From a virus: 60,664 nt of DNA. A program made the translations under genes and the position numbers. The notes below the pieces were generated by a model. It was not told where the DNA came from. It searched no databases and saw only the letters and a list, made by a program, of their open reading frames with translations. Below, in pieces: positions 1 to 60,664 of this stretch. Every line of letters starts with the position of its first letter. The first letter of the stretch is position 1. The DNA lies in the IMG/VR virus record IMGVR_UViG_3300021091_000080, positions 1 through 60,664 of that record. One strand, written 5' to 3'.

Positions 1-391
1 ACCAATTACGCACAATCTCATGTGCTCTATTATCAAAATTTAAAAGTTTCTTGATGTGATCAAATTCATTTCTGATTTTTATTTTTACACCAGAACCTAC
101 TTCTAAATTATCTAAATTTATTTCTACAGGACTATCGTTTGCGTCACTAACAATAAATTCATTTACGACTTCATCAACAGCACTATCCACTTCTGGATGA
201 AGTGCCATATCACGATAACGACGGATCAACTCAAACTCGTTACGAGCTTGAGATGCATTATCAGTTTCTACATACGTTCCGTAGTAACCGCCTGCTGCAA
301 CCGCAATTGGGTCATCAGCAGAAGGAGGGACAGGGGATTGTCCCTTCTGTCCCTCCTTACGATTAATTTGGAAGCCAAAGAGTTGACTCAT
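1..391 (-). CDS. 20: Portal vertex protein gp20, N-terminal part (cut by window edge)
   Basis: The frame is open from an ATG at 391 down to base 1, giving the first 130 residues of a longer protein. It begins MSQLFGFQINRK and contains ELIRRYRDMALHPEVDSAVD, the kind of sequence found near the start of T4-like portal proteins. Portal proteins form the dodecameric ring through which DNA enters the head. The position just after gp18 and gp19 is the canonical T4 order. Only the N-terminus is visible, so length and completeness cannot be judged. A late-promoter-like octamer lies 29 nt upstream, overlapping the gp19 stop. Confidence 0.85.
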   Translation of the reverse strand, partial: MSQLFGFQINRKEGQKGQSPVPPSADDPIAVAAGGYYGTYVETDNASQARNEFELIRRYRDMALHPEVDSAVDEVVNEFIVSDANDSPVEINLDNLEVGSGVKIKIRNEFDHIKKLLNFDNRAHEIVRNW

Positions 392-419
392 GATTACTTA
401 TTCAAATACTGCTTCCAAC

Positions 420-427
420 TATTTATT
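420..427 (-). promoter_or_regulatory. Late promoter-like octamer AATAAATA before gp20
   Basis: The minus strand reads AATAAATA, one base from the T4 late consensus TATAAATA. It overlaps the gp19 stop codon and lies 29 nt upstream of the gp20 start, the usual distance for a late promoter. Inferred from sequence only. Confidence 0.45.
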
Positions 428-1013
428 AGACTACTGGAAGTGAAGAAACTCCAGCTCTGCTTCCTGCTGCTGCAGTGAAGTATGAATATTGCCATTCAAC
501 TGTAAATTCTTCAATTTGATCATTGCTATCATAAGCAACATCAATTTGAGAAACGTTAGTTGGGAAGCAGTACTTCAGTGTATATGTTCTCAAAATAGCA
601 CCTTCTGTGCTTGCATCTTTTTCAAGTTGCTTAACACCAAGGTCTGCCATATAACCAGCAGAGTTATTTGGAACAAACAGAGGAGCTGTATTTGCCTCAT
701 GAGTGTTGATGCTATTTGCCCATTGCTCAAAGAATGAGCGTAGTTTGAAGTCTTTGTCGTTGAAGAACGTTGTTGTCCAAGTATCGAAGGTTCTATCACC
801 AGCGATTTTGACTGTTCTTCCACGGAAAGGAACTTCAATTACTCCTAGGTTTGATCCAGGGAGAGCAGCAGACTTACAAAGAAGATTTGAAAGATTTTGA
901 TCTGCTGATGCTTTTGCTAAAGCTGCGGGGAACTGAACATCGATCAGGAACATGTTGGGCTTCACGCCCTGACCGATAGTTTGTAGGAATGAACTTACGT
1001 TTGACGATGCCAT
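426..1013 (-). CDS. 19: Tail tube protein gp19
   Basis: This 195-residue protein begins MASSNVSSFLQTIGQGVKPN and carries the tube-protein style segment VIEVPFRGRTVKIAGDRTF followed by TWTTTFFNDKDFKLRSFFEQW. It would form the inner tail tube through which DNA passes. T4 gp19 is 163 residues, and cyanophage versions are somewhat longer. It lies between sheath gp18 and portal gp20, exactly the T4 order. A clear ribosome binding site (AGAGGTAA) precedes the ATG. Identification by synteny and sequence style is strong. Confidence 0.9.
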   Translation of the reverse strand: MASSNVSSFLQTIGQGVKPNMFLIDVQFPAALAKASADQNLSNLLCKSAALPGSNLGVIEVPFRGRTVKIAGDRTFDTWTTTFFNDKDFKLRSFFEQWANSINTHEANTAPLFVPNNSAGYMADLGVKQLEKDASTEGAILRTYTLKYCFPTNVSQIDVAYDSNDQIEEFTVEWQYSYFTAAAGSRAGVSSLPVV

Positions 1014-1051
1014 TAGTGGTTACCTCTGTGATGTTTTTCTTATATTACTAA

Positions 1052-2977
1052 TTATCTACCGATTACTTCAGCAAATGAGACGCCCGTTCTAGTTGCCGTT
1101 ACGGTAACAGTTACAAAGTTAATCGAGCGAGTTGGCTTGAGGTAAAGTTCGGCAACGAATTCATTTCTATCAATAACTTCTGGTGGGTTATTTGATTCAT
1201 CACAAACAACGAGGAAGTCAGTTACACCTCTACGTGCTTGAACTTCTGATAGGTAGGACGAAATCGAAGCAGAGAAGTTGCTACGAGTTGTGCTATCGTT
1301 CTGCTCAAAGAGTACTCCTTCTGCGAGTGCTCTTGCTCTCTTTTCTACATTCAAGAATAAACGACGAACGTTAATTCTGTCAAATGCTGAAGGTGAAGCA
1401 AGGGCAGTTTTATCACCGAAGAGGACAGGACCAGAACCTGGAAGTGAAACGATTGGGTTTATTCTATTGCTGTAAAGATCATCTCTCTGTGCCTTGTTAG
1501 GATTGAAAGCAAGTTTTACAACGTTTTGAACACCACCACGATTTAGACCAGCTGGTGAATACCAATCATCAAGGATTGCTGAAGTGGAAACACATAGACC
1601 AGCAACATCACCATTACATCCTACATAACGATACTTATCGTTGAAACGATCATATGAATACTTGATACCACTATCAAGAACAACGTATGAACTTGAAGCA
1701 ATACCGCTAAAGAAAGCAACTGTATTTGCTAATTGAGTTGCTGGAGAAATTGCTACACCACCAGCAGTAGCAACTTGGTTGCCAACATATGGTGATAAGA
1801 AAGCAACACAATCCTTTCTGCTGTTAGCAACTGCTGCAACTGACTGTGCCTTAGCAAGAGTATCGGTTTCATTACTCATTGATCCACCCATTAGAACGAA
1901 ATCAATTGAGGTTGCTTCTGTATCTAGAAATTCATCATATCCTGCACCAATTTCTCCAGATGTATAGGCATAATCGTCTACACCACCAGAGAGAGTGCCA
2001 CCAGCACTATGGAGAATTCTTGCTAATTCTTTAGGAGATGCTGCAGTAGCACCATATGCACTAGCAGCACTGCCAGGATCTTCACCCTGTGTTGTGATAT
2101 CTGTAGATGCACCTGAAGTAGCTAGTTCATTTCCAGCATAAACATACCCAGAGAATTCGTTGAGTGCGTCTTTCCAATAGGTTGAATTTCCTTCTGGTGA
2201 TTTAGCATCAGAAACTTTTGAAAGATATGCGAAACGCTCAACAATTGAATTATCTCTTTCGTCAATAACAGCAACATGAACTTCATCAAGTGATAGATTA
2301 CGTTCTGCTGCCCAAGGTGAAGTTCCAGGACGAGGACCAATTGCCTTGAATGTTAGACCAGTTGATCCGATTGCCTCAGCATTCCAATCTGAATTGGTAT
2401 ATGCAGTAACTGTTTCACCAGCACCAGCAGTTGGAGTTCCAGATCCCTTGACAATTAGGAAACTGTTTGCATTCAAAACTTTATAAACTTCATGAGTTGA
2501 TGCGTTACCAGCGGTATATGTTCCACCTACTGTTAGACCGTGTGCTGTTTTTGTTACTTTAAAGTCAGCACCACGATCAACAATTACTACTCTATAGTAG
2601 TTACCTTCTGTTCCAGCGTAACGAGCAACAAATCTTTCTGTTGTTACACCAGCTTCAAATGATTCTTTATCAGCAACTAAAACTCCAGTTCCAGATTTTG
2701 TTGCATTTTTTACACCTGTTTGAGCACGGAGAACTGCTAGTTGACCACCATAGCGGAGAAACTCAGCAGCAACTAACCAATCAGAAGCATTTGCCTCAGC
2801 TGGTGTTCCGAAAGTATCAATCAGTTCTCTTTCTGAAGTTACGTTTACGATTTTGCCTACGGGTCCAGTGCGGAATGTGGAAGAAAAACCAGCACGAATT
2901 GCTAGTGCTCCTGTAACTACGGCATTGGATAAATCACGCTCCTTAATAACGACACCAGGCGAGACTTGACTTGCCAT
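1052..2977 (-). CDS. 18: Contractile tail sheath protein gp18
   Basis: At 641 residues it is close to T4 gp18 (659). It opens with SQVSPGVVIKERDLSNAV, the typical sheath N-terminus, and ends with a conserved-looking sheath domain (RNEFVAELYLKPTRSINFV near the C-terminus). Sheath subunits stack around the tube and contract to drive infection. The start is supported by AGAGGT a few bases upstream. It is followed downstream by gp19 and gp20, as in T4. A CTAAATAG motif upstream is a candidate late promoter. Confidence 0.93.
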   Translation of the reverse strand: MASQVSPGVVIKERDLSNAVVTGALAIRAGFSSTFRTGPVGKIVNVTSERELIDTFGTPAEANASDWLVAAEFLRYGGQLAVLRAQTGVKNATKSGTGVLVADKESFEAGVTTERFVARYAGTEGNYYRVVIVDRGADFKVTKTAHGLTVGGTYTAGNASTHEVYKVLNANSFLIVKGSGTPTAGAGETVTAYTNSDWNAEAIGSTGLTFKAIGPRPGTSPWAAERNLSLDEVHVAVIDERDNSIVERFAYLSKVSDAKSPEGNSTYWKDALNEFSGYVYAGNELATSGASTDITTQGEDPGSAASAYGATAASPKELARILHSAGGTLSGGVDDYAYTSGEIGAGYDEFLDTEATSIDFVLMGGSMSNETDTLAKAQSVAAVANSRKDCVAFLSPYVGNQVATAGGVAISPATQLANTVAFFSGIASSSYVVLDSGIKYSYDRFNDKYRYVGCNGDVAGLCVSTSAILDDWYSPAGLNRGGVQNVVKLAFNPNKAQRDDLYSNRINPIVSLPGSGPVLFGDKTALASPSAFDRINVRRLFLNVEKRARALAEGVLFEQNDSTTRSNFSASISSYLSEVQARRGVTDFLVVCDESNNPPEVIDRNEFVAELYLKPTRSINFVTVTVTATRTGVSFAEVIGR

Positions 2978-3011
2978 TTTTTTACCTCTTAGATATCAAA
3001 TTTATCTAAAT

Positions 3012-3019
3012 CTATTTAG
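3012..3019 (-). promoter_or_regulatory. Candidate late promoter CTAAATAG before gp18
   Basis: The minus strand reads CTAAATAG 35 nt upstream of the gp18 ATG. It is a weaker relative of TATAAATA, and the octamer is nearly palindromic, so orientation is not certain. A second partial match (GATAAATT) lies just downstream. Confidence 0.35.
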
Positions 3020-3060
3020 AAATTAGTAATGTTCAGACGGGGAAACCATGCATGAACACC

Positions 3061-3285
3061 TTACCAATCTGGATAAGACCAGGCATCAGTATCTTTTTTT
3101 CTGCTTCCTAGAATTCTCTTGACAGTACAAGACTTACATTCGTAAGAATATGCTGATGGAAATGGTCTTTTATTTTTTCTTGTCAAATAAAAATCGGTCA
3201 GTAAATCTTTTACCTTTCCACATGTTCTACATTTTCTCTCTGTAAAAATAAGATGCTCTAAAGAAAACTGATCTTCTAAATCCAT
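3061..3285 (-). CDS. Small zinc-binding protein (two CxxC knuckles)
   Basis: This 74-residue protein holds CRTCGKVK near the N-terminus and YECKSC about 30 residues later, a paired CxxC zinc-knuckle layout. It is followed by a basic segment (VKRILGSRKK). Such knuckles occur in HNH or endonuclease VII-like phage proteins, but no HNH catalytic motif is visible, so nuclease activity is not claimed. I chose the ATG at 3285, which overlaps the gp17 stop by one base (TGATG); a GTG at 3297 is the alternative. Its place directly after terminase suggests co-transcription with gp17. Confidence 0.7.
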   Translation of the reverse strand: MDLEDQFSLEHLIFTERKCRTCGKVKDLLTDFYLTRKNKRPFPSAYSYECKSCTVKRILGSRKKDTDAWSYPDW

Positions 3286-4937
3286 CAGTAGTTCCACATA
3301 TATGATACTTCTTCTTGAGTATTACCATACTCCCAGAGTGATCCATCAGCATCTACAAAACTATCATCTCCCATTCCATCATCAATAAAACCAAATGGTG
3401 CCATGTCTTGTTCAATTTGATTTCTTTGTTCTTCATAGATACGACGCCTGACATCCTGATCCGTCATCTCTTTGAAATACTCTTGCATCACTAACCAAGA
3501 GAATAATACAAGACACATTACCAAGTCATCGTGATATCCTTCGTCAGCTTCCCACGCCATCTTTTTCTGAATGAAGGTAGTGAGTTCTTGGAGGATCTCA
3601 AAATCTCCAAACATCAACTTGTCTTCTTCAATAATTGCTTTGAGATTAGCGCAACCAAGTTTCTTGACAGTCACGCTCATCTTGACGCCCAGTTGAGTTT
3701 TGGTTCCAGAGAAACCTGTACCAACAATTTGTCCTGCTCTACCACGCATCGCACACATCAACACGTTAGGATACTCAAGATCATAGTTGAGAGTGGCAGC
3801 AATACTGTCACCAATATCATTTACTTCTACCAGAATATATGGTAGGTTATATTCTTTTGCTACCTGGAGGATGATCGAGGGAAACAATACAGGTTTAACT
3901 TCATTATTTCTGTACTTTGCCACGACCTTATACGGCAGTGTGGTGATATCAAACACGACAAAAGCACTGTAGTCGCCACCAATTCCTCTGGCAACATCAA
4001 CAGTAATAATATATTCGTGATCTTTTTGTACTCTTTCGTGAATATCAAGTCCTGCATTGGATGTAATTGGGTCTGAAAATGGTATGTTTTGAAGCTTCGC
4101 TGGACTGATAAGTGTATCAGCAGATCCAAGAAAGTCGCATTCAAATTCTTGTGCGAATTGTCGTTTGGAAGTATTCTTGAGCGTCTCTTCTTTCCACTTA
4201 GCATCTCTACCAGGAACTTGCGACCAGTGTACCTCATTCATTACATAACCATTCTTGCCGTTCTTAGCATCGATCCACATCTTGTAGAAGTGGTTCATGC
4301 CATTCGGCGTTGAAATGATCATGACTTTCGTGCTTTTACCAGAAGTAATAGTAGGATAAACAGAGGCAAAGAATTGCTCTGCAACATGGTTTGGAACGAA
4401 AGCGAATTCGTCGAGGAACAAGATATTGAACGACATGCCTCTGACAGCAGACGCAGATGTAGAAGATGCCAGAATTTTTGATCCGTTTTCAAGTTCGACA
4501 TTACCTTTGTTCCAAACAACGACACCATGCTGCATCCACTTTGGTAAATTTTCATAAGCAAGTTGAAGTCTACTTAGAAGCTCCCTCGATGTGGAAGCCT
4601 TATTAGCCAGAATACCAATATTAACGCTATCAAAGAATATTGCATAATAAAGCAAGTAAGCAACAACCGTAGTGGACTTTCCTGTTTGCCTTGGGAGTTT
4701 TGCGATGTTAAATCTGTTTTCATGGAAGTCTTGCAAAATCTTCTTCTGAAAATCATACATCTGGAATGGCACTAAACCTTCATCTAGTGAGATAATCTTA
4801 ATATAATTTTCAGCAAAATAAACTGGATCACTCTTACACTTGATCCATTCATTGATTTGTTTTTTAGTGAACGATATTTGGGTTCCTGCCTTCTTTAGAT
4901 TAGGATTGCCCAAATAGACATCAGTACCAGCTGCCAC
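3285..4937 (-). CDS. 17: Terminase large subunit gp17
   Basis: This 550-residue packaging motor and nuclease shows a Walker A motif RQTGKST at about residues 83-89 and Walker B ILFLDEF at about 172-178. A C-terminal RNase H-like nuclease domain opens with VDVARGIGGDYSAF around residue 313. It pumps DNA into the head and cuts concatemers. Length is near cyanophage gp17 and somewhat below T4 gp17 (610). The start appears to be GTG at 4937, since no ATG gives a full-length N-terminus. A perfect late promoter octamer lies 24 nt upstream. No intein or frameshift is seen. Confidence 0.95.
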   Translation of the reverse strand: MAAGTDVYLGNPNLKKAGTQISFTKKQINEWIKCKSDPVYFAENYIKIISLDEGLVPFQMYDFQKKILQDFHENRFNIAKLPRQTGKSTTVVAYLLYYAIFFDSVNIGILANKASTSRELLSRLQLAYENLPKWMQHGVVVWNKGNVELENGSKILASSTSASAVRGMSFNILFLDEFAFVPNHVAEQFFASVYPTITSGKSTKVMIISTPNGMNHFYKMWIDAKNGKNGYVMNEVHWSQVPGRDAKWKEETLKNTSKRQFAQEFECDFLGSADTLISPAKLQNIPFSDPITSNAGLDIHERVQKDHEYIITVDVARGIGGDYSAFVVFDITTLPYKVVAKYRNNEVKPVLFPSIILQVAKEYNLPYILVEVNDIGDSIAATLNYDLEYPNVLMCAMRGRAGQIVGTGFSGTKTQLGVKMSVTVKKLGCANLKAIIEEDKLMFGDFEILQELTTFIQKKMAWEADEGYHDDLVMCLVLFSWLVMQEYFKEMTDQDVRRRIYEEQRNQIEQDMAPFGFIDDGMGDDSFVDADGSLWEYGNTQEEVSYMWNY

Positions 4938-4960
4938 AACAAAATTTAGTCACTACCTAG

Positions 4961-4968
4961 TATTTATA
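4961..4968 (-). promoter_or_regulatory. Late promoter TATAAATA before gp17
   Basis: A perfect T4 late-promoter octamer on the minus strand, 24 nt upstream of the gp17 GTG start. It overlaps the stop codon of the preceding small gene. Confidence 0.65.
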
Positions 4969-5179
4969 CCAGGCGTTCTTTTTCCAAGTCTTTGTATCTC
5001 TTCCTCCAAGTATCACCACCTTCCTCACCACGTTTGGGATTGATACATGTATCATCTCCAAGATTATTACAGACCAACCCAGCAAGATCTAATTCGTTGC
5101 CAAGTTTATTTGTGCCAGTCCAGTAGTGCTGTTCACCAATCCACATAGCACCACATTTAGGACAAGTTTTTGTGTTCAT
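4964..5179 (-). CDS. Small Cys-rich protein, putative zinc ribbon
   Basis: This 71-residue protein begins MNTKTCPKCGAMWIGEQHYW, with a CPKC knuckle near the N-terminus and further cysteines in GLVCNN and TCINP, so a four-Cys zinc ribbon is plausible. I chose the ATG at 5179; a TTG further upstream would add five residues. It overlaps the end of the preceding membrane-protein gene. Position next to gp17 recalls conserved small cyanophage genes, but function is unknown. Confidence 0.65.
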   Translation of the reverse strand: MNTKTCPKCGAMWIGEQHYWTGTNKLGNELDLAGLVCNNLGDDTCINPKRGEEGGDTWRKRYKDLEKERLV

Positions 5180-5387
5180 TATTGTATTTTTCAAGGAACT
5201 TTTGGAAGTCGGTGGTATCCTTAATCAGTTGCCTCTTAAGTTTCCACCCCATCCATTTCATCTGAACTCTAACGAACGCATAGCGTACCTGAAGGTCAGC
5301 GTAAGCAAAGAGTTTCAAAGTTTCATCAACCCCAGCGTATGCCACTAGGATTGCGAAGAACACGATAATAAAATAAGAACCGTACAT
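5157..5387 (-). CDS. Small membrane-anchored protein
   Basis: A 76-residue protein whose N-terminus (YGSYFIIVFFAILVAYAGV) is one hydrophobic transmembrane segment or signal anchor. It is followed by a basic amphipathic part (MKWMGWKLKRQLIKDTTDF). The single-span, positively charged tail layout suggests an inner-membrane protein. Its position beside terminase resembles small conserved cyanophage genes. Function is unknown. Confidence 0.75.
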   Translation of the reverse strand: MYGSYFIIVFFAILVAYAGVDETLKLFAYADLQVRYAFVRVQMKWMGWKLKRQLIKDTTDFQKFLEKYNNEHKNLS

Positions 5388-5409
5388 ATTGTAACTCTCT
5401 GCTACAAAT

Positions 5410-5415
5410 ATTATA
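5410..5415 (-). promoter_or_regulatory. Possible -10 box TATAAT
   Basis: TATAAT on the minus strand lies 22 nt upstream of the small membrane-protein gene. No convincing -35 box is seen 16-18 nt further upstream, so this is weak. Confidence 0.3.
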
Positions 5416-5464
5416 AGCTATGTAGCAAAAAATAATGTTACGTTTGGTTACAAATTGTTTAAAA

Positions 5465-5487
5465 TATCTTATATTAAATATAAGATA
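5465..5487. repeat. Perfect 11-bp inverted repeat, one-base centre
   Basis: The arms TATCTTATATT and AATATAAGATA flank a single A. It sits in the AT-rich 144-base gap between two small minus-strand genes, about 50 bp upstream of the possible -10 box at 5410. It could be an operator or a weak stem-loop. Confidence 0.6.
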
Positions 5488-5531
5488 AGTATTACAAAGA
5501 GATTTTAGGTTCAGAGTAATATTAAGAAATA

Positions 5532-5681
5532 CTACTCTTTCATAGAGTATTGTTCTCTATAAACTTTCAATCTCTGTACAATATCGTCATACTGTTCCCA
5601 CATCCACTCGGAACCAGTATTTTCTTTATAATATTCGCACGCAATAATAAGACGTGCGATATCTTCTTCTTTTAGTCTCAT
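5532..5681 (-). CDS. 49-residue hypothetical protein
   Basis: An ATG at 5681 opens a frame ending in TAG at 5532. The peptide starts MRLKEEDIARLIIACEYYKE and is charged and probably helical, with two Trp residues (EWMWEQ). Same strand and spacing as its neighbours. No ribosome binding site is obvious. Unrecognised. Confidence 0.55.
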   Translation of the reverse strand: MRLKEEDIARLIIACEYYKENTGSEWMWEQYDDIVQRLKVYREQYSMKE

Positions 5682-5719
5682 AATTTTTTGACACTCTAGA
5701 AGTAATTATACTGTATTTT

Positions 5720-6208
5720 CTAGCAATTCCACGCACGAAGCGATTTGTTGATCCTACTATCTGGATCGCTGGCAGTTTTCTTGGAGGTTAGCTTTGATTT
5801 CATGCCTTTCATTCTGGCACAAAATGACGCCCTGCGGGGATTTCCAACCTTCTTTGAAGGTGCTTTAAGGTCGCTTCCAGGATTTTCTTTTTCATAAGAT
5901 TTACGCCCCTTCTCATTCAGACCTCCTTTTTTATTCTGTCCTGCTTTACGAGTCCAAGCAGCACCTTCCTCCAGTTCAAAATGATCTGATAGGTCTACGG
6001 ATAGGTCTAATTCTTCTCTCTTAACTGATTGAATGGGAACAGCAAAACGATCCCATGCTTTCTCACCATAGCAGCATTCTTTTCTTGTCTCTGGTTTTTG
6101 GCAGAGCTTACAGAAACGAACTTCTTCTTCCTTTTTCTCTTTTGCTTTTTCGGCAATAAGATTTCTTGCAAGTTCAGCAAGATCTTTGATTTCTTTAAAG
6201 TCTTTCAT
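5720..6208 (-). CDS. Basic Cys-containing protein, DUF6321-like
   Basis: This 162-residue protein has an acidic-basic helical N-terminus and a cysteine cluster (FCKLCQKPETRKECC, residues about 32-46). A strongly basic C-terminal half starts AWTRKAGQNKKGGLNEKGRK and continues with PSKKVGNPRRASFCARMKG. That C-terminal part resembles the domain I know as DUF6321, common in cyanophages near terminase genes; its function is unknown. The Cys cluster could bind zinc and the basic part nucleic acid, which is inference. The ATG at 6208 is the only good start. Confidence 0.7.
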   Translation of the reverse strand: MKDFKEIKDLAELARNLIAEKAKEKKEEEVRFCKLCQKPETRKECCYGEKAWDRFAVPIQSVKREELDLSVDLSDHFELEEGAAWTRKAGQNKKGGLNEKGRKSYEKENPGSDLKAPSKKVGNPRRASFCARMKGMKSKLTSKKTASDPDSRINKSLRAWNC

Positions 6209-6216
6209 TATAGAAT

Positions 6217-6474
6217 CTAACTTAAGATAGGATTATTATCTTTATCGTGACGTTGATACGCAGCAGGAGTTCTGACTGTATTATCAGATTTTCTTGCTTG
6301 ATATGTTCCAGGGGTTCTTACTGTATTATCTAAATTTCTAGCAACGTAATTCCCATTCCATGCTTTGTATGTAATTGCAGACCAACCTTCAGTTCCACCG
6401 TAAAGTGTTATAGTATTGGATGTTGGTTGTGGGACAACTAGATTGTTATCTTTATCGTGTCTAATATAAGACAT
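6217..6474 (-). CDS. 85-residue protein with internal repeats
   Basis: The protein has repeats of the type DNTVRTPGTYQAR / DNTVRTPAAYQRH, and near-identical ends (IRHDKDNN at the start, QRHDKDNN at the end). The repeat pattern suggests a small structural or binding peptide, not an enzyme. It follows gp16 in the same direction, with a late-promoter-like octamer just upstream. Function unknown. Confidence 0.65.
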   Translation of the reverse strand: MSYIRHDKDNNLVVPQPTSNTITLYGGTEGWSAITYKAWNGNYVARNLDNTVRTPGTYQARKSDNTVRTPAAYQRHDKDNNPILS

Positions 6475-6492
6475 TTTTTACCATTTATTTTA

Positions 6493-6500
6493 TATTTATC
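6493..6500 (-). promoter_or_regulatory. Late promoter-like GATAAATA
   Basis: GATAAATA on the minus strand, 19 nt upstream of the 85-residue protein and directly after the gp16 stop. One mismatch to TATAAATA. Confidence 0.4.
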
Positions 6501-6905
6501 TCAACCGTCATTTTTACCCATCTCCTTGATCATCTTTTGAAGGTCAGCTGTAGAACCAACGAACAAAGAATTATTCGTGACGTTGGTGACCTTCTTATTC
6601 TCGGCATCTAGATCCTTCATCTTCTTCTGAAGATCTACAAGCTTGTCAGTCATATCTGCTACCTGCTTCATGGCGTTCACAGCGACTTCATACGCTCTAG
6701 GGTGTCCGCTCTCCTGTGCGACCTCCAAGGCGCCTTGTACCGCCTCCTGACCCTTGCTGATGAGGTTGTATAACTCCCCTCTGGTATATTCATAATCTTC
6801 TGTGCGGTCATCCTTATCACCATGCTTTATTAGAGCAGGTTTTTCTTGCTCGACAAGTTCAATATCAATATTTAATATTTCTTTCATGTTTTCTTCTAAG
6901 CTCAT
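6501..6905 (-). CDS. 16: Terminase small subunit gp16
   Basis: This 134-residue protein is largely alpha-helical. It opens SLEENMKEILNIDIELVE and has a coiled-coil like stretch (MKQVADMTDKLVDLQKKMKD, about residues 79-98). T4 gp16 (164 residues) forms a ring that regulates gp17 and selects DNA. Placement after gp15 and before gp17 matches T4, though here several small genes separate gp16 from gp17. Called by position, size and helical make-up. Confidence 0.85.
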   Translation of the reverse strand: MSLEENMKEILNIDIELVEQEKPALIKHGDKDDRTEDYEYTRGELYNLISKGQEAVQGALEVAQESGHPRAYEVAVNAMKQVADMTDKLVDLQKKMKDLDAENKKVTNVTNNSLFVGSTADLQKMIKEMGKNDG

Positions 6906-6907
6906 AA

Positions 6908-7717
6908 TTAATAGAATTCTATACCTTCATTAAATCCAAAATCATCTTCACCAGTCAATAGATTTGTATCTGCTGCATCTACATCACCATCACCATCTTG
7001 ATCCGTAAGTGCTTTTGGTGTATACTGATATGTAGCATTTCTTCTCGAAACATTTAGATCGCCAACAGTTTCATGAATAATTGCTTTCTTGATAACATCT
7101 GCTTGATTAAATGGTCCATAAACGTATGATTTTGCTGTGAAGCTAAGAGACCAAATAATACTTCTTCTATTAAGAAAACTTTCATCCCAATCATCTTCAT
7201 AATTGATGTTATTTAAAACAATAGCAATATCTTTCTTTTCATCCATATCAGGTATCATGTTAAGAGTTATATTAAATGATGGTTGAAAATATGGTAAAAT
7301 CTGTTCAAGAATTTGCAATCCATCATCTTGATTTTTAGCAATAATGCCTAATTCAAAATCAATATTGTATGGAACAGGTACATATTGCACTCTCAATTCT
7401 GTTCCATTATTTTCAATAATTTTTTTATATTTTTGAATAGGACTTGTTTTTCTTGCGCCGTCATATGAAACACCTGTCATTTCAAAATATAATCGTGGTA
7501 ATTGAATAGCAATGTTTTTACCAGCCCCAGCATTTGGATTTTGTTCCAATCTAGTTAAAAACTTTTGTCTGGGTCCATAAGCTAGAGGAACTTTTTCAGT
7601 TTCAATAATATCCCCAGTCTGCGGATTTCTTTTTTGCAGTTCTATATTATTGAATAGAGTTCCAAATGCAATAATATTTTTTCTTAATATCTCGTGATAA
7701 AAATGTGATCTTAACAT
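6908..7717 (-). CDS. 15: Tail completion and sheath terminator protein gp15
   Basis: At 269 residues it matches T4 gp15 (272). The N-terminus RSHFYHEILRKNIIAFGTLF is of gp15 type. In T4 a hexamer of this protein caps the tail tube and sheath and joins tail to head. The gene begins at the base that ends gp14. An Asp-rich segment near the C-terminus (DQDGDGDVDAADTNL, about residues 240-254) resembles a calcium-binding dockerin or EF-hand loop, which would suit a secreted virion part; that is inference. Confidence 0.9.
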   Translation of the reverse strand: MLRSHFYHEILRKNIIAFGTLFNNIELQKRNPQTGDIIETEKVPLAYGPRQKFLTRLEQNPNAGAGKNIAIQLPRLYFEMTGVSYDGARKTSPIQKYKKIIENNGTELRVQYVPVPYNIDFELGIIAKNQDDGLQILEQILPYFQPSFNITLNMIPDMDEKKDIAIVLNNINYEDDWDESFLNRRSIIWSLSFTAKSYVYGPFNQADVIKKAIIHETVGDLNVSRRNATYQYTPKALTDQDGDGDVDAADTNLLTGEDDFGFNEGIEFY

Positions 7718-8847
7718 TAGATGCTACCTGTGTAATTTCCATATTCACCAAATGGATTTCTTTCAGTCCAATCTAGAATATCATCAGCATTATCTTCAAT
7801 ATCTCTGTTTTGATCGTAGTTGCTGTTAGTATTATTTAGAGTGTCAAAAGTAAATGGGCTCCACTTCGCACTAGATGTAATACCAGTAATCGTCTCGGCA
7901 GTAGTGAATATTCCAGTTCTATTAATAACCTCTAAAGTACGAGTTGCAGGATTCCAAGACTTGACCTCTGCTCTGTTATCTTTTGGTGAGTAGTCAATCG
8001 TAACTGTAGGAGCAGAGACGTAACCAGTTCCAGGATTGGTTAGCGTGATACCAGTTACAATACCATTCGCAGATACTACAGCAGTTCCTGTAGCTTGTGT
8101 ACCACCCGCAGGAGGTGCCGAGAACGTGACGACTGGAGGAATTGCTGGATTGTAGAATGCTCCACCATCGCTGATTGTAGTGCCACTCACAGCACCACCA
8201 GTAATTGCTGATGTTGCCCTTGCGAGGAACTCATCACCAACAATCTCTTCACCAACTGTGAAGTTACCAATACCACCAGGATCCATAACCAGCTTGATGG
8301 CAGCAGAGTATTGGGTTTCAATCTCATCAATTGTAGGAACTCCAGTATCTATTTCATCATCACCGAGTTCATAAATTTCTGCAGTCATTGTGTAGAATTG
8401 AATTCTACCAAATTGATAAAAAGGACTTTCTCGTTCTACAAATTTTATTTCATATAAATCTTGAGTGAGAGGAAAATATAATAGATCTCCCTCGTTAGGT
8501 CTTCCAGGAACGTTTAAAGCGGGAGAATATTGAGTGACAGATTGATCCCATCTACGAGTTGATACTCTAAATTTAACTTCATCAGTCAAACGTAATCCAA
8601 ATTTACTAATAAATTCTGATGTATCTCCAAACCCAGTCACATTTTCTAAAAGCATTTCTATTTGAAATTGTGATTGATACTTTGAATAAATGATATCATC
8701 TAAAGTATTTTCTTTCAAAATAGTTCTAGGAAGATAGTAAATATCAGATCCGAACAACTTAATTTGTTCGTCCGCTAGATCTTGATAGAGATTTTGTTCT
8801 CCAGAATATCCGCTATAATAAGTGGGAAAATGAGGACTAGTAGGCAT
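7717..8847 (-). CDS. 14: Neck protein gp14 with inserted repeat module
   Basis: This 376-residue protein is well above T4 gp14 (256). The N-terminal part (FPTYYSGYSGEQNLYQDLAD) and position between gp13 and gp15 identify it as the head-completion neck protein. Extra length comes partly from about residues 195-290, where a beta-rich, Gly/Pro-rich module appears (PPVVTFSAPPAGGTQATG, then LTNPGTGYVSAPTVTI). The same module type recurs in the baseplate and fibre proteins of this window. Such a surface insertion may decorate the neck. Confidence 0.9.
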   Translation of the reverse strand: MPTSPHFPTYYSGYSGEQNLYQDLADEQIKLFGSDIYYLPRTILKENTLDDIIYSKYQSQFQIEMLLENVTGFGDTSEFISKFGLRLTDEVKFRVSTRRWDQSVTQYSPALNVPGRPNEGDLLYFPLTQDLYEIKFVERESPFYQFGRIQFYTMTAEIYELGDDEIDTGVPTIDEIETQYSAAIKLVMDPGGIGNFTVGEEIVGDEFLARATSAITGGAVSGTTISDGGAFYNPAIPPVVTFSAPPAGGTQATGTAVVSANGIVTGITLTNPGTGYVSAPTVTIDYSPKDNRAEVKSWNPATRTLEVINRTGIFTTAETITGITSSAKWSPFTFDTLNNTNSNYDQNRDIEDNADDILDWTERNPFGEYGNYTGSI

Positions 8848-8848
8848 C

Positions 8849-9679
8849 TTATCCGATCATGTCGATTGGTGGAAGAGTATATTTTGTAGGCATATCATTT
8901 TCTAACTGCTCCAATTCTGCTAGAGCATCTTCATAAATCTGTCTACCATTTAAAGTAATACCGCCAGGCAATTGAACATTATTAAACTTCGTTAAATTCA
9001 TACCCCACTGTTTTTTCATTAGTGATGTTGCATAACGCTTTAAGAAACCATCGTTGTATACTTGAGACCAAGATCCAGGATCAAGAGCACGATGGCATTC
9101 AATAAGTAAATAATGTCCTTCTACCATTCTTGATTTATCTACGTCAATATATAAACGATCTTGACGCTTGTTAAATCTAAATTGTACTAAAGCACCAGTA
9201 TTAACAACCATATCTAAGGTTTCAAAATATTGGCGGATCATATAATAATTACTCATATCAAAATTACCAAAAGTAAATCCAGAAGAAAAACCAAAAATAT
9301 CCATTAAGAAATATTGGTTGCTTAATCCAAATAAATCGTTTCTTACCCAGTTAGAAGAAACACCAAATACTTTTGTAATACCAATGACATGATCAGGAAC
9401 TTCAATAAAGTTATTTCTATTTGTCCAAACAGCAGCATCTGGTGCTGCTGTATTTGTAGTTTCATCAGATGAATTAAATCTTGTTACATCATCTGCTGTA
9501 ATCTCATGTTTTAGATACATGGTTTCTACACCATCGTAATGCCATTCCTGATAAAATTGAATAGCAGTATCAATGATGTCATCTATCTGACTATCATCTA
9601 TATTAATCTGTAATACTGGAGCACCTAATTGACGTTTACAAAAGTCAATTAACCCCTGTCTAGTTGATGGCTGCGCCAT
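8849..9679 (-). CDS. 13: Neck protein gp13
   Basis: This 276-residue protein begins MAQPSTRQGLIDFCKRQLGA, the typical cyanophage gp13 N-terminus (T4 gp13 is 309). With gp14 it completes the filled head before tail joining. It starts the block gp13-gp14-gp15-gp16, transcribed without internal gaps, and has its own probable late promoter in the terminator loop upstream. Confidence 0.9.
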   Translation of the reverse strand: MAQPSTRQGLIDFCKRQLGAPVLQINIDDSQIDDIIDTAIQFYQEWHYDGVETMYLKHEITADDVTRFNSSDETTNTAAPDAAVWTNRNNFIEVPDHVIGITKVFGVSSNWVRNDLFGLSNQYFLMDIFGFSSGFTFGNFDMSNYYMIRQYFETLDMVVNTGALVQFRFNKRQDRLYIDVDKSRMVEGHYLLIECHRALDPGSWSQVYNDGFLKRYATSLMKKQWGMNLTKFNNVQLPGGITLNGRQIYEDALAELEQLENDMPTKYTLPPIDMIG

Positions 9680-9691
9680 TTAATTAGATAC

Positions 9692-9727
9692 AAAAAATCC
9701 CTACTTCTATTTATGAAGTAGGGATTT
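9692..9727 (-). terminator. Rho-independent terminator after the 61-residue coiled-coil gene
   Basis: A perfect 13-bp stem (arms 9695-9707 and 9715-9727) with a 7-base loop is followed on the minus strand by a run of six T. It lies three bases beyond the stop of the preceding gene. The loop itself spells ATAAATA, the core of a late promoter. Confidence 0.85.
9708..9715 (-). promoter_or_regulatory. Late promoter-like CATAAATA in terminator loop, before gp13
   Basis: The minus strand reads CATAAATA across the loop of the terminator, 28 nt upstream of the gp13 ATG. One mismatch to TATAAATA. No other promoter is seen before gp13. Confidence 0.5.
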
Positions 9728-9730
9728 AAG

Positions 9731-9916
9731 TCATTCAGTAGGCAGTTCTTCTGCTTCTTCTGATTGACCTTCTAGTAGTTCTAGAGTTTCTAATCCACCA
9801 AGCAATTTAGTTTTATACTCTTCTGCTTTTTTAAGATTTTCTCTTAGATCATTGATCTGCTTTTCAGCAGTTGCAAGTTGATCATTAAAATTTTTTCTAA
9901 GAGTTTCAATGTCCAT
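9731..9916 (-). CDS. 61-residue coiled-coil protein
   Basis: The sequence MDIETLRKNFNDQLATAEKQ continues with INDLRENLKKAEEYKTKLL, a strong heptad pattern, and ends in an acidic tail (EGQSEEAEELPTE). It sits between the oxygenase gene and gp13 with a terminator after it. It could be a small scaffold or assembly helper; function is not known. Confidence 0.75.
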   Translation of the reverse strand: MDIETLRKNFNDQLATAEKQINDLRENLKKAEEYKTKLLGGLETLELLEGQSEEAEELPTE

Positions 9917-9943
9917 GATTATCGATATTAATGAAGTATACTT

Positions 9944-9951
9944 TATTTAGT
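9944..9951 (-). promoter_or_regulatory. Candidate late promoter ACTAAATA
   Basis: ACTAAATA on the minus strand, 28 nt upstream of the 61-residue coiled-coil gene, overlapping the oxygenase stop. Two mismatches to TATAAATA. Confidence 0.35.
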
Positions 9952-10483
9952 CTATATCTCCACATGAGTTAAATGATATTATAGTTTTTCTAGTGTCGCA
10001 CGTAATCTCTGGAGATCGGTGCATAACAAAACTAGGAAAAGAAATAATATCACCTTCCTTGACTTTTACTTGAGATATTTTATTTTTTAGAGGATCTTTT
10101 ACTTCTAAGAATGGAGCATCCTCTGGCATTTCAAGATAATAAACATTTGTCCATTGACAATCCATATGGATGTGCCACATATGTCCACTGCCTTTAGTAT
10201 ACTGCTGAAACCAGCAGTTGTGAATGTTTATTCTTTTATATCCATAATAAGAATAAACTTCTTCCATGTGGTATCCCAATGAAGGAAAAAGAATATTCAT
10301 ATATTCACTGCGGGAATGCTTTGCTTCATTCCAGTCAGATCTAGTAATATATGAATTAGAATAGTTTACAGATGAAAAATTTTGAGAATTAATTGATGAT
10401 AATAATTTATCCTTAATTAATTCATGCTCTTTAAATTTAGATACTAGTATGGGACATGATATATAATCTAATTGAACAATCAT
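9947..10483 (-). CDS. 2-oxoglutarate/Fe(II)-dependent oxygenase-like protein
   Basis: This 178-residue protein has the double-stranded beta-helix signature: an HxD motif (WHIHMD, H106 and D108), a distal His (FVMHRS, H155) and an Arg ten residues later (DTRKTIISFN, R165) that would bind 2-oxoglutarate. These place it with phage 2OG-Fe(II) oxygenases, which hydroxylate proteins or small molecules. The substrate is unknown. It is the last gene of the halogenase cassette and overlaps the preceding gene by four bases (ATGA), so it is probably co-translated. Confidence 0.78.
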   Translation of the reverse strand: MIVQLDYISCPILVSKFKEHELIKDKLLSSINSQNFSSVNYSNSYITRSDWNEAKHSRSEYMNILFPSLGYHMEEVYSYYGYKRINIHNCWFQQYTKGSGHMWHIHMDCQWTNVYYLEMPEDAPFLEVKDPLKNKISQVKVKEGDIISFPSFVMHRSPEITCDTRKTIISFNSCGDID

Positions 10484-11148
10484 ACTTTATAATAATTTTC
10501 AGCATCAGGATCTGGATTTACCAGTAAGACATCTGCAGGAACATCTTCAATAGCACCGATTAGATTGTGAGCATCATTTCCTCTAGAGATAGAAAGATAT
10601 AATCCTGGTTCTGGAATATTGTCTTTATGCTCAACAATAAAATTTTTAATTTCTTCAAGTGTGCTACCATTCTTTTTCATTTGAGCATGTACACTCATTA
10701 CAAAAGTACTATCAATTGGTTTTGTACAAATGGGTCTCAAAGCATTAAAAATTTCAATACATTCAGTTTCTTTTTGAGATAAAACATAATCTGGAGCTTT
10801 ATCTAAGACAGTTTCTGCTGATGGTTCTGTAGAAAGTTGAAATGAGAATGCTGCTTGCTCTGGTTGTGATGCAATCTTATCAAATTCTTCGTCTAAGAAT
10901 TTTTTAAGAGAAATATCGAAAACATGACCCTCAATGATTTTATGAATATCTTCTTCCGAAAGATTTTCAAATTCTATAAATCCACGGATTTCAGGAGAAA
11001 TATCCATTACAATTTCTCTAGTTGCAGATACTTCAGCATCATTTTTTTGCGCTGTATAAGTATAAACAATTTTTGAAACTACATTTGTATGATACTCTGT
11101 ATTAGTTACGAATGGAATAATATTCGTAATTTTGTAATTAGTAGACAT
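10480..11148 (-). CDS. Unrecognised protein of the halogenase cassette
   Basis: This 222-residue protein begins MSTNYKITNIIPFVTNTEYH. It has a beta-rich N-terminal half and a Glu-rich helical C-terminal half, with no signal peptide or catalytic motif that I recognise. It overlaps the halogenase gene by 11 bases and the oxygenase gene by 4, so it belongs to the same operon. It could be a partner or substrate protein of these enzymes, which is inference from context only. Confidence 0.7.
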   Translation of the reverse strand: MSTNYKITNIIPFVTNTEYHTNVVSKIVYTYTAQKNDAEVSATREIVMDISPEIRGFIEFENLSEEDIHKIIEGHVFDISLKKFLDEEFDKIASQPEQAAFSFQLSTEPSAETVLDKAPDYVLSQKETECIEIFNALRPICTKPIDSTFVMSVHAQMKKNGSTLEEIKNFIVEHKDNIPEPGLYLSISRGNDAHNLIGAIEDVPADVLLVNPDPDAENYYKV

Positions 11149-12499
11149 ATTTCTTCCTAAAGGTTGGCGAATTTTCTAGTGGTCCTTTAATTAAAGGATT
11201 GTCTAATGTATTGAACATTTGTACTCCTAAATTATTTAGGATCATGTCAGTTGCTTCTACGTATATATATTCATTTTCTTCGATGTAATCCCAGAACATT
11301 TTTTCTAAGGTTTCTTCTAATTCTAATCCACGAACACATAGAAGAAAATTATGAGTAGCATAATTACCATACTCATTATCAATAGGAAAAAATGTATCTC
11401 CTTTATGCATATTAATTACATACTTAATGAACTGTAAATCATTTTTTAAGAAATTATATGCTTTTTCTTTAGCATGTTGCCAGAATGGAGTATCATATAC
11501 CGATCCATTTAAGTAATGCAAAGCAATAACCTTTCTTGTATGATTAATTCTTGTAGTAACTTCTTTTGAATACATTTCAATTTTATAATCCAATGGAGAA
11601 GGATTATTTGGATTTAAAATTTCAATATACATTTGTTGAGCAAAATTAACCAATTGAAGAGTATTTGCTTCCATTGGTTCAATAAAAAATAATGCATTAC
11701 CATTGACGCATACATTTCCTTCTATAGGTTTTTGTTTCATTCCAGATACAAAAGAAAATTCTGTCATATCATATTCCAGCATATTCAGATCATACTTTTC
11801 TTTTATATACTCAATCATATTAGATTTTGCTTCTTCTACGGAAGTAATATCATGGTTAAATAACCATCCAATAGAAGTTTCATTTTTCAAAGGAATTTCA
11901 AAACACCATCCATCTGGAGTTGCAACATGCTTTGTAGTTCCAGCATGAGGATTTTTAAATGGGATATGAACTACAGCAACATGATTTACTGGAACTTCCT
12001 CAAATACAATATAATCATCTTTGTTGCCAGAAAATCCAGTGCAGTCATAAACAAATTCGTACTGATTTTTAATATCATCAATATTTACTGTTTCTTTAAT
12101 TACATTGATTTGTTTATTTTCATCTAGCATTTCCATAGCAAGTTTTTGAAACTTACTATTTTTAAAATGACAAGCAATTCTCTCACCGCTAAATGGAGAA
12201 AATGTTGTTTTGCCAGATTTGCCCCATCCAATAAATTCAACAGCGTGCTTTACAGTAGCATCACATTCTTTGAAACTATTGAATACTGGATTAAATCCTA
12301 AAGTTTTCCACAATAAAGACATAACATCATGAGTTGTTGATTCTCCTACTGCGGTAATACTATCAGGATCTCCAGTATAAAAATCAATTTGTATATCTTG
12401 TATTTCTTCTTCTTTCACAGAAGACTTTAAATTTACAAGAGATAAAGCAGATAAAATGCCAGCAGTTCCGCCGCCAACGACACATAATTTTTTTGTCAT
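11138..12499 (-). CDS. Flavin-dependent (tryptophan) halogenase-like protein
   Basis: This 453-residue protein starts with an FAD-binding motif VVGGGTAGILSALSLVN (residues 7-23). It keeps VGEST (51-55), a Lys in ATVKHAVEFIGW (K84) that lines up with the catalytic Lys79 of PrnA, and FFIEPMEANTL with a Glu (E277) where PrnA has Glu346. The diagnostic WxWxIP motif is altered to WCFEIP (198-203). The family uses FADH2, oxygen and halide to halogenate Trp or other aromatics, with an external flavin reductase. None is seen in the window, so a host reductase would be needed. It overlaps both flanking genes. Confidence 0.82.
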   Translation of the reverse strand: MTKKLCVVGGGTAGILSALSLVNLKSSVKEEEIQDIQIDFYTGDPDSITAVGESTTHDVMSLLWKTLGFNPVFNSFKECDATVKHAVEFIGWGKSGKTTFSPFSGERIACHFKNSKFQKLAMEMLDENKQINVIKETVNIDDIKNQYEFVYDCTGFSGNKDDYIVFEEVPVNHVAVVHIPFKNPHAGTTKHVATPDGWCFEIPLKNETSIGWLFNHDITSVEEAKSNMIEYIKEKYDLNMLEYDMTEFSFVSGMKQKPIEGNVCVNGNALFFIEPMEANTLQLVNFAQQMYIEILNPNNPSPLDYKIEMYSKEVTTRINHTRKVIALHYLNGSVYDTPFWQHAKEKAYNFLKNDLQFIKYVINMHKGDTFFPIDNEYGNYATHNFLLCVRGLELEETLEKMFWDYIEENEYIYVEATDMILNNLGVQMFNTLDNPLIKGPLENSPTFRKKYVY

Positions 12500-13224
12500 G
12501 ATTTTTTATATAAAAAACTAAAAGGACACTTGGAAAGTTTTTCTTCCTGCTCCCTTCTATTTAACATAGTTTTCCAGGATAGATTTTTTCCATAATTTTT
12601 TAACAGTAGATGCTGATTTATTTTTGTAATAACTTCATCAGGAGGAATTTTTTTAGTCATAACTACTGTATCTTTGAAGGAAGGAGTATGAAATCTGGCG
12701 TAATAAATTGGATCTCCTCGTCTCAATTGAACTGATTTAGAAGTATCTAAAATTCTAAATCCCAAAGAAGTGGTTCTCTCCCACACAGAAATAGGAAAGT
12801 TACCAGATATAACTTCCATGTTATTTTTTATACAAGTTCTTGGATATGGAATGCATTCAAAAATAATATTTTTTGATTTGGTCCACATACAAAAAGAATT
12901 TGCTACTTGAATTACAGGTTCTGCACCTGTATACCATCCTTCAGTAGACAATACCATATTTGGATTTTTATCTGTAAACCAAGTTTGATCGTTTTTATCA
13001 ATAGTTATTTCTATATCATATTGCATATGAAATAGAAATGTTTTTTGTGACCAGTTTTTCCATGCAGGACAGTTATAATATTCATAAGATTTATGGTCTT
13101 CAAGTTCAGATACTTTTTGTATAGGTATAAAAACATCATCCATTGCTAATGGATGATGCAACATCTCTTTATCCATCCAATTAAAATTGTATATTGGATA
13201 ATAAAAGATTTCAATCTTACTCAT
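12496..13224 (-). CDS. Unrecognised first gene of the halogenase cassette
   Basis: This 242-residue protein begins MSKIEIFYYPIYNFNWMDKE. It is rich in aromatic residues and has a patch of Cys, Trp and Pro (CPAWKNWS). I recognise no catalytic motif. It overlaps the halogenase start by four bases (ATGA), so coupled translation is likely. An extended -10 promoter lies just upstream. It may supply substrate or act on the same target as the halogenase, but this is speculation. Confidence 0.72.
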   Translation of the reverse strand: MSKIEIFYYPIYNFNWMDKEMLHHPLAMDDVFIPIQKVSELEDHKSYEYYNCPAWKNWSQKTFLFHMQYDIEITIDKNDQTWFTDKNPNMVLSTEGWYTGAEPVIQVANSFCMWTKSKNIIFECIPYPRTCIKNNMEVISGNFPISVWERTTSLGFRILDTSKSVQLRRGDPIYYARFHTPSFKDTVVMTKKIPPDEVITKINQHLLLKNYGKNLSWKTMLNRREQEEKLSKCPFSFLYKKS

Positions 13225-13247
13225 GCATTTTATAATTAAATAATTTT

Positions 13248-13256
13248 ATTATAGCA
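13248..13256 (-). promoter_or_regulatory. Extended -10 promoter TGCTATAAT before the halogenase cassette
   Basis: TGCTATAAT on the minus strand, 24 nt upstream of the first cassette gene. A poor -35 candidate (TTGCAC) lies 17 nt upstream. It resembles a host sigma-70 promoter, not a late promoter. Confidence 0.45.
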
Positions 13257-14285
13257 TTATAATCCAATTTGTGCAATCTGAACAGATCCATTGCCACCAC
13301 TATCACCAAATGGACCATTGCCCCATCCACCAGAACCACCAGCAGCAGTAATAGTTCCATTATTTGTATAACTGCCAGCGTATAGAATTAAAATTTGTCC
13401 TCCACCAGATCCGCCCCCACCAGCATTTTCACCACCTGCCCATCCATTACCAGCATCACAACCTCTAGATCCTTGAACAGTTATAGTTCCATTATTGAAA
13501 AAATTTCCTCCTACAACAATTACAATTAATCCTCCTACTCCACTATCAGAACAATTTTGTCCATAAGGACCTCCACCGCCTCCGTTACCATTTCCAGCTC
13601 CTCCACCAGTTCCACATCCTCCACAGTTTCCAGAACTTCCTCCTCCGCCACATCCCCAGGGAGCTCCGTTACCACCAGTACTAGAACGAGCACCACCGCC
13701 GCCAGCGCCACCAGACCATGGTCCACCATAACTTCCAAACCCGCCAGATCCACCACCATTCCAAGCAGTTGCTCCTCTACCACCGCCACCAGTTTGTCCT
13801 GTTCCACCACTAGATTGGTTTCCAGCTCCAATTCTGTTTAAATTAAAAGTTCTCCACCCAGCTCCTTGTCCAGTAAGTCTTTGACTATTTTGATTAATAA
13901 TTGTTTGAAAACTACCACTCGCTTCATTAAAATTTGAACCTTGAGTAGAACTAAATCCTTGCCCAGCTGCAGCTCTGCAAGTCCATAATAAATCACCATT
14001 TGCACTAGCACAAGGACCTCTACTTTTCATAGTAATAGTTCCAGAGTTTGAAAAATTACCCTGGCACAATATAAAAAGACCCCTGCAAAAATTATTAGTA
14101 GTCAGTGATCCTCCAGGTTTAGAAAAACTGGTAAATTGTCTATGCACCAGTTCACCATTATATCCAGAGGCACCAGAAACTCCAAAACTATCATTACCTC
14201 CAGAGTTGTAACTTCCACTAGATCCATCTCCAAAAAAATTTCCTCCTCCAGCTGGAGGAGTAGCAATAATTTCTGCGTTTAACAT
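13257..14285 (-). CDS. Glycine-rich putative tail-fibre adhesin
   Basis: In this 342-residue protein about residues 150-300 consist mainly of Gly with Ser and Asn, forming many short Gly runs broken by aromatic or polar residues. Three beta-strand repeats of the type GNFSNSGTIT, NFFNNGTITVQGS and SYTNNGTITAAGG flank them. Gly-rich motifs of this kind form polyglycine-II sandwiches in T-even gp38 adhesins, which bind the host receptor. Its position just after the giant fibre gene fits an adhesin. There are also about eight Cys residues, unusual here. Function is inferred from composition and place. Confidence 0.7.
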   Translation of the reverse strand: MLNAEIIATPPAGGGNFFGDGSSGSYNSGGNDSFGVSGASGYNGELVHRQFTSFSKPGGSLTTNNFCRGLFILCQGNFSNSGTITMKSRGPCASANGDLLWTCRAAAGQGFSSTQGSNFNEASGSFQTIINQNSQRLTGQGAGWRTFNLNRIGAGNQSSGGTGQTGGGGRGATAWNGGGSGGFGSYGGPWSGGAGGGGARSSTGGNGAPWGCGGGGSSGNCGGCGTGGGAGNGNGGGGGPYGQNCSDSGVGGLIVIVVGGNFFNNGTITVQGSRGCDAGNGWAGGENAGGGGSGGGQILILYAGSYTNNGTITAAGGSGGWGNGPFGDSGGNGSVQIAQIGL

Positions 14286-14291
14286 ATTTTA

Positions 14292-14831
14292 TTAACCCAT
14301 ATTTAGTGTAGGAATAATTACAATTCTGCGATTTCCATTTCTAGGATCTGTTTGAACATAATATGCTAATATATTCAAAGTACTTCCCGAAAATGACGGA
14401 GCAGTTCCGTCTTTAAAAACAAATGTAGATCCAGCAAAATTCATATTAGAACTTCCATTTAATGCTACCATAATAATTCCCGATTTCCCATCAACCATAT
14501 TTGATGGAGTTCCCAGCGTCCAAGTTGTGCTTCCAGGAACATTAACAAAGAAATTATTACTAGCATCTAAATTCCAAGTAATAGTATTGCCACTCATAGA
14601 GTTATTCATATTGATAGGTTCTGAATATGCAGCTACAACTCTTGTTCTCGCCTCTAAAGTACAAAGATTAGTGGAATTATTGAAATCAATCATATTAGTG
14701 CCACCAGTAGTTTGAATTCCAGTGACTCTAAAATCATTAGCAGCAGATCTCAATATAGCAAGAGATGCTACATCCATAATATAAGAATTACTTGCTGGAC
14801 CAGAAATGCTTGCAACAGTTAAAGTACTCAT
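14292..14831 (-). CDS. Fibre-associated structural protein
   Basis: A 179-residue beta-rich protein, MSTLTVASISGPASNSYIMD onward, high in Ser, Thr and Asn. It ends with a segment typical of phage fibre accessory proteins (LAYYVQTDPRNGNRRIVIIP). It lies between the giant fibre gene and the Gly-rich adhesin, all in the same direction. It probably belongs to the distal fibre; no enzymatic motif is seen. Confidence 0.65.
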   Translation of the reverse strand: MSTLTVASISGPASNSYIMDVASLAILRSAANDFRVTGIQTTGGTNMIDFNNSTNLCTLEARTRVVAAYSEPINMNNSMSGNTITWNLDASNNFFVNVPGSTTWTLGTPSNMVDGKSGIIMVALNGSSNMNFAGSTFVFKDGTAPSFSGSTLNILAYYVQTDPRNGNRRIVIIPTLNMG

Positions 14832-14852
14832 TTTTAACCCTTTTTTATTTAC

Positions 14853-14860
14853 TATTTATT
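14853..14860 (-). promoter_or_regulatory. Late promoter-like AATAAATA
   Basis: AATAAATA on the minus strand, 22 nt upstream of the 179-residue fibre-associated gene and just after the giant fibre stop. Confidence 0.45.
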
Positions 14861-14862
14861 AA

Positions 14863-17800
14863 TTAAACAATTGTCCACGCACCACCAGTTTCAACGGTGA
14901 CTGAAAATCCAGATTGAATTATTAATGGTCCAGTACTTTGAGCATTTGTACCAGAAGGAATAATTACATTTTGAGAAATTAGATTTCTAGTTACTCTAAT
15001 TACTCCGTATGCATCTAACCAAAGAGGATCTCCATTTACTCTTTGAACGCCAGTGAGATTGATTTCTCCACCAACATCAAGAGTATATTGTGGATTTACT
15101 TTGTTTACACCAACTTTAGACATTCTGTAAATATCTAAAGTATTAGTTGCTTTTGTCCAATTTGAACTAGTTAATGTAGCACCATTTGCTGTAATTGTGC
15201 CACTAAAGTTTACATTACCATTTACATCCAAACTGTACTGTGGATTAGCAACACCAATACCAACTCTAACTTCAGTAACTGCTCCAGCAGGTGCTTTGAC
15301 TGTTAATCCTGGAACGGTAAATGTCGATCCTCCATTTGTTGTAGAAGGATTAATTTCAAAGACATTAGCGTTAGTTAATTCATGACCAATTCTAAAGTTT
15401 TTAGACGTACTAGCACCTAAAAATGTAACAAATGTTCCACTATTATCATTAGCGGTATCTAATTCTAAACCTCCTTCAAATCTACCTTTACCTGCCGCAT
15501 CAAATATAAATCCAGAAGCAGCAGATTTTCCAATTCCAACCAATCCAGTTTGATCAACTACAATTCTTGAAATAGAATTTGTACCAAGAGCAAGACCAAA
15601 TGTTGATCCAGGTGGGTTGAATTCAATATAAGCTTGATCAGTTACATCAATTCTTTGTTGAATTCTTGTGGATGAAGTAGTCCAATCCGCACCATTAGTA
15701 TGTCTTCTTTGCCATACTAATAATCTACTATAATTAGATGAAGTGTTTTCAAAAGAAGCAATATAGGTAGCATTACCAGCAGTAGTTCCAAGTGCTCCAG
15801 AGAAAACTTGAAGTTTGCTGTTAGTAGTTGCTGCCGTAGATGGATTTAAACCAACGCCAACTAAATCACTTGTGGAATTGACTATTAAGGTATTTGTGTC
15901 AACAGTTAAACTGCCAGTTAATGTAGCATTTCCAGTAACACCTAAAGTTCCTCCAACAATTAAATTAGAAGATGCTCCAGTTAAAGTAAGTGAACCAGTC
16001 ATGGTATCACCTGCTTTTAGAACGTTTGCTGAAGCAGCACCAGTTAGATTTGCTGTAATTGTGCCAGCAGTAAAATTGCCGTTTGTATCTCTTCTAACTC
16101 CAGTGTTTGGAGTATTCCCATTATCAAAAGTAATATTGCCAGAGTTCCAAATAGTTAAGTTATTTACAAGTAGAGAGTTTGGATCTGCAACTTTAAATTC
16201 TAAAATACCACTTCCATCAGCAGCATTTCCTCCACGAGCAATGATTGCACTGTTATAATTTGAAGCAGCTAATGCACTTGTTCTAAAGTAAATCGCTGGT
16301 TCAGTGGAAACACCATTGTTTCTACCCATTGTTAATCTGGCAGTTCCTCCAGATACACTTGCAAGTTTTGCAACTTCAAATGTTCCAACAACATCTAACC
16401 AATAATCATCAAAAGGAACACTAGTAGCAGTAGTACCAACTCTAGTAGCACCACTAAATCCTCCATTAGTTAAGACCACATTTAAAATAGTGTAGTCTTC
16501 TGTTGGATCAGTAACATTATTAACAGTAACACTATTAATTGTTAAATTACCAACATTTTGATCTAGATCATTATAAAGATTAACAGCAGATGTTGCAGTA
16601 AATGGATCAGTAACAAGTGCTTGACCAGAAATATAAATGTTAAAAACTGGTTGACTAGTAATCTCTCTAATTGTAATAGAATCTTCAAACTGTTTTGCTT
16701 CTTGGAAAGTGGGTAGGTGTCTATCAATAATTGTACCATAATTTAAATTTAATCCATTTCTATACCAAGTTCCTTGTCTTCCATCAAGACGATCTGCGTC
16801 CAAACCACTACCAGGACCATGATTTCCAGAAGACCATATTTTTGCCCAACTTCCAAAATTAGATACTCCAGATCCTGTACCTCTAAGATACATTGAATTA
16901 TCATCAGCAAATGCTAATTGTCTAACACCACCATAAGTAGCATCAGTTCCAACACCACCATTTCTAATAGAAAGAACCAAATGCTTGCTTCCAGCGACAT
17001 TCAAACCATCTGCTGTATTATCTCTAGTTGCTGCAGTAACGCCCTCTTTAATATCACTAGGAACAGGACTTGTAGTACTATTGGTTGTTAATGTTGTAAG
17101 TCTATCAGCACCACCTTCTGCATTACCAGTAATAGAAATTCTATAAGTTCCAGACAATCTATCTACTGGTAAAATTCCAGCATTTTGGTTTGCGGAATTT
17201 AAGTAATAAGATCCTTCCTCATTATCTAATTTATCCGCATTTAAATTTGATCCAGGACCAGTCTTTAATCTTACCGATCCATCGCCATCAAGACCAAGAA
17301 AGAATTGTGACTTATCAAATCTTCCAACACCTGCTCTTCCATAAGGATCAGCATTGATTGTTTGTGCATCAACTCTTCTAATGTCCATAGCGACATTAGC
17401 ATAATTCTTACTTACTGTATTAATTTTGAATAAAATATTAATACCAGAACCACCAGAAGGAAGTCCAGCAGGTATTGCATTGACACCAAAATCTGAAGTA
17501 TATCCAGAACCGCTACTAGTAATTACAACATTTGAAATAGATCCACTTGTAATTGTAAAATTAGCTTTTAGACCAGTTCCAGTTCCTCCATTTACTTGTA
17601 CATTATAATAAATTCCGTTTGATGAGAAACCTGATCCTCCATTTTGAACGATTGCGCTTTCTACAAAACTTCCCTGAGTGAATGAAGTATCAAATAGAAG
17701 TGGTGATGTTGGTCGTGTAAATTCAATTACTGTACCAGATGGTATAGATGCAGTTAATGGATTATTTAAAGTTATAGTGGTATTACCACCAGTAGTCTCA

Positions 17801-20800
17801 ATACTTTGAATAGTAGTATTTGCAGGAATACCACCAACATTAGCAACAACAGTATGCCCAACTAAAGGTTGACCAGTCGATGCAAATCTTAATGTATTGC
17901 TACTAGAAGATGCAGCAGTATTAGTTATCTCAAAATATCTTGTTTCTGTTCCCTTAACTGATTGTACTACAGGAGCAAATGATTGATCTCCTCTTAAAAA
18001 AGTAAATGAGTTAGCCGCAGTGCTGTCAGAAGAAAGTCTTGCAGGAGAAATAATACCTTCTGTAATATTATCTGCAGAAATAGTCTGAGAAGATAATGAT
18101 ACCCAGTTATTAACATTAGATGCTGAAGTATTAACTACTCTTGTAATATCAACCGCAACACTTGGAGAATCATTTGATTGAATTGTATCTGTATCTTCTA
18201 TCTTGAGGTTGTTGACAACTTTTCCGTATACTCTATTTTCAACTAAAGCACCTGCGGTAGCCTGTGTACCACCAGCCCCTGGAGCTGCAATTGTTACTGT
18301 AGGAACAGCAGTATATCCTTTTCCTCCAACATACCCATTAAATAATGTAAGTTTAACTGTTACAACTTGACCATTTGCAATCGTTGTTGTAGCAAAAGCA
18401 GCGACTGATCCAGCGCCAGGACTTCCTCCACTAATTACAACTGCTGGCGCAGAAGTGTATCCACTACCTGGATTTGTAATATTGATAGTATATACAACAC
18501 CTCTTCTGTGTTCAAGAACTTGCAACTGACCAGTAGTTCCACTGCCAGTTAAAATAGAGTTAGTATTGAAATCTAAAGGATTACCATTAATATCAGTTAG
18601 AGTAATTGGATATGCAAAATATAAACTATCAAGATCATTGTTCAAAATATATGACGTTGATGTATCTTGTTGGATAGCAATATCTCCAGCAAGAGCACCT
18701 TCAATTGCTAATCTTTCTGTTACATTTGCAACGGTATAAACACTAAATGGTCTTAGAGCAGGGATTTGGTCAATAGAAATTTTACCACTATCTGTAAGTT
18801 CTACGAGTGCTCTAGGAACAGCATTTGTTGAGAATGGTTTGTTAATATACTGTCCTAAATTATTTGTAATATAATCTCTAACTGCTTTTTGAGTAGGAAG
18901 TTTTTCATCCGATGAAAAAGCACCACCTAGCGTTGGAGATGAATCAAATCCAGTAACAACAACAGTACCACCTTTCAGTTTTAAGAATTCAACTTCAGAA
19001 ATGCTAACTGTTCCAGTAAATGTGATGGCACCAGTTCTGTTTTCAATCTTTGCAAATGTACCAACTTTAAAGTCCCCAAGTTCATCAGTACCTGAGGTAT
19101 ATACACGACCATATTGTTGTGATACCTGTTCGTATGCTTCAATCTTGACACCACCGTTTTCTGGTAGAGCATTATAGTTTGTACCAGAACCAGCATATTC
19201 CCAAGTATGTCCTGAAGAGTTAACAATCGAAGGTCTGTGCAATTGAATTGCTTTACCGCCTAGTTCTGCGGTCGAAGGAGCAACTACAACATTATCGCTT
19301 TTCCTCTTCAAACTCATTGCTTCATTTACTGTAAATGTAGCAGTATATGGAGCACTAACAGAAATACTGTTTTTATCAATGGATTCAATAAAATATTCAA
19401 TTGCAGGATTATTATTTGTATAATCAGTAAACTTAACAATATAATGCTCTAGAGGTGGTCTTCCAAGACCAGATACCGTAAGAATAGTTCTTCCAGTTCC
19501 TACAGTGGCAGAAACATTAGAAACAGTTCCAATATCAAATTGATATGGATCTCTGCTAAATCCTATTGCTCTTAGAGCATAGATGCCAAAGTTTGTTGCA
19601 GAGTTAGTAATTGAAGCATATCCTCCACTCTCTGATAGTACACCATCAGTACAGAAAATAACGAATACAGAAACTAATTGACAATATCCATCGTTGATTA
19701 CTCTATATCCAGTACCACCAAATGATACAATCGTGAATGCAGAAGCAACCATTGATTTACCCTGATTTGGGAAAGCTGCTCTAGGAGTTCCTCCTGGATT
19801 ATTTGGATCATCTTCTAATCCTGGTCTTGGAGAGTTTGGTTGTTGTACCTTATCACCATCAATTTCACAACCACTTCCTCCAGCAAAAGAAATTATTGAA
19901 GAATTTTGAATATATGGAGATGCTTCAATTACAGGCAAATCATCATAGAATCCCAGAGGTGTAATAAATTTGCCGCTACCATCGCCAACAACATTGTCAG
20001 GATACGTTGGTTGTAAAGTATATGATGTACCATATGTCTTTGTTGTAGCTCCAGGTGCTATAGTTCCATCTAAGATATCTTCTAATAAAGCAAATGAATT
20101 TGTAATTGTGGAAGCAACGTTAGCACAAAGAGTTCCTCCTGATAGTAAAATATTCCAATTTTCATATTTTGTAACTGGAGATGTAAATGTAGTAACAGGA
20201 TCGTAGACAATGATAGTTCCATTTGCTAATGCACTTACAAACGTATGAGTTACTCCTGTAGCAGTACCAGCATCCCCAACATTAACAGTAACAGTAGTAT
20301 TCCCACCAGCAATGCTTACATTTGTAATAGTTAAACTATTTCCATAATTGCGATCTGTTACTGTTGGACTTGCTAAGTTTCCTCCACCATTAGATGGGCA
20401 ACTAAATGTAATAGCGCCCTCTTTAAATGCAATCCTGTGTGATGTTGTTACTGGAGTAGTTGGATTTGCAAAAGTTACGTTAAGAACACCAGTAGTAGAA
20501 TTATAAGTAGCACCTATTGGAGTTGTTGTTGCTACTGTTCCATTACTCCAATTTCGGGTTGATTGAATTGCAAGATCCCTAGCTTTATTAAATGCTGTTA
20601 TTGTAGGAACTAATTCTGCCGAAGGAATTCCAGTTAGTAAACTACCAGTAAAATATAGTTCTGCTGCTGTTACAATACCAGCATTTCCACCCAATACTAA
20701 ATCTCTTCTGAGAGAACGTAAAATATATTTAATATCTCTCTTACACTTGCTTTCATCAAGATAACTTAAACTTAAAGTTGGGAATGAAGTTTTAGCAAAT

Positions 20801-23800
20801 CTTAGCGCCTCATCTGCAATCAAATCAATATTTTTCGCAATTAAATACCCAGCATCTAAGTAAGTACCAGTAGAATTATTTGAAATAATATCAACAAATG
20901 CATAGGAAAGAGTAGTAATAGCAGATGCAACATTAGCACATGCAGGTGAACCTGCAGTTGCTGTAATTACAGTATCATCAAAATACCTGGCAATAGAAGA
21001 ATATTTTGGAATATAAGTTGGATTTCCTACAGTTCCATTTCCAGTCCTCCAGTTTCTCATTGCTAAAATTGCAAGTTCTGTTGCAATTTGAAAAGCTCTT
21101 ACTGTTTCTGTAATTTCATTTGAAATATAACCAATTTGAGTTCCAATTTTATATCTCTCTGCTGCTTCTACGACATTATAATTTCCTCCAAATTCTAAAT
21201 CCATTACTATAGAATTTAAAAAGTGCTTAACATCTCTATAGCACTTTGCATCACCATTTGGAATGTTAAATCCTGGATATAATTTTTCCCCCTGAGAACA
21301 AGATATTAAAAGATTTTCAACTTTTACAACATTACCATTAACAGCTCCAATAGCACTTGCAGTGGTTATTGTTCCTACACCAGTAACATTATTGTACGTA
21401 AAAGCAGTAACAGTATAAGTATTATTATTAAAAGTTACTGTACCACCATTTACATAAGTATGAGCAAAAGCATTTGGTTGAGTATTGATGTCAAAACTAT
21501 TTCCACTTACATTACTTATAGTAAACCATTTTTGTGCAAATTCGTCATTAATTTGCTTTACAGTTTCATCAGAAATAAAATCTAAATTATTTCTAATGTA
21601 AGTACATGCATCTTGAAATCTTCTAGAAACTGGATTAGGAAGTACTAATTTGTTTGGAGAATTTAGAAGAGTTAGAGTTACATAATTTGTATATGCAGTT
21701 ACTGTTGCACCAACAGGTTCTGATGTTCCTGTAAATCCACTTATAATTTTAGGAATTACAAATCTTCTTGATCTACCATCCGCATCTCTTATAACTTTAT
21801 AAATTCTTTGAAGACCGTTCAAAGGAGAAAGTAATCCAGTTAATCCAGCAATCCTTACAATTTCTCCTTCTTTAAATTCATGAAATCCAATTCTTCCTGG
21901 AATTAACTGAGCAGTTTGAACTACAATACCACCCAAGTTTTCACTATTACCAAAGTAAGTACTTTGGAAACCATCATTAAAATCTCCTTGTTGTGATCCA
22001 TCTACCATTGTTATTGGATAACTAGTAGTTCTATTTTTTAATTCTGAAGTTACTTCTCCTTCTGCTCTGATAGAAACGGGAACAATACTTGTAAATTCAT
22101 ATGTTGCAGCTGCATAAGCAATCGCATTTGAAGTGGCAGATACAAAAGTACGAGCAGAAGTATCTGTAGATACACCTAGATTTACTTGGAAAGTATTTGT
22201 ACTTACGTTACTGACACCTAACCAAACTCCACTAATTGTATCTGTTGGTCTTGGGAAAGTTCTAGTAGTAGTATTTCCATCAGAAGCATGTGTAAATGAT
22301 AAAGAATCATTAATAACTTTAATTAAGCTACCATTAGAAAATCCATGATTTGCAATAGTAATAATTGCAATACCAGTTGAAGGATTGTAAGTAACGTTAG
22401 TTGGAGTAAAAAATGTCGGAACATAATAATTGATTGGTTCACTTTGATCAAAACCATCAATAGTAGTTACTGTAGCTTCAACAACACCACTTTGGTATGC
22501 AGTTGGACCACTAACAGCATTAAAAGTTACAGATGTTACTATACCTCTAGCAAAACTGTTTGTTCCAAATAAATCTCTATTTGCTGTTAAATTAGATCCA
22601 CCAGTATTTGAATTGAAAGGAATTCTTACTTTGTTTGCACCAAAGAATTGATGACCAATAGGCCATGATCTTCCAAAATCACCACCAGATGCTGGATCAT
22701 AATAAACTCTTTGTTTATCATCAAATACTACTGCATAGTTCCAAGTATGTACTGGATCATTATTACTATCTACAAGATCTCTAAATGTAATTCCATTGAT
22801 ATAATTTTTGTCTGATAATTTAAAGAAGTGCTTATTAGCGTTTGCAGGACGTACAATAACGAGACGTAAGTTATCACCAATAATTGAACAATCTGGAGGA
22901 ATTGATATAGGGTTATCTTCTACATATTCTCCACCAGCAATAATAACAGTTTCTTTTATTCCAACAGTTGCTTGAGCAATCTGACATGCTCTTTTAATTG
23001 TTCTTACAGGAGCAACTGCAGATCTACCATCGTTATCGTCATCTCCAATTTGTTCAGAAACATACACACGACCGCCAACATCATTTGTTGCTAGATTTAG
23101 TACGTATTCTGTCGTAGCAATTTTATCTGATCTGTCTCCTTGCAAAGGAGTGATAGATCTTGGAAATAAACCAGAATTACCAGAAGTATTGTAGTATGGT
23201 TCTGTTGGTCTGCTTACCCTAAAACCAATGTGCTTTAATTGAACCGCACCATTTAATACAATACCATCTACATGAGTAGGAGGAGTTGTTCCAGTTGCTC
23301 CAGTATTTAAAGCTTGATAGATATTATCTCCATAATATCTATATGGATTATCCCCACTATGAACAATAATTGTATTCGGAACCCAAAGTACTCCTGTATT
23401 ATTTGCATATGTTTTTAAATTTGGACCCCTGAATGCAGTATCAGGGGTAACAAAATTATCAACGTCTAAGTTTAAAACTCTTGCTGTATCAGAAATAATT
23501 GAAGTCGATGTTCTAATTGCACCACTAACATCAAGTTCAAAATCTACAGTATCTAGAAATGCTACAGCAGATGCACCAGCTCCAGGATCTCCTGGTTGTG
23601 CAGTTATAGTTACACTTGGAGCAGTGTCATATCCATTGCCAGGATTATCAACAGTAATAAAGGTGACAGAACCATTTGCTACAATTGCTGAAGCAGTTGC
23701 CTGTACTCCTCCAGTACGATTTGGAGGACCTAAAGTAACAGAAGGAGCAGTGTTGTATAATGCTCCTCCAGAATTTACCTGAATTCTTTCAATTCTTTCT

Positions 23801-23970
23801 CCAGTTCTGTTGATACCAATTCTGGGAAGATTTGTATTTGATAACTGAGCTCGGAAAATTTCTTTTTGATTCGCCCCCTCGCCTGCTCTAATTGTGTAAT
23901 TGTTAGTTCCAATTACAGAAGGATTTGAACCAAGAATAATTTGCTTATCCGAATTAATCTGTAAACTCAT
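14863..23970 (-). CDS. Giant tail fibre protein (3035 residues)
   Basis: The N-terminal part has Gly/Pro beta modules (VDNPGNGYDTAPSVTI, about residue 115). A pectin-lyase-like beta-helix start follows around residues 300-360 (DDDNDGRSAVAPVRTIKRA, then IIAGGEYVEDNPISIPPDCS). Around 2240-2410 lie T4-fibre type repeats (NADKLDNEEGSYYLNS, LDADRLDGRQGTWYRN). Near the C-terminus VGIGVANPQYSLDVNG repeats appear, as in phage fibres. No self-cleaving chaperone domain is seen at the end. The beta-helix may be structural or may degrade polysaccharide; catalytic residues were not identified. It would be the main host-contact fibre. Confidence 0.85.
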   Translation of the reverse strand: MSLQINSDKQIILGSNPSVIGTNNYTIRAGEGANQKEIFRAQLSNTNLPRIGINRTGERIERIQVNSGGALYNTAPSVTLGPPNRTGGVQATASAIVANGSVTFITVDNPGNGYDTAPSVTITAQPGDPGAGASAVAFLDTVDFELDVSGAIRTSTSIISDTARVLNLDVDNFVTPDTAFRGPNLKTYANNTGVLWVPNTIIVHSGDNPYRYYGDNIYQALNTGATGTTPPTHVDGIVLNGAVQLKHIGFRVSRPTEPYYNTSGNSGLFPRSITPLQGDRSDKIATTEYVLNLATNDVGGRVYVSEQIGDDDNDGRSAVAPVRTIKRACQIAQATVGIKETVIIAGGEYVEDNPISIPPDCSIIGDNLRLVIVRPANANKHFFKLSDKNYINGITFRDLVDSNNDPVHTWNYAVVFDDKQRVYYDPASGGDFGRSWPIGHQFFGANKVRIPFNSNTGGSNLTANRDLFGTNSFARGIVTSVTFNAVSGPTAYQSGVVEATVTTIDGFDQSEPINYYVPTFFTPTNVTYNPSTGIAIITIANHGFSNGSLIKVINDSLSFTHASDGNTTTRTFPRPTDTISGVWLGVSNVSTNTFQVNLGVSTDTSARTFVSATSNAIAYAAATYEFTSIVPVSIRAEGEVTSELKNRTTSYPITMVDGSQQGDFNDGFQSTYFGNSENLGGIVVQTAQLIPGRIGFHEFKEGEIVRIAGLTGLLSPLNGLQRIYKVIRDADGRSRRFVIPKIISGFTGTSEPVGATVTAYTNYVTLTLLNSPNKLVLPNPVSRRFQDACTYIRNNLDFISDETVKQINDEFAQKWFTISNVSGNSFDINTQPNAFAHTYVNGGTVTFNNNTYTVTAFTYNNVTGVGTITTASAIGAVNGNVVKVENLLISCSQGEKLYPGFNIPNGDAKCYRDVKHFLNSIVMDLEFGGNYNVVEAAERYKIGTQIGYISNEITETVRAFQIATELAILAMRNWRTGNGTVGNPTYIPKYSSIARYFDDTVITATAGSPACANVASAITTLSYAFVDIISNNSTGTYLDAGYLIAKNIDLIADEALRFAKTSFPTLSLSYLDESKCKRDIKYILRSLRRDLVLGGNAGIVTAAELYFTGSLLTGIPSAELVPTITAFNKARDLAIQSTRNWSNGTVATTTPIGATYNSTTGVLNVTFANPTTPVTTSHRIAFKEGAITFSCPSNGGGNLASPTVTDRNYGNSLTITNVSIAGGNTTVTVNVGDAGTATGVTHTFVSALANGTIIVYDPVTTFTSPVTKYENWNILLSGGTLCANVASTITNSFALLEDILDGTIAPGATTKTYGTSYTLQPTYPDNVVGDGSGKFITPLGFYDDLPVIEASPYIQNSSIISFAGGSGCEIDGDKVQQPNSPRPGLEDDPNNPGGTPRAAFPNQGKSMVASAFTIVSFGGTGYRVINDGYCQLVSVFVIFCTDGVLSESGGYASITNSATNFGIYALRAIGFSRDPYQFDIGTVSNVSATVGTGRTILTVSGLGRPPLEHYIVKFTDYTNNNPAIEYFIESIDKNSISVSAPYTATFTVNEAMSLKRKSDNVVVAPSTAELGGKAIQLHRPSIVNSSGHTWEYAGSGTNYNALPENGGVKIEAYEQVSQQYGRVYTSGTDELGDFKVGTFAKIENRTGAITFTGTVSISEVEFLKLKGGTVVVTGFDSSPTLGGAFSSDEKLPTQKAVRDYITNNLGQYINKPFSTNAVPRALVELTDSGKISIDQIPALRPFSVYTVANVTERLAIEGALAGDIAIQQDTSTSYILNNDLDSLYFAYPITLTDINGNPLDFNTNSILTGSGTTGQLQVLEHRRGVVYTINITNPGSGYTSAPAVVISGGSPGAGSVAAFATTTIANGQVVTVKLTLFNGYVGGKGYTAVPTVTIAAPGAGGTQATAGALVENRVYGKVVNNLKIEDTDTIQSNDSPSVAVDITRVVNTSASNVNNWVSLSSQTISADNITEGIISPARLSSDSTAANSFTFLRGDQSFAPVVQSVKGTETRYFEITNTAASSSSNTLRFASTGQPLVGHTVVANVGGIPANTTIQSIETTGGNTTITLNNPLTASIPSGTVIEFTRPTSPLLFDTSFTQGSFVESAIVQNGGSGFSSNGIYYNVQVNGGTGTGLKANFTITSGSISNVVITSSGSGYTSDFGVNAIPAGLPSGGSGINILFKINTVSKNYANVAMDIRRVDAQTINADPYGRAGVGRFDKSQFFLGLDGDGSVRLKTGPGSNLNADKLDNEEGSYYLNSANQNAGILPVDRLSGTYRISITGNAEGGADRLTTLTTNSTTSPVPSDIKEGVTAATRDNTADGLNVAGSKHLVLSIRNGGVGTDATYGGVRQLAFADDNSMYLRGTGSGVSNFGSWAKIWSSGNHGPGSGLDADRLDGRQGTWYRNGLNLNYGTIIDRHLPTFQEAKQFEDSITIREITSQPVFNIYISGQALVTDPFTATSAVNLYNDLDQNVGNLTINSVTVNNVTDPTEDYTILNVVLTNGGFSGATRVGTTATSVPFDDYWLDVVGTFEVAKLASVSGGTARLTMGRNNGVSTEPAIYFRTSALAASNYNSAIIARGGNAADGSGILEFKVADPNSLLVNNLTIWNSGNITFDNGNTPNTGVRRDTNGNFTAGTITANLTGAASANVLKAGDTMTGSLTLTGASSNLIVGGTLGVTGNATLTGSLTVDTNTLIVNSTSDLVGVGLNPSTAATTNSKLQVFSGALGTTAGNATYIASFENTSSNYSRLLVWQRRHTNGADWTTSSTRIQQRIDVTDQAYIEFNPPGSTFGLALGTNSISRIVVDQTGLVGIGKSAASGFIFDAAGKGRFEGGLELDTANDNSGTFVTFLGASTSKNFRIGHELTNANVFEINPSTTNGGSTFTVPGLTVKAPAGAVTEVRVGIGVANPQYSLDVNGNVNFSGTITANGATLTSSNWTKATNTLDIYRMSKVGVNKVNPQYTLDVGGEINLTGVQRVNGDPLWLDAYGVIRVTRNLISQNVIIPSGTNAQSTGPLIIQSGFSVTVETGGAWTIV

Positions 23971-24012
23971 TTTCCGAAGAGCCCCTCTAGATTACTTTAA
24001 TTCTACTATTCT

Positions 24013-24020
24013 TATTTATT
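24013..24020 (-). promoter_or_regulatory. Late promoter-like AATAAATA before the giant fibre gene
   Basis: AATAAATA on the minus strand, 42 nt upstream of the giant fibre ATG. One mismatch to TATAAATA. Confidence 0.45.
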
Positions 24021-24021
24021 A

Positions 24022-24531
24022 CTATGCAAAGGCTACAGTAGTGATTACAACATGTGCAATCCAAACTACAGTCTGAACTCCTCCAGATTTTGAAGTTGAA
24101 TAACTATATCTATTCACAGAACCCGAATCAAATGGTTGCACTGACCAAGTTTGAGCAGCTGGTACTGTATCTTTTATAATGGTAAATAACGTAGATAAAG
24201 AAGTTACATTTCCAACGCCATCAACTTTCACTGCAGATTCTAATTTAATCGAATAATTTCCAGAACCAGAATTATCATCTACCCCTACAATATTTGCAGT
24301 AGCAAAATTCATAGTATTATTTGGAAGAATAATTGTTTCTATGCCATCAATAGTTAATACTTGAGTATTTGTTCCCCTCAAGATATAAGTTTTTGTGAAA
24401 GCATCAGAAAAATTTCTATTTTGTATTTCCAGAGTGTTAATATTTTCAAAGTCTCTATTAGAATTAATTACAGTAACATCGTCTACTGAAAATCCTCCAA
24501 CAGAACTGAATTCTTTTTTATTTACTGCCAT
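24022..24531 (-). CDS. Small virion structural protein
   Basis: A 169-residue beta-rich protein starting MAVNKKEFSSVGGFSVDDVT. The C-terminal half (VSIKLE-like strands, then WSVQPFDSGSVNRYSYSTSK) looks like a tail-tip or fibre connector domain. It is nested between two very large tail genes with gaps of only one base upstream and about 50 downstream. No specific family is recognised. Confidence 0.65.
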   Translation of the reverse strand: MAVNKKEFSSVGGFSVDDVTVINSNRDFENINTLEIQNRNFSDAFTKTYILRGTNTQVLTIDGIETIILPNNTMNFATANIVGVDDNSGSGNYSIKLESAVKVDGVGNVTSLSTLFTIIKDTVPAAQTWSVQPFDSGSVNRYSYSTSKSGGVQTVVWIAHVVITTVAFA

Positions 24532-24532
24532 T

Positions 24533-27500
24533 TTACTTTCTTAGAAGAGTGATTACTACTGTAATATTTACAACATCACTTGCTGCAACACTAGAAGTTA
24601 ATGTTGGCGTAATAACTACATCACCATTATTTGAATCAATAGAAAAATCAGAACTAAAGATATTTAATCCAGTTGTTACGTTTCCAAACTCTGTATGGAA
24701 TATATCAGTACCCTTATGAGTTACTGTAAATTCAATCAGTTCTCTATGATTAGATGTAACATTATCTGCAGAAATTACTACTTTTGCTCCATATGAACTA
24801 CTTGGCGCATATAGAGAGATTGGTAGAAAATCTGTAGTTCCTTTTACTAGTTGAATGTCTTTTGTTATAATATTTAGATCTCGTAATTTAAATTCAGACA
24901 AATCATTTTTGAATAATTCAACAAAAGTTGGTGTGCCTGTTCCCCATGTTCTATTCCATAATAAAGCACCAGTATCTGTAAATTTAGATATAGTATCTGC
25001 ATAAATTCCAGAGGAAATTGCAAATTCTATCGCATCTGCAGTAGTTGTCAATTTAGTTGTAGTTGCCGATGATTGCAATATTACATTAGCAGAATTAATA
25101 TTAATGGTAGTAGCATTAATATCTAAACTGCCACCAACACTTCTAATTGTATCGACATTATCAAATACTAATTCAAATGGAGTAAGTCTTAAACTATTAT
25201 TTCCATCATTATAAAAATATAGAATATTTTCATTACTACCAGCAGATAATTCTGGAATAATATAAGTATTGCCGTCTACATCACGAACTCCACCAAGAGA
25301 AGACCAGTTAGCACCATCATATCCTTCAAATTGTAAAATTGTGCTGTTATATCTAATCGATCCTCTTGCTGGTATTCCTCTTTGTAAACTAGTACCAGAT
25401 GGAATAACTAGAGATGTTGTGGTGTTGATTATTGCTTTCTTTCCAGTAAATGGTGTAATAGAAAGATCACTCGATAGAGTTTTAATTTCAGAACCAAGTA
25501 ATTGAAGTTCATTTGAAACTTGCAATGGTACGTCGGCATTTGGACCAACTTTTAATACATTAATACCATCAAATACTAATTCGTCTACTGCTAGAGCATT
25601 CCATGTTAATTGAGCAGTTCCATTAGTTGCAGCACCTGTGGTATGTCTTGGAGGATTGACAGGACCATCAGTAATGCCAGCAACGCTAACGACATAAATA
25701 TTATTTCTGTATCTTAAATACTCCCCTAAACTTACTGGCGTATTTTCTGTCCAGACAGTAGAAGTTGGAGCAGTTATATTTGATGAAGATATAGTCTTCA
25801 TCTCCCAGAAATCTAAAGCAGATCTTCTTAATCTCAAACTGTTGACAGAATCATTATAGAAGTATAATGTATTATCATTTGCTCCAGCAAATGCTTCAGG
25901 TAAGATATAAGTGTTGCCATCAAGATCTCTTACTCCTCCAAGTGAACTCCAAGCAGCAGTAGCAACATTATATCCCTCATATTGGTTTGTGTCAGTATTA
26001 AATCTAATAGTTCCATTTTCACGTTGAATAGCATTTGGTCTTTCTAAATTAGTTCCAGCTGGAATAGTTATACCTTTAGATCCAGTAATCTTAACAAGAG
26101 AATTACTTGCTGGAGATAATACTAAATTCACAGTAGATGCTGTACTAATAGTATTATCAGTTATAAAAAGACGTTGATTAACTCTCAATGAAGATCCAGA
26201 TCCTGCCAAAATTAAATTAGCATCTGTTACCGTAATAGGTTTAGTTGTCTCAACTTCACCAGTTGAAAGTACATCAAAATCTCCTACTGATAATTTTCTT
26301 GTGTCTAAGATAATATCATTAAGAGCACTAGTTGCAATATTTAAATCATAATTACCAATTATAGTTAGAGTAGAATTTTCAAAATTAAATCTATCTGCTG
26401 TCAGTTCTGTTGTAAATGTGCCAGTAGAAGCACTAACATTAGAAGTTGTAACAGAGTTATCTGCAATAATATTACCTTGATTTACTTCAATATTTACAGT
26501 TTCATTTCTATTGACAGTGTTTACAGCAATAGATACACCAGATCCAGAAAAAGATTCTTGACCAGAAATTGAAAAAATTCCTTTATCTTCTGGAAATCCT
26601 CCAATGTAATCAGGAGATGGAATTGATCCACTAATTTCTGCACTGTAATATAATGTAGAAGGTGTATTATCATTTGGTTGAATAATTACACGATTATTTG
26701 TATAATCATATGTAATGTAATCTGCAGTTAGTTTAGAAGTTGCTGCTGCGCTTGATTTAAAAACAAAATTATATCCAACATTAGATGGTGCAGAAAGATC
26801 AAAATGATATCTTCTATTTTTGAGCAAAGTTACATTGTCAATATAGTAAGAATTCTCAGTTTCACCAACAATAATTTGACCATTCATTGCTGCTGGATGA
26901 TTAGCACAAAGATAGTAATACGTTCCAGGACTTACATCTTTTGTATCGAATGTAATTGTTCCTGAAGTAGCACCATTATTTTGAACAGTTGCTACTACAT
27001 CTGCTGATGAGAAAGATACTCCATTAAATGCACTTACAATATAAAATGGATGCCCAGATACATTTACGTTTAAAACTAACTTATCTCCTTTAGATACATT
27101 TATAGTTGGATTGTTTGCATCATAATGGGCAGTAGTGTTATCAGATCCATTAAAAACATAGTTTGAAGCTCCACTATTAGTTACCGATAGCGTATATGTT
27201 GGATATATACCATCGTTTAAATAATATTGTTTAGATGAATTAACAGCACTGACTATAGGAGCAACTGTTGCTATATACGTGCCCGTAACTGCAGAAGTTA
27301 CAATTTCAGCAGGAGTAAATAATAAATTTGATGCATTTGTAACAACTAAAGAATGAACAGGAGTTACATTTTGAGTGGTCGCAACATTTAATACTAAATC
27401 TGTAAAAGCAGTCACTTGTAAAGTAACTGCAGAACCAGTACCTCCAATTGAAGATGCTGGAATAGTAATTACATCTCCTGTGGTGTATCCTGTACCAGGA

Positions 27501-29173
27501 TTTGCAATTGATACATTTGTAATACCACCAGTAGAAATTAGAACATTAAATCTTGCTCCAGTTCCAGTACCACCAGTTCCAGCAACATTATTATTAATAG
27601 AATTTGTTCTAGCTGGGTCAGAAGCACTAGTATCAACAACATTTTTAATAGGACCGTTATTGCTGCCAACATTAAATCCAATAAAAGTTAATGTATCATT
27701 AATAGCATAACCAACACCAGGATTTAAAATAGTAATATTAGAAAGTGAAACAGTTCCAGAAGTTACAGTAAGTCTTAAGACAAATTGAGATCCGCTACCA
27801 CTTGTGCTATTTGCAGTAACTGTATAAGTTCCATTTGTATATGAAGTTCCTTGCGACGCAATACTAACTGTTGCAACACCAGTATTTACCGCAGGAGAAT
27901 AGATTAATTTTGCTATAGTTGGAGTATTTAAATTATATGAAACAGTATCTCCAACTCTCCAGTAGTAATCTGTTTGTCCAGATGGAAGAACTAACTGATA
28001 ATGATCAACTAAAGATAATTGCCAGTAAGATCTTAAAGGAAGTTCTTCATTTGAAATTGTTAAAGTATCATTTGGTTCATAACCATTCCCACCACTTGTA
28101 ATTGATACTGTTTTAATTCCGCCTAAGGCAGTAATTGTTCCTGAAAATGGATTGGTAATTGGCGTTGCTGCCGATACTATTGCACTATTTGCAATTCCTA
28201 GTACATCTCCTACTTTAAAATCATCGCCGTAATCTGAAAAAGATAAATCTTGTACTACTCCTCCAGTAATTAAAGCAGTTACAGAAGATCCTGATCCATA
28301 TGAACCTAAAGTTCCAGATTGCGTAGTTAAATTTATGCTAGTGGCAACCGCTGCTGAAGTATTTCTTACAATCGATAGAACAGAAGAATTTGGGAATGCT
28401 GGTTTTATAATTACTTGAGCAAATGATCCTGCCTCTCCAAAATTTCCAAAAATATTTACCTGAGCGTATGTAGGATTTATGTAAAGACCGCCATCTAGTT
28501 CAAAATGAAATGGTTGCAGTGCTAAACTAGCATCAGAAATATCAAATTTATAAGTATTTCCTCTAGTTAAAGCAAATCCAGTATTTGTACCTCCAATTCT
28601 ATATTCATATTCTGGAGGTGTTAATGCGGTAAAATCTGCAGGTTTGGTTTCAAATAAAGTAACTACATAAGTATTCGTAAATGCATTTGTAAGAACAACT
28701 GATACTGATCCATCTTGAGGATATCCAGAACCAGGATTAGTAATATTAACAAAATAGTCAACTACAACTATAGTTGCAACTGCACTATCGCCAGCACCGC
28801 CAAGTAAATTTACTCCTTCATATGTACCAGTGTAATATCCACTTCCTCTGGTAGTAACTGCACTCGTAGAGATTGAAGAAGTATAAAAATTTAAATCTCT
28901 TAAAGAATTGATATTATCATCATCAATATCAAAAACTTTTTTTGCTAAATTTACAAAAGTTAATTTGTTATCTGCTTTGTAAAGACCAGTTCTTGTTTCA
29001 CTTGCAAAAGAAAGTGCTGGCGCTTCTTTTGTGCCATCTGCTAACTTTAAACTAGTAAATGTAAGGTTTCCAGAACCCCCAGTAATTTCAAAAACATCAC
29101 TAGCCAGAGCATTAACTTTTTGCCTCTGTGTTTCTAATGTGTCTGTTTTAGAGACGTTTCTAAGAACTGCCAT
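24533..29173 (-). CDS. Large tail/baseplate protein with a cupredoxin-like domain
   Basis: This 1546-residue protein begins MAVLRNVSKTDTLETQRQKV. Repeated beta modules of the NPGTGYTTGD type occupy about residues 140-600. Around residues 690-775 lies a domain with NVSGHPFYIVS (H708) and YYYLCANHPAAMNGQIIV (C756, H759, M763). These four residues match the type-1 copper ligands of plastocyanin-like cupredoxins, with nearly the same spacing. Two weaker similar segments (TYKFDISDASLALQPFHFEL and RRYHFDLSAPSNVGYNF) look like copies without a full ligand set. The C-terminal half has fibre-like repeats. Copper binding on a virion is inference. Confidence 0.82.
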   Translation of the reverse strand: MAVLRNVSKTDTLETQRQKVNALASDVFEITGGSGNLTFTSLKLADGTKEAPALSFASETRTGLYKADNKLTFVNLAKKVFDIDDDNINSLRDLNFYTSSISTSAVTTRGSGYYTGTYEGVNLLGGAGDSAVATIVVVDYFVNITNPGSGYPQDGSVSVVLTNAFTNTYVVTLFETKPADFTALTPPEYEYRIGGTNTGFALTRGNTYKFDISDASLALQPFHFELDGGLYINPTYAQVNIFGNFGEAGSFAQVIIKPAFPNSSVLSIVRNTSAAVATSINLTTQSGTLGSYGSGSSVTALITGGVVQDLSFSDYGDDFKVGDVLGIANSAIVSAATPITNPFSGTITALGGIKTVSITSGGNGYEPNDTLTISNEELPLRSYWQLSLVDHYQLVLPSGQTDYYWRVGDTVSYNLNTPTIAKLIYSPAVNTGVATVSIASQGTSYTNGTYTVTANSTSGSGSQFVLRLTVTSGTVSLSNITILNPGVGYAINDTLTFIGFNVGSNNGPIKNVVDTSASDPARTNSINNNVAGTGGTGTGARFNVLISTGGITNVSIANPGTGYTTGDVITIPASSIGGTGSAVTLQVTAFTDLVLNVATTQNVTPVHSLVVTNASNLLFTPAEIVTSAVTGTYIATVAPIVSAVNSSKQYYLNDGIYPTYTLSVTNSGASNYVFNGSDNTTAHYDANNPTINVSKGDKLVLNVNVSGHPFYIVSAFNGVSFSSADVVATVQNNGATSGTITFDTKDVSPGTYYYLCANHPAAMNGQIIVGETENSYYIDNVTLLKNRRYHFDLSAPSNVGYNFVFKSSAAATSKLTADYITYDYTNNRVIIQPNDNTPSTLYYSAEISGSIPSPDYIGGFPEDKGIFSISGQESFSGSGVSIAVNTVNRNETVNIEVNQGNIIADNSVTTSNVSASTGTFTTELTADRFNFENSTLTIIGNYDLNIATSALNDIILDTRKLSVGDFDVLSTGEVETTKPITVTDANLILAGSGSSLRVNQRLFITDNTISTASTVNLVLSPASNSLVKITGSKGITIPAGTNLERPNAIQRENGTIRFNTDTNQYEGYNVATAAWSSLGGVRDLDGNTYILPEAFAGANDNTLYFYNDSVNSLRLRRSALDFWEMKTISSSNITAPTSTVWTENTPVSLGEYLRYRNNIYVVSVAGITDGPVNPPRHTTGAATNGTAQLTWNALAVDELVFDGINVLKVGPNADVPLQVSNELQLLGSEIKTLSSDLSITPFTGKKAIINTTTSLVIPSGTSLQRGIPARGSIRYNSTILQFEGYDGANWSSLGGVRDVDGNTYIIPELSAGSNENILYFYNDGNNSLRLTPFELVFDNVDTIRSVGGSLDINATTININSANVILQSSATTTKLTTTADAIEFAISSGIYADTISKFTDTGALLWNRTWGTGTPTFVELFKNDLSEFKLRDLNIITKDIQLVKGTTDFLPISLYAPSSSYGAKVVISADNVTSNHRELIEFTVTHKGTDIFHTEFGNVTTGLNIFSSDFSIDSNNGDVVITPTLTSSVAASDVVNITVVITLLRK

Positions 29174-29363
29174 TTGCTACAATCTCTTTGAGGAGTGTTT
29201 TAATTTCAGATATTTCTGCTTTCAATGTATTTATGTCGTCAATTACTGAAGCGAATTGCGTAGTAAGAGTTTTTTTGGGAGGAGATGCTATATTAATAAT
29301 AGCACCAGTATTTGGGTCACGATACAAATTATCATGACCTTCTACTTTTAAATAATCTTTCAT
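29160..29363 (-). CDS. 67-residue conserved-type protein after the DUF4815 gene
   Basis: It starts MKDYLKVEGHDNLYRDPNTG at an ATG four bases inside the end of the DUF4815 gene's downstream gap; a TTG further upstream is the alternative. The C-terminus (DDINTLKAEISEIKTLLKEI) is a coiled coil. The charged DNLYRDPNTGAI motif recalls small proteins next to baseplate genes in other T4-like cyanophages. It overlaps the 1546-residue gene by 14 bases. It could be an assembly helper for the large tail proteins. Confidence 0.72.
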   Translation of the reverse strand: MKDYLKVEGHDNLYRDPNTGAIINIASPPKKTLTTQFASVIDDINTLKAEISEIKTLLKEIVANGSS

Positions 29364-29365
29364 AA

Positions 29366-32300
29366 TCAATAAGAAGCTACTGCTCTAATGTCCTGAACTT
29401 TAGGAACAAAAATTGGATCATCTGACTTCATAACCACCTTGATAGCAAAAGAATTAAACTCTGGCAATTCCGAAATATTATAAGTTAACTCTTGATAATC
29501 TTCTTGTCTATCTGTAGTTGGCGATACATTATTAGCAGGTGTTGCAACTACATCATTATTTGGAGATCCATCGTTATTAAAATATGTCCAATCAATATCT
29601 TCAAGATTTTTTTGTGATCCTGTTTCTTTAATTTTGTAAAGAATTTTTATATTATCAATATCTTTCACATTAACTGTGGTTCTAACATCAATAGCAGTTC
29701 CAGGATTATTAATTACAACTTCTTTAGTAACATATTTTGCAAGAGCAGAACTATTTCTAGATGCGGTCTCTGGAACATAAGTTACACCAGTTGTGAAGTT
29801 CATAGCAGAAACTTTAACATATTGTTCTTCACCACTTGAAATGCCGTCATAATATAATATATCTCCAACTCTAAAAATGTCTGGTGATTGATTTGCTGTA
29901 ACTGGTGCTCTTGAGAAAGCACTACCTAAAGTAATTTCGCTGGTATAATCAGAATTAATAGGTAACTTATCATTTTCAACAGTTAGTTGCTTAGCAACAG
30001 GATCCCAATCAATAATTTTTCCAGTAATTACATTATCATATTTTTGAGTAACAGCACTTGGATTGAAAGCAACAACTGTAGTTCCTTCAGTAAATGAAAA
30101 TGTTTTTTGCAAAGTAGATACAACTGTAACTGTTGAACTTTGTAAATTTCCACCAGTTGCTGACTGTGTTCCAAATATTAGTCTTTCACTGGTTAAGAAA
30201 GTTCCTTCTGTAGTAAGTTGAACCCAAATATAGTTACCAGTAGATACATAACCAAGAACTTTTCCTCTTGTACCAGAAGTTGCTCCTTGTACAGTTTGAT
30301 TTGCATCAACAGCAGTAGTTGAATTACCACTGATATTTACTCTATACACAGGCAAGAATTTTAATACCTGATATCTCTTTCCAAATCTATCTTCTTTACC
30401 TGCAGCATTTTCAATTCTATTGGTTGCTGTTTTAATAGAAGAAACACTCAAATCAATTACTGGGGATAAGTTATCGGCAGTAGATGAAAGGTTAAATTTA
30501 TAAAGCAATGAGTTCTGTAGAGTATTTAAAGTTTGATTTATTCTAGATGCAATTACTTTTTGATTTAAGAAGTAATGAGTTTCATTTAAGAATGTAGTTT
30601 CATAATCAGATTGAGAATATGTCAAGTAATTAGTAGTATTTGAATCTACAGGAATAATATTAGTAGTCTTAACTTCAGATCTGATAGAAGTACCTGATGG
30701 TTGAATATAACTTACATGAGCAAATAATCTTTCAAACTTTCTATTATATGATGCCAATACTGCTTTTCCTCCACCAATAGCATTTGCGCTTGCTCTGGTT
30801 GGACCAACGATTGTATAATTATCTAATCCAGAATTTGAAATTCTAAACAAAGTATTATTCAAAACAGTAGATGTAAATCCACCAACATCTTGTGTAGATT
30901 TATAGAAAACATATGATTTTCCAGAAGTTTCAAAACCATGATCTCTATGAGAAATTCTTACGATAGAATTATTGTTCTTAAATAGAGGAGAAGTCGCATT
31001 TGTATTAGCAAGAGCATAAGTTTCAAATGGATCGCTATCTATTTGTTCATATCCAAGATTTTGATTTGTAACAATCAAAGTTCCAGAACGAGTTGTATCA
31101 AACCTAGCTCTGTATAAAGTAAATTTAATATCTTCTAGAAGATCTTCAGTCCAGTTATTAGTATTCTGCGATCTATAAACAGATCCTAGAAGTGGTTGAA
31201 CAGTTACAGCAGTTCCAGTTGCAAGATCAGTTTCTGTAAGTCTAGATGCATAAACTTCGTAATCGACAGAATCTGTTTCAATTACAAGAGCATAATCTGT
31301 ATTATTTTGTAAATATACGGGGTGTTCAAATTCAAATTTTGTAGGAACAGTAGATGCTGTTACACCAACTACATCTGTTGCAATTCCCATTCTCACAGCA
31401 TAATCCGTAATTTCAATGACAGATTCAATTACTGCTCCACCTGCTCCAGCACCATTTCCTCTTACAACAACTGAAGGTGGTTCTGTATAACCATTTCCAG
31501 AAATTTGAATTTCTGCATTATAAATTTTTCCTCCAGAAACATTAATCGATCCTGTAGCAGTACTGCATCCTGGTTGTTGAGGACTTTCAATTGTAATTAC
31601 TCCACTGTCGTAATTTATTCCAACATTAGTAATTTTAAGATCTACTACCTTACCAGAATTTTTAGTAATAGTTAATGTCAAAGAAGTTCCATTTGCAGCA
31701 TTGAAAGCAATTAGAGAAGCAATATCCAATATCTCATTTTGAATAAATGTAGTTCCATTATGATTGTTTAAAGCAAGTGTGTAAACTTGATCTGATGACA
31801 ACGCTACAACACCTGTGGAAGAAGGAACTACAACATTTAAATTTTTATCTAATACTTGTAATAGTGGACCAGCAGCACCAGAGTTTCTTCCTGTAATTCT
31901 TTCTCCAATTGTAATATTTAAGTTTGAACTTGCAACTACTCTTAAATAAGTGTTTGGATTTTTTGCACAAACAGATCCAGGAACAATATTTTTTCCTGGT
32001 TTTCCAACACTTGTATCTGTGATATAAACACGTAGAGGAACAGTTGCACTCTTCCTCTTAAAGAAAAGATCTACAGCAGTTGCAAAACATCCACCAGTTT
32101 GTCCCTCAACAGTAAATGTTTGAGATAATGGATTTGGTTTTTGTCTATTGCTAGTTGATACATCGACAATTTGTGTTCCTTCATTTGCTTTAAATTCAGC
32201 AGGAACAGTAGATACAATAGATGCTGGATTTTCTGGAAGAGCACCAGTTGCATAATACTTAATCTCAGTATAACTTTCGACAGTATCTTTACTTTCATCT

Positions 32301-35300
32301 GTAGAACTAGATGTAAATCTGAGTGTTCTAATACCAGTTGTATATCTTAATTGAGTAGCAGCAGTATCATATGTTACTGTTTTTACATCTCCAGTCCAAG
32401 TTGCACCTGCGGTTGGAGGATATCCAGCAGGGATTAACAAAATACCACTTGCATTGCCATTAGCATCTGTGGTAATGTTATTACCGAAACTAGATAATGA
32501 ATTTGAAGGAACACCAGTATACCTAATATCAGGATTAATCCATCTTCCAATATCTCTTCCATCCATGAAAACGTAGAAACGAGTGTTTGGCTTCAATCTT
32601 GTTAAGTTATACTTAACAGGAATACTTCTCATAAAGAATTGTACGGAGGAAATAATAGAATTACCATTTCTAGTCTCATTTGAGACACCACGAGCAGTTT
32701 CGTTATTATATGGACTAATATTTGAAGAACTCGCAACAGAAGCAACAATAACTGTTGTCGCAGCAGATGCACTAGTATTGTTAAGTGGTGTGATATTGAA
32801 GAATGATCTGTTTGATCCTATCCAATTAACAACAAATGAATTAAAGTAACTTGCGATAGCTTCTTTAGAATTATCTTTTCTAGCTGTATAGAAAGAATAT
32901 AAATTTGTATTATCTTCAGATACTAAAGGTGTTACAGAAGTATCAAACCATTGATCTACAGAAGGTGATAGTTTTCCATCTCCAACAAATTGAACAATAA
33001 CAAAAGGATTTGGATTCAAAATTTTTGTTGCAGAATTGTTTCCAAGAAGTCTTGTAGAAGTATATGGTAAAGTAACAATACTACCAGATTTTTTATAATG
33101 ATTTGTTACTCTCTCATCTTCTCTAGTATTTAATTCTACTAGATTAAAACAATCTTCTTTTGATTGTGCTCTTAAAGTAGATTGCTGTGTATCTATTGAG
33201 CATCTATAATCATTTGATTTAATATTTCCTACTGAATGAGTTTCAAAATTATCCACAATGAAACCACTCTTAAATCTGTCTAATCCAATATCATCTTTAA
33301 CTTGCATGTTTAATGCTTGTTGTTCTAGAATACTCAAAGTTGTATAGTACTCTAAACGCTCTATACGCTTCTCTAGTTTTCCAATATCGCGCATCGTATA
33401 ACGCTTATTATCAACTGGAATTAGGCGAACATCTTCACTTAATTTTGTAAATGCTGGGACATACAAATAATATAAAGGAATAGAATTCTCAATTGTTTCT
33501 GGTTTTGATGGATTTAATGAAGAATTTCCAGATCTAATTTCAAATTGACCGTTGGTTTTTAAGAATACCCCATCAATTCTATCAAGATATTTTGTTTCGC
33601 TAAAAGAAAATGTGTATGAAATATTTAAATCTGAAGCGGGACAACTAGAAGAAACGCCACCATCTCCATTGAAATTAGCATAATCAGAAGTAGACAGTAT
33701 GGTGCTATTTTGGAAACCAGAAATTAAAGTATCATTGTCTACTTTTGGTCTAAAATCAATAACATCTTTTAATGAAACAATTCCGTGTACTGATGAATTG
33801 AAAGATGGAACTTCTTCAGCTAAAACTCCTGCTTCATGTAGATAACTATCTACTGTGCAAAAATCTCCTTGAGAATGCTCAAAATAATCAAATGCTACTA
33901 CTAATTGCCCAGTTGGAGCAGGACTTCCTGGTTTTAATATTATTCTTGAGACATCATAAAAAGTATCTCTTTGACCATCATCAAAAATAAAATTATTGGT
34001 AACATCAGTTCCAGAAATTAGTCTTCCATTTGTATCTACTTGAGGAGGATTAGTTGAAGATCCTTCATAAACATATCTAAGATTATAAACATCAGAGAAA
34101 GAATAAATGTTTACATCGGAAGTATCATAATCTTGACCTCTTAATGGAATATTTTTGTCTCCGCCAGAGACAATAACCAATCTCTTATTTTTAACAGAAG
34201 TTTTTAATCTTGGTTTTGCTTTAGTAACTTCAATAGTAGCACTTAGTTTTAGTACAGGGAAATTGCTACTAATAGATCCAAAATAGTCGCTTGGAAGATT
34301 AATTGTGACGCTACCAGCACTTACTGTGCTAGTTGTAGATGAAGAAGTTCGAACATTTACGAACGAAGGATCAATATAAACAATATCGCCATTCTCTACT
34401 ACTGTTGAACTTCCTTTGCTTAAAACAGTTATAATATAATTATTTTCAGTAAATTCTGTAAATCTTTGTGTTCCAAAAGTCAATTGTGCTACAAAGGTTA
34501 ATTGACCTCCAGATGATGATCCATTAATAACAAAATCTCTGCGAATATAAGTTTTGATATTAGAATCATCTTGTGTTTTAACCAGAGAACTAACTTCTTT
34601 ACTTCCAGTTGGGAAAATTAAACTATTAGTATCAGAATTTGAAACTAATGGTCTAAGCCTTACAACACTAACATTGGTAGCAATTGCAGGGAGTGATGAA
34701 TCTAGATATATTCTTGATTTTTTTGGTCCAATAGGAGGAGTTGCATATTGTACAATTACTTTGTTACTACGACCTGTCGAATCGTTAAATTGAACAATAT
34801 CACCCTGAATTAAAAATCTAGATGCATCCGCATCAAAACCATTGCATTCTAGATATTTTCTTCCTTCTTCTCCCGAAAAAGTAGAATTAGTTACAGCGAC
34901 AATCTCTGCATATGAATTATTCTGAATTTCAGAATCTGCAGAGAATTTATAAGCATTACCAGAACCATATTGAGAGAAGAATGATTTTACATTTTGAGGA
35001 GTATATGTACTAACTACATTTCTAAACATTACTGGAGTTATCTCTGCTAAAACTCCAGGAGTTGTTGTAGAAGAAGCAGTGCAAACTGGCGGTTGAGAGT
35101 AAACTGTTTGTACTGCATCTCTATTGTTAATTATAACTTTGTAAATACCTCCTCCAACTGCAGTAACTTGAATGTTGGAATTATCAAATTCAACTCCATC
35201 TATTCTTAATGTTGGTGATGTATATCCAGATCCTCTTTTAGTAACTACAAAATGTGAAATAGTATTTTCGTTAGCAATTCTTAAACTATTACCTCTCTCA

Positions 35301-37468
35301 TCAACAATAGTTTCTCCAGGCACAAATGTTCCAGAAAGAGTATTGACAAACAAATAATTGCCTGCAGAGTAAAAATTAGTAAGACCCCCTTCAATTACTC
35401 CGTAAGCTCCACTTCTAGAACCAAAAATGTAACTACCAGAAGTAAATGATGTTGAAGTAAAATTATTGGATGGTACTACACTATCAAGAAGTAGTCTTGT
35501 AAAGAAAACAGGATTGAAATGATTAAGTGAGAATATTGTATTATATGTAGATGTTCCAGAAGAAGTTCTTCCTTTAGAAATAACCTTATCAGTATTTTGA
35601 TTAAATCCAGATCCCCTTGATACTAAAGCAAAGTTTTTAGGTTTAGTAACTCCAATAATTGGTGTTATGGTTTCGTTATAATCTACAATATGACCAAACT
35701 TATTAGCAGCTGCTAAAGCATCGGATTCGGTAAGATATATATCTCTTTGATAAGTACTTGCTTGATCATCATATTCTTTTAAGAACTGCTCTATTATATT
35801 CTTTTTACCTATAACAGTAATTTCTAAATATTGAGCGGTAGAATCTACTTCTAGTCGTTTTACCTTTGAAAAAGAAAGAGTATTGACACTATCTACTGTA
35901 GATGGAGTAGTTCCAGATCTTGTTTTAATAAACCAAAGTGTACTAAATGTAGTATTAAGAGTAGTTTCAGTAACAGATGCTAAAGTATTTGTAGTGCTAG
36001 TTACTTGAATGTATATTGTTCTAATACCATCATCAATACTAAATCCAGATCCTCTTCTATTCTTAGTTTGCTTATGATCAGTAGATAATTCAGTATTGTT
36101 TAATCCAATAGATCCATCATTAAATAAAGAGTTTAAATAAATTGTTGGTGTTCCTGTTAAATCAGAACCTTCTGCATTTAAAGGAATAGATCCATACACA
36201 TTTGTAATCTTAAATTGTGATACTCCTTTTGATTTAAGAGTTACATTGTCTCTAGTTAAAGTATCTCTGGATTTATCAAAAGATACGTATTTAGTTTCCG
36301 TATTAACAATTTCATAACCCTTTACGTATGCTTTTCCAGGACCAAGAGCAGCAACTAATTTTTTGGATGCTACAGATGGAGTTAGACCATTTACTAAATT
36401 TTCATCATCTATACGATAAATTCCTAGATTATCTCCTTGCTGATAGTATTCTCGAACTTCTAGTGGAAAATTATTAACAACATAGTCGCCAGATTCGTCG
36501 TAAGTTCTTCTTGCTAATGTTGTTTCTAGTAAAGAATAATCAGCAGGTCTAATTTGCCTTTCAATTTCTCCTTGTTTAATTTTTAAAATTTGAATGAAAT
36601 TTTTATCGGTGGGCGCATTATATTCATACTTTACTAATGAAAGAGAAATTTTTAATCTATGAGCTCCAGGAGCAGAAGAATTTGAAAATCCTTTTGAATT
36701 ATCATATAAAGTTTTGTCTGCTTCTGGAGTTACAATTTCCTCTACAATATTAAAACCAATTTTTGCCGATGGTTGATCGTAGTATTTGTCTACAACTAAT
36801 AGTTCTTCATTACAACGAACAAAATATCCATTTACAAAATATACTCCTTCTTCTACCTTTACAGCAGAAGCATAACCCATAGCAAGACTTTCTATAGATG
36901 AAACTTCATCAGTTTCTGGATCAATCAAATTGATACTGGTAGGAAGAACACTTCCATCTGTTCCTACTACTAATAGAGGAGTATTTACTCCATCAATTAC
37001 TTCTAGAGTTTCACCTTGCCTAAATGTTCTTTCGTCTGAAGAGTTGCCACTACCAATATACTTAACATAGATAACTTCAGATTGTGTTTCTGTACCATAC
37101 TCTACTGCTAGTACAGATGCCTCAACTCCAGAATTTACTCCTTGAAGTCTTGTCCCTACTAATTTTTTAATATCATATTTTTGATATACTATTTCACCGT
37201 CAACATTAAGAGGAACTTCTGACACAGAAGAAAGTTTTACATAATTTAAACGCTTGTTTAAACCAACTTCTCCAGGAACAACTAAATCTCCTTGCTTAAA
37301 CTGAAATCTGCCATAACTTTCAATTTGATTTTGAAGTATAGACTGAATCGAAGTTAACTCTCTGGTCTGGATAGAATACCCAGACCTAAAGAGAACTTTA
37401 TAAAAGTTTTTTGCACGGTCAAAGTCGTCGTAATATGGAGCTACATTGAGATTAGTCTTCTGTGGCAT
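29366..37468 (-). CDS. Giant baseplate protein, DUF4815 type (gp10 position)
   Basis: This 2700-residue protein begins MPQKTNLNVAPYYDDFDRAK and has FYKVLFRSGYSIQTRELTSI at about residues 22-41. This is the N-terminal signature of the DUF4815 family of cyanophage baseplate proteins, which occupy the gp9/gp10 position. T4 gp10 is only 602 residues. Later parts include NPGSGY-like beta modules (GNGYTEPPSVVV near 1990, GSGYTSPTLRI near 750) and long coil segments (KLEKRIERLEYYTTLSILEQ near 1360). It probably forms the outer wedge and holds fibres. The exact T4 equivalence is not certain. Confidence 0.82.
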   Translation of the reverse strand: MPQKTNLNVAPYYDDFDRAKNFYKVLFRSGYSIQTRELTSIQSILQNQIESYGRFQFKQGDLVVPGEVGLNKRLNYVKLSSVSEVPLNVDGEIVYQKYDIKKLVGTRLQGVNSGVEASVLAVEYGTETQSEVIYVKYIGSGNSSDERTFRQGETLEVIDGVNTPLLVVGTDGSVLPTSINLIDPETDEVSSIESLAMGYASAVKVEEGVYFVNGYFVRCNEELLVVDKYYDQPSAKIGFNIVEEIVTPEADKTLYDNSKGFSNSSAPGAHRLKISLSLVKYEYNAPTDKNFIQILKIKQGEIERQIRPADYSLLETTLARRTYDESGDYVVNNFPLEVREYYQQGDNLGIYRIDDENLVNGLTPSVASKKLVAALGPGKAYVKGYEIVNTETKYVSFDKSRDTLTRDNVTLKSKGVSQFKITNVYGSIPLNAEGSDLTGTPTIYLNSLFNDGSIGLNNTELSTDHKQTKNRRGSGFSIDDGIRTIYIQVTSTTNTLASVTETTLNTTFSTLWFIKTRSGTTPSTVDSVNTLSFSKVKRLEVDSTAQYLEITVIGKKNIIEQFLKEYDDQASTYQRDIYLTESDALAAANKFGHIVDYNETITPIIGVTKPKNFALVSRGSGFNQNTDKVISKGRTSSGTSTYNTIFSLNHFNPVFFTRLLLDSVVPSNNFTSTSFTSGSYIFGSRSGAYGVIEGGLTNFYSAGNYLFVNTLSGTFVPGETIVDERGNSLRIANENTISHFVVTKRGSGYTSPTLRIDGVEFDNSNIQVTAVGGGIYKVIINNRDAVQTVYSQPPVCTASSTTTPGVLAEITPVMFRNVVSTYTPQNVKSFFSQYGSGNAYKFSADSEIQNNSYAEIVAVTNSTFSGEEGRKYLECNGFDADASRFLIQGDIVQFNDSTGRSNKVIVQYATPPIGPKKSRIYLDSSLPAIATNVSVVRLRPLVSNSDTNSLIFPTGSKEVSSLVKTQDDSNIKTYIRRDFVINGSSSGGQLTFVAQLTFGTQRFTEFTENNYIITVLSKGSSTVVENGDIVYIDPSFVNVRTSSSTTSTVSAGSVTINLPSDYFGSISSNFPVLKLSATIEVTKAKPRLKTSVKNKRLVIVSGGDKNIPLRGQDYDTSDVNIYSFSDVYNLRYVYEGSSTNPPQVDTNGRLISGTDVTNNFIFDDGQRDTFYDVSRIILKPGSPAPTGQLVVAFDYFEHSQGDFCTVDSYLHEAGVLAEEVPSFNSSVHGIVSLKDVIDFRPKVDNDTLISGFQNSTILSTSDYANFNGDGGVSSSCPASDLNISYTFSFSETKYLDRIDGVFLKTNGQFEIRSGNSSLNPSKPETIENSIPLYYLYVPAFTKLSEDVRLIPVDNKRYTMRDIGKLEKRIERLEYYTTLSILEQQALNMQVKDDIGLDRFKSGFIVDNFETHSVGNIKSNDYRCSIDTQQSTLRAQSKEDCFNLVELNTREDERVTNHYKKSGSIVTLPYTSTRLLGNNSATKILNPNPFVIVQFVGDGKLSPSVDQWFDTSVTPLVSEDNTNLYSFYTARKDNSKEAIASYFNSFVVNWIGSNRSFFNITPLNNTSASAATTVIVASVASSSNISPYNNETARGVSNETRNGNSIISSVQFFMRSIPVKYNLTRLKPNTRFYVFMDGRDIGRWINPDIRYTGVPSNSLSSFGNNITTDANGNASGILLIPAGYPPTAGATWTGDVKTVTYDTAATQLRYTTGIRTLRFTSSSTDESKDTVESYTEIKYYATGALPENPASIVSTVPAEFKANEGTQIVDVSTSNRQKPNPLSQTFTVEGQTGGCFATAVDLFFKRKSATVPLRVYITDTSVGKPGKNIVPGSVCAKNPNTYLRVVASSNLNITIGERITGRNSGAAGPLLQVLDKNLNVVVPSSTGVVALSSDQVYTLALNNHNGTTFIQNEILDIASLIAFNAANGTSLTLTITKNSGKVVDLKITNVGINYDSGVITIESPQQPGCSTATGSINVSGGKIYNAEIQISGNGYTEPPSVVVRGNGAGAGGAVIESVIEITDYAVRMGIATDVVGVTASTVPTKFEFEHPVYLQNNTDYALVIETDSVDYEVYASRLTETDLATGTAVTVQPLLGSVYRSQNTNNWTEDLLEDIKFTLYRARFDTTRSGTLIVTNQNLGYEQIDSDPFETYALANTNATSPLFKNNNSIVRISHRDHGFETSGKSYVFYKSTQDVGGFTSTVLNNTLFRISNSGLDNYTIVGPTRASANAIGGGKAVLASYNRKFERLFAHVSYIQPSGTSIRSEVKTTNIIPVDSNTTNYLTYSQSDYETTFLNETHYFLNQKVIASRINQTLNTLQNSLLYKFNLSSTADNLSPVIDLSVSSIKTATNRIENAAGKEDRFGKRYQVLKFLPVYRVNISGNSTTAVDANQTVQGATSGTRGKVLGYVSTGNYIWVQLTTEGTFLTSERLIFGTQSATGGNLQSSTVTVVSTLQKTFSFTEGTTVVAFNPSAVTQKYDNVITGKIIDWDPVAKQLTVENDKLPINSDYTSEITLGSAFSRAPVTANQSPDIFRVGDILYYDGISSGEEQYVKVSAMNFTTGVTYVPETASRNSSALAKYVTKEVVINNPGTAIDVRTTVNVKDIDNIKILYKIKETGSQKNLEDIDWTYFNNDGSPNNDVVATPANNVSPTTDRQEDYQELTYNISELPEFNSFAIKVVMKSDDPIFVPKVQDIRAVASY

Positions 37469-37499
37469 TGTACATTAACCTGGAGAATATTGTAACTAA

Positions 37500-39323
37500 T
37501 CAGAACTCAATAACTAGTTTGATGTCTTCAATCTGGTCAGGAGCACGTGTGATTAGTCTTCTATTCTCTATGTATATAAGTTCTCCAGAGTTATTTGCAA
37601 TTTCTGGTGTCGCTAGACCGCTTACAAATGTAACATTCTGAGCATTGCCATTTAGTGCTGTGGTTACGGTTCCAGAGGCAAGAGAAGTTGCTCCAGCAAT
37701 AGCATTAGAGGCATTGCTTTCAAATGCTCTTACAACTCCATTATCAGCGTGCTCAGAAGGTGTTTGAATATACTTTAAAACACCCGCAGTTGTAGAACCG
37801 CTATCTAACTGCCAAGATACTACAGTACCATATGCAGTACCTCCAGTTACAGTCTGAGAAATTCTTTCATCGGGGAAATAATTAGCAGTTGCTGCATTAA
37901 TCTTAACTGAATAAAGACCGTTCAAAGTATCTAGCGTTGCAAAAGTAGTAGTTCCATAGTTATATGGATCCTTAATCAAACCAATACGACGGAAATCGTT
38001 ATCTACAGGGAAATCACCGCTACCTTCTGCAAAGGTTAATCGAATGTTAAGCATTACTCGCTTACCATTTAGTTCTTCTTCAAAGTTGGAACCATGTCCA
38101 CCCTGAGGAGGAAGAACTACTTCCAGTGCTCCAGTTGCAGTAGCTCCAACGGTAACACTTGTAGTTAATCCAGTATTTGAGAATAATCCGAGAGCAGTGG
38201 CACCAGATCCAGTACCAGTTACAAGAGGTACACTAGCATAAGTATAACCAGAACCAGCAGCAGTTACTGTTACGCTTGTAATTGCTCCAGAAGCAACTAC
38301 AATGCTAACTTTACCACCAGTACCATCCCCAATAATTGGTGCATAATGAGTACCATTTGGAAGATTTGCACCTGCACTTTCCGCCAATACAACATCAATA
38401 GCACCTGCTACTGCCGCCGCCTCTACAGCAACACGGGTAGTATTCGTTTTTGATACGATAGGCATAAAATCTGTAGAGAGGAAGCGAAGCACATCATCAG
38501 TTGGCATGGTATACATATACTTCCAAACATATCCATTTGCTCCTGGCTCGTTGAATATACCAGCAGAGTAAGTTCCTTGACCTGCAGCTGGAGTAGTTTT
38601 TGGTTCATATTGAGCATTTGCATAAGCAGTCGAATTAAACTGTCCATTATACAAACACTTGAATACTTCGTAGTTGCTATTAATTACATAATATTTTGCA
38701 TCAGCAATTGAACTAGCATTTGTTGCTGTTGGCTTACCAATTTGACCGCCCCCACCAGGAGTTGCAGAGTAGTCAGGTTTCCACATATCAAAGTATGGGT
38801 TAGCAACAAGATCCCAATTGTAGCGACGAATTACCGATCTTGCAAATGAATCTGTAATTCTCTTAGCAGCAATGATATCATCATAAATATCAAACTTTTC
38901 TGTTTGATTATCTAGAGGAACAGGTGGAGTATTTTCATCGGCATATCTGTATACACCGCTAAGTGCTTGAGCACCAGTGTCTGCAGTTCCATTCCATCCT
39001 TTAATTGTTGATCCAACAGCAGGAGATGAAGTAATAGCAGGACCAACGTTGAAAACTAGAAGACTATTTGGAAGTACTTTTCTAATTGTTGCTTTCCAAG
39101 TAGCAGCAGCGTATGAAGAACCAACATAAACTTCATTACCAACAGCAAATGCAGTGCTATTTCTGTTGTAAATTTCAACAAATGCATCCCATCCTTGGGG
39201 ACGACCAACAAAAAAGTACATTCTAGTTCTTTCAACGCTAGTATCGGTAGCGCCTTCTGAAAGTGATTCTAGGAACTGTGTCGCATTAAAAATTCTAAAC
39301 TTTTCCGAGATAATAGCAGCCAT
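37500..39323 (-). CDS. 8: Baseplate wedge protein gp8
   Basis: This 607-residue protein begins MAAIISEKFRIFNATQFLES. The features VERTRMYFFVGRPQGW and RYNWDLVANPYFDMWKPDYS are typical of cyanophage gp8; T4 gp8 is 334. The extra length includes a GSGYTYASVPLVTG beta module around residue 360. It follows gp7 as in T4 and has two overlapping late promoter octamers upstream. Confidence 0.88.
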   Translation of the reverse strand: MAAIISEKFRIFNATQFLESLSEGATDTSVERTRMYFFVGRPQGWDAFVEIYNRNSTAFAVGNEVYVGSSYAAATWKATIRKVLPNSLLVFNVGPAITSSPAVGSTIKGWNGTADTGAQALSGVYRYADENTPPVPLDNQTEKFDIYDDIIAAKRITDSFARSVIRRYNWDLVANPYFDMWKPDYSATPGGGGQIGKPTATNASSIADAKYYVINSNYEVFKCLYNGQFNSTAYANAQYEPKTTPAAGQGTYSAGIFNEPGANGYVWKYMYTMPTDDVLRFLSTDFMPIVSKTNTTRVAVEAAAVAGAIDVVLAESAGANLPNGTHYAPIIGDGTGGKVSIVVASGAITSVTVTAAGSGYTYASVPLVTGTGSGATALGLFSNTGLTTSVTVGATATGALEVVLPPQGGHGSNFEEELNGKRVMLNIRLTFAEGSGDFPVDNDFRRIGLIKDPYNYGTTTFATLDTLNGLYSVKINAATANYFPDERISQTVTGGTAYGTVVSWQLDSGSTTAGVLKYIQTPSEHADNGVVRAFESNASNAIAGATSLASGTVTTALNGNAQNVTFVSGLATPEIANNSGELIYIENRRLITRAPDQIEDIKLVIEF

Positions 39324-39356
39324 TTAATGTTCTCTCTTATGAAAATTTTCTTAAGT

Positions 39357-39370
39357 TATTTATATTTATA
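39357..39370 (-). promoter_or_regulatory. Two overlapping late promoters TATAAATA before gp8
   Basis: Two perfect TATAAATA octamers on the minus strand (39357-39364 and 39363-39370) overlap by two bases, 34-40 nt upstream of the gp8 ATG. Either or both could start late transcription of gp8. Confidence 0.65.
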
Positions 39371-39375
39371 AGCGT

Positions 39376-42300
39376 TTAGATAATCGCATGGGGAACAATT
39401 TCGGTTCCAATATTTAATGAGTTAGAACCTCTTACTACACTACAACCAGTAAACGATGTTTGTGTTTTTCCAGTATACTGAACTACACCACCATTTCCAG
39501 TAAATAAGTAACCACTAGATAAGAAGTTTGTGGTACTTTGAACGTTAATAGTTGTTGTAATATTTCCAGAACTTGCAGAAATAGCAACGGGCTCTTGAAT
39601 AGAAGGAATAGCTAAATTCCATCTCTCACCAGATAAAGTAATTGCAGAATTATCTCTTTCCGTAAAATCATTAAGAGTAATTGCTGGGTAAATTAATTCA
39701 ATATCTTGTAAACTCATTGAAGAAGAAGATGTAGATCCTGTCGAAATGAATGCGGAACTATCGAACATACCAATAGTATTACCAACATTACCTAATGAAT
39801 ATGAATAGAAAAAGTCATTAGAATAAGTAGATAGATTGATAGTAAATATTGATGTACCATTTCTTCTTACAACTTCAGTTCTATTGACTAATACAACTTG
39901 ATTTAAATTTCTCTGTAAAACAGATTCTGGCAATACTGTAGTTTCTTGATAATAATCAAGAACACCAGTCTTATAAAACTTAGTTACAACAAGTTGACTT
40001 TCTTGTACAGTTGTTACTACAGCATCTGACCAAATATTTGTTCTTGCAGAAACATAACTTGTAGAAATTACTTGTCCAGCAGTTGCAAATTCTTCAATTC
40101 TTCTGGTTATTTCTTCTTCGACTTTTACTATCTTTGCATCAGTTTGAATTGTAAATGAACCAACTACAGATGCATTAATACTTGATACTGAACTTAATTG
40201 CGTCTCTAAATGTATGTATTTTTCTAGTACTAGACCTAAGTAAAGGACATTTGCAAATCCAGAGAAAGAAGATGTAAATCTTAACTTCTCTCCCACAGTA
40301 GTAACTTCTCTAGTAATCTTAGTATCTACAAAAGTATCAACTTCTAACGTACTATTAATTGCTACGCTTAGATTTTCAATAGTAACTGATTTGACAGTAC
40401 TTACTGTAGAAGCGATTGTACTTGTAGATGCAGATATTACGGATACAGTTCTTACAGTTACTGTTGTCTGTACTTCAACTTCTGGTCCAACACTTGCAAA
40501 ACTTACAAATTCTGGTAAGGTTCTTAAGTATGTTCCAGCTGGATGATTTTGTATTGGAGAATTCGCATAACCTCTAACAAGATTTTCAAACTTGTTAAAT
40601 CCTTTATTGTAGTATGTAACTACTTCAGTACCTATCATTAATTTGCCATATGCGGCAAATCTAATGGTATTTGGAACGTATGCAATAGTATCAGAAATTC
40701 CAAGAGGAGAATCTAAGAAAGTTCCAATTTCATTTACAGATTCTCTTGGAACATATATGTGAGGTTCGTTAATTACTTTTTCTACACGTGCAGTAATTTC
40801 TCTATTAGTCTCATACTTAGTAAATTGAGAAATAGTTTCAACTCTTGGATCAATAATATTAGTAATAGAAGAAATAACATCTACAACAGAAACTGCCGCA
40901 ACGCCTGCAAATGCATTTGATGTTGTAATAATCTTTGTGGTAAATCCACGTTCTCCAGCATCAGCGGCCGCTGGTTCTATAATACTGGTAATAGTCTTTG
41001 AAGTATTCGCATTAACATTAATACCAAAAGTAATTAAACTGAATATACTCTGCGGAGCTTGTCCTGCACCAATGAATATTATTTGAGTTGGAGCAGAAAT
41101 TAAAGTAAAACCAACATTTGCATTTGGTTGTACACTTACATTAATAATACTAGTTGTTTTTCTAGAATATTCTTTTATTCTATTATATCCTCTAGTCACA
41201 ACAACTAACGGTGGTTGTGTATAACCACTTCCAGGATTTGTAATGACAATATCAATTACATCTCCCCCATATACTATTACTTGACCTTGTGCTCCTCCAC
41301 CATTTCCATCTTTTGGAATAAACTGAAGAGATGGAGTAGTAAAATATTGATATGCCGTAGGTTGCAATAAAATGTTTTCTTCAAAGTATAATTGAAGATC
41401 TCTTCTATTCCAATCAAGACCAACAACTTTTCCAGACGAATCTATTCTAGAAGTAACCGATAACCCCTCTCCTCTGGAAATATCATTATAACCAGTTGCA
41501 TTTACTTTTGCGTAAAAACTTGTAGATGGAGTTTGATAATCTATAAAGTTTTTAGATTTTGCATCATATGGAACAGATTTAATTTCTCTAAATGATTTTT
41601 CTCCATCTATTTGAACTTTATCACCTGGAAGAAGTTTGGCAAAAGATTTAGACGTTTGTATCCAATTAGATAATGACTGAGAAGATCCATAGTGAGATCT
41701 TGTAGAAACTCTACTTACAATTCTGTTACCTTCATTATCTAATTTAAAAGTTAAATTAGTTGTAGATCCAGAAATTTCAAATTCATGTGATTGTAAAGTT
41801 TCATTTGTAGTAAATTTAATCGACTGTGAAGGATTATATACAGCATTATTTCCTATTAAATTAATAGTCCAACTATTAGATGAAATTTTATTAATTCCAA
41901 CTAAAGTTCCTAATAATCCACTGTTTTGAAAAACATAAATGTGTGAATACAAATTATTTCTATACCAATTATTAAAATTGCTATACGAATTTGCAAGATT
42001 AATAGTTAATAACATTTCATTATAATACGTATCTGGTTCAAAATTGTGGAAAGTTAAAACACTAGGAATAGATCTTCCATATAAAAGTATAATATTAACT
42101 TTTTGATACGTTGCTTCTCCGCTTTCATTAATATTATAAGTCAGTGGTTTTCTAAACCTTATGACAGCACCATTAATAGTATAAGATTCATTTTCTACCT
42201 GCAAAACGCCATCTACAAATACAAGAGCATATTTTGGATTATCAATATTGTAAACTTTACCTGTATTTGCATCTTTTATTAAATATGGTCCACCTTCTAA

Positions 42301-45300
42301 ATATTGACTTAATCCAACATCTATAGTTAATCTTATATAAGATCCAACAGAGAATAGAAAAGATTTTTCTACTCCTGATAAATCGTCTGGAATTTGACCA
42401 CGATAATAATCATCATGATTAATTGGAGGAGTTGAAAAATCTATTTTATCTGGAGTGCTTGGATTAGAAGATCTAATAATTCTATAAGAATAATTTGCTT
42501 CTAATCCATCAGGTAAACCTTGAATATTACCTTCGTCATTAAATTTAAAAATTTCATTCTTTGATTTTTGAACAACACCATTTAAACATACTATTAAATT
42601 CTCGTCCAAATCCGTTTTTACAAGATCTCCATTTTCATAGTAAAGATTAAATTCTTTTGTGATACCATCAAAATTAGGTGAAAGGGATTTTAACTTTCTA
42701 AAATATCTAGAGTTAAGCGCAGTATTTTTAAAATTTATAGTTCTACAATAAAACTTTTGTCCCGAGAGAGGAGGTTCGTAAAAAGTAATTTGAGAACCAG
42801 AAAGAACAAAAGATTCTCCAGGTTCTTGCAAAATGCCATCTAAAGTAATAATTAATTGATTTTGATTTGCTGGGGTGTATACAGTTCCTGAAGAAGATTC
42901 GATTAAATTAAATGATCTTGTTCCAATTCTTTGTCCTGTAGTTGAACTATATGATCCATTAAAAACAGAATTTAATTTCAATTCATATACTAATGTCTCG
43001 GAAGAATTAAATGTATCTACTACTACAGATCCATATCCTCTTTCGACATTTAAATTATTTTGATTTAATATTGTTTGAGTAATCTGTCTCTTTGTATCAA
43101 CAACTGTTATTTGTTGAGGAGACAGATTTAATATAGTAATGCTTTTTGTTGGAGTTTGATTTTGTGGCATTCTAGTAACGCCACTAGATTCAACAATTAC
43201 TTCACCAAATACATTAAATCCAGCTGGGTGAACCGTTTCTTTGATTAAATCTTTCCAAATAGCAATTGGAGTTTTAGATTTAATCACATAAGAAAAATCT
43301 TGATAGAAAGAAGAATCTGTTAGTCTTTGAGAATTAATACCAATTTTTCCTTTATCTGACGTATAATATCCGTAGTTGTCAAAATACGTTTTAATATCAG
43401 AATTAAATTGACTGTAAATAACACTAATAATATCTCCAGAATTTCTATTAGTCTCTGTTCTAATTCTTAAATTTTTATCTACAATGCCAGTAGTCTTTTC
43501 AATTCTAAGAATATTTGATCCTGGCCTCCATCCGTCTTTTGATACATATCCACTAAAAACTTGAATGCCATTTAGAACTTGTATTATTTTTTCACCAGGG
43601 AAAAAATAATCATTCGTAGTATTTTTTAATAATAAAACATAATGTGATCTATAAGATGATAGGTTTGTCTTATCGGCATTAAAGTTGTACCCATTTTCAA
43701 TTAATGAAATTACTTTTGGAGTGCCAATATCTTTAGAAGATGCAAATACTTTTACATTAGTTTCAATTACCTTTAGAGTTGGAGCAGATGTAAATCCAGA
43801 TCCTTTATTAGTAACAAGAACTCTATTAATAATTCCCGATGTTAAAAAGACCTCGCACTCTAAATTAATTCCATCTCCAGTTTCTACAACAACTTTTGGT
43901 TTAGAATAACCAGAACCACCATTAACAACTGTTACTGAAAATACATTTCTATTAACAGAGTCATAATTTGCAATAAGTTTAGCAGCAAAAGAAGAGTGAA
44001 CTTCAACACCTTCTATAATTGGCAACTTCTTGTAACTTTCTCCTGTATTTTCTACTGATACAGAATTAATTTCACCAACTGCAAATTTAGACGTGGTTGT
44101 ATAAGTTATTGATCCACTTCCATCATACTGAGGTCTTGTAGTGTATGGATATACAAATCTTGTTGGAGTTACATATGTAATTCTTTTTAGACCTTGTAGT
44201 GGATCTTCTATTAAATTTAAATACGATCCATTTGTTTGAACTGCATCATTCTTATCATAATAATAATATCTAATATACTTAGTATCAACTTTATATCCGT
44301 CTTTAACACCAAATTTTACAGTAGTAAATGATCCAGAGGATCCTGGAGCAATAGAATTTCTAATTGCTTCCACAGTTATAATATTTTTTCTTATACTTGG
44401 AGAAAACTCAAGAAATGTACCAATCATTGATGAATGACTAGTATCAAATTTATACTGATAGTATTTTTGAACATCAATAACTGGATTTATATTAAATGTA
44501 GTTCCATTCTTTGAAAACTCAAATTTATTTTCTGGAGAAGTAACTGAAGAAATTTTTACAAGTTTTCTTGGAACACTGGTATCAAAGAATGTGTTACTAA
44601 CATCTAATTCATTAGGAGAATTTATTCCATATCCATAATTTAAAATTAATTCTTGAGTATCTTCATTATACGAATGAACATATGGATCATTAGATGTGCT
44701 ACCTACTGGTTGTGTTCCGATAATAAAGTTATATTTTGTTTTTTCTAAAGTTACAAGATTTTTATTATAGTAATTATCTGGTCTTGTAGAATTATAACCT
44801 CTAACAACTGTAACACTTTTTTCAGTTTCATTTACAGAGGAAACAAGTAGTAATTCATTTGAAACTCGTAAAATATCTCCTTGTGATATTCCAACAACAT
44901 TATCTAATTTAAATAATGTATTTGCTGAGGAAATACCAACATGAACCACTTCTAATAAAAGTCTTTGAGTAGAAGTGCTTGCCACTAAACGATTAAGAGA
45001 TGCATCAGATACTGTAAGTATATCTCCTCTCTTGTATCCTGATCCTTTATTTGTAATTACTACACTAGTGACTGCTCCATACCCCGTTGCCCCTATGTTA
45101 CTTACCGTAATAGTTGCTCTAGCATTACCAGAGTCTCCAGCAGCACCAATTCCATTTCTTCTTAGTGATTGATTTTGAAAGATCAGTTCTATATTAGAAT
45201 AAACATTAGTTTGATAGTCAATCCCAGAATTTAATGTCGATACTCTACCAGCACCAGTATCATTTATTACTACTTCTATTTGCTGTTTTTGAAGAATTAC

Positions 45301-48300
45301 AGATTGATAATTTCTTTTTCTTACCTGATATGTTGTTTCTGTGGTAGCAGAATTTGGCAAGATATCAATATTAACATCATCGCCAATAGTTATGTTGTGT
45401 GGTGTTGATGTTGTAACTAAAGCAATATTTTCATTGATGCTGCTAATACTTAAATTATTACTTAAAGAAGTAGTGCTTAAAAACTTTATTCCAGTGCTAT
45501 CATTTAAATTATCGCTTCTTAAAGTATAATTTGGAGGGATAGCAGGAGATGGAGGTGGAGATGGGTATACAAAATTTCCACTTGTTACACGAACCTTTAA
45601 CGAATTTTGATTTACAATTGATTCTAGTATAACACCAGATGCTACTGGAGAATTGACACCATCTGTTAAAATAATATTTGCCCCCTTTGTAAATGTAGCA
45701 TTATTATCCAACAACATTACAATTACAGAAGTATTTGAGTTTATTAAATTTGTAGTATTAAATGTTCCAGAAACATTTCTCAAAACAATTTTTTTATCAC
45801 TGAAAACATCACCAATTATTCTTCCTGTAGCACCAGTAGATGCTTGCGTGATAGTATCTCCAGCAAATAGATATGCAGTGTTTGTTGTCGATAGTTCCAA
45901 ACACTTTGTTTGCAATGCTTCAATTGATGTAACTTGCTTTCCTTTTACTGATCTTACTTTTGCTGCAAGACCAAATCCAGATGTTTGATTATTATTAATG
46001 TATAGATCTGCATCTACAAAAGCAGTATTTCTTGAAGATTCTACAGTAATTTCAGAAACAGAACCAGAATTTACTTGTTCAATCTGTGCTATAACTCCAT
46101 CTCCGTTTCTTTCTGTAATTGCAGAATTTAGAACCTTAGAATTTGAAGGAAGATCATCTTGAGAAATAATAGAATTATAATTAGAATCTACTGGCAATGA
46201 ATAAAAACGCTCTCCTAAAATATAAGGGAATTGTGGCGTTTGTGCAGCATTAAAAGTTAAGAAGTATGCATATGTTCCATTTGGATATTCTGGAGTAACG
46301 CAATATCTACCATTATTCCTATCTAAGATTGTACCACCAGAATTTACATTTGCAATCCATTCATAATCATCCACAAAAGTACCTAAGGGATACGTTGTTG
46401 TGCTGGGACCATTTGTACGAGTTGATTTTAATGAATATCCACTGGATAATCTAACTATAGAAGAAGAACTGTTAAGTGGATTTGAATATGCGTATGGTCC
46501 ATAAATTGGGTTGCCATCATAAGCAAATCCTATAATAGGTGAGTGCGTTAAAGAAACACTTTCGTTAAAAGTTGATGTAATATTATCAGAAATTCTATAT
46601 CTCAATCTTTTAGGATTTGCAATTACACCATATCCATAATCTTTATCAACTCTACCAATAGACGCAAAAGATTCAAACAAATATCCATTATTTGAATCTA
46701 TTTGAGCAGAGTACTTAGAATATCTGTTTCTATACCATTTTCTTAATTCTGCTGTAGATACGGCAGGACTAGATTTTGCATTTTCTATAATTTCAACTCT
46801 AACGTTTTCTTGAGTATAAAACTTACCTTCATTAATCTTATCAAATCCTGTTATTTTACCGTTGGAAACAATTGCATTAAATTCTGCAAATCTTCCTTTT
46901 CCTGCAAGATCAGATATTATAATAGCAGGAGGTGCAGAATAATACTCTCCAGGATTATCAATTCTCAAACTAGTAATTCTTCCAGAAGTAACAATAGCTG
47001 TTATTTGAGCATTTCTTCCAGCAGTAATAGTGATAGTAGGTACATCAGTAAAAATTTCTTCAGTTTCTATATTAATCTTTTCAACAACTTCTCCAGACAA
47101 AACCGCACTTGCTTTTCCTGGTTGATTATTAATTAATACATAGGGAGGAAATTTATAACCATCTCCCTTTGATGCAATTTTAATATTTGTAATTTTTCCA
47201 TAATTTACGTACTCTGGATCTTTTGAAGAAAATGCAAGAGTTCCATCTACAAAAATACCTACATCTCTTGTTCCAGTTTCGTATACTTCAGTAGTTGTAG
47301 TTGGTTGTTTTCTAATAATCTTGAGAACTTTTAAATCTTCTGGAGTTAAAGTAACACCTGCATTTAAAATATTTGTAGATGGATAACTAGAAGAACAAAT
47401 ATAGTAGTACTGATCGTCTTCATATACACCAGAGACATCAGCATTTATTTCTGATAAAGCAGAAGTAATTGTCGGATTTAGTGAAGAAGTAGGTCTTGCA
47501 TTATTTTCATTTATAAACCATCTTGTTTTGTTGTTTAATCTATCATAAATGATTGGATCTAGAGTAGAAAATCCAGGAGATGTAATTTGAACAAGATCTC
47601 CTTCTTGTGAATATGGAGCAGGATTTTCAATATTAAAATTATACAGAACTCCTAAAACAAGAAGATTTACATTTTCAAAATTAACCGTGGAAAAACTATA
47701 AACGTCAGATCCAGTATTATGAGAAGTATTGCTTCCTCTTCTTTCAATAATAAATTGATTTACAGTTTTATTGCCAAAATAAATTTGCTCATTATTAACT
47801 AAAAGTCTTCCTTGTTTTCTCCAACCAAGAGTTGATACTACATCAATTCTGTTTCCTAAAGTATCACTACCTGAAATTGGAGTTGTTAGTTTTGTTTTAG
47901 ATGCAATTTCAAATGATCCATTAATCGAAGAAGGATCTAGAATAATTTCGTAAATATCACCACCAACCCCGCCTCTAGGAATAATATTATCGACAATAGC
48001 AGAAGCAAAAAGAACATCTGGTTTTGTTGGATCTAAATCTTGAACAATTCTTTCTCCAATCAAATTTGCAGGATTGCCAGATAAAATTTTAACTTTTAAT
48101 GAATATGTTGTTTGCCAATCAGATACAGAAGATTTTAAAGTAAAATCTTTTGGATTATAAACTTCTGGAACGTCTCCAGGTTCTTTTGCAATTATAGAAT
48201 TGAAGATAAATTTAATAGAATTGGATGTTCCCTTTGCTTTATAAAAATCTCCAATATTTTTAATTAAAGTTCTTTTATTAATTTCTCCTTTTAAGTACTT

Positions 48301-48825
48301 TTCAGGAATGCCAGATAAGTATTGAGTTTCAAAGTTTTTAATTAACGCATACAAAAATAAATTGCTAACATTATATATTTTAGCATTAGCAAGATGTGCG
48401 TTTGCTTGAGTAGTTACAAAAACACTATCAGTGTAAAGATCACCCAAAATAGTGTTGCCACTAACCCCTCTAGATACTTCTAAAAATTGAGTATCAGTTC
48501 TCTCTTTATAGAAACAGATTTCATCATCAATTTTAAAATAACCATTTTTCTTTGGAAAAGAAGACGCATCAGATACTGCAATTGTAGTTGCAGTATTTGT
48601 AATATTTGAACTTAAAATAGTAAACTGATTAAGTAAGTTCTTCTCATAAAAATCAATATCACGATACTTTGTAATATTATTGATAATATCAAGTGGACCA
48701 CCCTGAGATTCTAAGTGTTCGTAGTATTTTTCTACGAACAAAGAAAAATTTTCGTACTCGCTACTTATAAACCCTGGTAATTGACTTTCGATCAGGGCAG
48801 AAATTTTTCTGTTCTTCGTAGGCAT
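39376..48825 (-). CDS. 7: Giant baseplate wedge protein gp7 (3149 residues)
   Basis: It begins MPTKNRKISALIESQLPGFI, with FSLFVEKYYEHLESQGGPL shortly after, the typical cyanophage gp7 N-terminus. Its place between gp6 and gp8 agrees. T4 gp7 is 1032 residues, so this copy is three times larger. Added parts include a YHYH-like domain (about residues 766-873: GFAYDGNPIYGP, CVTPEYPNGTYAYFLTF, FPYILGERF). There are at least five GSGY-type beta modules, tandem ligand-like repeats (LIVCLNGVVQKSKNEIF, IITLDGILQEPGESFVL) and a Thr/Val-rich C-terminal region. It forms the core of each wedge. Confidence 0.88.
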   Translation of the reverse strand: MPTKNRKISALIESQLPGFISSEYENFSLFVEKYYEHLESQGGPLDIINNITKYRDIDFYEKNLLNQFTILSSNITNTATTIAVSDASSFPKKNGYFKIDDEICFYKERTDTQFLEVSRGVSGNTILGDLYTDSVFVTTQANAHLANAKIYNVSNLFLYALIKNFETQYLSGIPEKYLKGEINKRTLIKNIGDFYKAKGTSNSIKFIFNSIIAKEPGDVPEVYNPKDFTLKSSVSDWQTTYSLKVKILSGNPANLIGERIVQDLDPTKPDVLFASAIVDNIIPRGGVGGDIYEIILDPSSINGSFEIASKTKLTTPISGSDTLGNRIDVVSTLGWRKQGRLLVNNEQIYFGNKTVNQFIIERRGSNTSHNTGSDVYSFSTVNFENVNLLVLGVLYNFNIENPAPYSQEGDLVQITSPGFSTLDPIIYDRLNNKTRWFINENNARPTSSLNPTITSALSEINADVSGVYEDDQYYYICSSSYPSTNILNAGVTLTPEDLKVLKIIRKQPTTTTEVYETGTRDVGIFVDGTLAFSSKDPEYVNYGKITNIKIASKGDGYKFPPYVLINNQPGKASAVLSGEVVEKINIETEEIFTDVPTITITAGRNAQITAIVTSGRITSLRIDNPGEYYSAPPAIIISDLAGKGRFAEFNAIVSNGKITGFDKINEGKFYTQENVRVEIIENAKSSPAVSTAELRKWYRNRYSKYSAQIDSNNGYLFESFASIGRVDKDYGYGVIANPKRLRYRISDNITSTFNESVSLTHSPIIGFAYDGNPIYGPYAYSNPLNSSSSIVRLSSGYSLKSTRTNGPSTTTYPLGTFVDDYEWIANVNSGGTILDRNNGRYCVTPEYPNGTYAYFLTFNAAQTPQFPYILGERFYSLPVDSNYNSIISQDDLPSNSKVLNSAITERNGDGVIAQIEQVNSGSVSEITVESSRNTAFVDADLYINNNQTSGFGLAAKVRSVKGKQVTSIEALQTKCLELSTTNTAYLFAGDTITQASTGATGRIIGDVFSDKKIVLRNVSGTFNTTNLINSNTSVIVMLLDNNATFTKGANIILTDGVNSPVASGVILESIVNQNSLKVRVTSGNFVYPSPPPSPAIPPNYTLRSDNLNDSTGIKFLSTTSLSNNLSISSINENIALVTTSTPHNITIGDDVNIDILPNSATTETTYQVRKRNYQSVILQKQQIEVVINDTGAGRVSTLNSGIDYQTNVYSNIELIFQNQSLRRNGIGAAGDSGNARATITVSNIGATGYGAVTSVVITNKGSGYKRGDILTVSDASLNRLVASTSTQRLLLEVVHVGISSANTLFKLDNVVGISQGDILRVSNELLLVSSVNETEKSVTVVRGYNSTRPDNYYNKNLVTLEKTKYNFIIGTQPVGSTSNDPYVHSYNEDTQELILNYGYGINSPNELDVSNTFFDTSVPRKLVKISSVTSPENKFEFSKNGTTFNINPVIDVQKYYQYKFDTSHSSMIGTFLEFSPSIRKNIITVEAIRNSIAPGSSGSFTTVKFGVKDGYKVDTKYIRYYYYDKNDAVQTNGSYLNLIEDPLQGLKRITYVTPTRFVYPYTTRPQYDGSGSITYTTTSKFAVGEINSVSVENTGESYKKLPIIEGVEVHSSFAAKLIANYDSVNRNVFSVTVVNGGSGYSKPKVVVETGDGINLECEVFLTSGIINRVLVTNKGSGFTSAPTLKVIETNVKVFASSKDIGTPKVISLIENGYNFNADKTNLSSYRSHYVLLLKNTTNDYFFPGEKIIQVLNGIQVFSGYVSKDGWRPGSNILRIEKTTGIVDKNLRIRTETNRNSGDIISVIYSQFNSDIKTYFDNYGYYTSDKGKIGINSQRLTDSSFYQDFSYVIKSKTPIAIWKDLIKETVHPAGFNVFGEVIVESSGVTRMPQNQTPTKSITILNLSPQQITVVDTKRQITQTILNQNNLNVERGYGSVVVDTFNSSETLVYELKLNSVFNGSYSSTTGQRIGTRSFNLIESSSGTVYTPANQNQLIITLDGILQEPGESFVLSGSQITFYEPPLSGQKFYCRTINFKNTALNSRYFRKLKSLSPNFDGITKEFNLYYENGDLVKTDLDENLIVCLNGVVQKSKNEIFKFNDEGNIQGLPDGLEANYSYRIIRSSNPSTPDKIDFSTPPINHDDYYRGQIPDDLSGVEKSFLFSVGSYIRLTIDVGLSQYLEGGPYLIKDANTGKVYNIDNPKYALVFVDGVLQVENESYTINGAVIRFRKPLTYNINESGEATYQKVNIILLYGRSIPSVLTFHNFEPDTYYNEMLLTINLANSYSNFNNWYRNNLYSHIYVFQNSGLLGTLVGINKISSNSWTINLIGNNAVYNPSQSIKFTTNETLQSHEFEISGSTTNLTFKLDNEGNRIVSRVSTRSHYGSSQSLSNWIQTSKSFAKLLPGDKVQIDGEKSFREIKSVPYDAKSKNFIDYQTPSTSFYAKVNATGYNDISRGEGLSVTSRIDSSGKVVGLDWNRRDLQLYFEENILLQPTAYQYFTTPSLQFIPKDGNGGGAQGQVIVYGGDVIDIVITNPGSGYTQPPLVVVTRGYNRIKEYSRKTTSIINVSVQPNANVGFTLISAPTQIIFIGAGQAPQSIFSLITFGINVNANTSKTITSIIEPAAADAGERGFTTKIITTSNAFAGVAAVSVVDVISSITNIIDPRVETISQFTKYETNREITARVEKVINEPHIYVPRESVNEIGTFLDSPLGISDTIAYVPNTIRFAAYGKLMIGTEVVTYYNKGFNKFENLVRGYANSPIQNHPAGTYLRTLPEFVSFASVGPEVEVQTTVTVRTVSVISASTSTIASTVSTVKSVTIENLSVAINSTLEVDTFVDTKITREVTTVGEKLRFTSSFSGFANVLYLGLVLEKYIHLETQLSSVSSINASVVGSFTIQTDAKIVKVEEEITRRIEEFATAGQVISTSYVSARTNIWSDAVVTTVQESQLVVTKFYKTGVLDYYQETTVLPESVLQRNLNQVVLVNRTEVVRRNGTSIFTINLSTYSNDFFYSYSLGNVGNTIGMFDSSAFISTGSTSSSSMSLQDIELIYPAITLNDFTERDNSAITLSGERWNLAIPSIQEPVAISASSGNITTTINVQSTTNFLSSGYLFTGNGGVVQYTGKTQTSFTGCSVVRGSNSLNIGTEIVPHAII

Positions 48826-48830
48826 CTAGA

Positions 48831-50630
48831 TTACTCTTGGTATGCGGAAAACTTACTATTTTGAATATCTACATCTAGATAAACTTCTCTAGATGCAGCA
48901 ATATCATTCTTTAATGGTTTTACTCTCACTTCAATTCTATTATCATAAAAACTACCTTTGATGATAGTTAGATCATATAACTTAGTCTCGCCTGTCTCAT
49001 AATTAATATCACCAACAAAATCATCAAGAACTATTTTTTCTCCTGATGATGGATCTAATGTATATAGAACAATTTTATTGTTCCTATCTTCAAGATATAC
49101 AATAGAATCTGGGAATTCTAAAACTGTAAAACCACTAGAACTTAAAGTTGAACCATCGCACTCTTTATCAAAAGCGTTTTGATAACAAAGTTCATAATAG
49201 TATGTTGAATTAATAGCAGGATAAAAATCTTTCCTCATCATTACAGTAGTCTCATTAGAATTAATTGATCTATCTACTTCATCAATTACTCCAACAAATT
49301 TACTATATCTAAATTTTCCATTAAATTTTTCGGTATCAGAAGAAGCAATGTATTTTTCAACTCCAGTAATTACCTTATTTCTTATGGCAACAGGAGATTC
49401 TGTAGTTAAAGATGAATTGTAGAAAATTTTTGATGTAAGTTCAACATAAAGAATTGAAGGATTAACGATCTCAAGAGTAACTGATCCAACCATATATGGT
49501 TTAAGTTCATCACGTATTTTTGCTTTTGTTATTGACGATAAACTAGATGCATTAGTAGGTTTGATGGCAATCTTAACTTTGCCATATTCTGGCGGAACTG
49601 CCTCTTCTCCACCAAACACAATAATGTCTGCTACTGCTGGATATACATTTCTAACAATTGCTTCAAAATCAGCAGCATTTACTGCTCTATTCTGTGCTCC
49701 AAATACTCTAGGCGCATTCTTTTTAATTCTATTAATATTTTCTATATTTTCTCCACCTGCAGCAATAGAATTCACTCTAATATTTGATGCAACAATAGTA
49801 TAAGAACTATTTCCAAGTTCATCTTCTAATACACCAGCAAAAGTAAATGTTCTTGCTCCATTACTATCTGGACCATTTGTTACAAGATATGATACTTCTA
49901 CATATTCATTATTTTGTAATTTTCTACCAATAATACTATCACCAAAGAATATTTCATATCTCTCATCTTCAATTTCTTCTACAAAGAAAACTTTTGAGTT
50001 TGGACCAGCACTTAAGATATTTGTAGATAGTTGATATGTTTCATAGTTTGTAGATGCAACAGAAGGATAAACCTTAACTCTAATTGTATTAACATCAACT
50101 CCACTATTTTCCAGTACAAATCTCTGTGATTGAAGTCCTGTATTTACAGTAAAGAAATTTGTGATTACAGTTCCTTCGTAGACATTTACATTTAAAGTAG
50201 TTGTACTAGAATTTACGATCGCTTTCTGATCATTTATTACAACATATTGATATAAGTTATTATCAAATTGACTTACAAATCCAGTTCCTCTTTTCAAGTA
50301 AATTGTACTAGGTGCTGTTCCGCCAGTAAATGTGATATCTACACTAATATTTGCAATCGGCGCAGTTTTTGATTTTGGTCTGTATCCTAATTGTTTTGCG
50401 ATTGCTACTACGTTATCTCTCAATGAAGCAGAATCTAAAAACAGTTCATTTACCACCATATTGGTGTTAAATGCTGTGTAATAAGTATTGTATGCTAATA
50501 CATCTAGTAAAGAACTCCATGCCGATCCCTCAAAGTCAAAATCGGTAAATTCGTTCTGTGCCCTTAGATATTCTCTAAGAGCAATCTTAATGTCTTCAAA
50601 GTCTAGATTTTGTAACTGAGCGTATGGCAT
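48831..50630 (-). CDS. 6: Baseplate wedge protein gp6
   Basis: This 599-residue protein (T4 gp6 is 660) begins MPYAQLQNLDFEDIKIALRE and contains FEGSAWSSLLDVLAYNTYYT, the classic gp6 N-terminal signature of the baseplate J-like family. It builds the inner ring of the baseplate. The start overlaps the gp25 stop by one base. Confidence 0.93.
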   Translation of the reverse strand: MPYAQLQNLDFEDIKIALREYLRAQNEFTDFDFEGSAWSSLLDVLAYNTYYTAFNTNMVVNELFLDSASLRDNVVAIAKQLGYRPKSKTAPIANISVDITFTGGTAPSTIYLKRGTGFVSQFDNNLYQYVVINDQKAIVNSSTTTLNVNVYEGTVITNFFTVNTGLQSQRFVLENSGVDVNTIRVKVYPSVASTNYETYQLSTNILSAGPNSKVFFVEEIEDERYEIFFGDSIIGRKLQNNEYVEVSYLVTNGPDSNGARTFTFAGVLEDELGNSSYTIVASNIRVNSIAAGGENIENINRIKKNAPRVFGAQNRAVNAADFEAIVRNVYPAVADIIVFGGEEAVPPEYGKVKIAIKPTNASSLSSITKAKIRDELKPYMVGSVTLEIVNPSILYVELTSKIFYNSSLTTESPVAIRNKVITGVEKYIASSDTEKFNGKFRYSKFVGVIDEVDRSINSNETTVMMRKDFYPAINSTYYYELCYQNAFDKECDGSTLSSSGFTVLEFPDSIVYLEDRNNKIVLYTLDPSSGEKIVLDDFVGDINYETGETKLYDLTIIKGSFYDNRIEVRVKPLKNDIAASREVYLDVDIQNSKFSAYQE

Positions 50631-51022
50631 TATCGGGATCCCTCTAGAAAGAAGTTGATATTTACTGGTCTGTCTTCTCTGCCAATGATTTCAAAAACGA
50701 TTTCAACTTCAAATCCATTATTTACTTCATCAGGAAGTGCATCTACATCAGTAACTCTAATACGAGGTTCGTATCTTCCGAGAACTGTTCTTATCTCATT
50801 TTGAAGTAAAGATGCAGTACCGTAATCTAAAGGTTCAAAAAGTAATCTGGGAATATCACTACCAATACCAGAATTAAAAAATCTTTCTCCTTTGTTTGTC
50901 AATAGCAAATTAACCACAGCCTGTTTGATGGCAGCTTCATCCTTGATTGTGATCAAGTCGCCAGTAACAGGATGTGGTTTAAATGTAACGCTTAAATCTT
51001 TAAACGTCCTGAACGTAGGCAT
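50630..51022 (-). CDS. 25: Baseplate wedge protein gp25 (lysozyme-like fold family)
   Basis: At 130 residues it is almost exactly the size of T4 gp25 (132). It contains IKQAVVNLLLTNKGERFFNS followed by IGSDIPRLLFEPLD, the gp25 family core. It binds gp6 and starts sheath assembly. The gp25-gp6 order matches T4. Confidence 0.93.
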   Translation of the reverse strand: MPTFRTFKDLSVTFKPHPVTGDLITIKDEAAIKQAVVNLLLTNKGERFFNSGIGSDIPRLLFEPLDYGTASLLQNEIRTVLGRYEPRIRVTDVDALPDEVNNGFEVEIVFEIIGREDRPVNINFFLEGSR

Positions 51023-51045
51023 TAGTGAAAGACAATATTATTACT

Positions 51046-51053
51046 TATTTATT
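51046..51053 (-). promoter_or_regulatory. Late promoter-like AATAAATA before gp25
   Basis: AATAAATA on the minus strand, 23 nt upstream of the gp25 ATG, overlapping a small imperfect hairpin (arms GACAATA and TATTGTC). Confidence 0.45.
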
Positions 51054-51057
51054 GTCG

Positions 51058-51243
51058 TTACTCATGCCATCTTTCAACAAAATCATCAAAACCTCCTTTG
51101 CCACCACAAGGTCTAGAATACCTATTATCTGGAGGAGTATTTGGTTTTTGTTTTTCTATAGGTACATAATCGGTAATTAATCGTTTAGTGCCCCAATTTT
51201 CGTACATATATTTCGCATTTCGATCTACTTGGTACTTTGCCAT
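51058..51243 (-). CDS. 61-residue hypothetical protein
   Basis: It starts MAKYQVDRNAKYMYENWGTK and is Tyr-, Pro- and Lys-rich, with two Trp residues and one Cys (SRPCGGKGGF). It lies directly upstream of gp25 and has an ATTAAATA motif about 60 nt upstream. No domain is recognised. Confidence 0.65.
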   Translation of the reverse strand: MAKYQVDRNAKYMYENWGTKRLITDYVPIEKQKPNTPPDNRYSRPCGGKGGFDDFVERWHE

Positions 51244-51310
51244 CTGTTTTTTCCAATTAAGGTTAAACAGAACTTTTTACGGGGTTGCTATCCCGCCTAA
51301 AACTATTTAA

Positions 51311-51457
51311 TCAGTTTCCTTGTCCGCGATAACGCTTCTTACGACCATTACGAGCTGTTGCACCCAAATGAGTATTCTTAGAACGACCCTGACGAGTTTT
51401 CTTTGGGGCTCCCTCAATGTAATTAGATTTAACAAGACCAATCTTTGATTTTGCCAT
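51311..51457 (-). CDS. 48-residue highly basic protein
   Basis: It starts MAKSKIGLVKSNYIEGAPKK and ends ATARNGRKKRYRGQGN. About a third of its residues are Arg or Lys with almost no acidic ones, which suggests nucleic acid binding or ribosome association. A perfect sigma-70-like promoter stands 25 nt upstream, so it is probably expressed early, unlike its virion neighbours. Confidence 0.75.
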   Translation of the reverse strand: MAKSKIGLVKSNYIEGAPKKTRQGRSKNTHLGATARNGRKKRYRGQGN

Positions 51458-51481
51458 AAATTTTATTTAATGAACTATAAT

Positions 51482-51510
51482 ATTATACAAGAATTATTTT
51501 TGACTGTCAA
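51482..51510 (-). promoter_or_regulatory. Consensus sigma-70 promoter (TTGACA-N17-TATAAT)
   Basis: The minus strand has TTGACA (51505-51510), exactly 17 bases, then TATAAT (51482-51487). Both boxes are perfect. It overlaps the 3' end of the PAAR gene and points at the 48-residue basic protein. Confidence 0.85.
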
Positions 51511-51838
51511 TCAGTACAGTCGTTGCTCCAAATGCTGCTACTTGTCCTGCAGGACCCACAGGACTTGTTAACTCACTACCAATATATGCCATTGGTTTTT
51601 TGTCCACAAATACTGTCGGAGAACCAGTTGAAATTGTGTCTGAGTGAAGGTCAGGAGGCGTTGGAAGCATCGAAAAATGTGGTAAGGTACTATCCCCTAC
51701 CCTATGTACATTCTTGCCCTCTATAAAGACCCCTTCTGATGCTCCTGTTGGAGGTGCCTGATACCCGACAGGAGGCCAAGGACCATGCCCTGTTGTCATA
51801 TCAGCGGGAGAATACAATGCTGGAACTGTATTTGACAT
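51494..51838 (-). CDS. PAAR-like tail spike tip protein
   Basis: This 114-residue protein has repeated PAAR-type beta elements: DMTTGHGPWPPVGYQ, then VHRVGDSTLPHF, and GSPTVFVDKKPMAYIGS near residue 75. PAAR proteins form the sharp, metal-binding tip of contractile tails, attached to gp5-like spikes. Two conserved-looking His residues (H18, H54) may bind the metal. It directly follows the 287-residue tail protein. Confidence 0.82.
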   Translation of the reverse strand: MSNTVPALYSPADMTTGHGPWPPVGYQAPPTGASEGVFIEGKNVHRVGDSTLPHFSMLPTPPDLHSDTISTGSPTVFVDKKPMAYIGSELTSPVGPAGQVAAFGATTVLIDSQK

Positions 51839-52702
51839 TTAGATACCTGGCAATAAACCACCAAACGTTCTTCTATTTAATGCGTAACGTAATCGTTCCT
51901 GTGCTGCTTTTTTATTATTTTGCACTGTCATGTGCGCGGTAAATGGAAATGTTCCGCGATTACTAATAATATTTCCCGTAAAATAAAATCGAAGTTTTTT
52001 GATCTCCGATGGTTTGTAGGATATTACTCTTTCAGACAAGAGTATATATGACTGCATTACTTCAGGACCGTATGTATATGCGGCAGCAATCGACATAGGA
52101 TAAAAATTATTCACATTAATCCCCGCTGGAATTATACCAGTCAGAGTCTCTAAGAAATTCACAGACTTCACAAAACCTTTCTTATCTCTAGTAAACCGAA
52201 TACCAGTAGCACTAAACTTCGCAATCGCATTCTCGTACTGTAAAATCCACTCCTGATCATAAAAGTTTCTCTCAGTAAAATAACCACTTACAGATACTGT
52301 AGGACCAGACGGTGTAATAATTACAAATGGCTCTACAAACAATGGAGGCGCCCAATATGGTGTCACAGGTATCTCAAACTCAGTGTCCTGCGATCGAGTA
52401 ATATCTGCCCCTGGCAATGGTTCCTCAAGTACGCATGAATTCATTGTAAGAGTGATTGCTGTGATAACCTCTAATGGATCAGTAGGAATTGCCGAAATTG
52501 TTAGACTAAAGTCCTGATACGGTGAAATATAGTCATTGCTATTCGCTATCTCTCCATCCTGCAGTAATCTTGCAATTGCTGCAGGTCCGAGTGTTGGTTT
52601 GAACTCATACTGACTGGAAACCACCCCACTCAGTAAAGTTCTAATTGGTGGAGTGATCGGTGGTATTCCAACGGTTATATTATCTGTCAGTAATGTTGCC
52701 AT
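51839..52702 (-). CDS. Unassigned tail or baseplate protein
   Basis: This 287-residue protein, MATLLTDNITVGIPPITPPI onward, is rich in Pro, Ile and Thr. It has a central beta part (TPYWAPPLFVEPFVIITPSG) and a C-terminus with NNKKAAQERLRYALNRRTF. It begins at the base ending the 71-residue coiled-coil gene and is followed with no gap by the PAAR gene, so it may be a hub or spike component. I do not recognise a T4 equivalent. Confidence 0.65.
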   Translation of the reverse strand: MATLLTDNITVGIPPITPPIRTLLSGVVSSQYEFKPTLGPAAIARLLQDGEIANSNDYISPYQDFSLTISAIPTDPLEVITAITLTMNSCVLEEPLPGADITRSQDTEFEIPVTPYWAPPLFVEPFVIITPSGPTVSVSGYFTERNFYDQEWILQYENAIAKFSATGIRFTRDKKGFVKSVNFLETLTGIIPAGINVNNFYPMSIAAAYTYGPEVMQSYILLSERVISYKPSEIKKLRFYFTGNIISNRGTFPFTAHMTVQNNKKAAQERLRYALNRRTFGGLLPGI

Positions 52703-52917
52703 TATCGTGTCGCTAAACGATATACATCTTCCTTCACTCCTTCAATATTATTATGAAGATAATCTAAAGTATTTGATAAACTTTCGTAATCCTCTTTTGT
52801 TGGACGCTTATACATTAATTGAAAAGGAATTGGAATTTGTTCCACTCGCTTCTCTAATGCTTCGATCCTACTCTCCAATGAATTCAGCTTTTCCAAAATC
52901 TTCTGTGTCAAATCCAT
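52702..52917 (-). CDS. 71-residue coiled-coil protein
   Basis: MDLTQKILEKLNSLESRIEA continues LEKRVEQIPIPF, a clear heptad coiled coil, then a second helix (LSNTLDYLHNNIEGVKEDVY). The ATG at 52917 is the only good start and overlaps the upstream gene by 50 bases in another frame. It may be an assembly adaptor for the tail proteins downstream. Confidence 0.68.
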   Translation of the reverse strand: MDLTQKILEKLNSLESRIEALEKRVEQIPIPFQLMYKRPTKEDYESLSNTLDYLHNNIEGVKEDVYRLATR

Positions 52918-53104
52918 TTGTAACCTTCTCTGTTCTAGTCATATTATCATAAAGCGTTTCAACATCATACTGTGGCGTATTCACACCATTTGCATAATAG
53001 TCAAGTGCCATATCTTCGATGGTCTCGGCAAATTCGTTGAAATCATCAAACAGTTGCTCTTTGAGTGTACCGTCTGGTGTTTTAATCTTAATCCTGTGCT
53101 GCAT
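52868..53104 (-). CDS. 78-residue acidic protein
   Basis: MQHRIKIKTPDGTLKEQLFD is a beta-hairpin-like start followed by an acidic helical part (DDFNEFAETIEDMALDYYAN). It is the first gene of the virion module after the noncoding segment on its right. No family is recognised. The 50-base overlap with the next gene is unusual but both frames look genuine. Confidence 0.62.
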   Translation of the reverse strand: MQHRIKIKTPDGTLKEQLFDDFNEFAETIEDMALDYYANGVNTPQYDVETLYDNMTRTEKVTNGFDTEDFGKAEFIGE

Positions 53105-53402
53105 AACTTTTTTTACCTTTTTTTACCTGGGGAAATTTTTTGAATAGATGGGAACCCATTATCTTAAATGTCTCTCCCACACATATTGAAATATACCAAA
53201 ATTCATCGAACGGCGTTATCGTCGTCCCATAAATCGACTTTTTCATACTCTAATACCCACGGAAATTTTTTATTTCGGGTTCCTTTGAAATATTTATCGG
53301 TCGTCTGGATACTTTTGTAGGTTAGAGAGGGTCAAATATGGGACCCGCTCGGCCCCGCCGATCGGACGGGTAGGGGGGCATTATACTGTCCCCCCAGGGG
53401 GG
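53105..53402. other. Noncoding segment between virion and accessory regions
   Basis: About 300 bases without a gene. The left part is AT-rich and has GGAAATTTTTT twice (near 53130 and 53260). The right part is GC-rich, with interleaved inverted repeats around 53342-53372 (ACCCG...CGGGT) and CCCCCC/GGGGGG around 53390-53402. A minus-strand TATAAT lies at 53381-53386. It marks a sharp composition change. It may hold a terminator for the accessory genes and a promoter for the 78-residue gene. Confidence 0.5.
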
Positions 53403-53564
53403 TCACCAACGCTGGCGATCGTAGCAGGCATCTGCCCAACCGTCACGCTCCCAGCGGCGGGCATCGAAGTCGTCTGCATCCATCAGGTCGTCGTGCTCAC
53501 AGTCCAGAAAGCGGTCATCGTACTGGGGGGCGAACTGGGAGCGGTAACCTTGGGAAGTGGTCAT
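53403..53564 (-). CDS. 53-residue hypothetical protein (GC-rich island)
   Basis: MTTSQGYRSQFAPQYDDRFL onward, acidic, with DDLMDADDFDARRWERDGWA in the middle. It has its own promoter module 28 nt upstream. Codons are GC-rich (CGC, CAG, GAC), unlike the virion genes. Unrecognised. Confidence 0.65.
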   Translation of the reverse strand: MTTSQGYRSQFAPQYDDRFLDCEHDDLMDADDFDARRWERDGWADACYDRQRW

Positions 53565-53591
53565 GGGTTGTTTCGTTTGGTTGATGTGATC

Positions 53592-53649
53592 AGTCTACAG
53601 GGTCAGGGCATCTGGCAGGCGCCAGGGAGGACACTGTTGTAGGTGTCAC
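53592..53649 (-). promoter_or_regulatory. Promoter module 1 (palindrome plus -10)
   Basis: The -10 hexamer TAGACT (53592-53597) lies 29 nt from an interrupted palindrome at 53627-53649 (plus strand GAGGACA-N10-TGTCAC). The palindrome is inside the next upstream coding sequence. It drives the 53-residue gene. Confidence 0.55.
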
Positions 53650-53779
53650 AGCGGCGCTCGGTGGCAGCGTTCACGCTCTGCACGGTGTCAGCAGCGAACT
53701 CGATGACAGCAGCGCCAGCAGCAGTGATGGGGGCATAGAAGGCGGCGCCGAGGGCAAGGGTGAGGATGGTCTTGGGCAT
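53603..53779 (-). CDS. 58-residue putative secreted peptide
   Basis: Starting at ATG 53779 the peptide is MPKTILTLALGAAFYAPITA followed by AGAAVIEFAADTVQSVNAAT. It has a short basic n-region, a hydrophobic core and an Ala-rich possible cleavage area. Two Cys follow (ERRCDTY and PGACQMP). Longer upstream starts were rejected because the promoter module lies within them. Confidence 0.6.
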   Translation of the reverse strand: MPKTILTLALGAAFYAPITAAGAAVIEFAADTVQSVNAATERRCDTYNSVLPGACQMP

Positions 53780-53801
53780 GGGTCGTTTGCTTGTTGTGGT
53801 T

Positions 53802-53860
53802 AGTCTACAGGGTCGGTCGGTCGATTTGGGGTCAGGTGGGGACAGTGCCCCAACCGTCAC
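53802..53860 (-). promoter_or_regulatory. Promoter module 2
   Basis: TAGACT (53802-53807), 30 nt from the palindrome GGGGACA-N10-CGTCAC (53838-53860, plus strand). The 3' arm contains the stop codon of the upstream gene. Confidence 0.55.
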
Positions 53861-54030
53861 AGGATCTGCAGGTCGTCAAGGATCACCCCATCCTTGCGGA
53901 TCTCAGCGTAGACGAACTCGTCTGCCTTGATGGCGAGCAGGCGCTGCGCCTCTGCCCAGGTCTGGCAGTCGATGGATTCCCAGGGGTCAGACGGGACGAA
54001 GACGGTGAAGCGGGTTTGGTTGTTTTTCAT
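53857..54030 (-). CDS. 57-residue hypothetical protein
   Basis: MKNNQTRFTVFVPSDPWESI is followed by a helical part (TWAEAQRLLAIKADEFVYAE), a small alpha/beta fold. It stands alone between two promoter modules. Unrecognised. Confidence 0.65.
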   Translation of the reverse strand: MKNNQTRFTVFVPSDPWESIDCQTWAEAQRLLAIKADEFVYAEIRKDGVILDDLQIL

Positions 54031-54036
54031 GCTGTC

Positions 54037-54093
54037 AGTCTACAGGGTCGGGGGGCAGCGTTGCCCCCTGGTGGACACCTCACAGGGTGACCA
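54037..54093 (-). promoter_or_regulatory. Promoter module 3 with internal GC hairpin
   Basis: TAGACT (54037-54042), 28 nt from GTGGACA-N10-TGACCA (54071-54093, plus strand). A perfect 7-bp hairpin GGGGGCA-GCGT-TGCCCCC (54051-54068) lies between them. Confidence 0.5.
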
Positions 54094-54337
54094 TCATGTC
54101 CACCATCTCCTGGGCGTCGATCTTATCGTCATCCCACGCTACGCCGTCGGGGGTCTGCCCGAGCATCCGCCCGATCTGTCCCTGCATCATGCAACGCTGG
54201 AACTTCTGCCAGGGGGTCTCGTTGTCACCGCAGAAGGTCACACACGCCTTAGCGGTATTGTAGAGGAACTCATCGTTCTGCATCCAGAGGGAAGCGTTCC
54301 AGGTCTCGTAGTTTGCCCAACCGTTGTAGGTCGTCAT
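54080..54337 (-). CDS. DUF7249-like small protein
   Basis: This 85-residue protein begins MTTYNGWANYETWNASLWMQ, a start I recognise from a family common in cyanobacteria and their phages (DUF7249, function unknown). The Trp/Asn/Tyr motif NGWxNYETWN is complete. The acidic C-terminus (DDKIDAQEMVDMMVTL) is typical. It has its own promoter module. Confidence 0.78.
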   Translation of the reverse strand: MTTYNGWANYETWNASLWMQNDEFLYNTAKACVTFCGDNETPWQKFQRCMMQGQIGRMLGQTPDGVAWDDDKIDAQEMVDMMVTL

Positions 54338-54364
54338 GGGTTGTCTCGTTTGGTTGATGGGTTT

Positions 54365-54422
54365 AGTCTACAGGGTCACGGTCTGGTGGCGCTGCAGGAG
54401 TGTGCGGTTCACCCACTGTCCC
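54365..54422 (-). promoter_or_regulatory. Promoter module 4 (degenerate palindrome)
   Basis: TAGACT (54365-54370), 29 nt from a weak copy GTGTGCG-N10-TGTCCC (54400-54422, plus strand), inside the upstream coding sequence. It drives the DUF7249-like gene. Confidence 0.45.
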
Positions 54423-54613
54423 AGCGAAGCGCCAGGGTTGACCATCAGGCGTAGCATGTCACGACGGCGGCAGTCATGGGCGGTCACGCTGCCCGAGTGC
54501 CACTGCACAATGGCACGACCAGTCAGTGGCGACAGGATGACACGCTCACAGGCAGACGATGGGCGCTGCACGTTGATGAAGACGGGCAGGTGATCGATGG
54601 CGAAGTCCAGCAT
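54368..54613 (-). CDS. 81-residue hypothetical protein
   Basis: MLDFAIDHLPVFINVQRPSS onward, with a basic part RRRDMLRLMVNPGAS. The stop overlaps the promoter of the next gene. One Cys pair is present (SACERV, HDCRRR). No family is recognised. Confidence 0.6.
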   Translation of the reverse strand: MLDFAIDHLPVFINVQRPSSACERVILSPLTGRAIVQWHSGSVTAHDCRRRDMLRLMVNPGASLGQWVNRTLLQRHQTVTL

Positions 54614-54634
54614 AGTGTGGTGGTTGTTGTGGTT

Positions 54635-54693
54635 AGTCTAGAGGGTCAGGGGGGAGAATGGGGGCATCTGGTGGACACCCCCTACACTGTCAC
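54635..54693 (-). promoter_or_regulatory. Promoter module 5
   Basis: TAGACT (54635-54640), 30 nt from GTGGACA-N10-TGTCAC (54671-54693, plus strand). The stop codon of the upstream gene lies in the 3' arm. Confidence 0.58.
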
Positions 54694-54887
54694 ATCCCGT
54701 TCAGGAAGTCGTGCAGATCCTCCCTATACTCTGCTTCGGTCTGATAGGTGCGACCGTGGATCGTGCGAGGGTAGGTCGCCACAGGGGCAGGCGCCCTGCT
54801 GGGTTCCTTGCCCTGGGAGAGGATCTGAGCAACGTAGGGGTTCACGTCGTAGATCTCGCCAGGCATGTCTTGGATCTCATCCCACAT
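54690..54887 (-). CDS. 65-residue hypothetical protein
   Basis: MWDEIQDMPGEIYDVNPYVA followed by a Pro/Ala linker and a C-terminal helix (YREDLHDFLNGM). Small, acidic N-terminus, with its own promoter module. Unrecognised. Confidence 0.6.
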   Translation of the reverse strand: MWDEIQDMPGEIYDVNPYVAQILSQGKEPSRAPAPVATYPRTIHGRTYQTEAEYREDLHDFLNGM

Positions 54888-54915
54888 AGGTTTGGTTCGT
54901 TTGGTTGATGCTGTT

Positions 54916-54973
54916 AGTATGGCACCCCTTGGTGGGGTTTGGGGCAGTTGGTGGACAGTGCCTCAGGTGTCAC
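54916..54973 (-). promoter_or_regulatory. Promoter module 6 (CATACT variant)
   Basis: CATACT (54916-54921, preceded by TGC) lies 29 nt from GTGGACA-N10-TGTCAC (54951-54973, plus strand). The nuclease-like gene's stop codon is in the 3' arm. Confidence 0.58.
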
Positions 54974-55530
54974 AGTCCTTTCTCTTCAAGAATAGGGGCG
55001 ACAACCTCACGAAGGAATGTAAAGTATTCGTCAGATGTGAAGGGGGCATCGATGACAGCGAGCAGGTCATTCACGCCCCAGACGTTCATACCTTTGTTGG
55101 CATACTTTGTCTGCTCACTGTTGCTCACTGTAGCGACGACAGGTACAAAGTAAGCAGCATAGATGTTGCCGAGGTGAGAGGCAATGGCATTTACTTTGTC
55201 ATTGCTAGCACGAATCTTCTCGCTGTCAAAGTTAAGATTGCACTTGCTCTCCAGGTAATAGTTCTGGGCATCAATCTTAAACAAGTGATCAATCTGGCGT
55301 TGGCGACCGTTAATGTCGAGCAGGTTCGATTCTTCGATCAGGTTGTCTGCTTTACTGTCGCTAATCACTTGATTCCAGAAACGCTCAATCCGCTCACCAA
55401 ATGCAATCAGAATAGATTGGGGAGAGATACGGTCATCGAGACCAAGTGCCTGCAGGATGTGAGATTCAGTTTGCTTTGGTTCAATAGAGAGAACCAGGGG
55501 CAGCAGGTTGGATTCGAGGTAGGCGGTCAT
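54970..55530 (-). CDS. PD-(D/E)XK nuclease-like, type II restriction endonuclease-like
   Basis: This 186-residue protein has GRQRQIDHLF (D81) and, 12 residues later, YYLESKC (E94, K96), the D-X(n)-ExK core of PD-(D/E)XK nucleases. The helix SEKIRASNDKVNAIASHLG follows, as in restriction enzymes. The size fits a type II enzyme. No methyltransferase lies nearby, so if it cuts DNA the phage or host genome must be protected otherwise, or the target is competitor DNA. It may also be a homing-type or repair nuclease. It is the longest gene of the GC-rich island and has its own promoter module. Confidence 0.72.
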   Translation of the reverse strand: MTAYLESNLLPLVLSIEPKQTESHILQALGLDDRISPQSILIAFGERIERFWNQVISDSKADNLIEESNLLDINGRQRQIDHLFKIDAQNYYLESKCNLNFDSEKIRASNDKVNAIASHLGNIYAAYFVPVVATVSNSEQTKYANKGMNVWGVNDLLAVIDAPFTSDEYFTFLREVVAPILEEKGL

Positions 55531-55551
55531 GGGTTGTTTGCTGATGTGGTT

Positions 55552-55610
55552 AGTCTACAGGGTCAGCGAGCGATCAGGTCGCCTGTAGTGTACAGTGCGT
55601 GAGCTGTCAC
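55552..55610 (-). promoter_or_regulatory. Promoter module 7, before the nuclease gene
   Basis: TAGACT (55552-55557), 30 nt from GTGTACA-N10-TGTCAC (55588-55610, plus strand). The palindrome is inside the upstream coding sequence. Confidence 0.57.
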
Positions 55611-55688
55611 ACTGCGGACAGGGGCAAGCGGTCCCCACAGTAGGATGACCGCTGCACAGATGGCGATGGTACGCATGTTCTTTTTCAT
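55563..55688 (-). CDS. 41-residue putative secreted or anchored peptide
   Basis: MKKNMRTIAICAAVILLWGP followed by LAPVRSVTAHALYTTGDLIA. It has a basic n-region and a hydrophobic core typical of a signal peptide or single membrane span. Its ATG overlaps the stop of the upstream gene (TGATG), so the two are translationally coupled. Confidence 0.58.
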   Translation of the reverse strand: MKKNMRTIAICAAVILLWGPLAPVRSVTAHALYTTGDLIAR

Positions 55689-55849
55689 CAGTGGCGATCG
55701 CTGATGTTCCAGTTGGTGATGGGGGCAGGCACAGGGCGGATGCCTTGGCGGATCTCCTGGCGGATCTGCTCCTCGCGGATCACCTTGGCGGTGTACTCTG
55801 CCATCACGGTGGCGAGGAGTTCGTCGTGGGTCATCTTGGTTTTGTTCAT
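55688..55849 (-). CDS. 53-residue basic helical protein
   Basis: MNKTKMTHDELLATVMAEYT followed by AKVIREEQIRQEIRQGIRP, a long amphipathic helix. Coupled to the 41-residue peptide by a one-base overlap. Unrecognised. Confidence 0.62.
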   Translation of the reverse strand: MNKTKMTHDELLATVMAEYTAKVIREEQIRQEIRQGIRPVPAPITNWNISDRH

Positions 55850-55855
55850 GCTGTA

Positions 55856-55914
55856 ATTCTACAGGGTCACTGTCCGCCGATGGGGGCACCAATGGACACT
55901 TTGGGAGGTGGCAC
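55856..55914 (-). promoter_or_regulatory. Promoter module 8
   Basis: TAGAAT (55856-55861), 30 nt from ATGGACA-N10-TGGCAC (55892-55914, plus strand), inside the 3' end of the upstream coding sequence. Confidence 0.55.
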
Positions 55915-56022
55915 ACGATAGTCGCTGACGGGCAGGAGATGGACTAACCAGGACACCGCCACCACACCAACGGAGCAGCACAGCATGATCTCTATAGTTT
56001 TCTGGAAATCTTTATCAATCAT
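55867..56022 (-). CDS. 51-residue single-span membrane protein
   Basis: MIDKDFQKTIEIMLCCSVGV followed by VAVSWLVHLLPVSD gives one transmembrane segment, then a Pro-rich tail. The ATG at 56022 overlaps the previous gene by 8 bases; an ATG at 56028 is equally possible. It is the last gene of the operon from promoter module 9. Confidence 0.58.
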   Translation of the reverse strand: MIDKDFQKTIEIMLCCSVGVVAVSWLVHLLPVSDYRVPPPKVSIGAPIGGQ

Positions 56023-56194
56023 TGTCATCCAGCAGTTCGGGGTAGTACTCTTCAACCTCTGCAATCAGGTCTTCATCACTATAACCTTGCAGATTATCTT
56101 GTAGAGCATCATATACAAAACGTTCCATCGTTTTGAAGTCCATACTATCAATCACCTGTTGAATGTATGATTCTTGGAGTGCAGTGCGGTTCAT
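56015..56194 (-). CDS. 59-residue acidic protein
   Basis: MNRTALQESYIQQVIDSMDF onward, ending in an acidic stretch (VEEYYPELLDDND). I chose ATG 56194. A GTG at 56203 that overlaps the upstream stop (GTGA) is an alternative that would fit translational coupling. Confidence 0.62.
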   Translation of the reverse strand: MNRTALQESYIQQVIDSMDFKTMERFVYDALQDNLQGYSDEDLIAEVEEYYPELLDDND

Positions 56195-56199
56195 GATGT

Positions 56200-56412
56200 T
56201 CACTTCAGAATGATACGATAATCAATGGACTTAATGCACCAACCTGATGCACAACTTATCTCTTCAATTAAATCCTCTTCATTGTTTGCTTCCCAAATAC
56301 TGCCGATGTAACGAGTGGGCAGGAACTCTTCATTTTCAAGTTGATCTTTCTCAGTCCAATCATCATCATCTAAACTACAATCAAACTCGATAGAAGTAAT
56401 CTGGAATTGCAT
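56200..56412 (-). CDS. 70-residue acidic hypothetical protein
   Basis: MQFQITSIEFDCSLDDDDWT onward, with GSIWEANNEEDLIEEISCAS and a C-terminal strand. The ATG shares its A with the upstream stop (TGATG), so translation is coupled. It resembles small acidic proteins of other cyanophages, function unknown. Confidence 0.68.
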   Translation of the reverse strand: MQFQITSIEFDCSLDDDDWTEKDQLENEEFLPTRYIGSIWEANNEEDLIEEISCASGWCIKSIDYRIILK

Positions 56413-56555
56413 CAGGCAACCTCATCACGAAGTACGGTCAGGATGTCATGGAGTTCGGTAACATTAGCACCGACGATCTCACTAACCTCATCCCAATCAT
56501 CGTGGAACTCAATCAGTTGGAGGAGAGCATCTACCTGCTCAAATGTTAGTGTCAT
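56412..56555 (-). CDS. 47-residue acidic helical protein
   Basis: MTLTFEQVDALLQLIEFHDD followed by WDEVSEIVGANVTELHDILT. All helical. Overlaps its upstream neighbour by four bases (ATGA). Confidence 0.65.
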   Translation of the reverse strand: MTLTFEQVDALLQLIEFHDDWDEVSEIVGANVTELHDILTVLRDEVA

Positions 56556-56677
56556 TTCCGAAATGGAGAATTGAAGTAACGAGTGAAGCATAGCACCAGA
56601 ATGATGCCCGTGGAGATGACACCGACCAGTCCTAGAACTGTCACACCATCGCCAGTAAATCCGTAAGTGTCAGGCAT
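56552..56677 (-). CDS. 41-residue membrane protein, first in operon
   Basis: MPDTYGFTGDGVTVLGLVGV followed by ISTGIILVLCFTRYFNSPF has one transmembrane span with a positive-inside tail. It is the first gene of a five-gene overlapping operon. Confidence 0.62.
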   Translation of the reverse strand: MPDTYGFTGDGVTVLGLVGVISTGIILVLCFTRYFNSPFRK

Positions 56678-56698
56678 AAAATCTCAGGAACAAATGTA

Positions 56699-56756
56699 AT
56701 GTAACAGGGAACGGGGCAACAATCAAGTGACCTTGTGCCACTTCTCAAACTGGCAT
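56699..56756 (-). promoter_or_regulatory. Promoter module 9
   Basis: TTACAT (56699-56704), preceded by CCCTG as in other modules, is 30 nt from GTGCCA-N10-TGGCAT (56735-56756, plus strand). Confidence 0.5.
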
Positions 56757-56757
56757 A

Positions 56758-56931
56758 TCAGAATACCACTTGGCGACCATCCCAGGTAATGATATATCCA
56801 GGATCAGGAAGTTGAGCAGTACTGCTATCAACTGACTGAGAAACATCTCCAATCAAATTATCAAGAATAGAAAGAATTTGCTTTCCATTCTTACCACGAC
56901 GAAGAGCAGAAATCATCAATTTAGTAGACAT
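56758..56931 (-). CDS. 57-residue hypothetical protein
   Basis: MSTKLMISALRRGKNGKQIL followed by SILDNLIGDVSQ and a C-terminal strand (GYIITWDGRQVVF). It lies two bases after the 40-residue acidic gene and shares its promoter. Unrecognised. Confidence 0.6.
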   Translation of the reverse strand: MSTKLMISALRRGKNGKQILSILDNLIGDVSQSVDSSTAQLPDPGYIITWDGRQVVF

Positions 56932-56933
56932 AA

Positions 56934-57056
56934 TCAATCCTGAGTAGTGTAATCAAGTTCAACAATAATTTCTATAGAATTATCTTCCAATTCAACTTCT
57001 TCTTTCTCATTATTATAGTATAGTAATTCTTCTAGAATATATTCTTGAAATGTCAT
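56934..57056 (-). CDS. 40-residue acidic peptide
   Basis: MTFQEYILEELLYYNNEKEE followed by VELEDNSIEIIVELDY. Very acidic, helix then strand, as in some phage-encoded inhibitors that mimic nucleic acid; that is speculation. It is the first gene after the sigma-70-like promoter at 57079-57107. Confidence 0.55.
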   Translation of the reverse strand: MTFQEYILEELLYYNNEKEEVELEDNSIEIIVELDYTTQD

Positions 57057-57078
57057 AGTAGTTAACTCTTACAATACT

Positions 57079-57107
57079 ATTTTATCAATTAAATATTAAA
57101 TTGTAAA
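57079..57107 (-). promoter_or_regulatory. Sigma-70-like promoter (TTTACA-N17-TAAAAT)
   Basis: TTTACA (57102-57107), 17 bases, then TGA-TAAAAT (57079-57084) on the minus strand. Each box has one mismatch, and the -10 is of extended TGN type. It drives the 40- and 57-residue genes. It lacks the GTGNCA palindrome. Confidence 0.68.
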
Positions 57108-57134
57108 GTTTTGAAATATTAAATTTTTAGATTT

Positions 57135-57174
57135 TTGAGAATTCTCAATTTTTTGATTTTTTGAGAATTCTCAA
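57135..57174. repeat. Two identical 14-bp palindromes, 26 bp apart
   Basis: TTGAGAATTCTCAA occurs at 57135-57148 and 57161-57174, each a perfect palindrome flanked by T-runs. They lie 28-67 bp upstream of the promoter at 57079-57107 and directly after the 108-residue gene. Likely an operator pair; on the plus strand each would also look like a terminator. Confidence 0.7.
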
Positions 57175-57184
57175 TTTTTGGGAA

Positions 57185-57511
57185 TTACCCCAGGCGCATA
57201 GAACTAAAGAAAGGAACAGTAGACAGACCTTGAACAGTATTCATTTGAAGGAACCACTGCCAACCCTTTTGAAACACTCGATCTCCAGGTTCGCCATGTG
57301 CCTGCAGAATAGCATTCAGACGAGACTTGGTGGTGACAGTAGGATGATCACCATCAAACAAACGAATGAAGGTGTCACCAACCTCAGCAATCTTGTTACC
57401 ATGAAGAAACACAATTGCGAGACCATCCTCGTGCTCTACACGAGTGTTGGCAAGTTTGAACTCGGTGCCGTTGGTGATGGCAGCGTTCATCAGTCGTTCG
57501 ATCTTACGCAT
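57185..57511 (-). CDS. 108-residue hypothetical protein
   Basis: MRKIERLMNAAITNGTEFKL followed by a beta-rich part (ANTRVEHEDGLAIVFLHGNK, IAEVGDTFIRLFDGDHPTVT) and a C-terminal part rich in aromatic residues (QKGWQWFLQMNTVQGLSTV). Small phage proteins of this kind are common in marine cyanophages, but I cannot assign a function. It has its own promoter module upstream. Confidence 0.72.
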   Translation of the reverse strand: MRKIERLMNAAITNGTEFKLANTRVEHEDGLAIVFLHGNKIAEVGDTFIRLFDGDHPTVTTKSRLNAILQAHGEPGDRVFQKGWQWFLQMNTVQGLSTVPFFSSMRLG

Positions 57512-57536
57512 GAGAGGCGTTTCGGTTGATGTATAC

Positions 57537-57595
57537 AGTATGGCAGGGATTCGGGGGGAAGTCTAGGGGGTATGTGCCACTTCCTAGACTGGCAC
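57537..57595 (-). promoter_or_regulatory. Promoter module 10 (CATACT variant)
   Basis: CATACT (57537-57542, preceded by TGC) is 31 nt from GTGCCA-N10-TGGCAC (57574-57595, plus strand), a perfect palindrome with a 10-base centre. Confidence 0.6.
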
Positions 57596-57598
57596 AAA

Positions 57599-57757
57599 CT
57601 AGATCACAGAAACTTCGACACGCTTAAGATTCAAACCAGCGAGTTGATTCAATACACGATCGTGAATAGTATCGCAGGCATTCTTTAACTTAGAACGCTC
57701 ATACCAGATAGTAATACAACCGTCGTAGGTTTGCACTTCGATTCGGATGTCTTTCAT
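57599..57757 (-). CDS. 52-residue hypothetical protein
   Basis: MKDIRIEVQTYDGCITIWYE followed by RSKLKNACDTIHDRVLNQLA and a final strand (LKRVEVSVI), a compact beta-alpha-beta fold. Preceded by a terminator and its own promoter module. Confidence 0.65.
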   Translation of the reverse strand: MKDIRIEVQTYDGCITIWYERSKLKNACDTIHDRVLNQLAGLNLKRVEVSVI

Positions 57758-57779
57758 TTGAAATTTTGACGACTTGAGT

Positions 57780-57838
57780 AGTATGGCATCGATCAGACCC
57801 CAAAAACCAAAAAAGTGGACAGTTCAGAAACCGTCCAC
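57780..57838 (-). promoter_or_regulatory. Promoter module 11 (CATACT variant)
   Basis: CATACT (57780-57785, preceded by TGC) is 29 nt from GTGGACA-N10-CGTCCAC (57815-57838, plus strand). Here the palindrome doubles as a terminator stem. Confidence 0.58.
57809..57838 (-). terminator. Rho-independent terminator after the 53-residue basic/acidic gene
   Basis: A stem of GTGGAC with GTCCAC, extended after one mismatch by GTT/AAC, followed on the minus strand by six T and then a second T-run. Confidence 0.7.
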
Positions 57839-57865
57839 CATTCTACCAAATATTAAGCTTGTAAG

Positions 57866-58027
57866 TTAATGTGAATAATCATCAAAGTATTCGTCACTAT
57901 CTTTAAACTTTGCTTGCCTCTTTGATCGAGACGAGTAACGTTTTTGATTTTGAACTTCGTATCCGAAATCCTCAAAGTCTTCGACGATTTCGGTATAACG
58001 TTCAGGCGATTTACGTGATTTTGTCAT
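57866..58027 (-). CDS. 53-residue charged hypothetical protein
   Basis: MTKSRKSPERYTEIVEDFED followed by FGYEVQNQKRYSSRSKRQAK and an acidic Tyr/Asp-rich tail (DSDEYFDDYSH). Basic middle and acidic ends. A terminator lies downstream and promoter module 12 upstream. Confidence 0.65.
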   Translation of the reverse strand: MTKSRKSPERYTEIVEDFEDFGYEVQNQKRYSSRSKRQAKFKDSDEYFDDYSH

Positions 58028-58049
58028 TGTAATTACTAATTTCTCCTCT

Positions 58050-58107
58050 ATTATATTAGTTTAGGGGTAAAATTATTTATTTTCAGTGACAACTTGAACA
58101 ATTGCAC
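58050..58107 (-). promoter_or_regulatory. Promoter module 12 (TATAAT)
   Basis: A perfect TATAAT (58050-58055) is 30 nt from GTGACA-N10-TTGCAC (58086-58107, plus strand). The palindrome lies inside the upstream coding sequence. Confidence 0.6.
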
Positions 58108-58303
58108 TATTCTTAATACTAATATTGATGAATTTACCAATACTTTCTTCATTTGTAATTACATTTTGAAGCATATCGATGAAATTTTCATCTTTTACTT
58201 CATAATTATACTGTTTATCTGAAGTATTAAAGATAATACTAACAATATTATCATTAACTTCAATCTCTTTTACTGCAGAACTGTTGAAAGAATTAAAAAA
58301 CAT
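58073..58303 (-). CDS. KTSC-like small protein
   Basis: This 76-residue protein begins MFFNSFNSSAVKEIEVNDNI. NSSAVKEI, VSIIFNTSDKQYNYEVKDE and IGKFINISIKN resemble in order the motif layout of the KTSC domain (a small domain often fused to nucleic-acid enzymes). This is a tentative match by pattern. The 3' part contains the palindrome of promoter module 12. Confidence 0.6.
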   Translation of the reverse strand: MFFNSFNSSAVKEIEVNDNIVSIIFNTSDKQYNYEVKDENFIDMLQNVITNEESIGKFINISIKNSAIVQVVTENK

Positions 58304-58329
58304 TGAAAAGTGTTAAAGGTTAATTTTAA

Positions 58330-58440
58330 AGTTTTAGAAAAATCTCAAAATCTTAAAAAATTGACTTTTCTTAATTTTGAAATTTTTCAGTTTTTCAGAA
58401 ATCTTAAAAATCGCAAAATCTGAGATTTTAGAAATTTCCG
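58330..58440. repeat. AT-rich tract with repeated TTTTnAnATCTn-like units
   Basis: On the minus strand variants of TTTTTAAGATTTCTGA, TTTTTTAAGATTTTGAGA and AATCTCAGATTTTG follow each other. Very low GC. It resembles an easily melted region. Confidence 0.5.
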
Positions 58441-58485
58441 AGAATGTAGAGGCGTTGGAAGTGCTCCTGTTTCTCCACTTCATGT

Positions 58486-58543
58486 AATATAGGACATCTT
58501 GGAAGGTTTCCGAGGGTCTGTGTGACACTTTGAGGACTGGCAC
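58486..58543 (-). promoter_or_regulatory. Promoter module 13 (TATATT)
   Basis: TATATT (58486-58491) is 30 nt from GTGACA-N10-TGGCAC (58522-58543, plus strand). The first good gene downstream is the KTSC-like one, leaving a leader of about 180 bases across the AT-rich tract. Confidence 0.5.
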
Positions 58544-58653
58544 AATGATTGTTGACATTCGTTAGGATAACCGCTAAGACAACATCTCCACCGCACCTTA
58601 AAGAACTCTAATGCAGACTACCTATATTTTTTTAACCATTTCTTTATTTTAAG

Positions 58654-58697
58654 TTTTCCACAAGTTTTTCCACAATTTCCTCAAAGACTGTGGAAAA
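58654..58697. other. Cluster of three DnaA-box-like sites TTTTCCACA
   Basis: TTTTCCACA occurs at 58654-58662 and 58666-58674 on the plus strand and at 58689-58697 on the minus strand, all exact. This nonamer is the DnaA box of cyanobacteria as I know it. The T-rich run just left of it may unwind. Confidence 0.6.
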
Positions 58698-58733
58698 CTT
58701 TAAATCAAGAAGGGTTGGTATTACTGGAGAGTG

Positions 58734-58892
58734 TTATTCCGCATATGGAGGATAAGCAAGTGAATAAACTTCATCTAGGATATCATCACATGTTTTATAG
58801 AGTTCTTTATCATTATTAGGTAATGAGACATAAGTTTGATAATAACGAACTGCTGTAAAGAGTGTTTGGTATTGTTGTTGAGAGAGGTTCAT
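58734..58892 (-). CDS. 52-residue hypothetical protein
   Basis: MNLSQQQYQTLFTAVRYYQT followed by YVSLPNNDKELYKTCDDILD, all helical and Tyr-rich. Its ATG overlaps the preceding gene's stop by four bases (ATGA). Confidence 0.65.
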   Translation of the reverse strand: MNLSQQQYQTLFTAVRYYQTYVSLPNNDKELYKTCDDILDEVYSLAYPPYAE

Positions 58893-59053
58893 TGATGTTT
58901 ACGAATTTTCTTTAATTCTTTTAGTTCACTTTTAATCATTTTATATGCAGTATCACTGTCTATTTTATCACCCATTTCAAGGGCAATAATAATATCAACT
59001 CTTGTGCCAAAATGTTGTAGGGCACGTTCAAATGTATCTAGATCTTCATACAT
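58889..59053 (-). CDS. 54-residue helical protein
   Basis: MYEDLDTFERALQHFGTRVD followed by IIIALEMGDKIDSDTAYKMI and a basic C-terminus (SELKELKKIRKHQ). It resembles small helical regulators by composition only. Coupled to the next gene by ATGA. Confidence 0.65.
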   Translation of the reverse strand: MYEDLDTFERALQHFGTRVDIIIALEMGDKIDSDTAYKMIKSELKELKKIRKHQ

Positions 59054-59056
59054 GAT

Positions 59057-59248
59057 TTAAGGTGTCCATTCTTCATACCTTGTATTTATTTTACCATCAT
59101 TCAGAAAGATATTCAAGTGTCCTACGTTACTATTGTTGAGATAAAATGCCATCCATACATGACGACCTTCCTCCATCACTTCATAGTGATACATTTTGAT
59201 GTCATCGAGGACAAATTCATCTGGATTATAAAGTTCTTTATCAGTCAT
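59057..59248 (-). CDS. 63-residue hypothetical protein
   Basis: MTDKELYNPDEFVLDDIKMY followed by beta strands (VWMAFYLNNSNVGHLNIFLN). Its ATG overlaps the preceding stop by four bases. Unrecognised. Confidence 0.68.
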   Translation of the reverse strand: MTDKELYNPDEFVLDDIKMYHYEVMEEGRHVWMAFYLNNSNVGHLNIFLNDGKINTRYEEWTP

Positions 59249-59487
59249 ACAATCACATTATATGCTTCAAGAATAGCATGGGCGAGAGCAATTGCCAAAT
59301 CCTTTTGTTCGATAGTCATATCCTCACGAGCACCACCAGAACAAGAAGTAATGAAGATGCCAGCATTATCTACTGTGAGTTCTACTCGTTCAGTTTCATT
59401 TTCATTTTCAGGATTAGTCCAGGTGAAAACATCAATCTTGGAACGGAGAACATCAGTTCCAGGAAGCAAAGTGTAGAAGTTAGACAT
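59245..59487 (-). CDS. 80-residue hypothetical protein
   Basis: MSNFYTLLPGTDVLRSKIDV followed by a strand-rich middle (ERVELTVDNAGIFITSCSGG) and a helix (DLAIALAHAILEAYNVIV). It is the first gene after promoter module 14 and heads a coupled run of four genes to 58734. Confidence 0.7.
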   Translation of the reverse strand: MSNFYTLLPGTDVLRSKIDVFTWTNPENENETERVELTVDNAGIFITSCSGGAREDMTIEQKDLAIALAHAILEAYNVIV

Positions 59488-59510
59488 TAGAGTTCTGTGT
59501 ATATGAGTGT

Positions 59511-59568
59511 ATTATAGGGCATCCAGGTCGGTTTTGGTGAATTCCTGTGACGGTTGTTCAAGTGTCAC
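59511..59568 (-). promoter_or_regulatory. Promoter module 14 (TATAAT)
   Basis: TATAAT (59511-59516) is 30 nt from GTGACG-N10-TGTCAC (59547-59568, plus strand). The palindrome lies inside the upstream coding sequence, and the hexamer overlaps that gene's stop. Confidence 0.6.
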
Positions 59569-59865
59569 CAAATCAATGTCCTGATGCTTGGTCAGTGTAT
59601 GATTTTCTTTCTTATACCATTCAAGATCGCGTGGATCACTAACAATTACATCGACATCAAAATAGAATTTCTTGTATCTGATTGAAACACCAAATAAAGA
59701 ACGATTGCCGATACTAAAGAAAATTATCGGAAAGAGTTCGTTGCCTCCATATTCATCCCATTGAAGTGTGAAATCAAATAGGGCAAAGTGCGGATAAAAT
59801 TGAAGAACTTGTAAGAACCATTCCTTACCATAATCTTCGTAGGTTTCATAATCAAAGAGTTTCAT
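59512..59865 (-). CDS. 117-residue hypothetical protein
   Basis: MKLFDYETYEDYGKEWFLQV followed by aromatic-rich strands (LQFYPHFALFDFTLQWDEYG, YKKFYFDVDVIVSDPRDLEW). The ATG at 59865 overlaps the upstream stop by four bases (ATGA); a GTG nine bases upstream is the alternative. Unrecognised. Confidence 0.7.
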   Translation of the reverse strand: MKLFDYETYEDYGKEWFLQVLQFYPHFALFDFTLQWDEYGGNELFPIIFFSIGNRSLFGVSIRYKKFYFDVDVIVSDPRDLEWYKKENHTLTKHQDIDLVTLEQPSQEFTKTDLDAL

Positions 59866-60326
59866 TGTTCCCACCCAGCAAAACTAAAGATGTATTCAAG
59901 TCCCCATTCTAACGTATGAGGTGGTAATTCGTCAATATGATTGAATGCAAGTCGTCTTGCTTCCAGGATACGTTCTTTACCTACCGCAAGTAGATTTGCT
60001 TTAGAACCTTTGAGAAACTCATTAAAATCTGCCTGATTATTCTGTTTCGCGCCAGAGATATACAACCTCCGCATTTCAGTAAAGAGTTCCGCAGTATCAG
60101 GAGCAAACGTAACCACTTTATCTCCTACAGGTATTTCCATGCGCTTCATACATCCCATAGAGAACTTCATTGCATCTCTGACTTCATCGACCGTCAGTGT
60201 ATCATCTTCACCATTACGATAGGAATATTGAATGACACCATTTGTACACTCAATCACGCGCAACAGTGCGAGTTTATCTTTCTCTACATCAGGCAGTGCT
60301 TCAAATTCTGTTGCCCAATCAATCAT
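59862..60326 (-). CDS. 154-residue hypothetical protein
   Basis: From ATG 60326 the protein starts MIDWATEFEALPDVEKDKLA, with a good GGAG ribosome site seven bases before it. It is helical, with MKRMEIPVGDKVVTFAPDTA in the middle and EWGLEYIFSFAGWEQ at the end. A longer start at 60383 was rejected because it overlaps the preceding gene more. No domain is recognised. Confidence 0.68.
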   Translation of the reverse strand: MIDWATEFEALPDVEKDKLALLRVIECTNGVIQYSYRNGEDDTLTVDEVRDAMKFSMGCMKRMEIPVGDKVVTFAPDTAELFTEMRRLYISGAKQNNQADFNEFLKGSKANLLAVGKERILEARRLAFNHIDELPPHTLEWGLEYIFSFAGWEQ

Positions 60327-60664
60327 AACATCTCCAGTGATTATTTGGTTGTTCCCACCAAAAGTGTAGGTCATGTGTCTCATCGTAGTAATACATGCTC
60401 ACAAAATCAGATTGGAACTTACTATGATAATTTTCACACAGCGCCACAGTATGATAGTTATTGTCCATCATTTGTGTGATCCACGTATAATTATTACCAT
60501 GAATGATACCAGCCTCAATCAACACAAAATGCTTCCATTGTTTAGACCATCGTGCGTAATTATCACGAAAATCTCTCACATAAGCTTCAATTGGTTCATT
60601 TGGGAATGGTACATTCACTGCCTCAATATGAAAGATTTCTCGATCAACAGAGAGCGCATGTGAC
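60319..60664 (-). CDS. Unrecognised protein, N-terminus cut by window edge
   Basis: The frame is open to the right edge. Visible are at least 114 C-terminal residues, including HFVLIEAGIIHGNNYTWITQ and ALCENYHSKFQSDFVSMYYY, ending FWWEQPNNHWRCYD. Conserved-looking His, Trp and Cys residues cluster at the end. An internal GTG at 60618 could mislead start calling, but the frame continues upstream without a stop. Function is unknown. Confidence 0.65.
   Translation of the reverse strand, partial: SHALSVDREIFHIEAVNVPFPNEPIEAYVRDFRDNYARWSKQWKHFVLIEAGIIHGNNYTWITQMMDNNYHTVALCENYHSKFQSDFVSMYYYDETHDLHFWWEQPNNHWRCYD

Follow-up and report, generated by a model that had tools for sequence, protein, structure and literature searches.

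Promoter units in the small-gene cluster

The window, a 60,664-nt stretch of DNA from a cyanomyovirus of ocean cyanobacteria, contains a cluster of small genes with promoter units upstream of gp25–gp6, and the presence of both T4-type virion genes and cyanophage-specific families identifies the phage as a member of Kyanoviridae. Fourteen units were read in the cluster, at least 11 of them strong, and every unit stands ahead of a small ORF. Each consists of a 24-bp dyad, approximately TGTGMCAS-N8-STGKCACA, ending 28–30 nt before a -10 hexamer. An earlier note on this DNA had listed the same 14 places, and its coordinates were correct within 1–2 nt for all of them. An Rfam search of the window gave no match. 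The units are listed below.

59511–59569 (-), promoter unit: dyad 59546–59569 (GGTGACACTTGAACAACCGTCACA), 29-nt gap, TATAAT 59511–59516; ORF 59245–59487 (80 aa) begins 23 nt past the hexamer
58486–58544 (-), promoter unit: dyad 58521–58544 (TGTGCCAGTCCTCAAAGTGTCACA), 29-nt gap, TATATT 58486–58491; within a conserved non-coding module
58050–58108 (-), weak unit: dyad-like 58085–58108 (below threshold), 29-nt gap, TATAAT 58050–58055; ORF 57866–58027 (53 aa)
57780–57838 (-), promoter unit: dyad 57815–57838 (GTGGACGGTTTCTGAACTGTCCAC), 29-nt gap, CATACT 57780–57785; ORF 57599–57757 (52 aa)
57537–57596 (-), promoter unit: dyad 57573–57596 (TGTGCCAGTCTAGGAAGTGGCACA), 30-nt gap, CATACT 57537–57542; ahead of the Kyano_Gp96 ORF 57185–57511 (108 aa)
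56698–56757 (-), promoter unit: dyad 56734–56757 (TATGCCAGTTTGAGAAGTGGCACA), 30-nt gap, weak -10 TACATT 56698–56703; ORF 56552–56677 (41 aa)
55856–55915 (-), promoter unit: dyad 55892–55915, 30-nt gap, TAGAAT 55856–55861; ORF 55688–55849 (53 aa)
55552–55611 (-), promoter unit: dyad 55588–55611, 30-nt gap, TAGACT 55552–55557; ORF 54970–55530 (186 aa)
54916–54974 (-), promoter unit: dyad 54951–54974 (TGTGACACCTGAGGCACTGTCCAC), 29-nt gap, CATACT 54916–54921; ORF 54690–54887 (65 aa)
54635–54694 (-), promoter unit: dyad 54671–54694, 30-nt gap, TAGACT 54635–54640; ORF 54368–54613 (81 aa)
54365–54423 (-), weaker unit: dyad 54400–54423 within the upstream ORF, 29-nt gap, TAGACT 54365–54370; DUF7249 ORF 54080–54337 (85 aa)
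54037–54094 (-), weaker unit: dyad 54071–54094, 28-nt gap with a GGGGGC...GCCCCC hairpin, TAGACT 54037–54042; ORF 53857–54030 (57 aa)
53802–53861 (-), promoter unit: dyad 53838–53861, 30-nt gap, TAGACT 53802–53807; ORF 53603–53779 (58 aa)
53592–53650 (-), promoter unit: dyad 53627–53650 within the upstream ORF, 29-nt gap, TAGACT 53592–53597; ORF 53403–53564 (53 aa)

The fixed palindrome-to--10 distance, previously given as 28–31 nt, was remeasured as 28–30 nt at all 14 units (from the symmetric 24-mer, 28 nt once, 29 nt seven times and 30 nt six times), which places the dyad centre at about -53.5 if the hexamer start is counted as -12. The hexamers were TAGACT (six units), CATACT (three), TATAAT (two), TAGAAT, TATATT and TACATT. 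The claimed lack of a -35 box was borne out, as the best TTGACA match 16–18 nt upstream of the 14 hexamers reached only 1–4 of six bases. The units differ in quality: site 58086 is weak and misses the final cut-off, 54400 and 54071 rank below the others in strength, and 56735 combines a strong dyad with a poor -10. Furthermore, the sites at 53.6–55.9 kb have a near-identical -10 stretch, ACCCT(G/C)TAGA(C/A)T, in common, so the 14 units are not 14 independent inventions.

Enrichment and spacing of the unit

A position weight matrix (PWM) for dyad plus -10 found 13 composite sites in the 6.3 kb between 53400 and 59700, twelve on the minus strand and one on the plus strand (on the 54671 dyad), against a mean of 0.004 and a maximum of 1 in 500 order-2 Markov shuffles of this region. 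The remainder of the window contained zero composite sites in the same scan. The unit is therefore far commoner in the real cluster than in shuffled sequence, the comparison by which the earlier note had proposed to judge it. Because the PWM was partly trained on these window sites, independent tests carry more weight. The genome of Syn9, which was outside the training set, had five composite sites versus 0.05 per shuffle, and its dyads include those at 44774, 47204 and 49078; the unit was thus recovered when a motif model was scanned against related cyanophages, as the earlier note had suggested.

For spacing, palindromes were picked irrespective of any -10 nearby. In the window, 13 good -10 hexamers lay 28–31 nt away, as against 2 over the rest of the 0–89 nt range; six relatives gave 37 at 28–31 nt, and of the IMG/VR loci containing an exact dyad, 52 of 120 had a good -10 in this range. 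In all, 58 of 89 good dyads had a recognisable -10 at the expected distance, and about a third had none. Spacers as different as a G-C hairpin, a C-rich tract and a terminator hairpin followed by a T-run left the gap length unchanged.

Conservation among cyanophages

The unit was found across Kyanoviridae, in S-RIM32, S-WAM2, S-CAM4, S-PM2, S-RSM4, ACG-2014e and Syn9, with 15 composite matches in S-RIM32 (0.1 per shuffle) and eight in S-PM2 (1–50 kb; 0.05 per shuffle). In an alignment of orthologous Kyano_Gp96 promoters, the proximal arm AGTGNCACA was kept in seven phages. Among 61 metagenomic loci selected by the conserved block upstream of the 58521 dyad alone, the dyad lay at a fixed offset of 6–7 in 57 and a -10 lay at 28–30 nt in 49; positions G4, C6, A7, G19 and C21 of the dyad were invariant in those 57 loci.

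The dyad as a probable protein site

The arm bases of the dyad had been claimed to change together between copies. This was tested twice and did not hold, since the arms agreed at 49% of positions over 55 sites (52% with arms shuffled between sites) and at 53% in an independent set (58% shuffled). Arms that vary independently point to protein binding at the dyad and not to an RNA hairpin. An RNA stem-loop with no protein site, acting as the terminator of the preceding gene or as part of a promoter-early-stem-loop shuffling cassette, would agree with the T6 that follows dyad 57815–57838, which is also readable as a terminator-like hairpin, with the terminator-like hairpins in several spacers (e.g., S-RIM32 131651 and 134380), and with the discussion of such cassettes for T4-like phages (PMC4503421). 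Nevertheless, besides the missing covariation, a T-run follows just one of the 14 dyads, particular bases are invariant, and a terminator would need no fixed distance to a -10, so we consider the stem-loop very improbable.

Host genomes and regulators

A PWM scan of a marine Synechococcus genome (2.24 Mb) found zero composite sites; this genome is GC-rich (60%) and such -10 hexamers are rare in it. The 121 genomes of its family contained four exact dyads, three in a shared repeat-like context and one a perfect hairpin, and no promoter unit was seen at any of the four by eye. A host regulon thus left no sign in the Synechococcus genome by PWM, or in 292 cyanobacterial and the 121 family genomes by pattern. 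The genome scan also matched Omnitrophota sequences, which seem to be repeats of an unrelated family.

The phage could have hijacked a host regulator that binds the dyad, given that immediate-early genes must be transcribed before any phage protein exists and given a report of NtcA-type host sites in cyanophages (PMC3037559). However, the composite site is absent and dyads are few in the host genomes examined, and the cluster has no NtcA (GTA-N8-TAC), CRP (TGTGA-N6-TCACA), Pho-box or HLR1 pattern, which makes such a regulator unlikely. The occurrence of the unit across related viruses, together with its absence from the host genome examined, points instead to a putative virus-specific activator.

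Proposed mechanism and timing

The dyad is probably the operator of an activator, itself probably phage-encoded, centred near -54 at -35-less, activator-dependent promoters of small, presumably early genes. A putative dimeric protein would occupy the 24-bp dyad through its two TGTGMCAS half-sites, from where it could contact the alpha-CTD and/or sigma region 4 of host RNA polymerase, which would itself recognise the -10 hexamer only; the small genes of this T4-like cyanophage would be read from these promoters. The earlier proposal of an activator operator about 54 bp before the start thus remains the best reading, in view of the dyad, the fixed spacing kept across phages and spacer sequences, and the missing -35. 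We infer protein binding, activation, a phage or virion origin of the factor rather than a host one, and early genes from these features. Activation is only favoured over repression, by the -54 position and the missing -35. An operator at which a repressor switches early promoters off later in infection might be compatible with the position by itself, yet the polymerase has no -35 to use alone, simple repression seldom works from a centre near -54, and the strict -10 spacing points to polymerase contact; we regard it as highly unlikely.

The suggestion of a middle-gene regulon finds no support. The small-ORF cluster that the sites serve lies upstream of gp25, and T4-like cyanophages lack Alt, MotA and AsiA, which in T4 direct the transcription of early and middle genes (PMC2984593); 'early' seems to suit these genes better than 'middle'. 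The 54 ORFs of two early clusters had no match to a known DNA-binding family in Pfam, and an activator search among small ORFs by Pfam and PHROGs found nothing. Likewise, Ogr_Delta, RHH_1, HTH_3 and HTH_Crp_2 had no match in six to eight phage genomes (Ogr_Delta, PF04606, in zero of eight, with E. coli as positive control).

Comparison with known systems

A novel regulatory element described for Syn9 by Doron et al. 2016 reportedly controls early genes and is abundant and conserved among T4-like cyanophages. We take the window dyad to be probably this element; the phage group is the same, and the window-type dyad is present in Syn9 itself, upstream of gp25, and conserved among T4-like cyanophages. 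No description of the dyad motif was found in the literature searched.

The late promoters of P2, P4 and 186 have a dyad centred near -55 and no -35, a layout matched by the window units; their activator contacts alpha-CTD. They depend on a phage-coded activator (Ogr/Delta/B) at an interrupted upstream dyad (PMC3931495). Their dyad, TGT-N12-ACA, is however unrelated in sequence to GMCA-N10-TGKC of the window and absent at all 14 sites, and they serve late genes, whereas the window units are presumably early. In T4 middle promoters the host sigma keeps the -10 and a phage-activator site replaces the -35, as proposed for the window units, but the MotA box lies near -30 and is not a dyad, in contrast to the dyad near -54 here; the box TGCTTTA is absent at all 14 sites. 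NtcA- and CRP-family cyanobacterial promoters also have a dyad upstream of the -10, but their patterns are those missing from the cluster. The known cyanobacterial boxes, MotA and the Ogr sequence were therefore rejected as the identity of the motif. The coding strand contains thirteen octamers of the T4 late type (NATAAATA), most of them ahead of virion genes and three in the last 8 kb; none replaces the -10 at the 14 hexamers.

T4-like cyanophages are abundant marine viruses. The operator model, with its half-sites, spacing and invariant bases, could be used to fish for the missing activator, to call early genes on contigs of uncultured phages and to design tests of the takeover of host polymerase in infection.

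A conserved module at 58521

The unit at 58521 lies in a non-coding module made up of an upstream block, the promoter and a 200-nt AT-rich stretch past the start.

58552–58584 (-), conserved block: TGTTGKCTTAGC-N11-CGANNGTCAA, ending 7 nt ahead of dyad 58521–58544

GC skew was uninformative as to an origin. A virion-delivered or immediate-early activator, from a family not yet recognised as DNA-binding, might control the early promoters and also license replication at this module as an origin, by analogy with the T4 oriF promoter; we hold this combination to be rather improbable. The fixed module around 58521 offers a concrete candidate origin, and DnaA-box-like repeats occur within it in some phages.

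The small-ORF cluster and its putative dyad promoters

By its genes and nearest relatives the window, a linear virus record of 60.7 kb, is a genome fragment of an uncultured Kyanoviridae phage. Its tail tube, sheath, terminase, neck, gp25/gp6 and large baseplate or fibre genes match T4-type families, and its best DNA matches are marine cyanomyoviruses, with S-RIM32 at the top. A tryptophan-halogenase-like gene (11138-12499, minus strand) stands amid the neck and tail genes. The small-ORF cluster (53.4-59.6 kb) occupies the same place upstream of gp25-gp6 in S-RIM32, S-WAM2, S-CAM4, S-PM2, S-RSM4 and ACG-2014e.

Reading each place confirmed the positions of the 14 palindrome/-10 pairs reported in an earlier note. 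In a symmetric 24-bp frame, the dyad lies 28, 29 or 30 nt from the hexamer at the 14 sites, and, as had been claimed, no -35-like hexamer is evident at them. An ORF-opening ATG follows 20-28 nt downstream of the hexamer at 11 of the 14; at 58521, 55892 and 54071 (window coordinates of the dyads) the nearest ATG is just 2-6 nt from the hexamer, so the gene start is uncertain there. A composite-site PWM, whose training set included some of the sites being counted, gave 13 above-threshold sites in the window versus 0.004 per shuffle. All were within the cluster, 12 on the minus strand and one on the plus strand at the 54671 dyad. Site 58086 is doubtful, and 56735 combines a strong dyad with a poor -10. 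The sites are not independent, because the phages under comparison are kin and a copied -10 and leader recurs at several of the window's sites.

The dyad at 54671-54694 is paired on either strand with a good -10 at a distance of 30 nt and could be a shared element of divergent promoters. Between 53000 and 56000, G+C reaches 0.5-0.6 versus about 0.35 elsewhere, and genes have a near-identical -10 and leader (GACCCTGTAGACTAACCACA...) in common, as would result from copying of a single promoter-leader cassette.

A dyad that acted as an RNA stem should show compensating changes in its two arms. The earlier note had arm bases changing together, but in two samples arm agreement did not exceed the value with arms shuffled between sites, which speaks against a stem and favours a protein-binding site. 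Terminator-like hairpins lie within some spacers, yet the dyad-to--10 distance is still 29 nt. This fixed distance fits the proposed operator centred about 54 bases before the start: with the hexamer start taken as -12, a dimer would occupy a constant place with respect to polymerase, its centre near -54.

Occurrence in other genomes

Trained on the window plus five relatives, the PWM found five sites in Syn9, a genome outside that set, versus 0.05 by chance. The full S-RIM32 genome gave 15 matches, nine on one strand at 51-64 kb, in or near the cluster. At least 120 stretches in IMG/VR contain the exact dyad pattern, which is blind to the -10, and 52 of the 120 listed have a -10 that lies 28-31 nt away. 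Among bacterial and archaeal genomes (257 Gb), the pattern occurred in 32 stretches, one of which had a -10 in that range. This locus, on Microbacteriaceae MAG contig CALGUV010000127.1 (L165), is accompanied by five further sites, and the contig is probably a cyanophage contig misbinned into a bacterial MAG. In two Omnitrophota MAGs (L141-L144, L160 and other loci) a similar dyad recurs many times, in exact copies that lack a -10 at such a spacing and look like an unrelated repeat family.

Promoter class and putative activator

No comparable unit was found in the one marine Synechococcus genome scanned (chosen for a psbA 95% identical to that of Syn9), where the scan is less sensitive as the -10 PWM favours AT-rich hexamers and the host is 60% GC. 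Only four exact dyads occurred in 121 genomes of its family. By inference from these negative results, the putative activator is more likely phage-specific than a hijacked host factor. No known DNA-binding families were found in the ORFs of the presumably early clusters, and Ogr_Delta, RHH_1, HTH_3 and HTH_Crp_2 had no match in the phage genomes tested. If transcription of these genes begins immediately upon infection, the activator must be virion- or host-borne; if it is itself an early product, the sites would be delayed-early.

The genes motA and asiA are missing from cyanomyoviruses (PMC2984593). T4-type late octamers in the window are mostly ahead of virion genes, which indicates two promoter classes. 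Doron et al. in 2016 reportedly described a novel regulatory element, conserved among T4-like cyanophages, that controls early-gene transcription in Syn9, and the present dyad is quite likely that element. If so, what is new here is its half-site structure and invariant bases, the independence of its arms, a spacing held strictly to 28-30 nt from phage to phage, the lack of the unit in the examined host genome, and a conserved module at 58.2-58.7 kb.

A conserved non-coding module

Seven cyanomyoviruses and 61 metagenomic loci share this minus-strand module, which spans about 58300-58700 in the window. It consists of a block, TGTTGKCTTAGC-N11-CGANNGTCAA, which stops 7 nt short of the 58521 dyad, then the dyad promoter and about 200 nt of AT-rich repeats (75-82% AT). 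With the block as sole probe, 61 distinct loci were selected, carrying the dyad at offset 6-7 in 57 and a -10 at 28-30 nt in 49. DnaA-box-like repeats lie upstream of the dyad, at the same relative place in two relatives:

58654-58662, window, TTTTCCACA repeat
58666-58674, window, TTTTCCACA repeat
58689-58697, window, TTTTCCACA repeat
60807, 60821 and 60833, S-RIM32, TTTTCCACA boxes
9689, 9702 and 9714, S-PM2, TTTTCCACA boxes

The module had no match in Rfam. T4 oriF comprises a promoter and an unwinding element, and the module's promoter and AT-rich stretch may be likened to it in layout. The module is a candidate replication origin or regulatory RNA. Elsewhere in the cluster, TTGAGAATTCTCAA, a perfect palindrome, occurs twice in AT-rich intergenic DNA at 57135-57174, with 12 nt between the copies.
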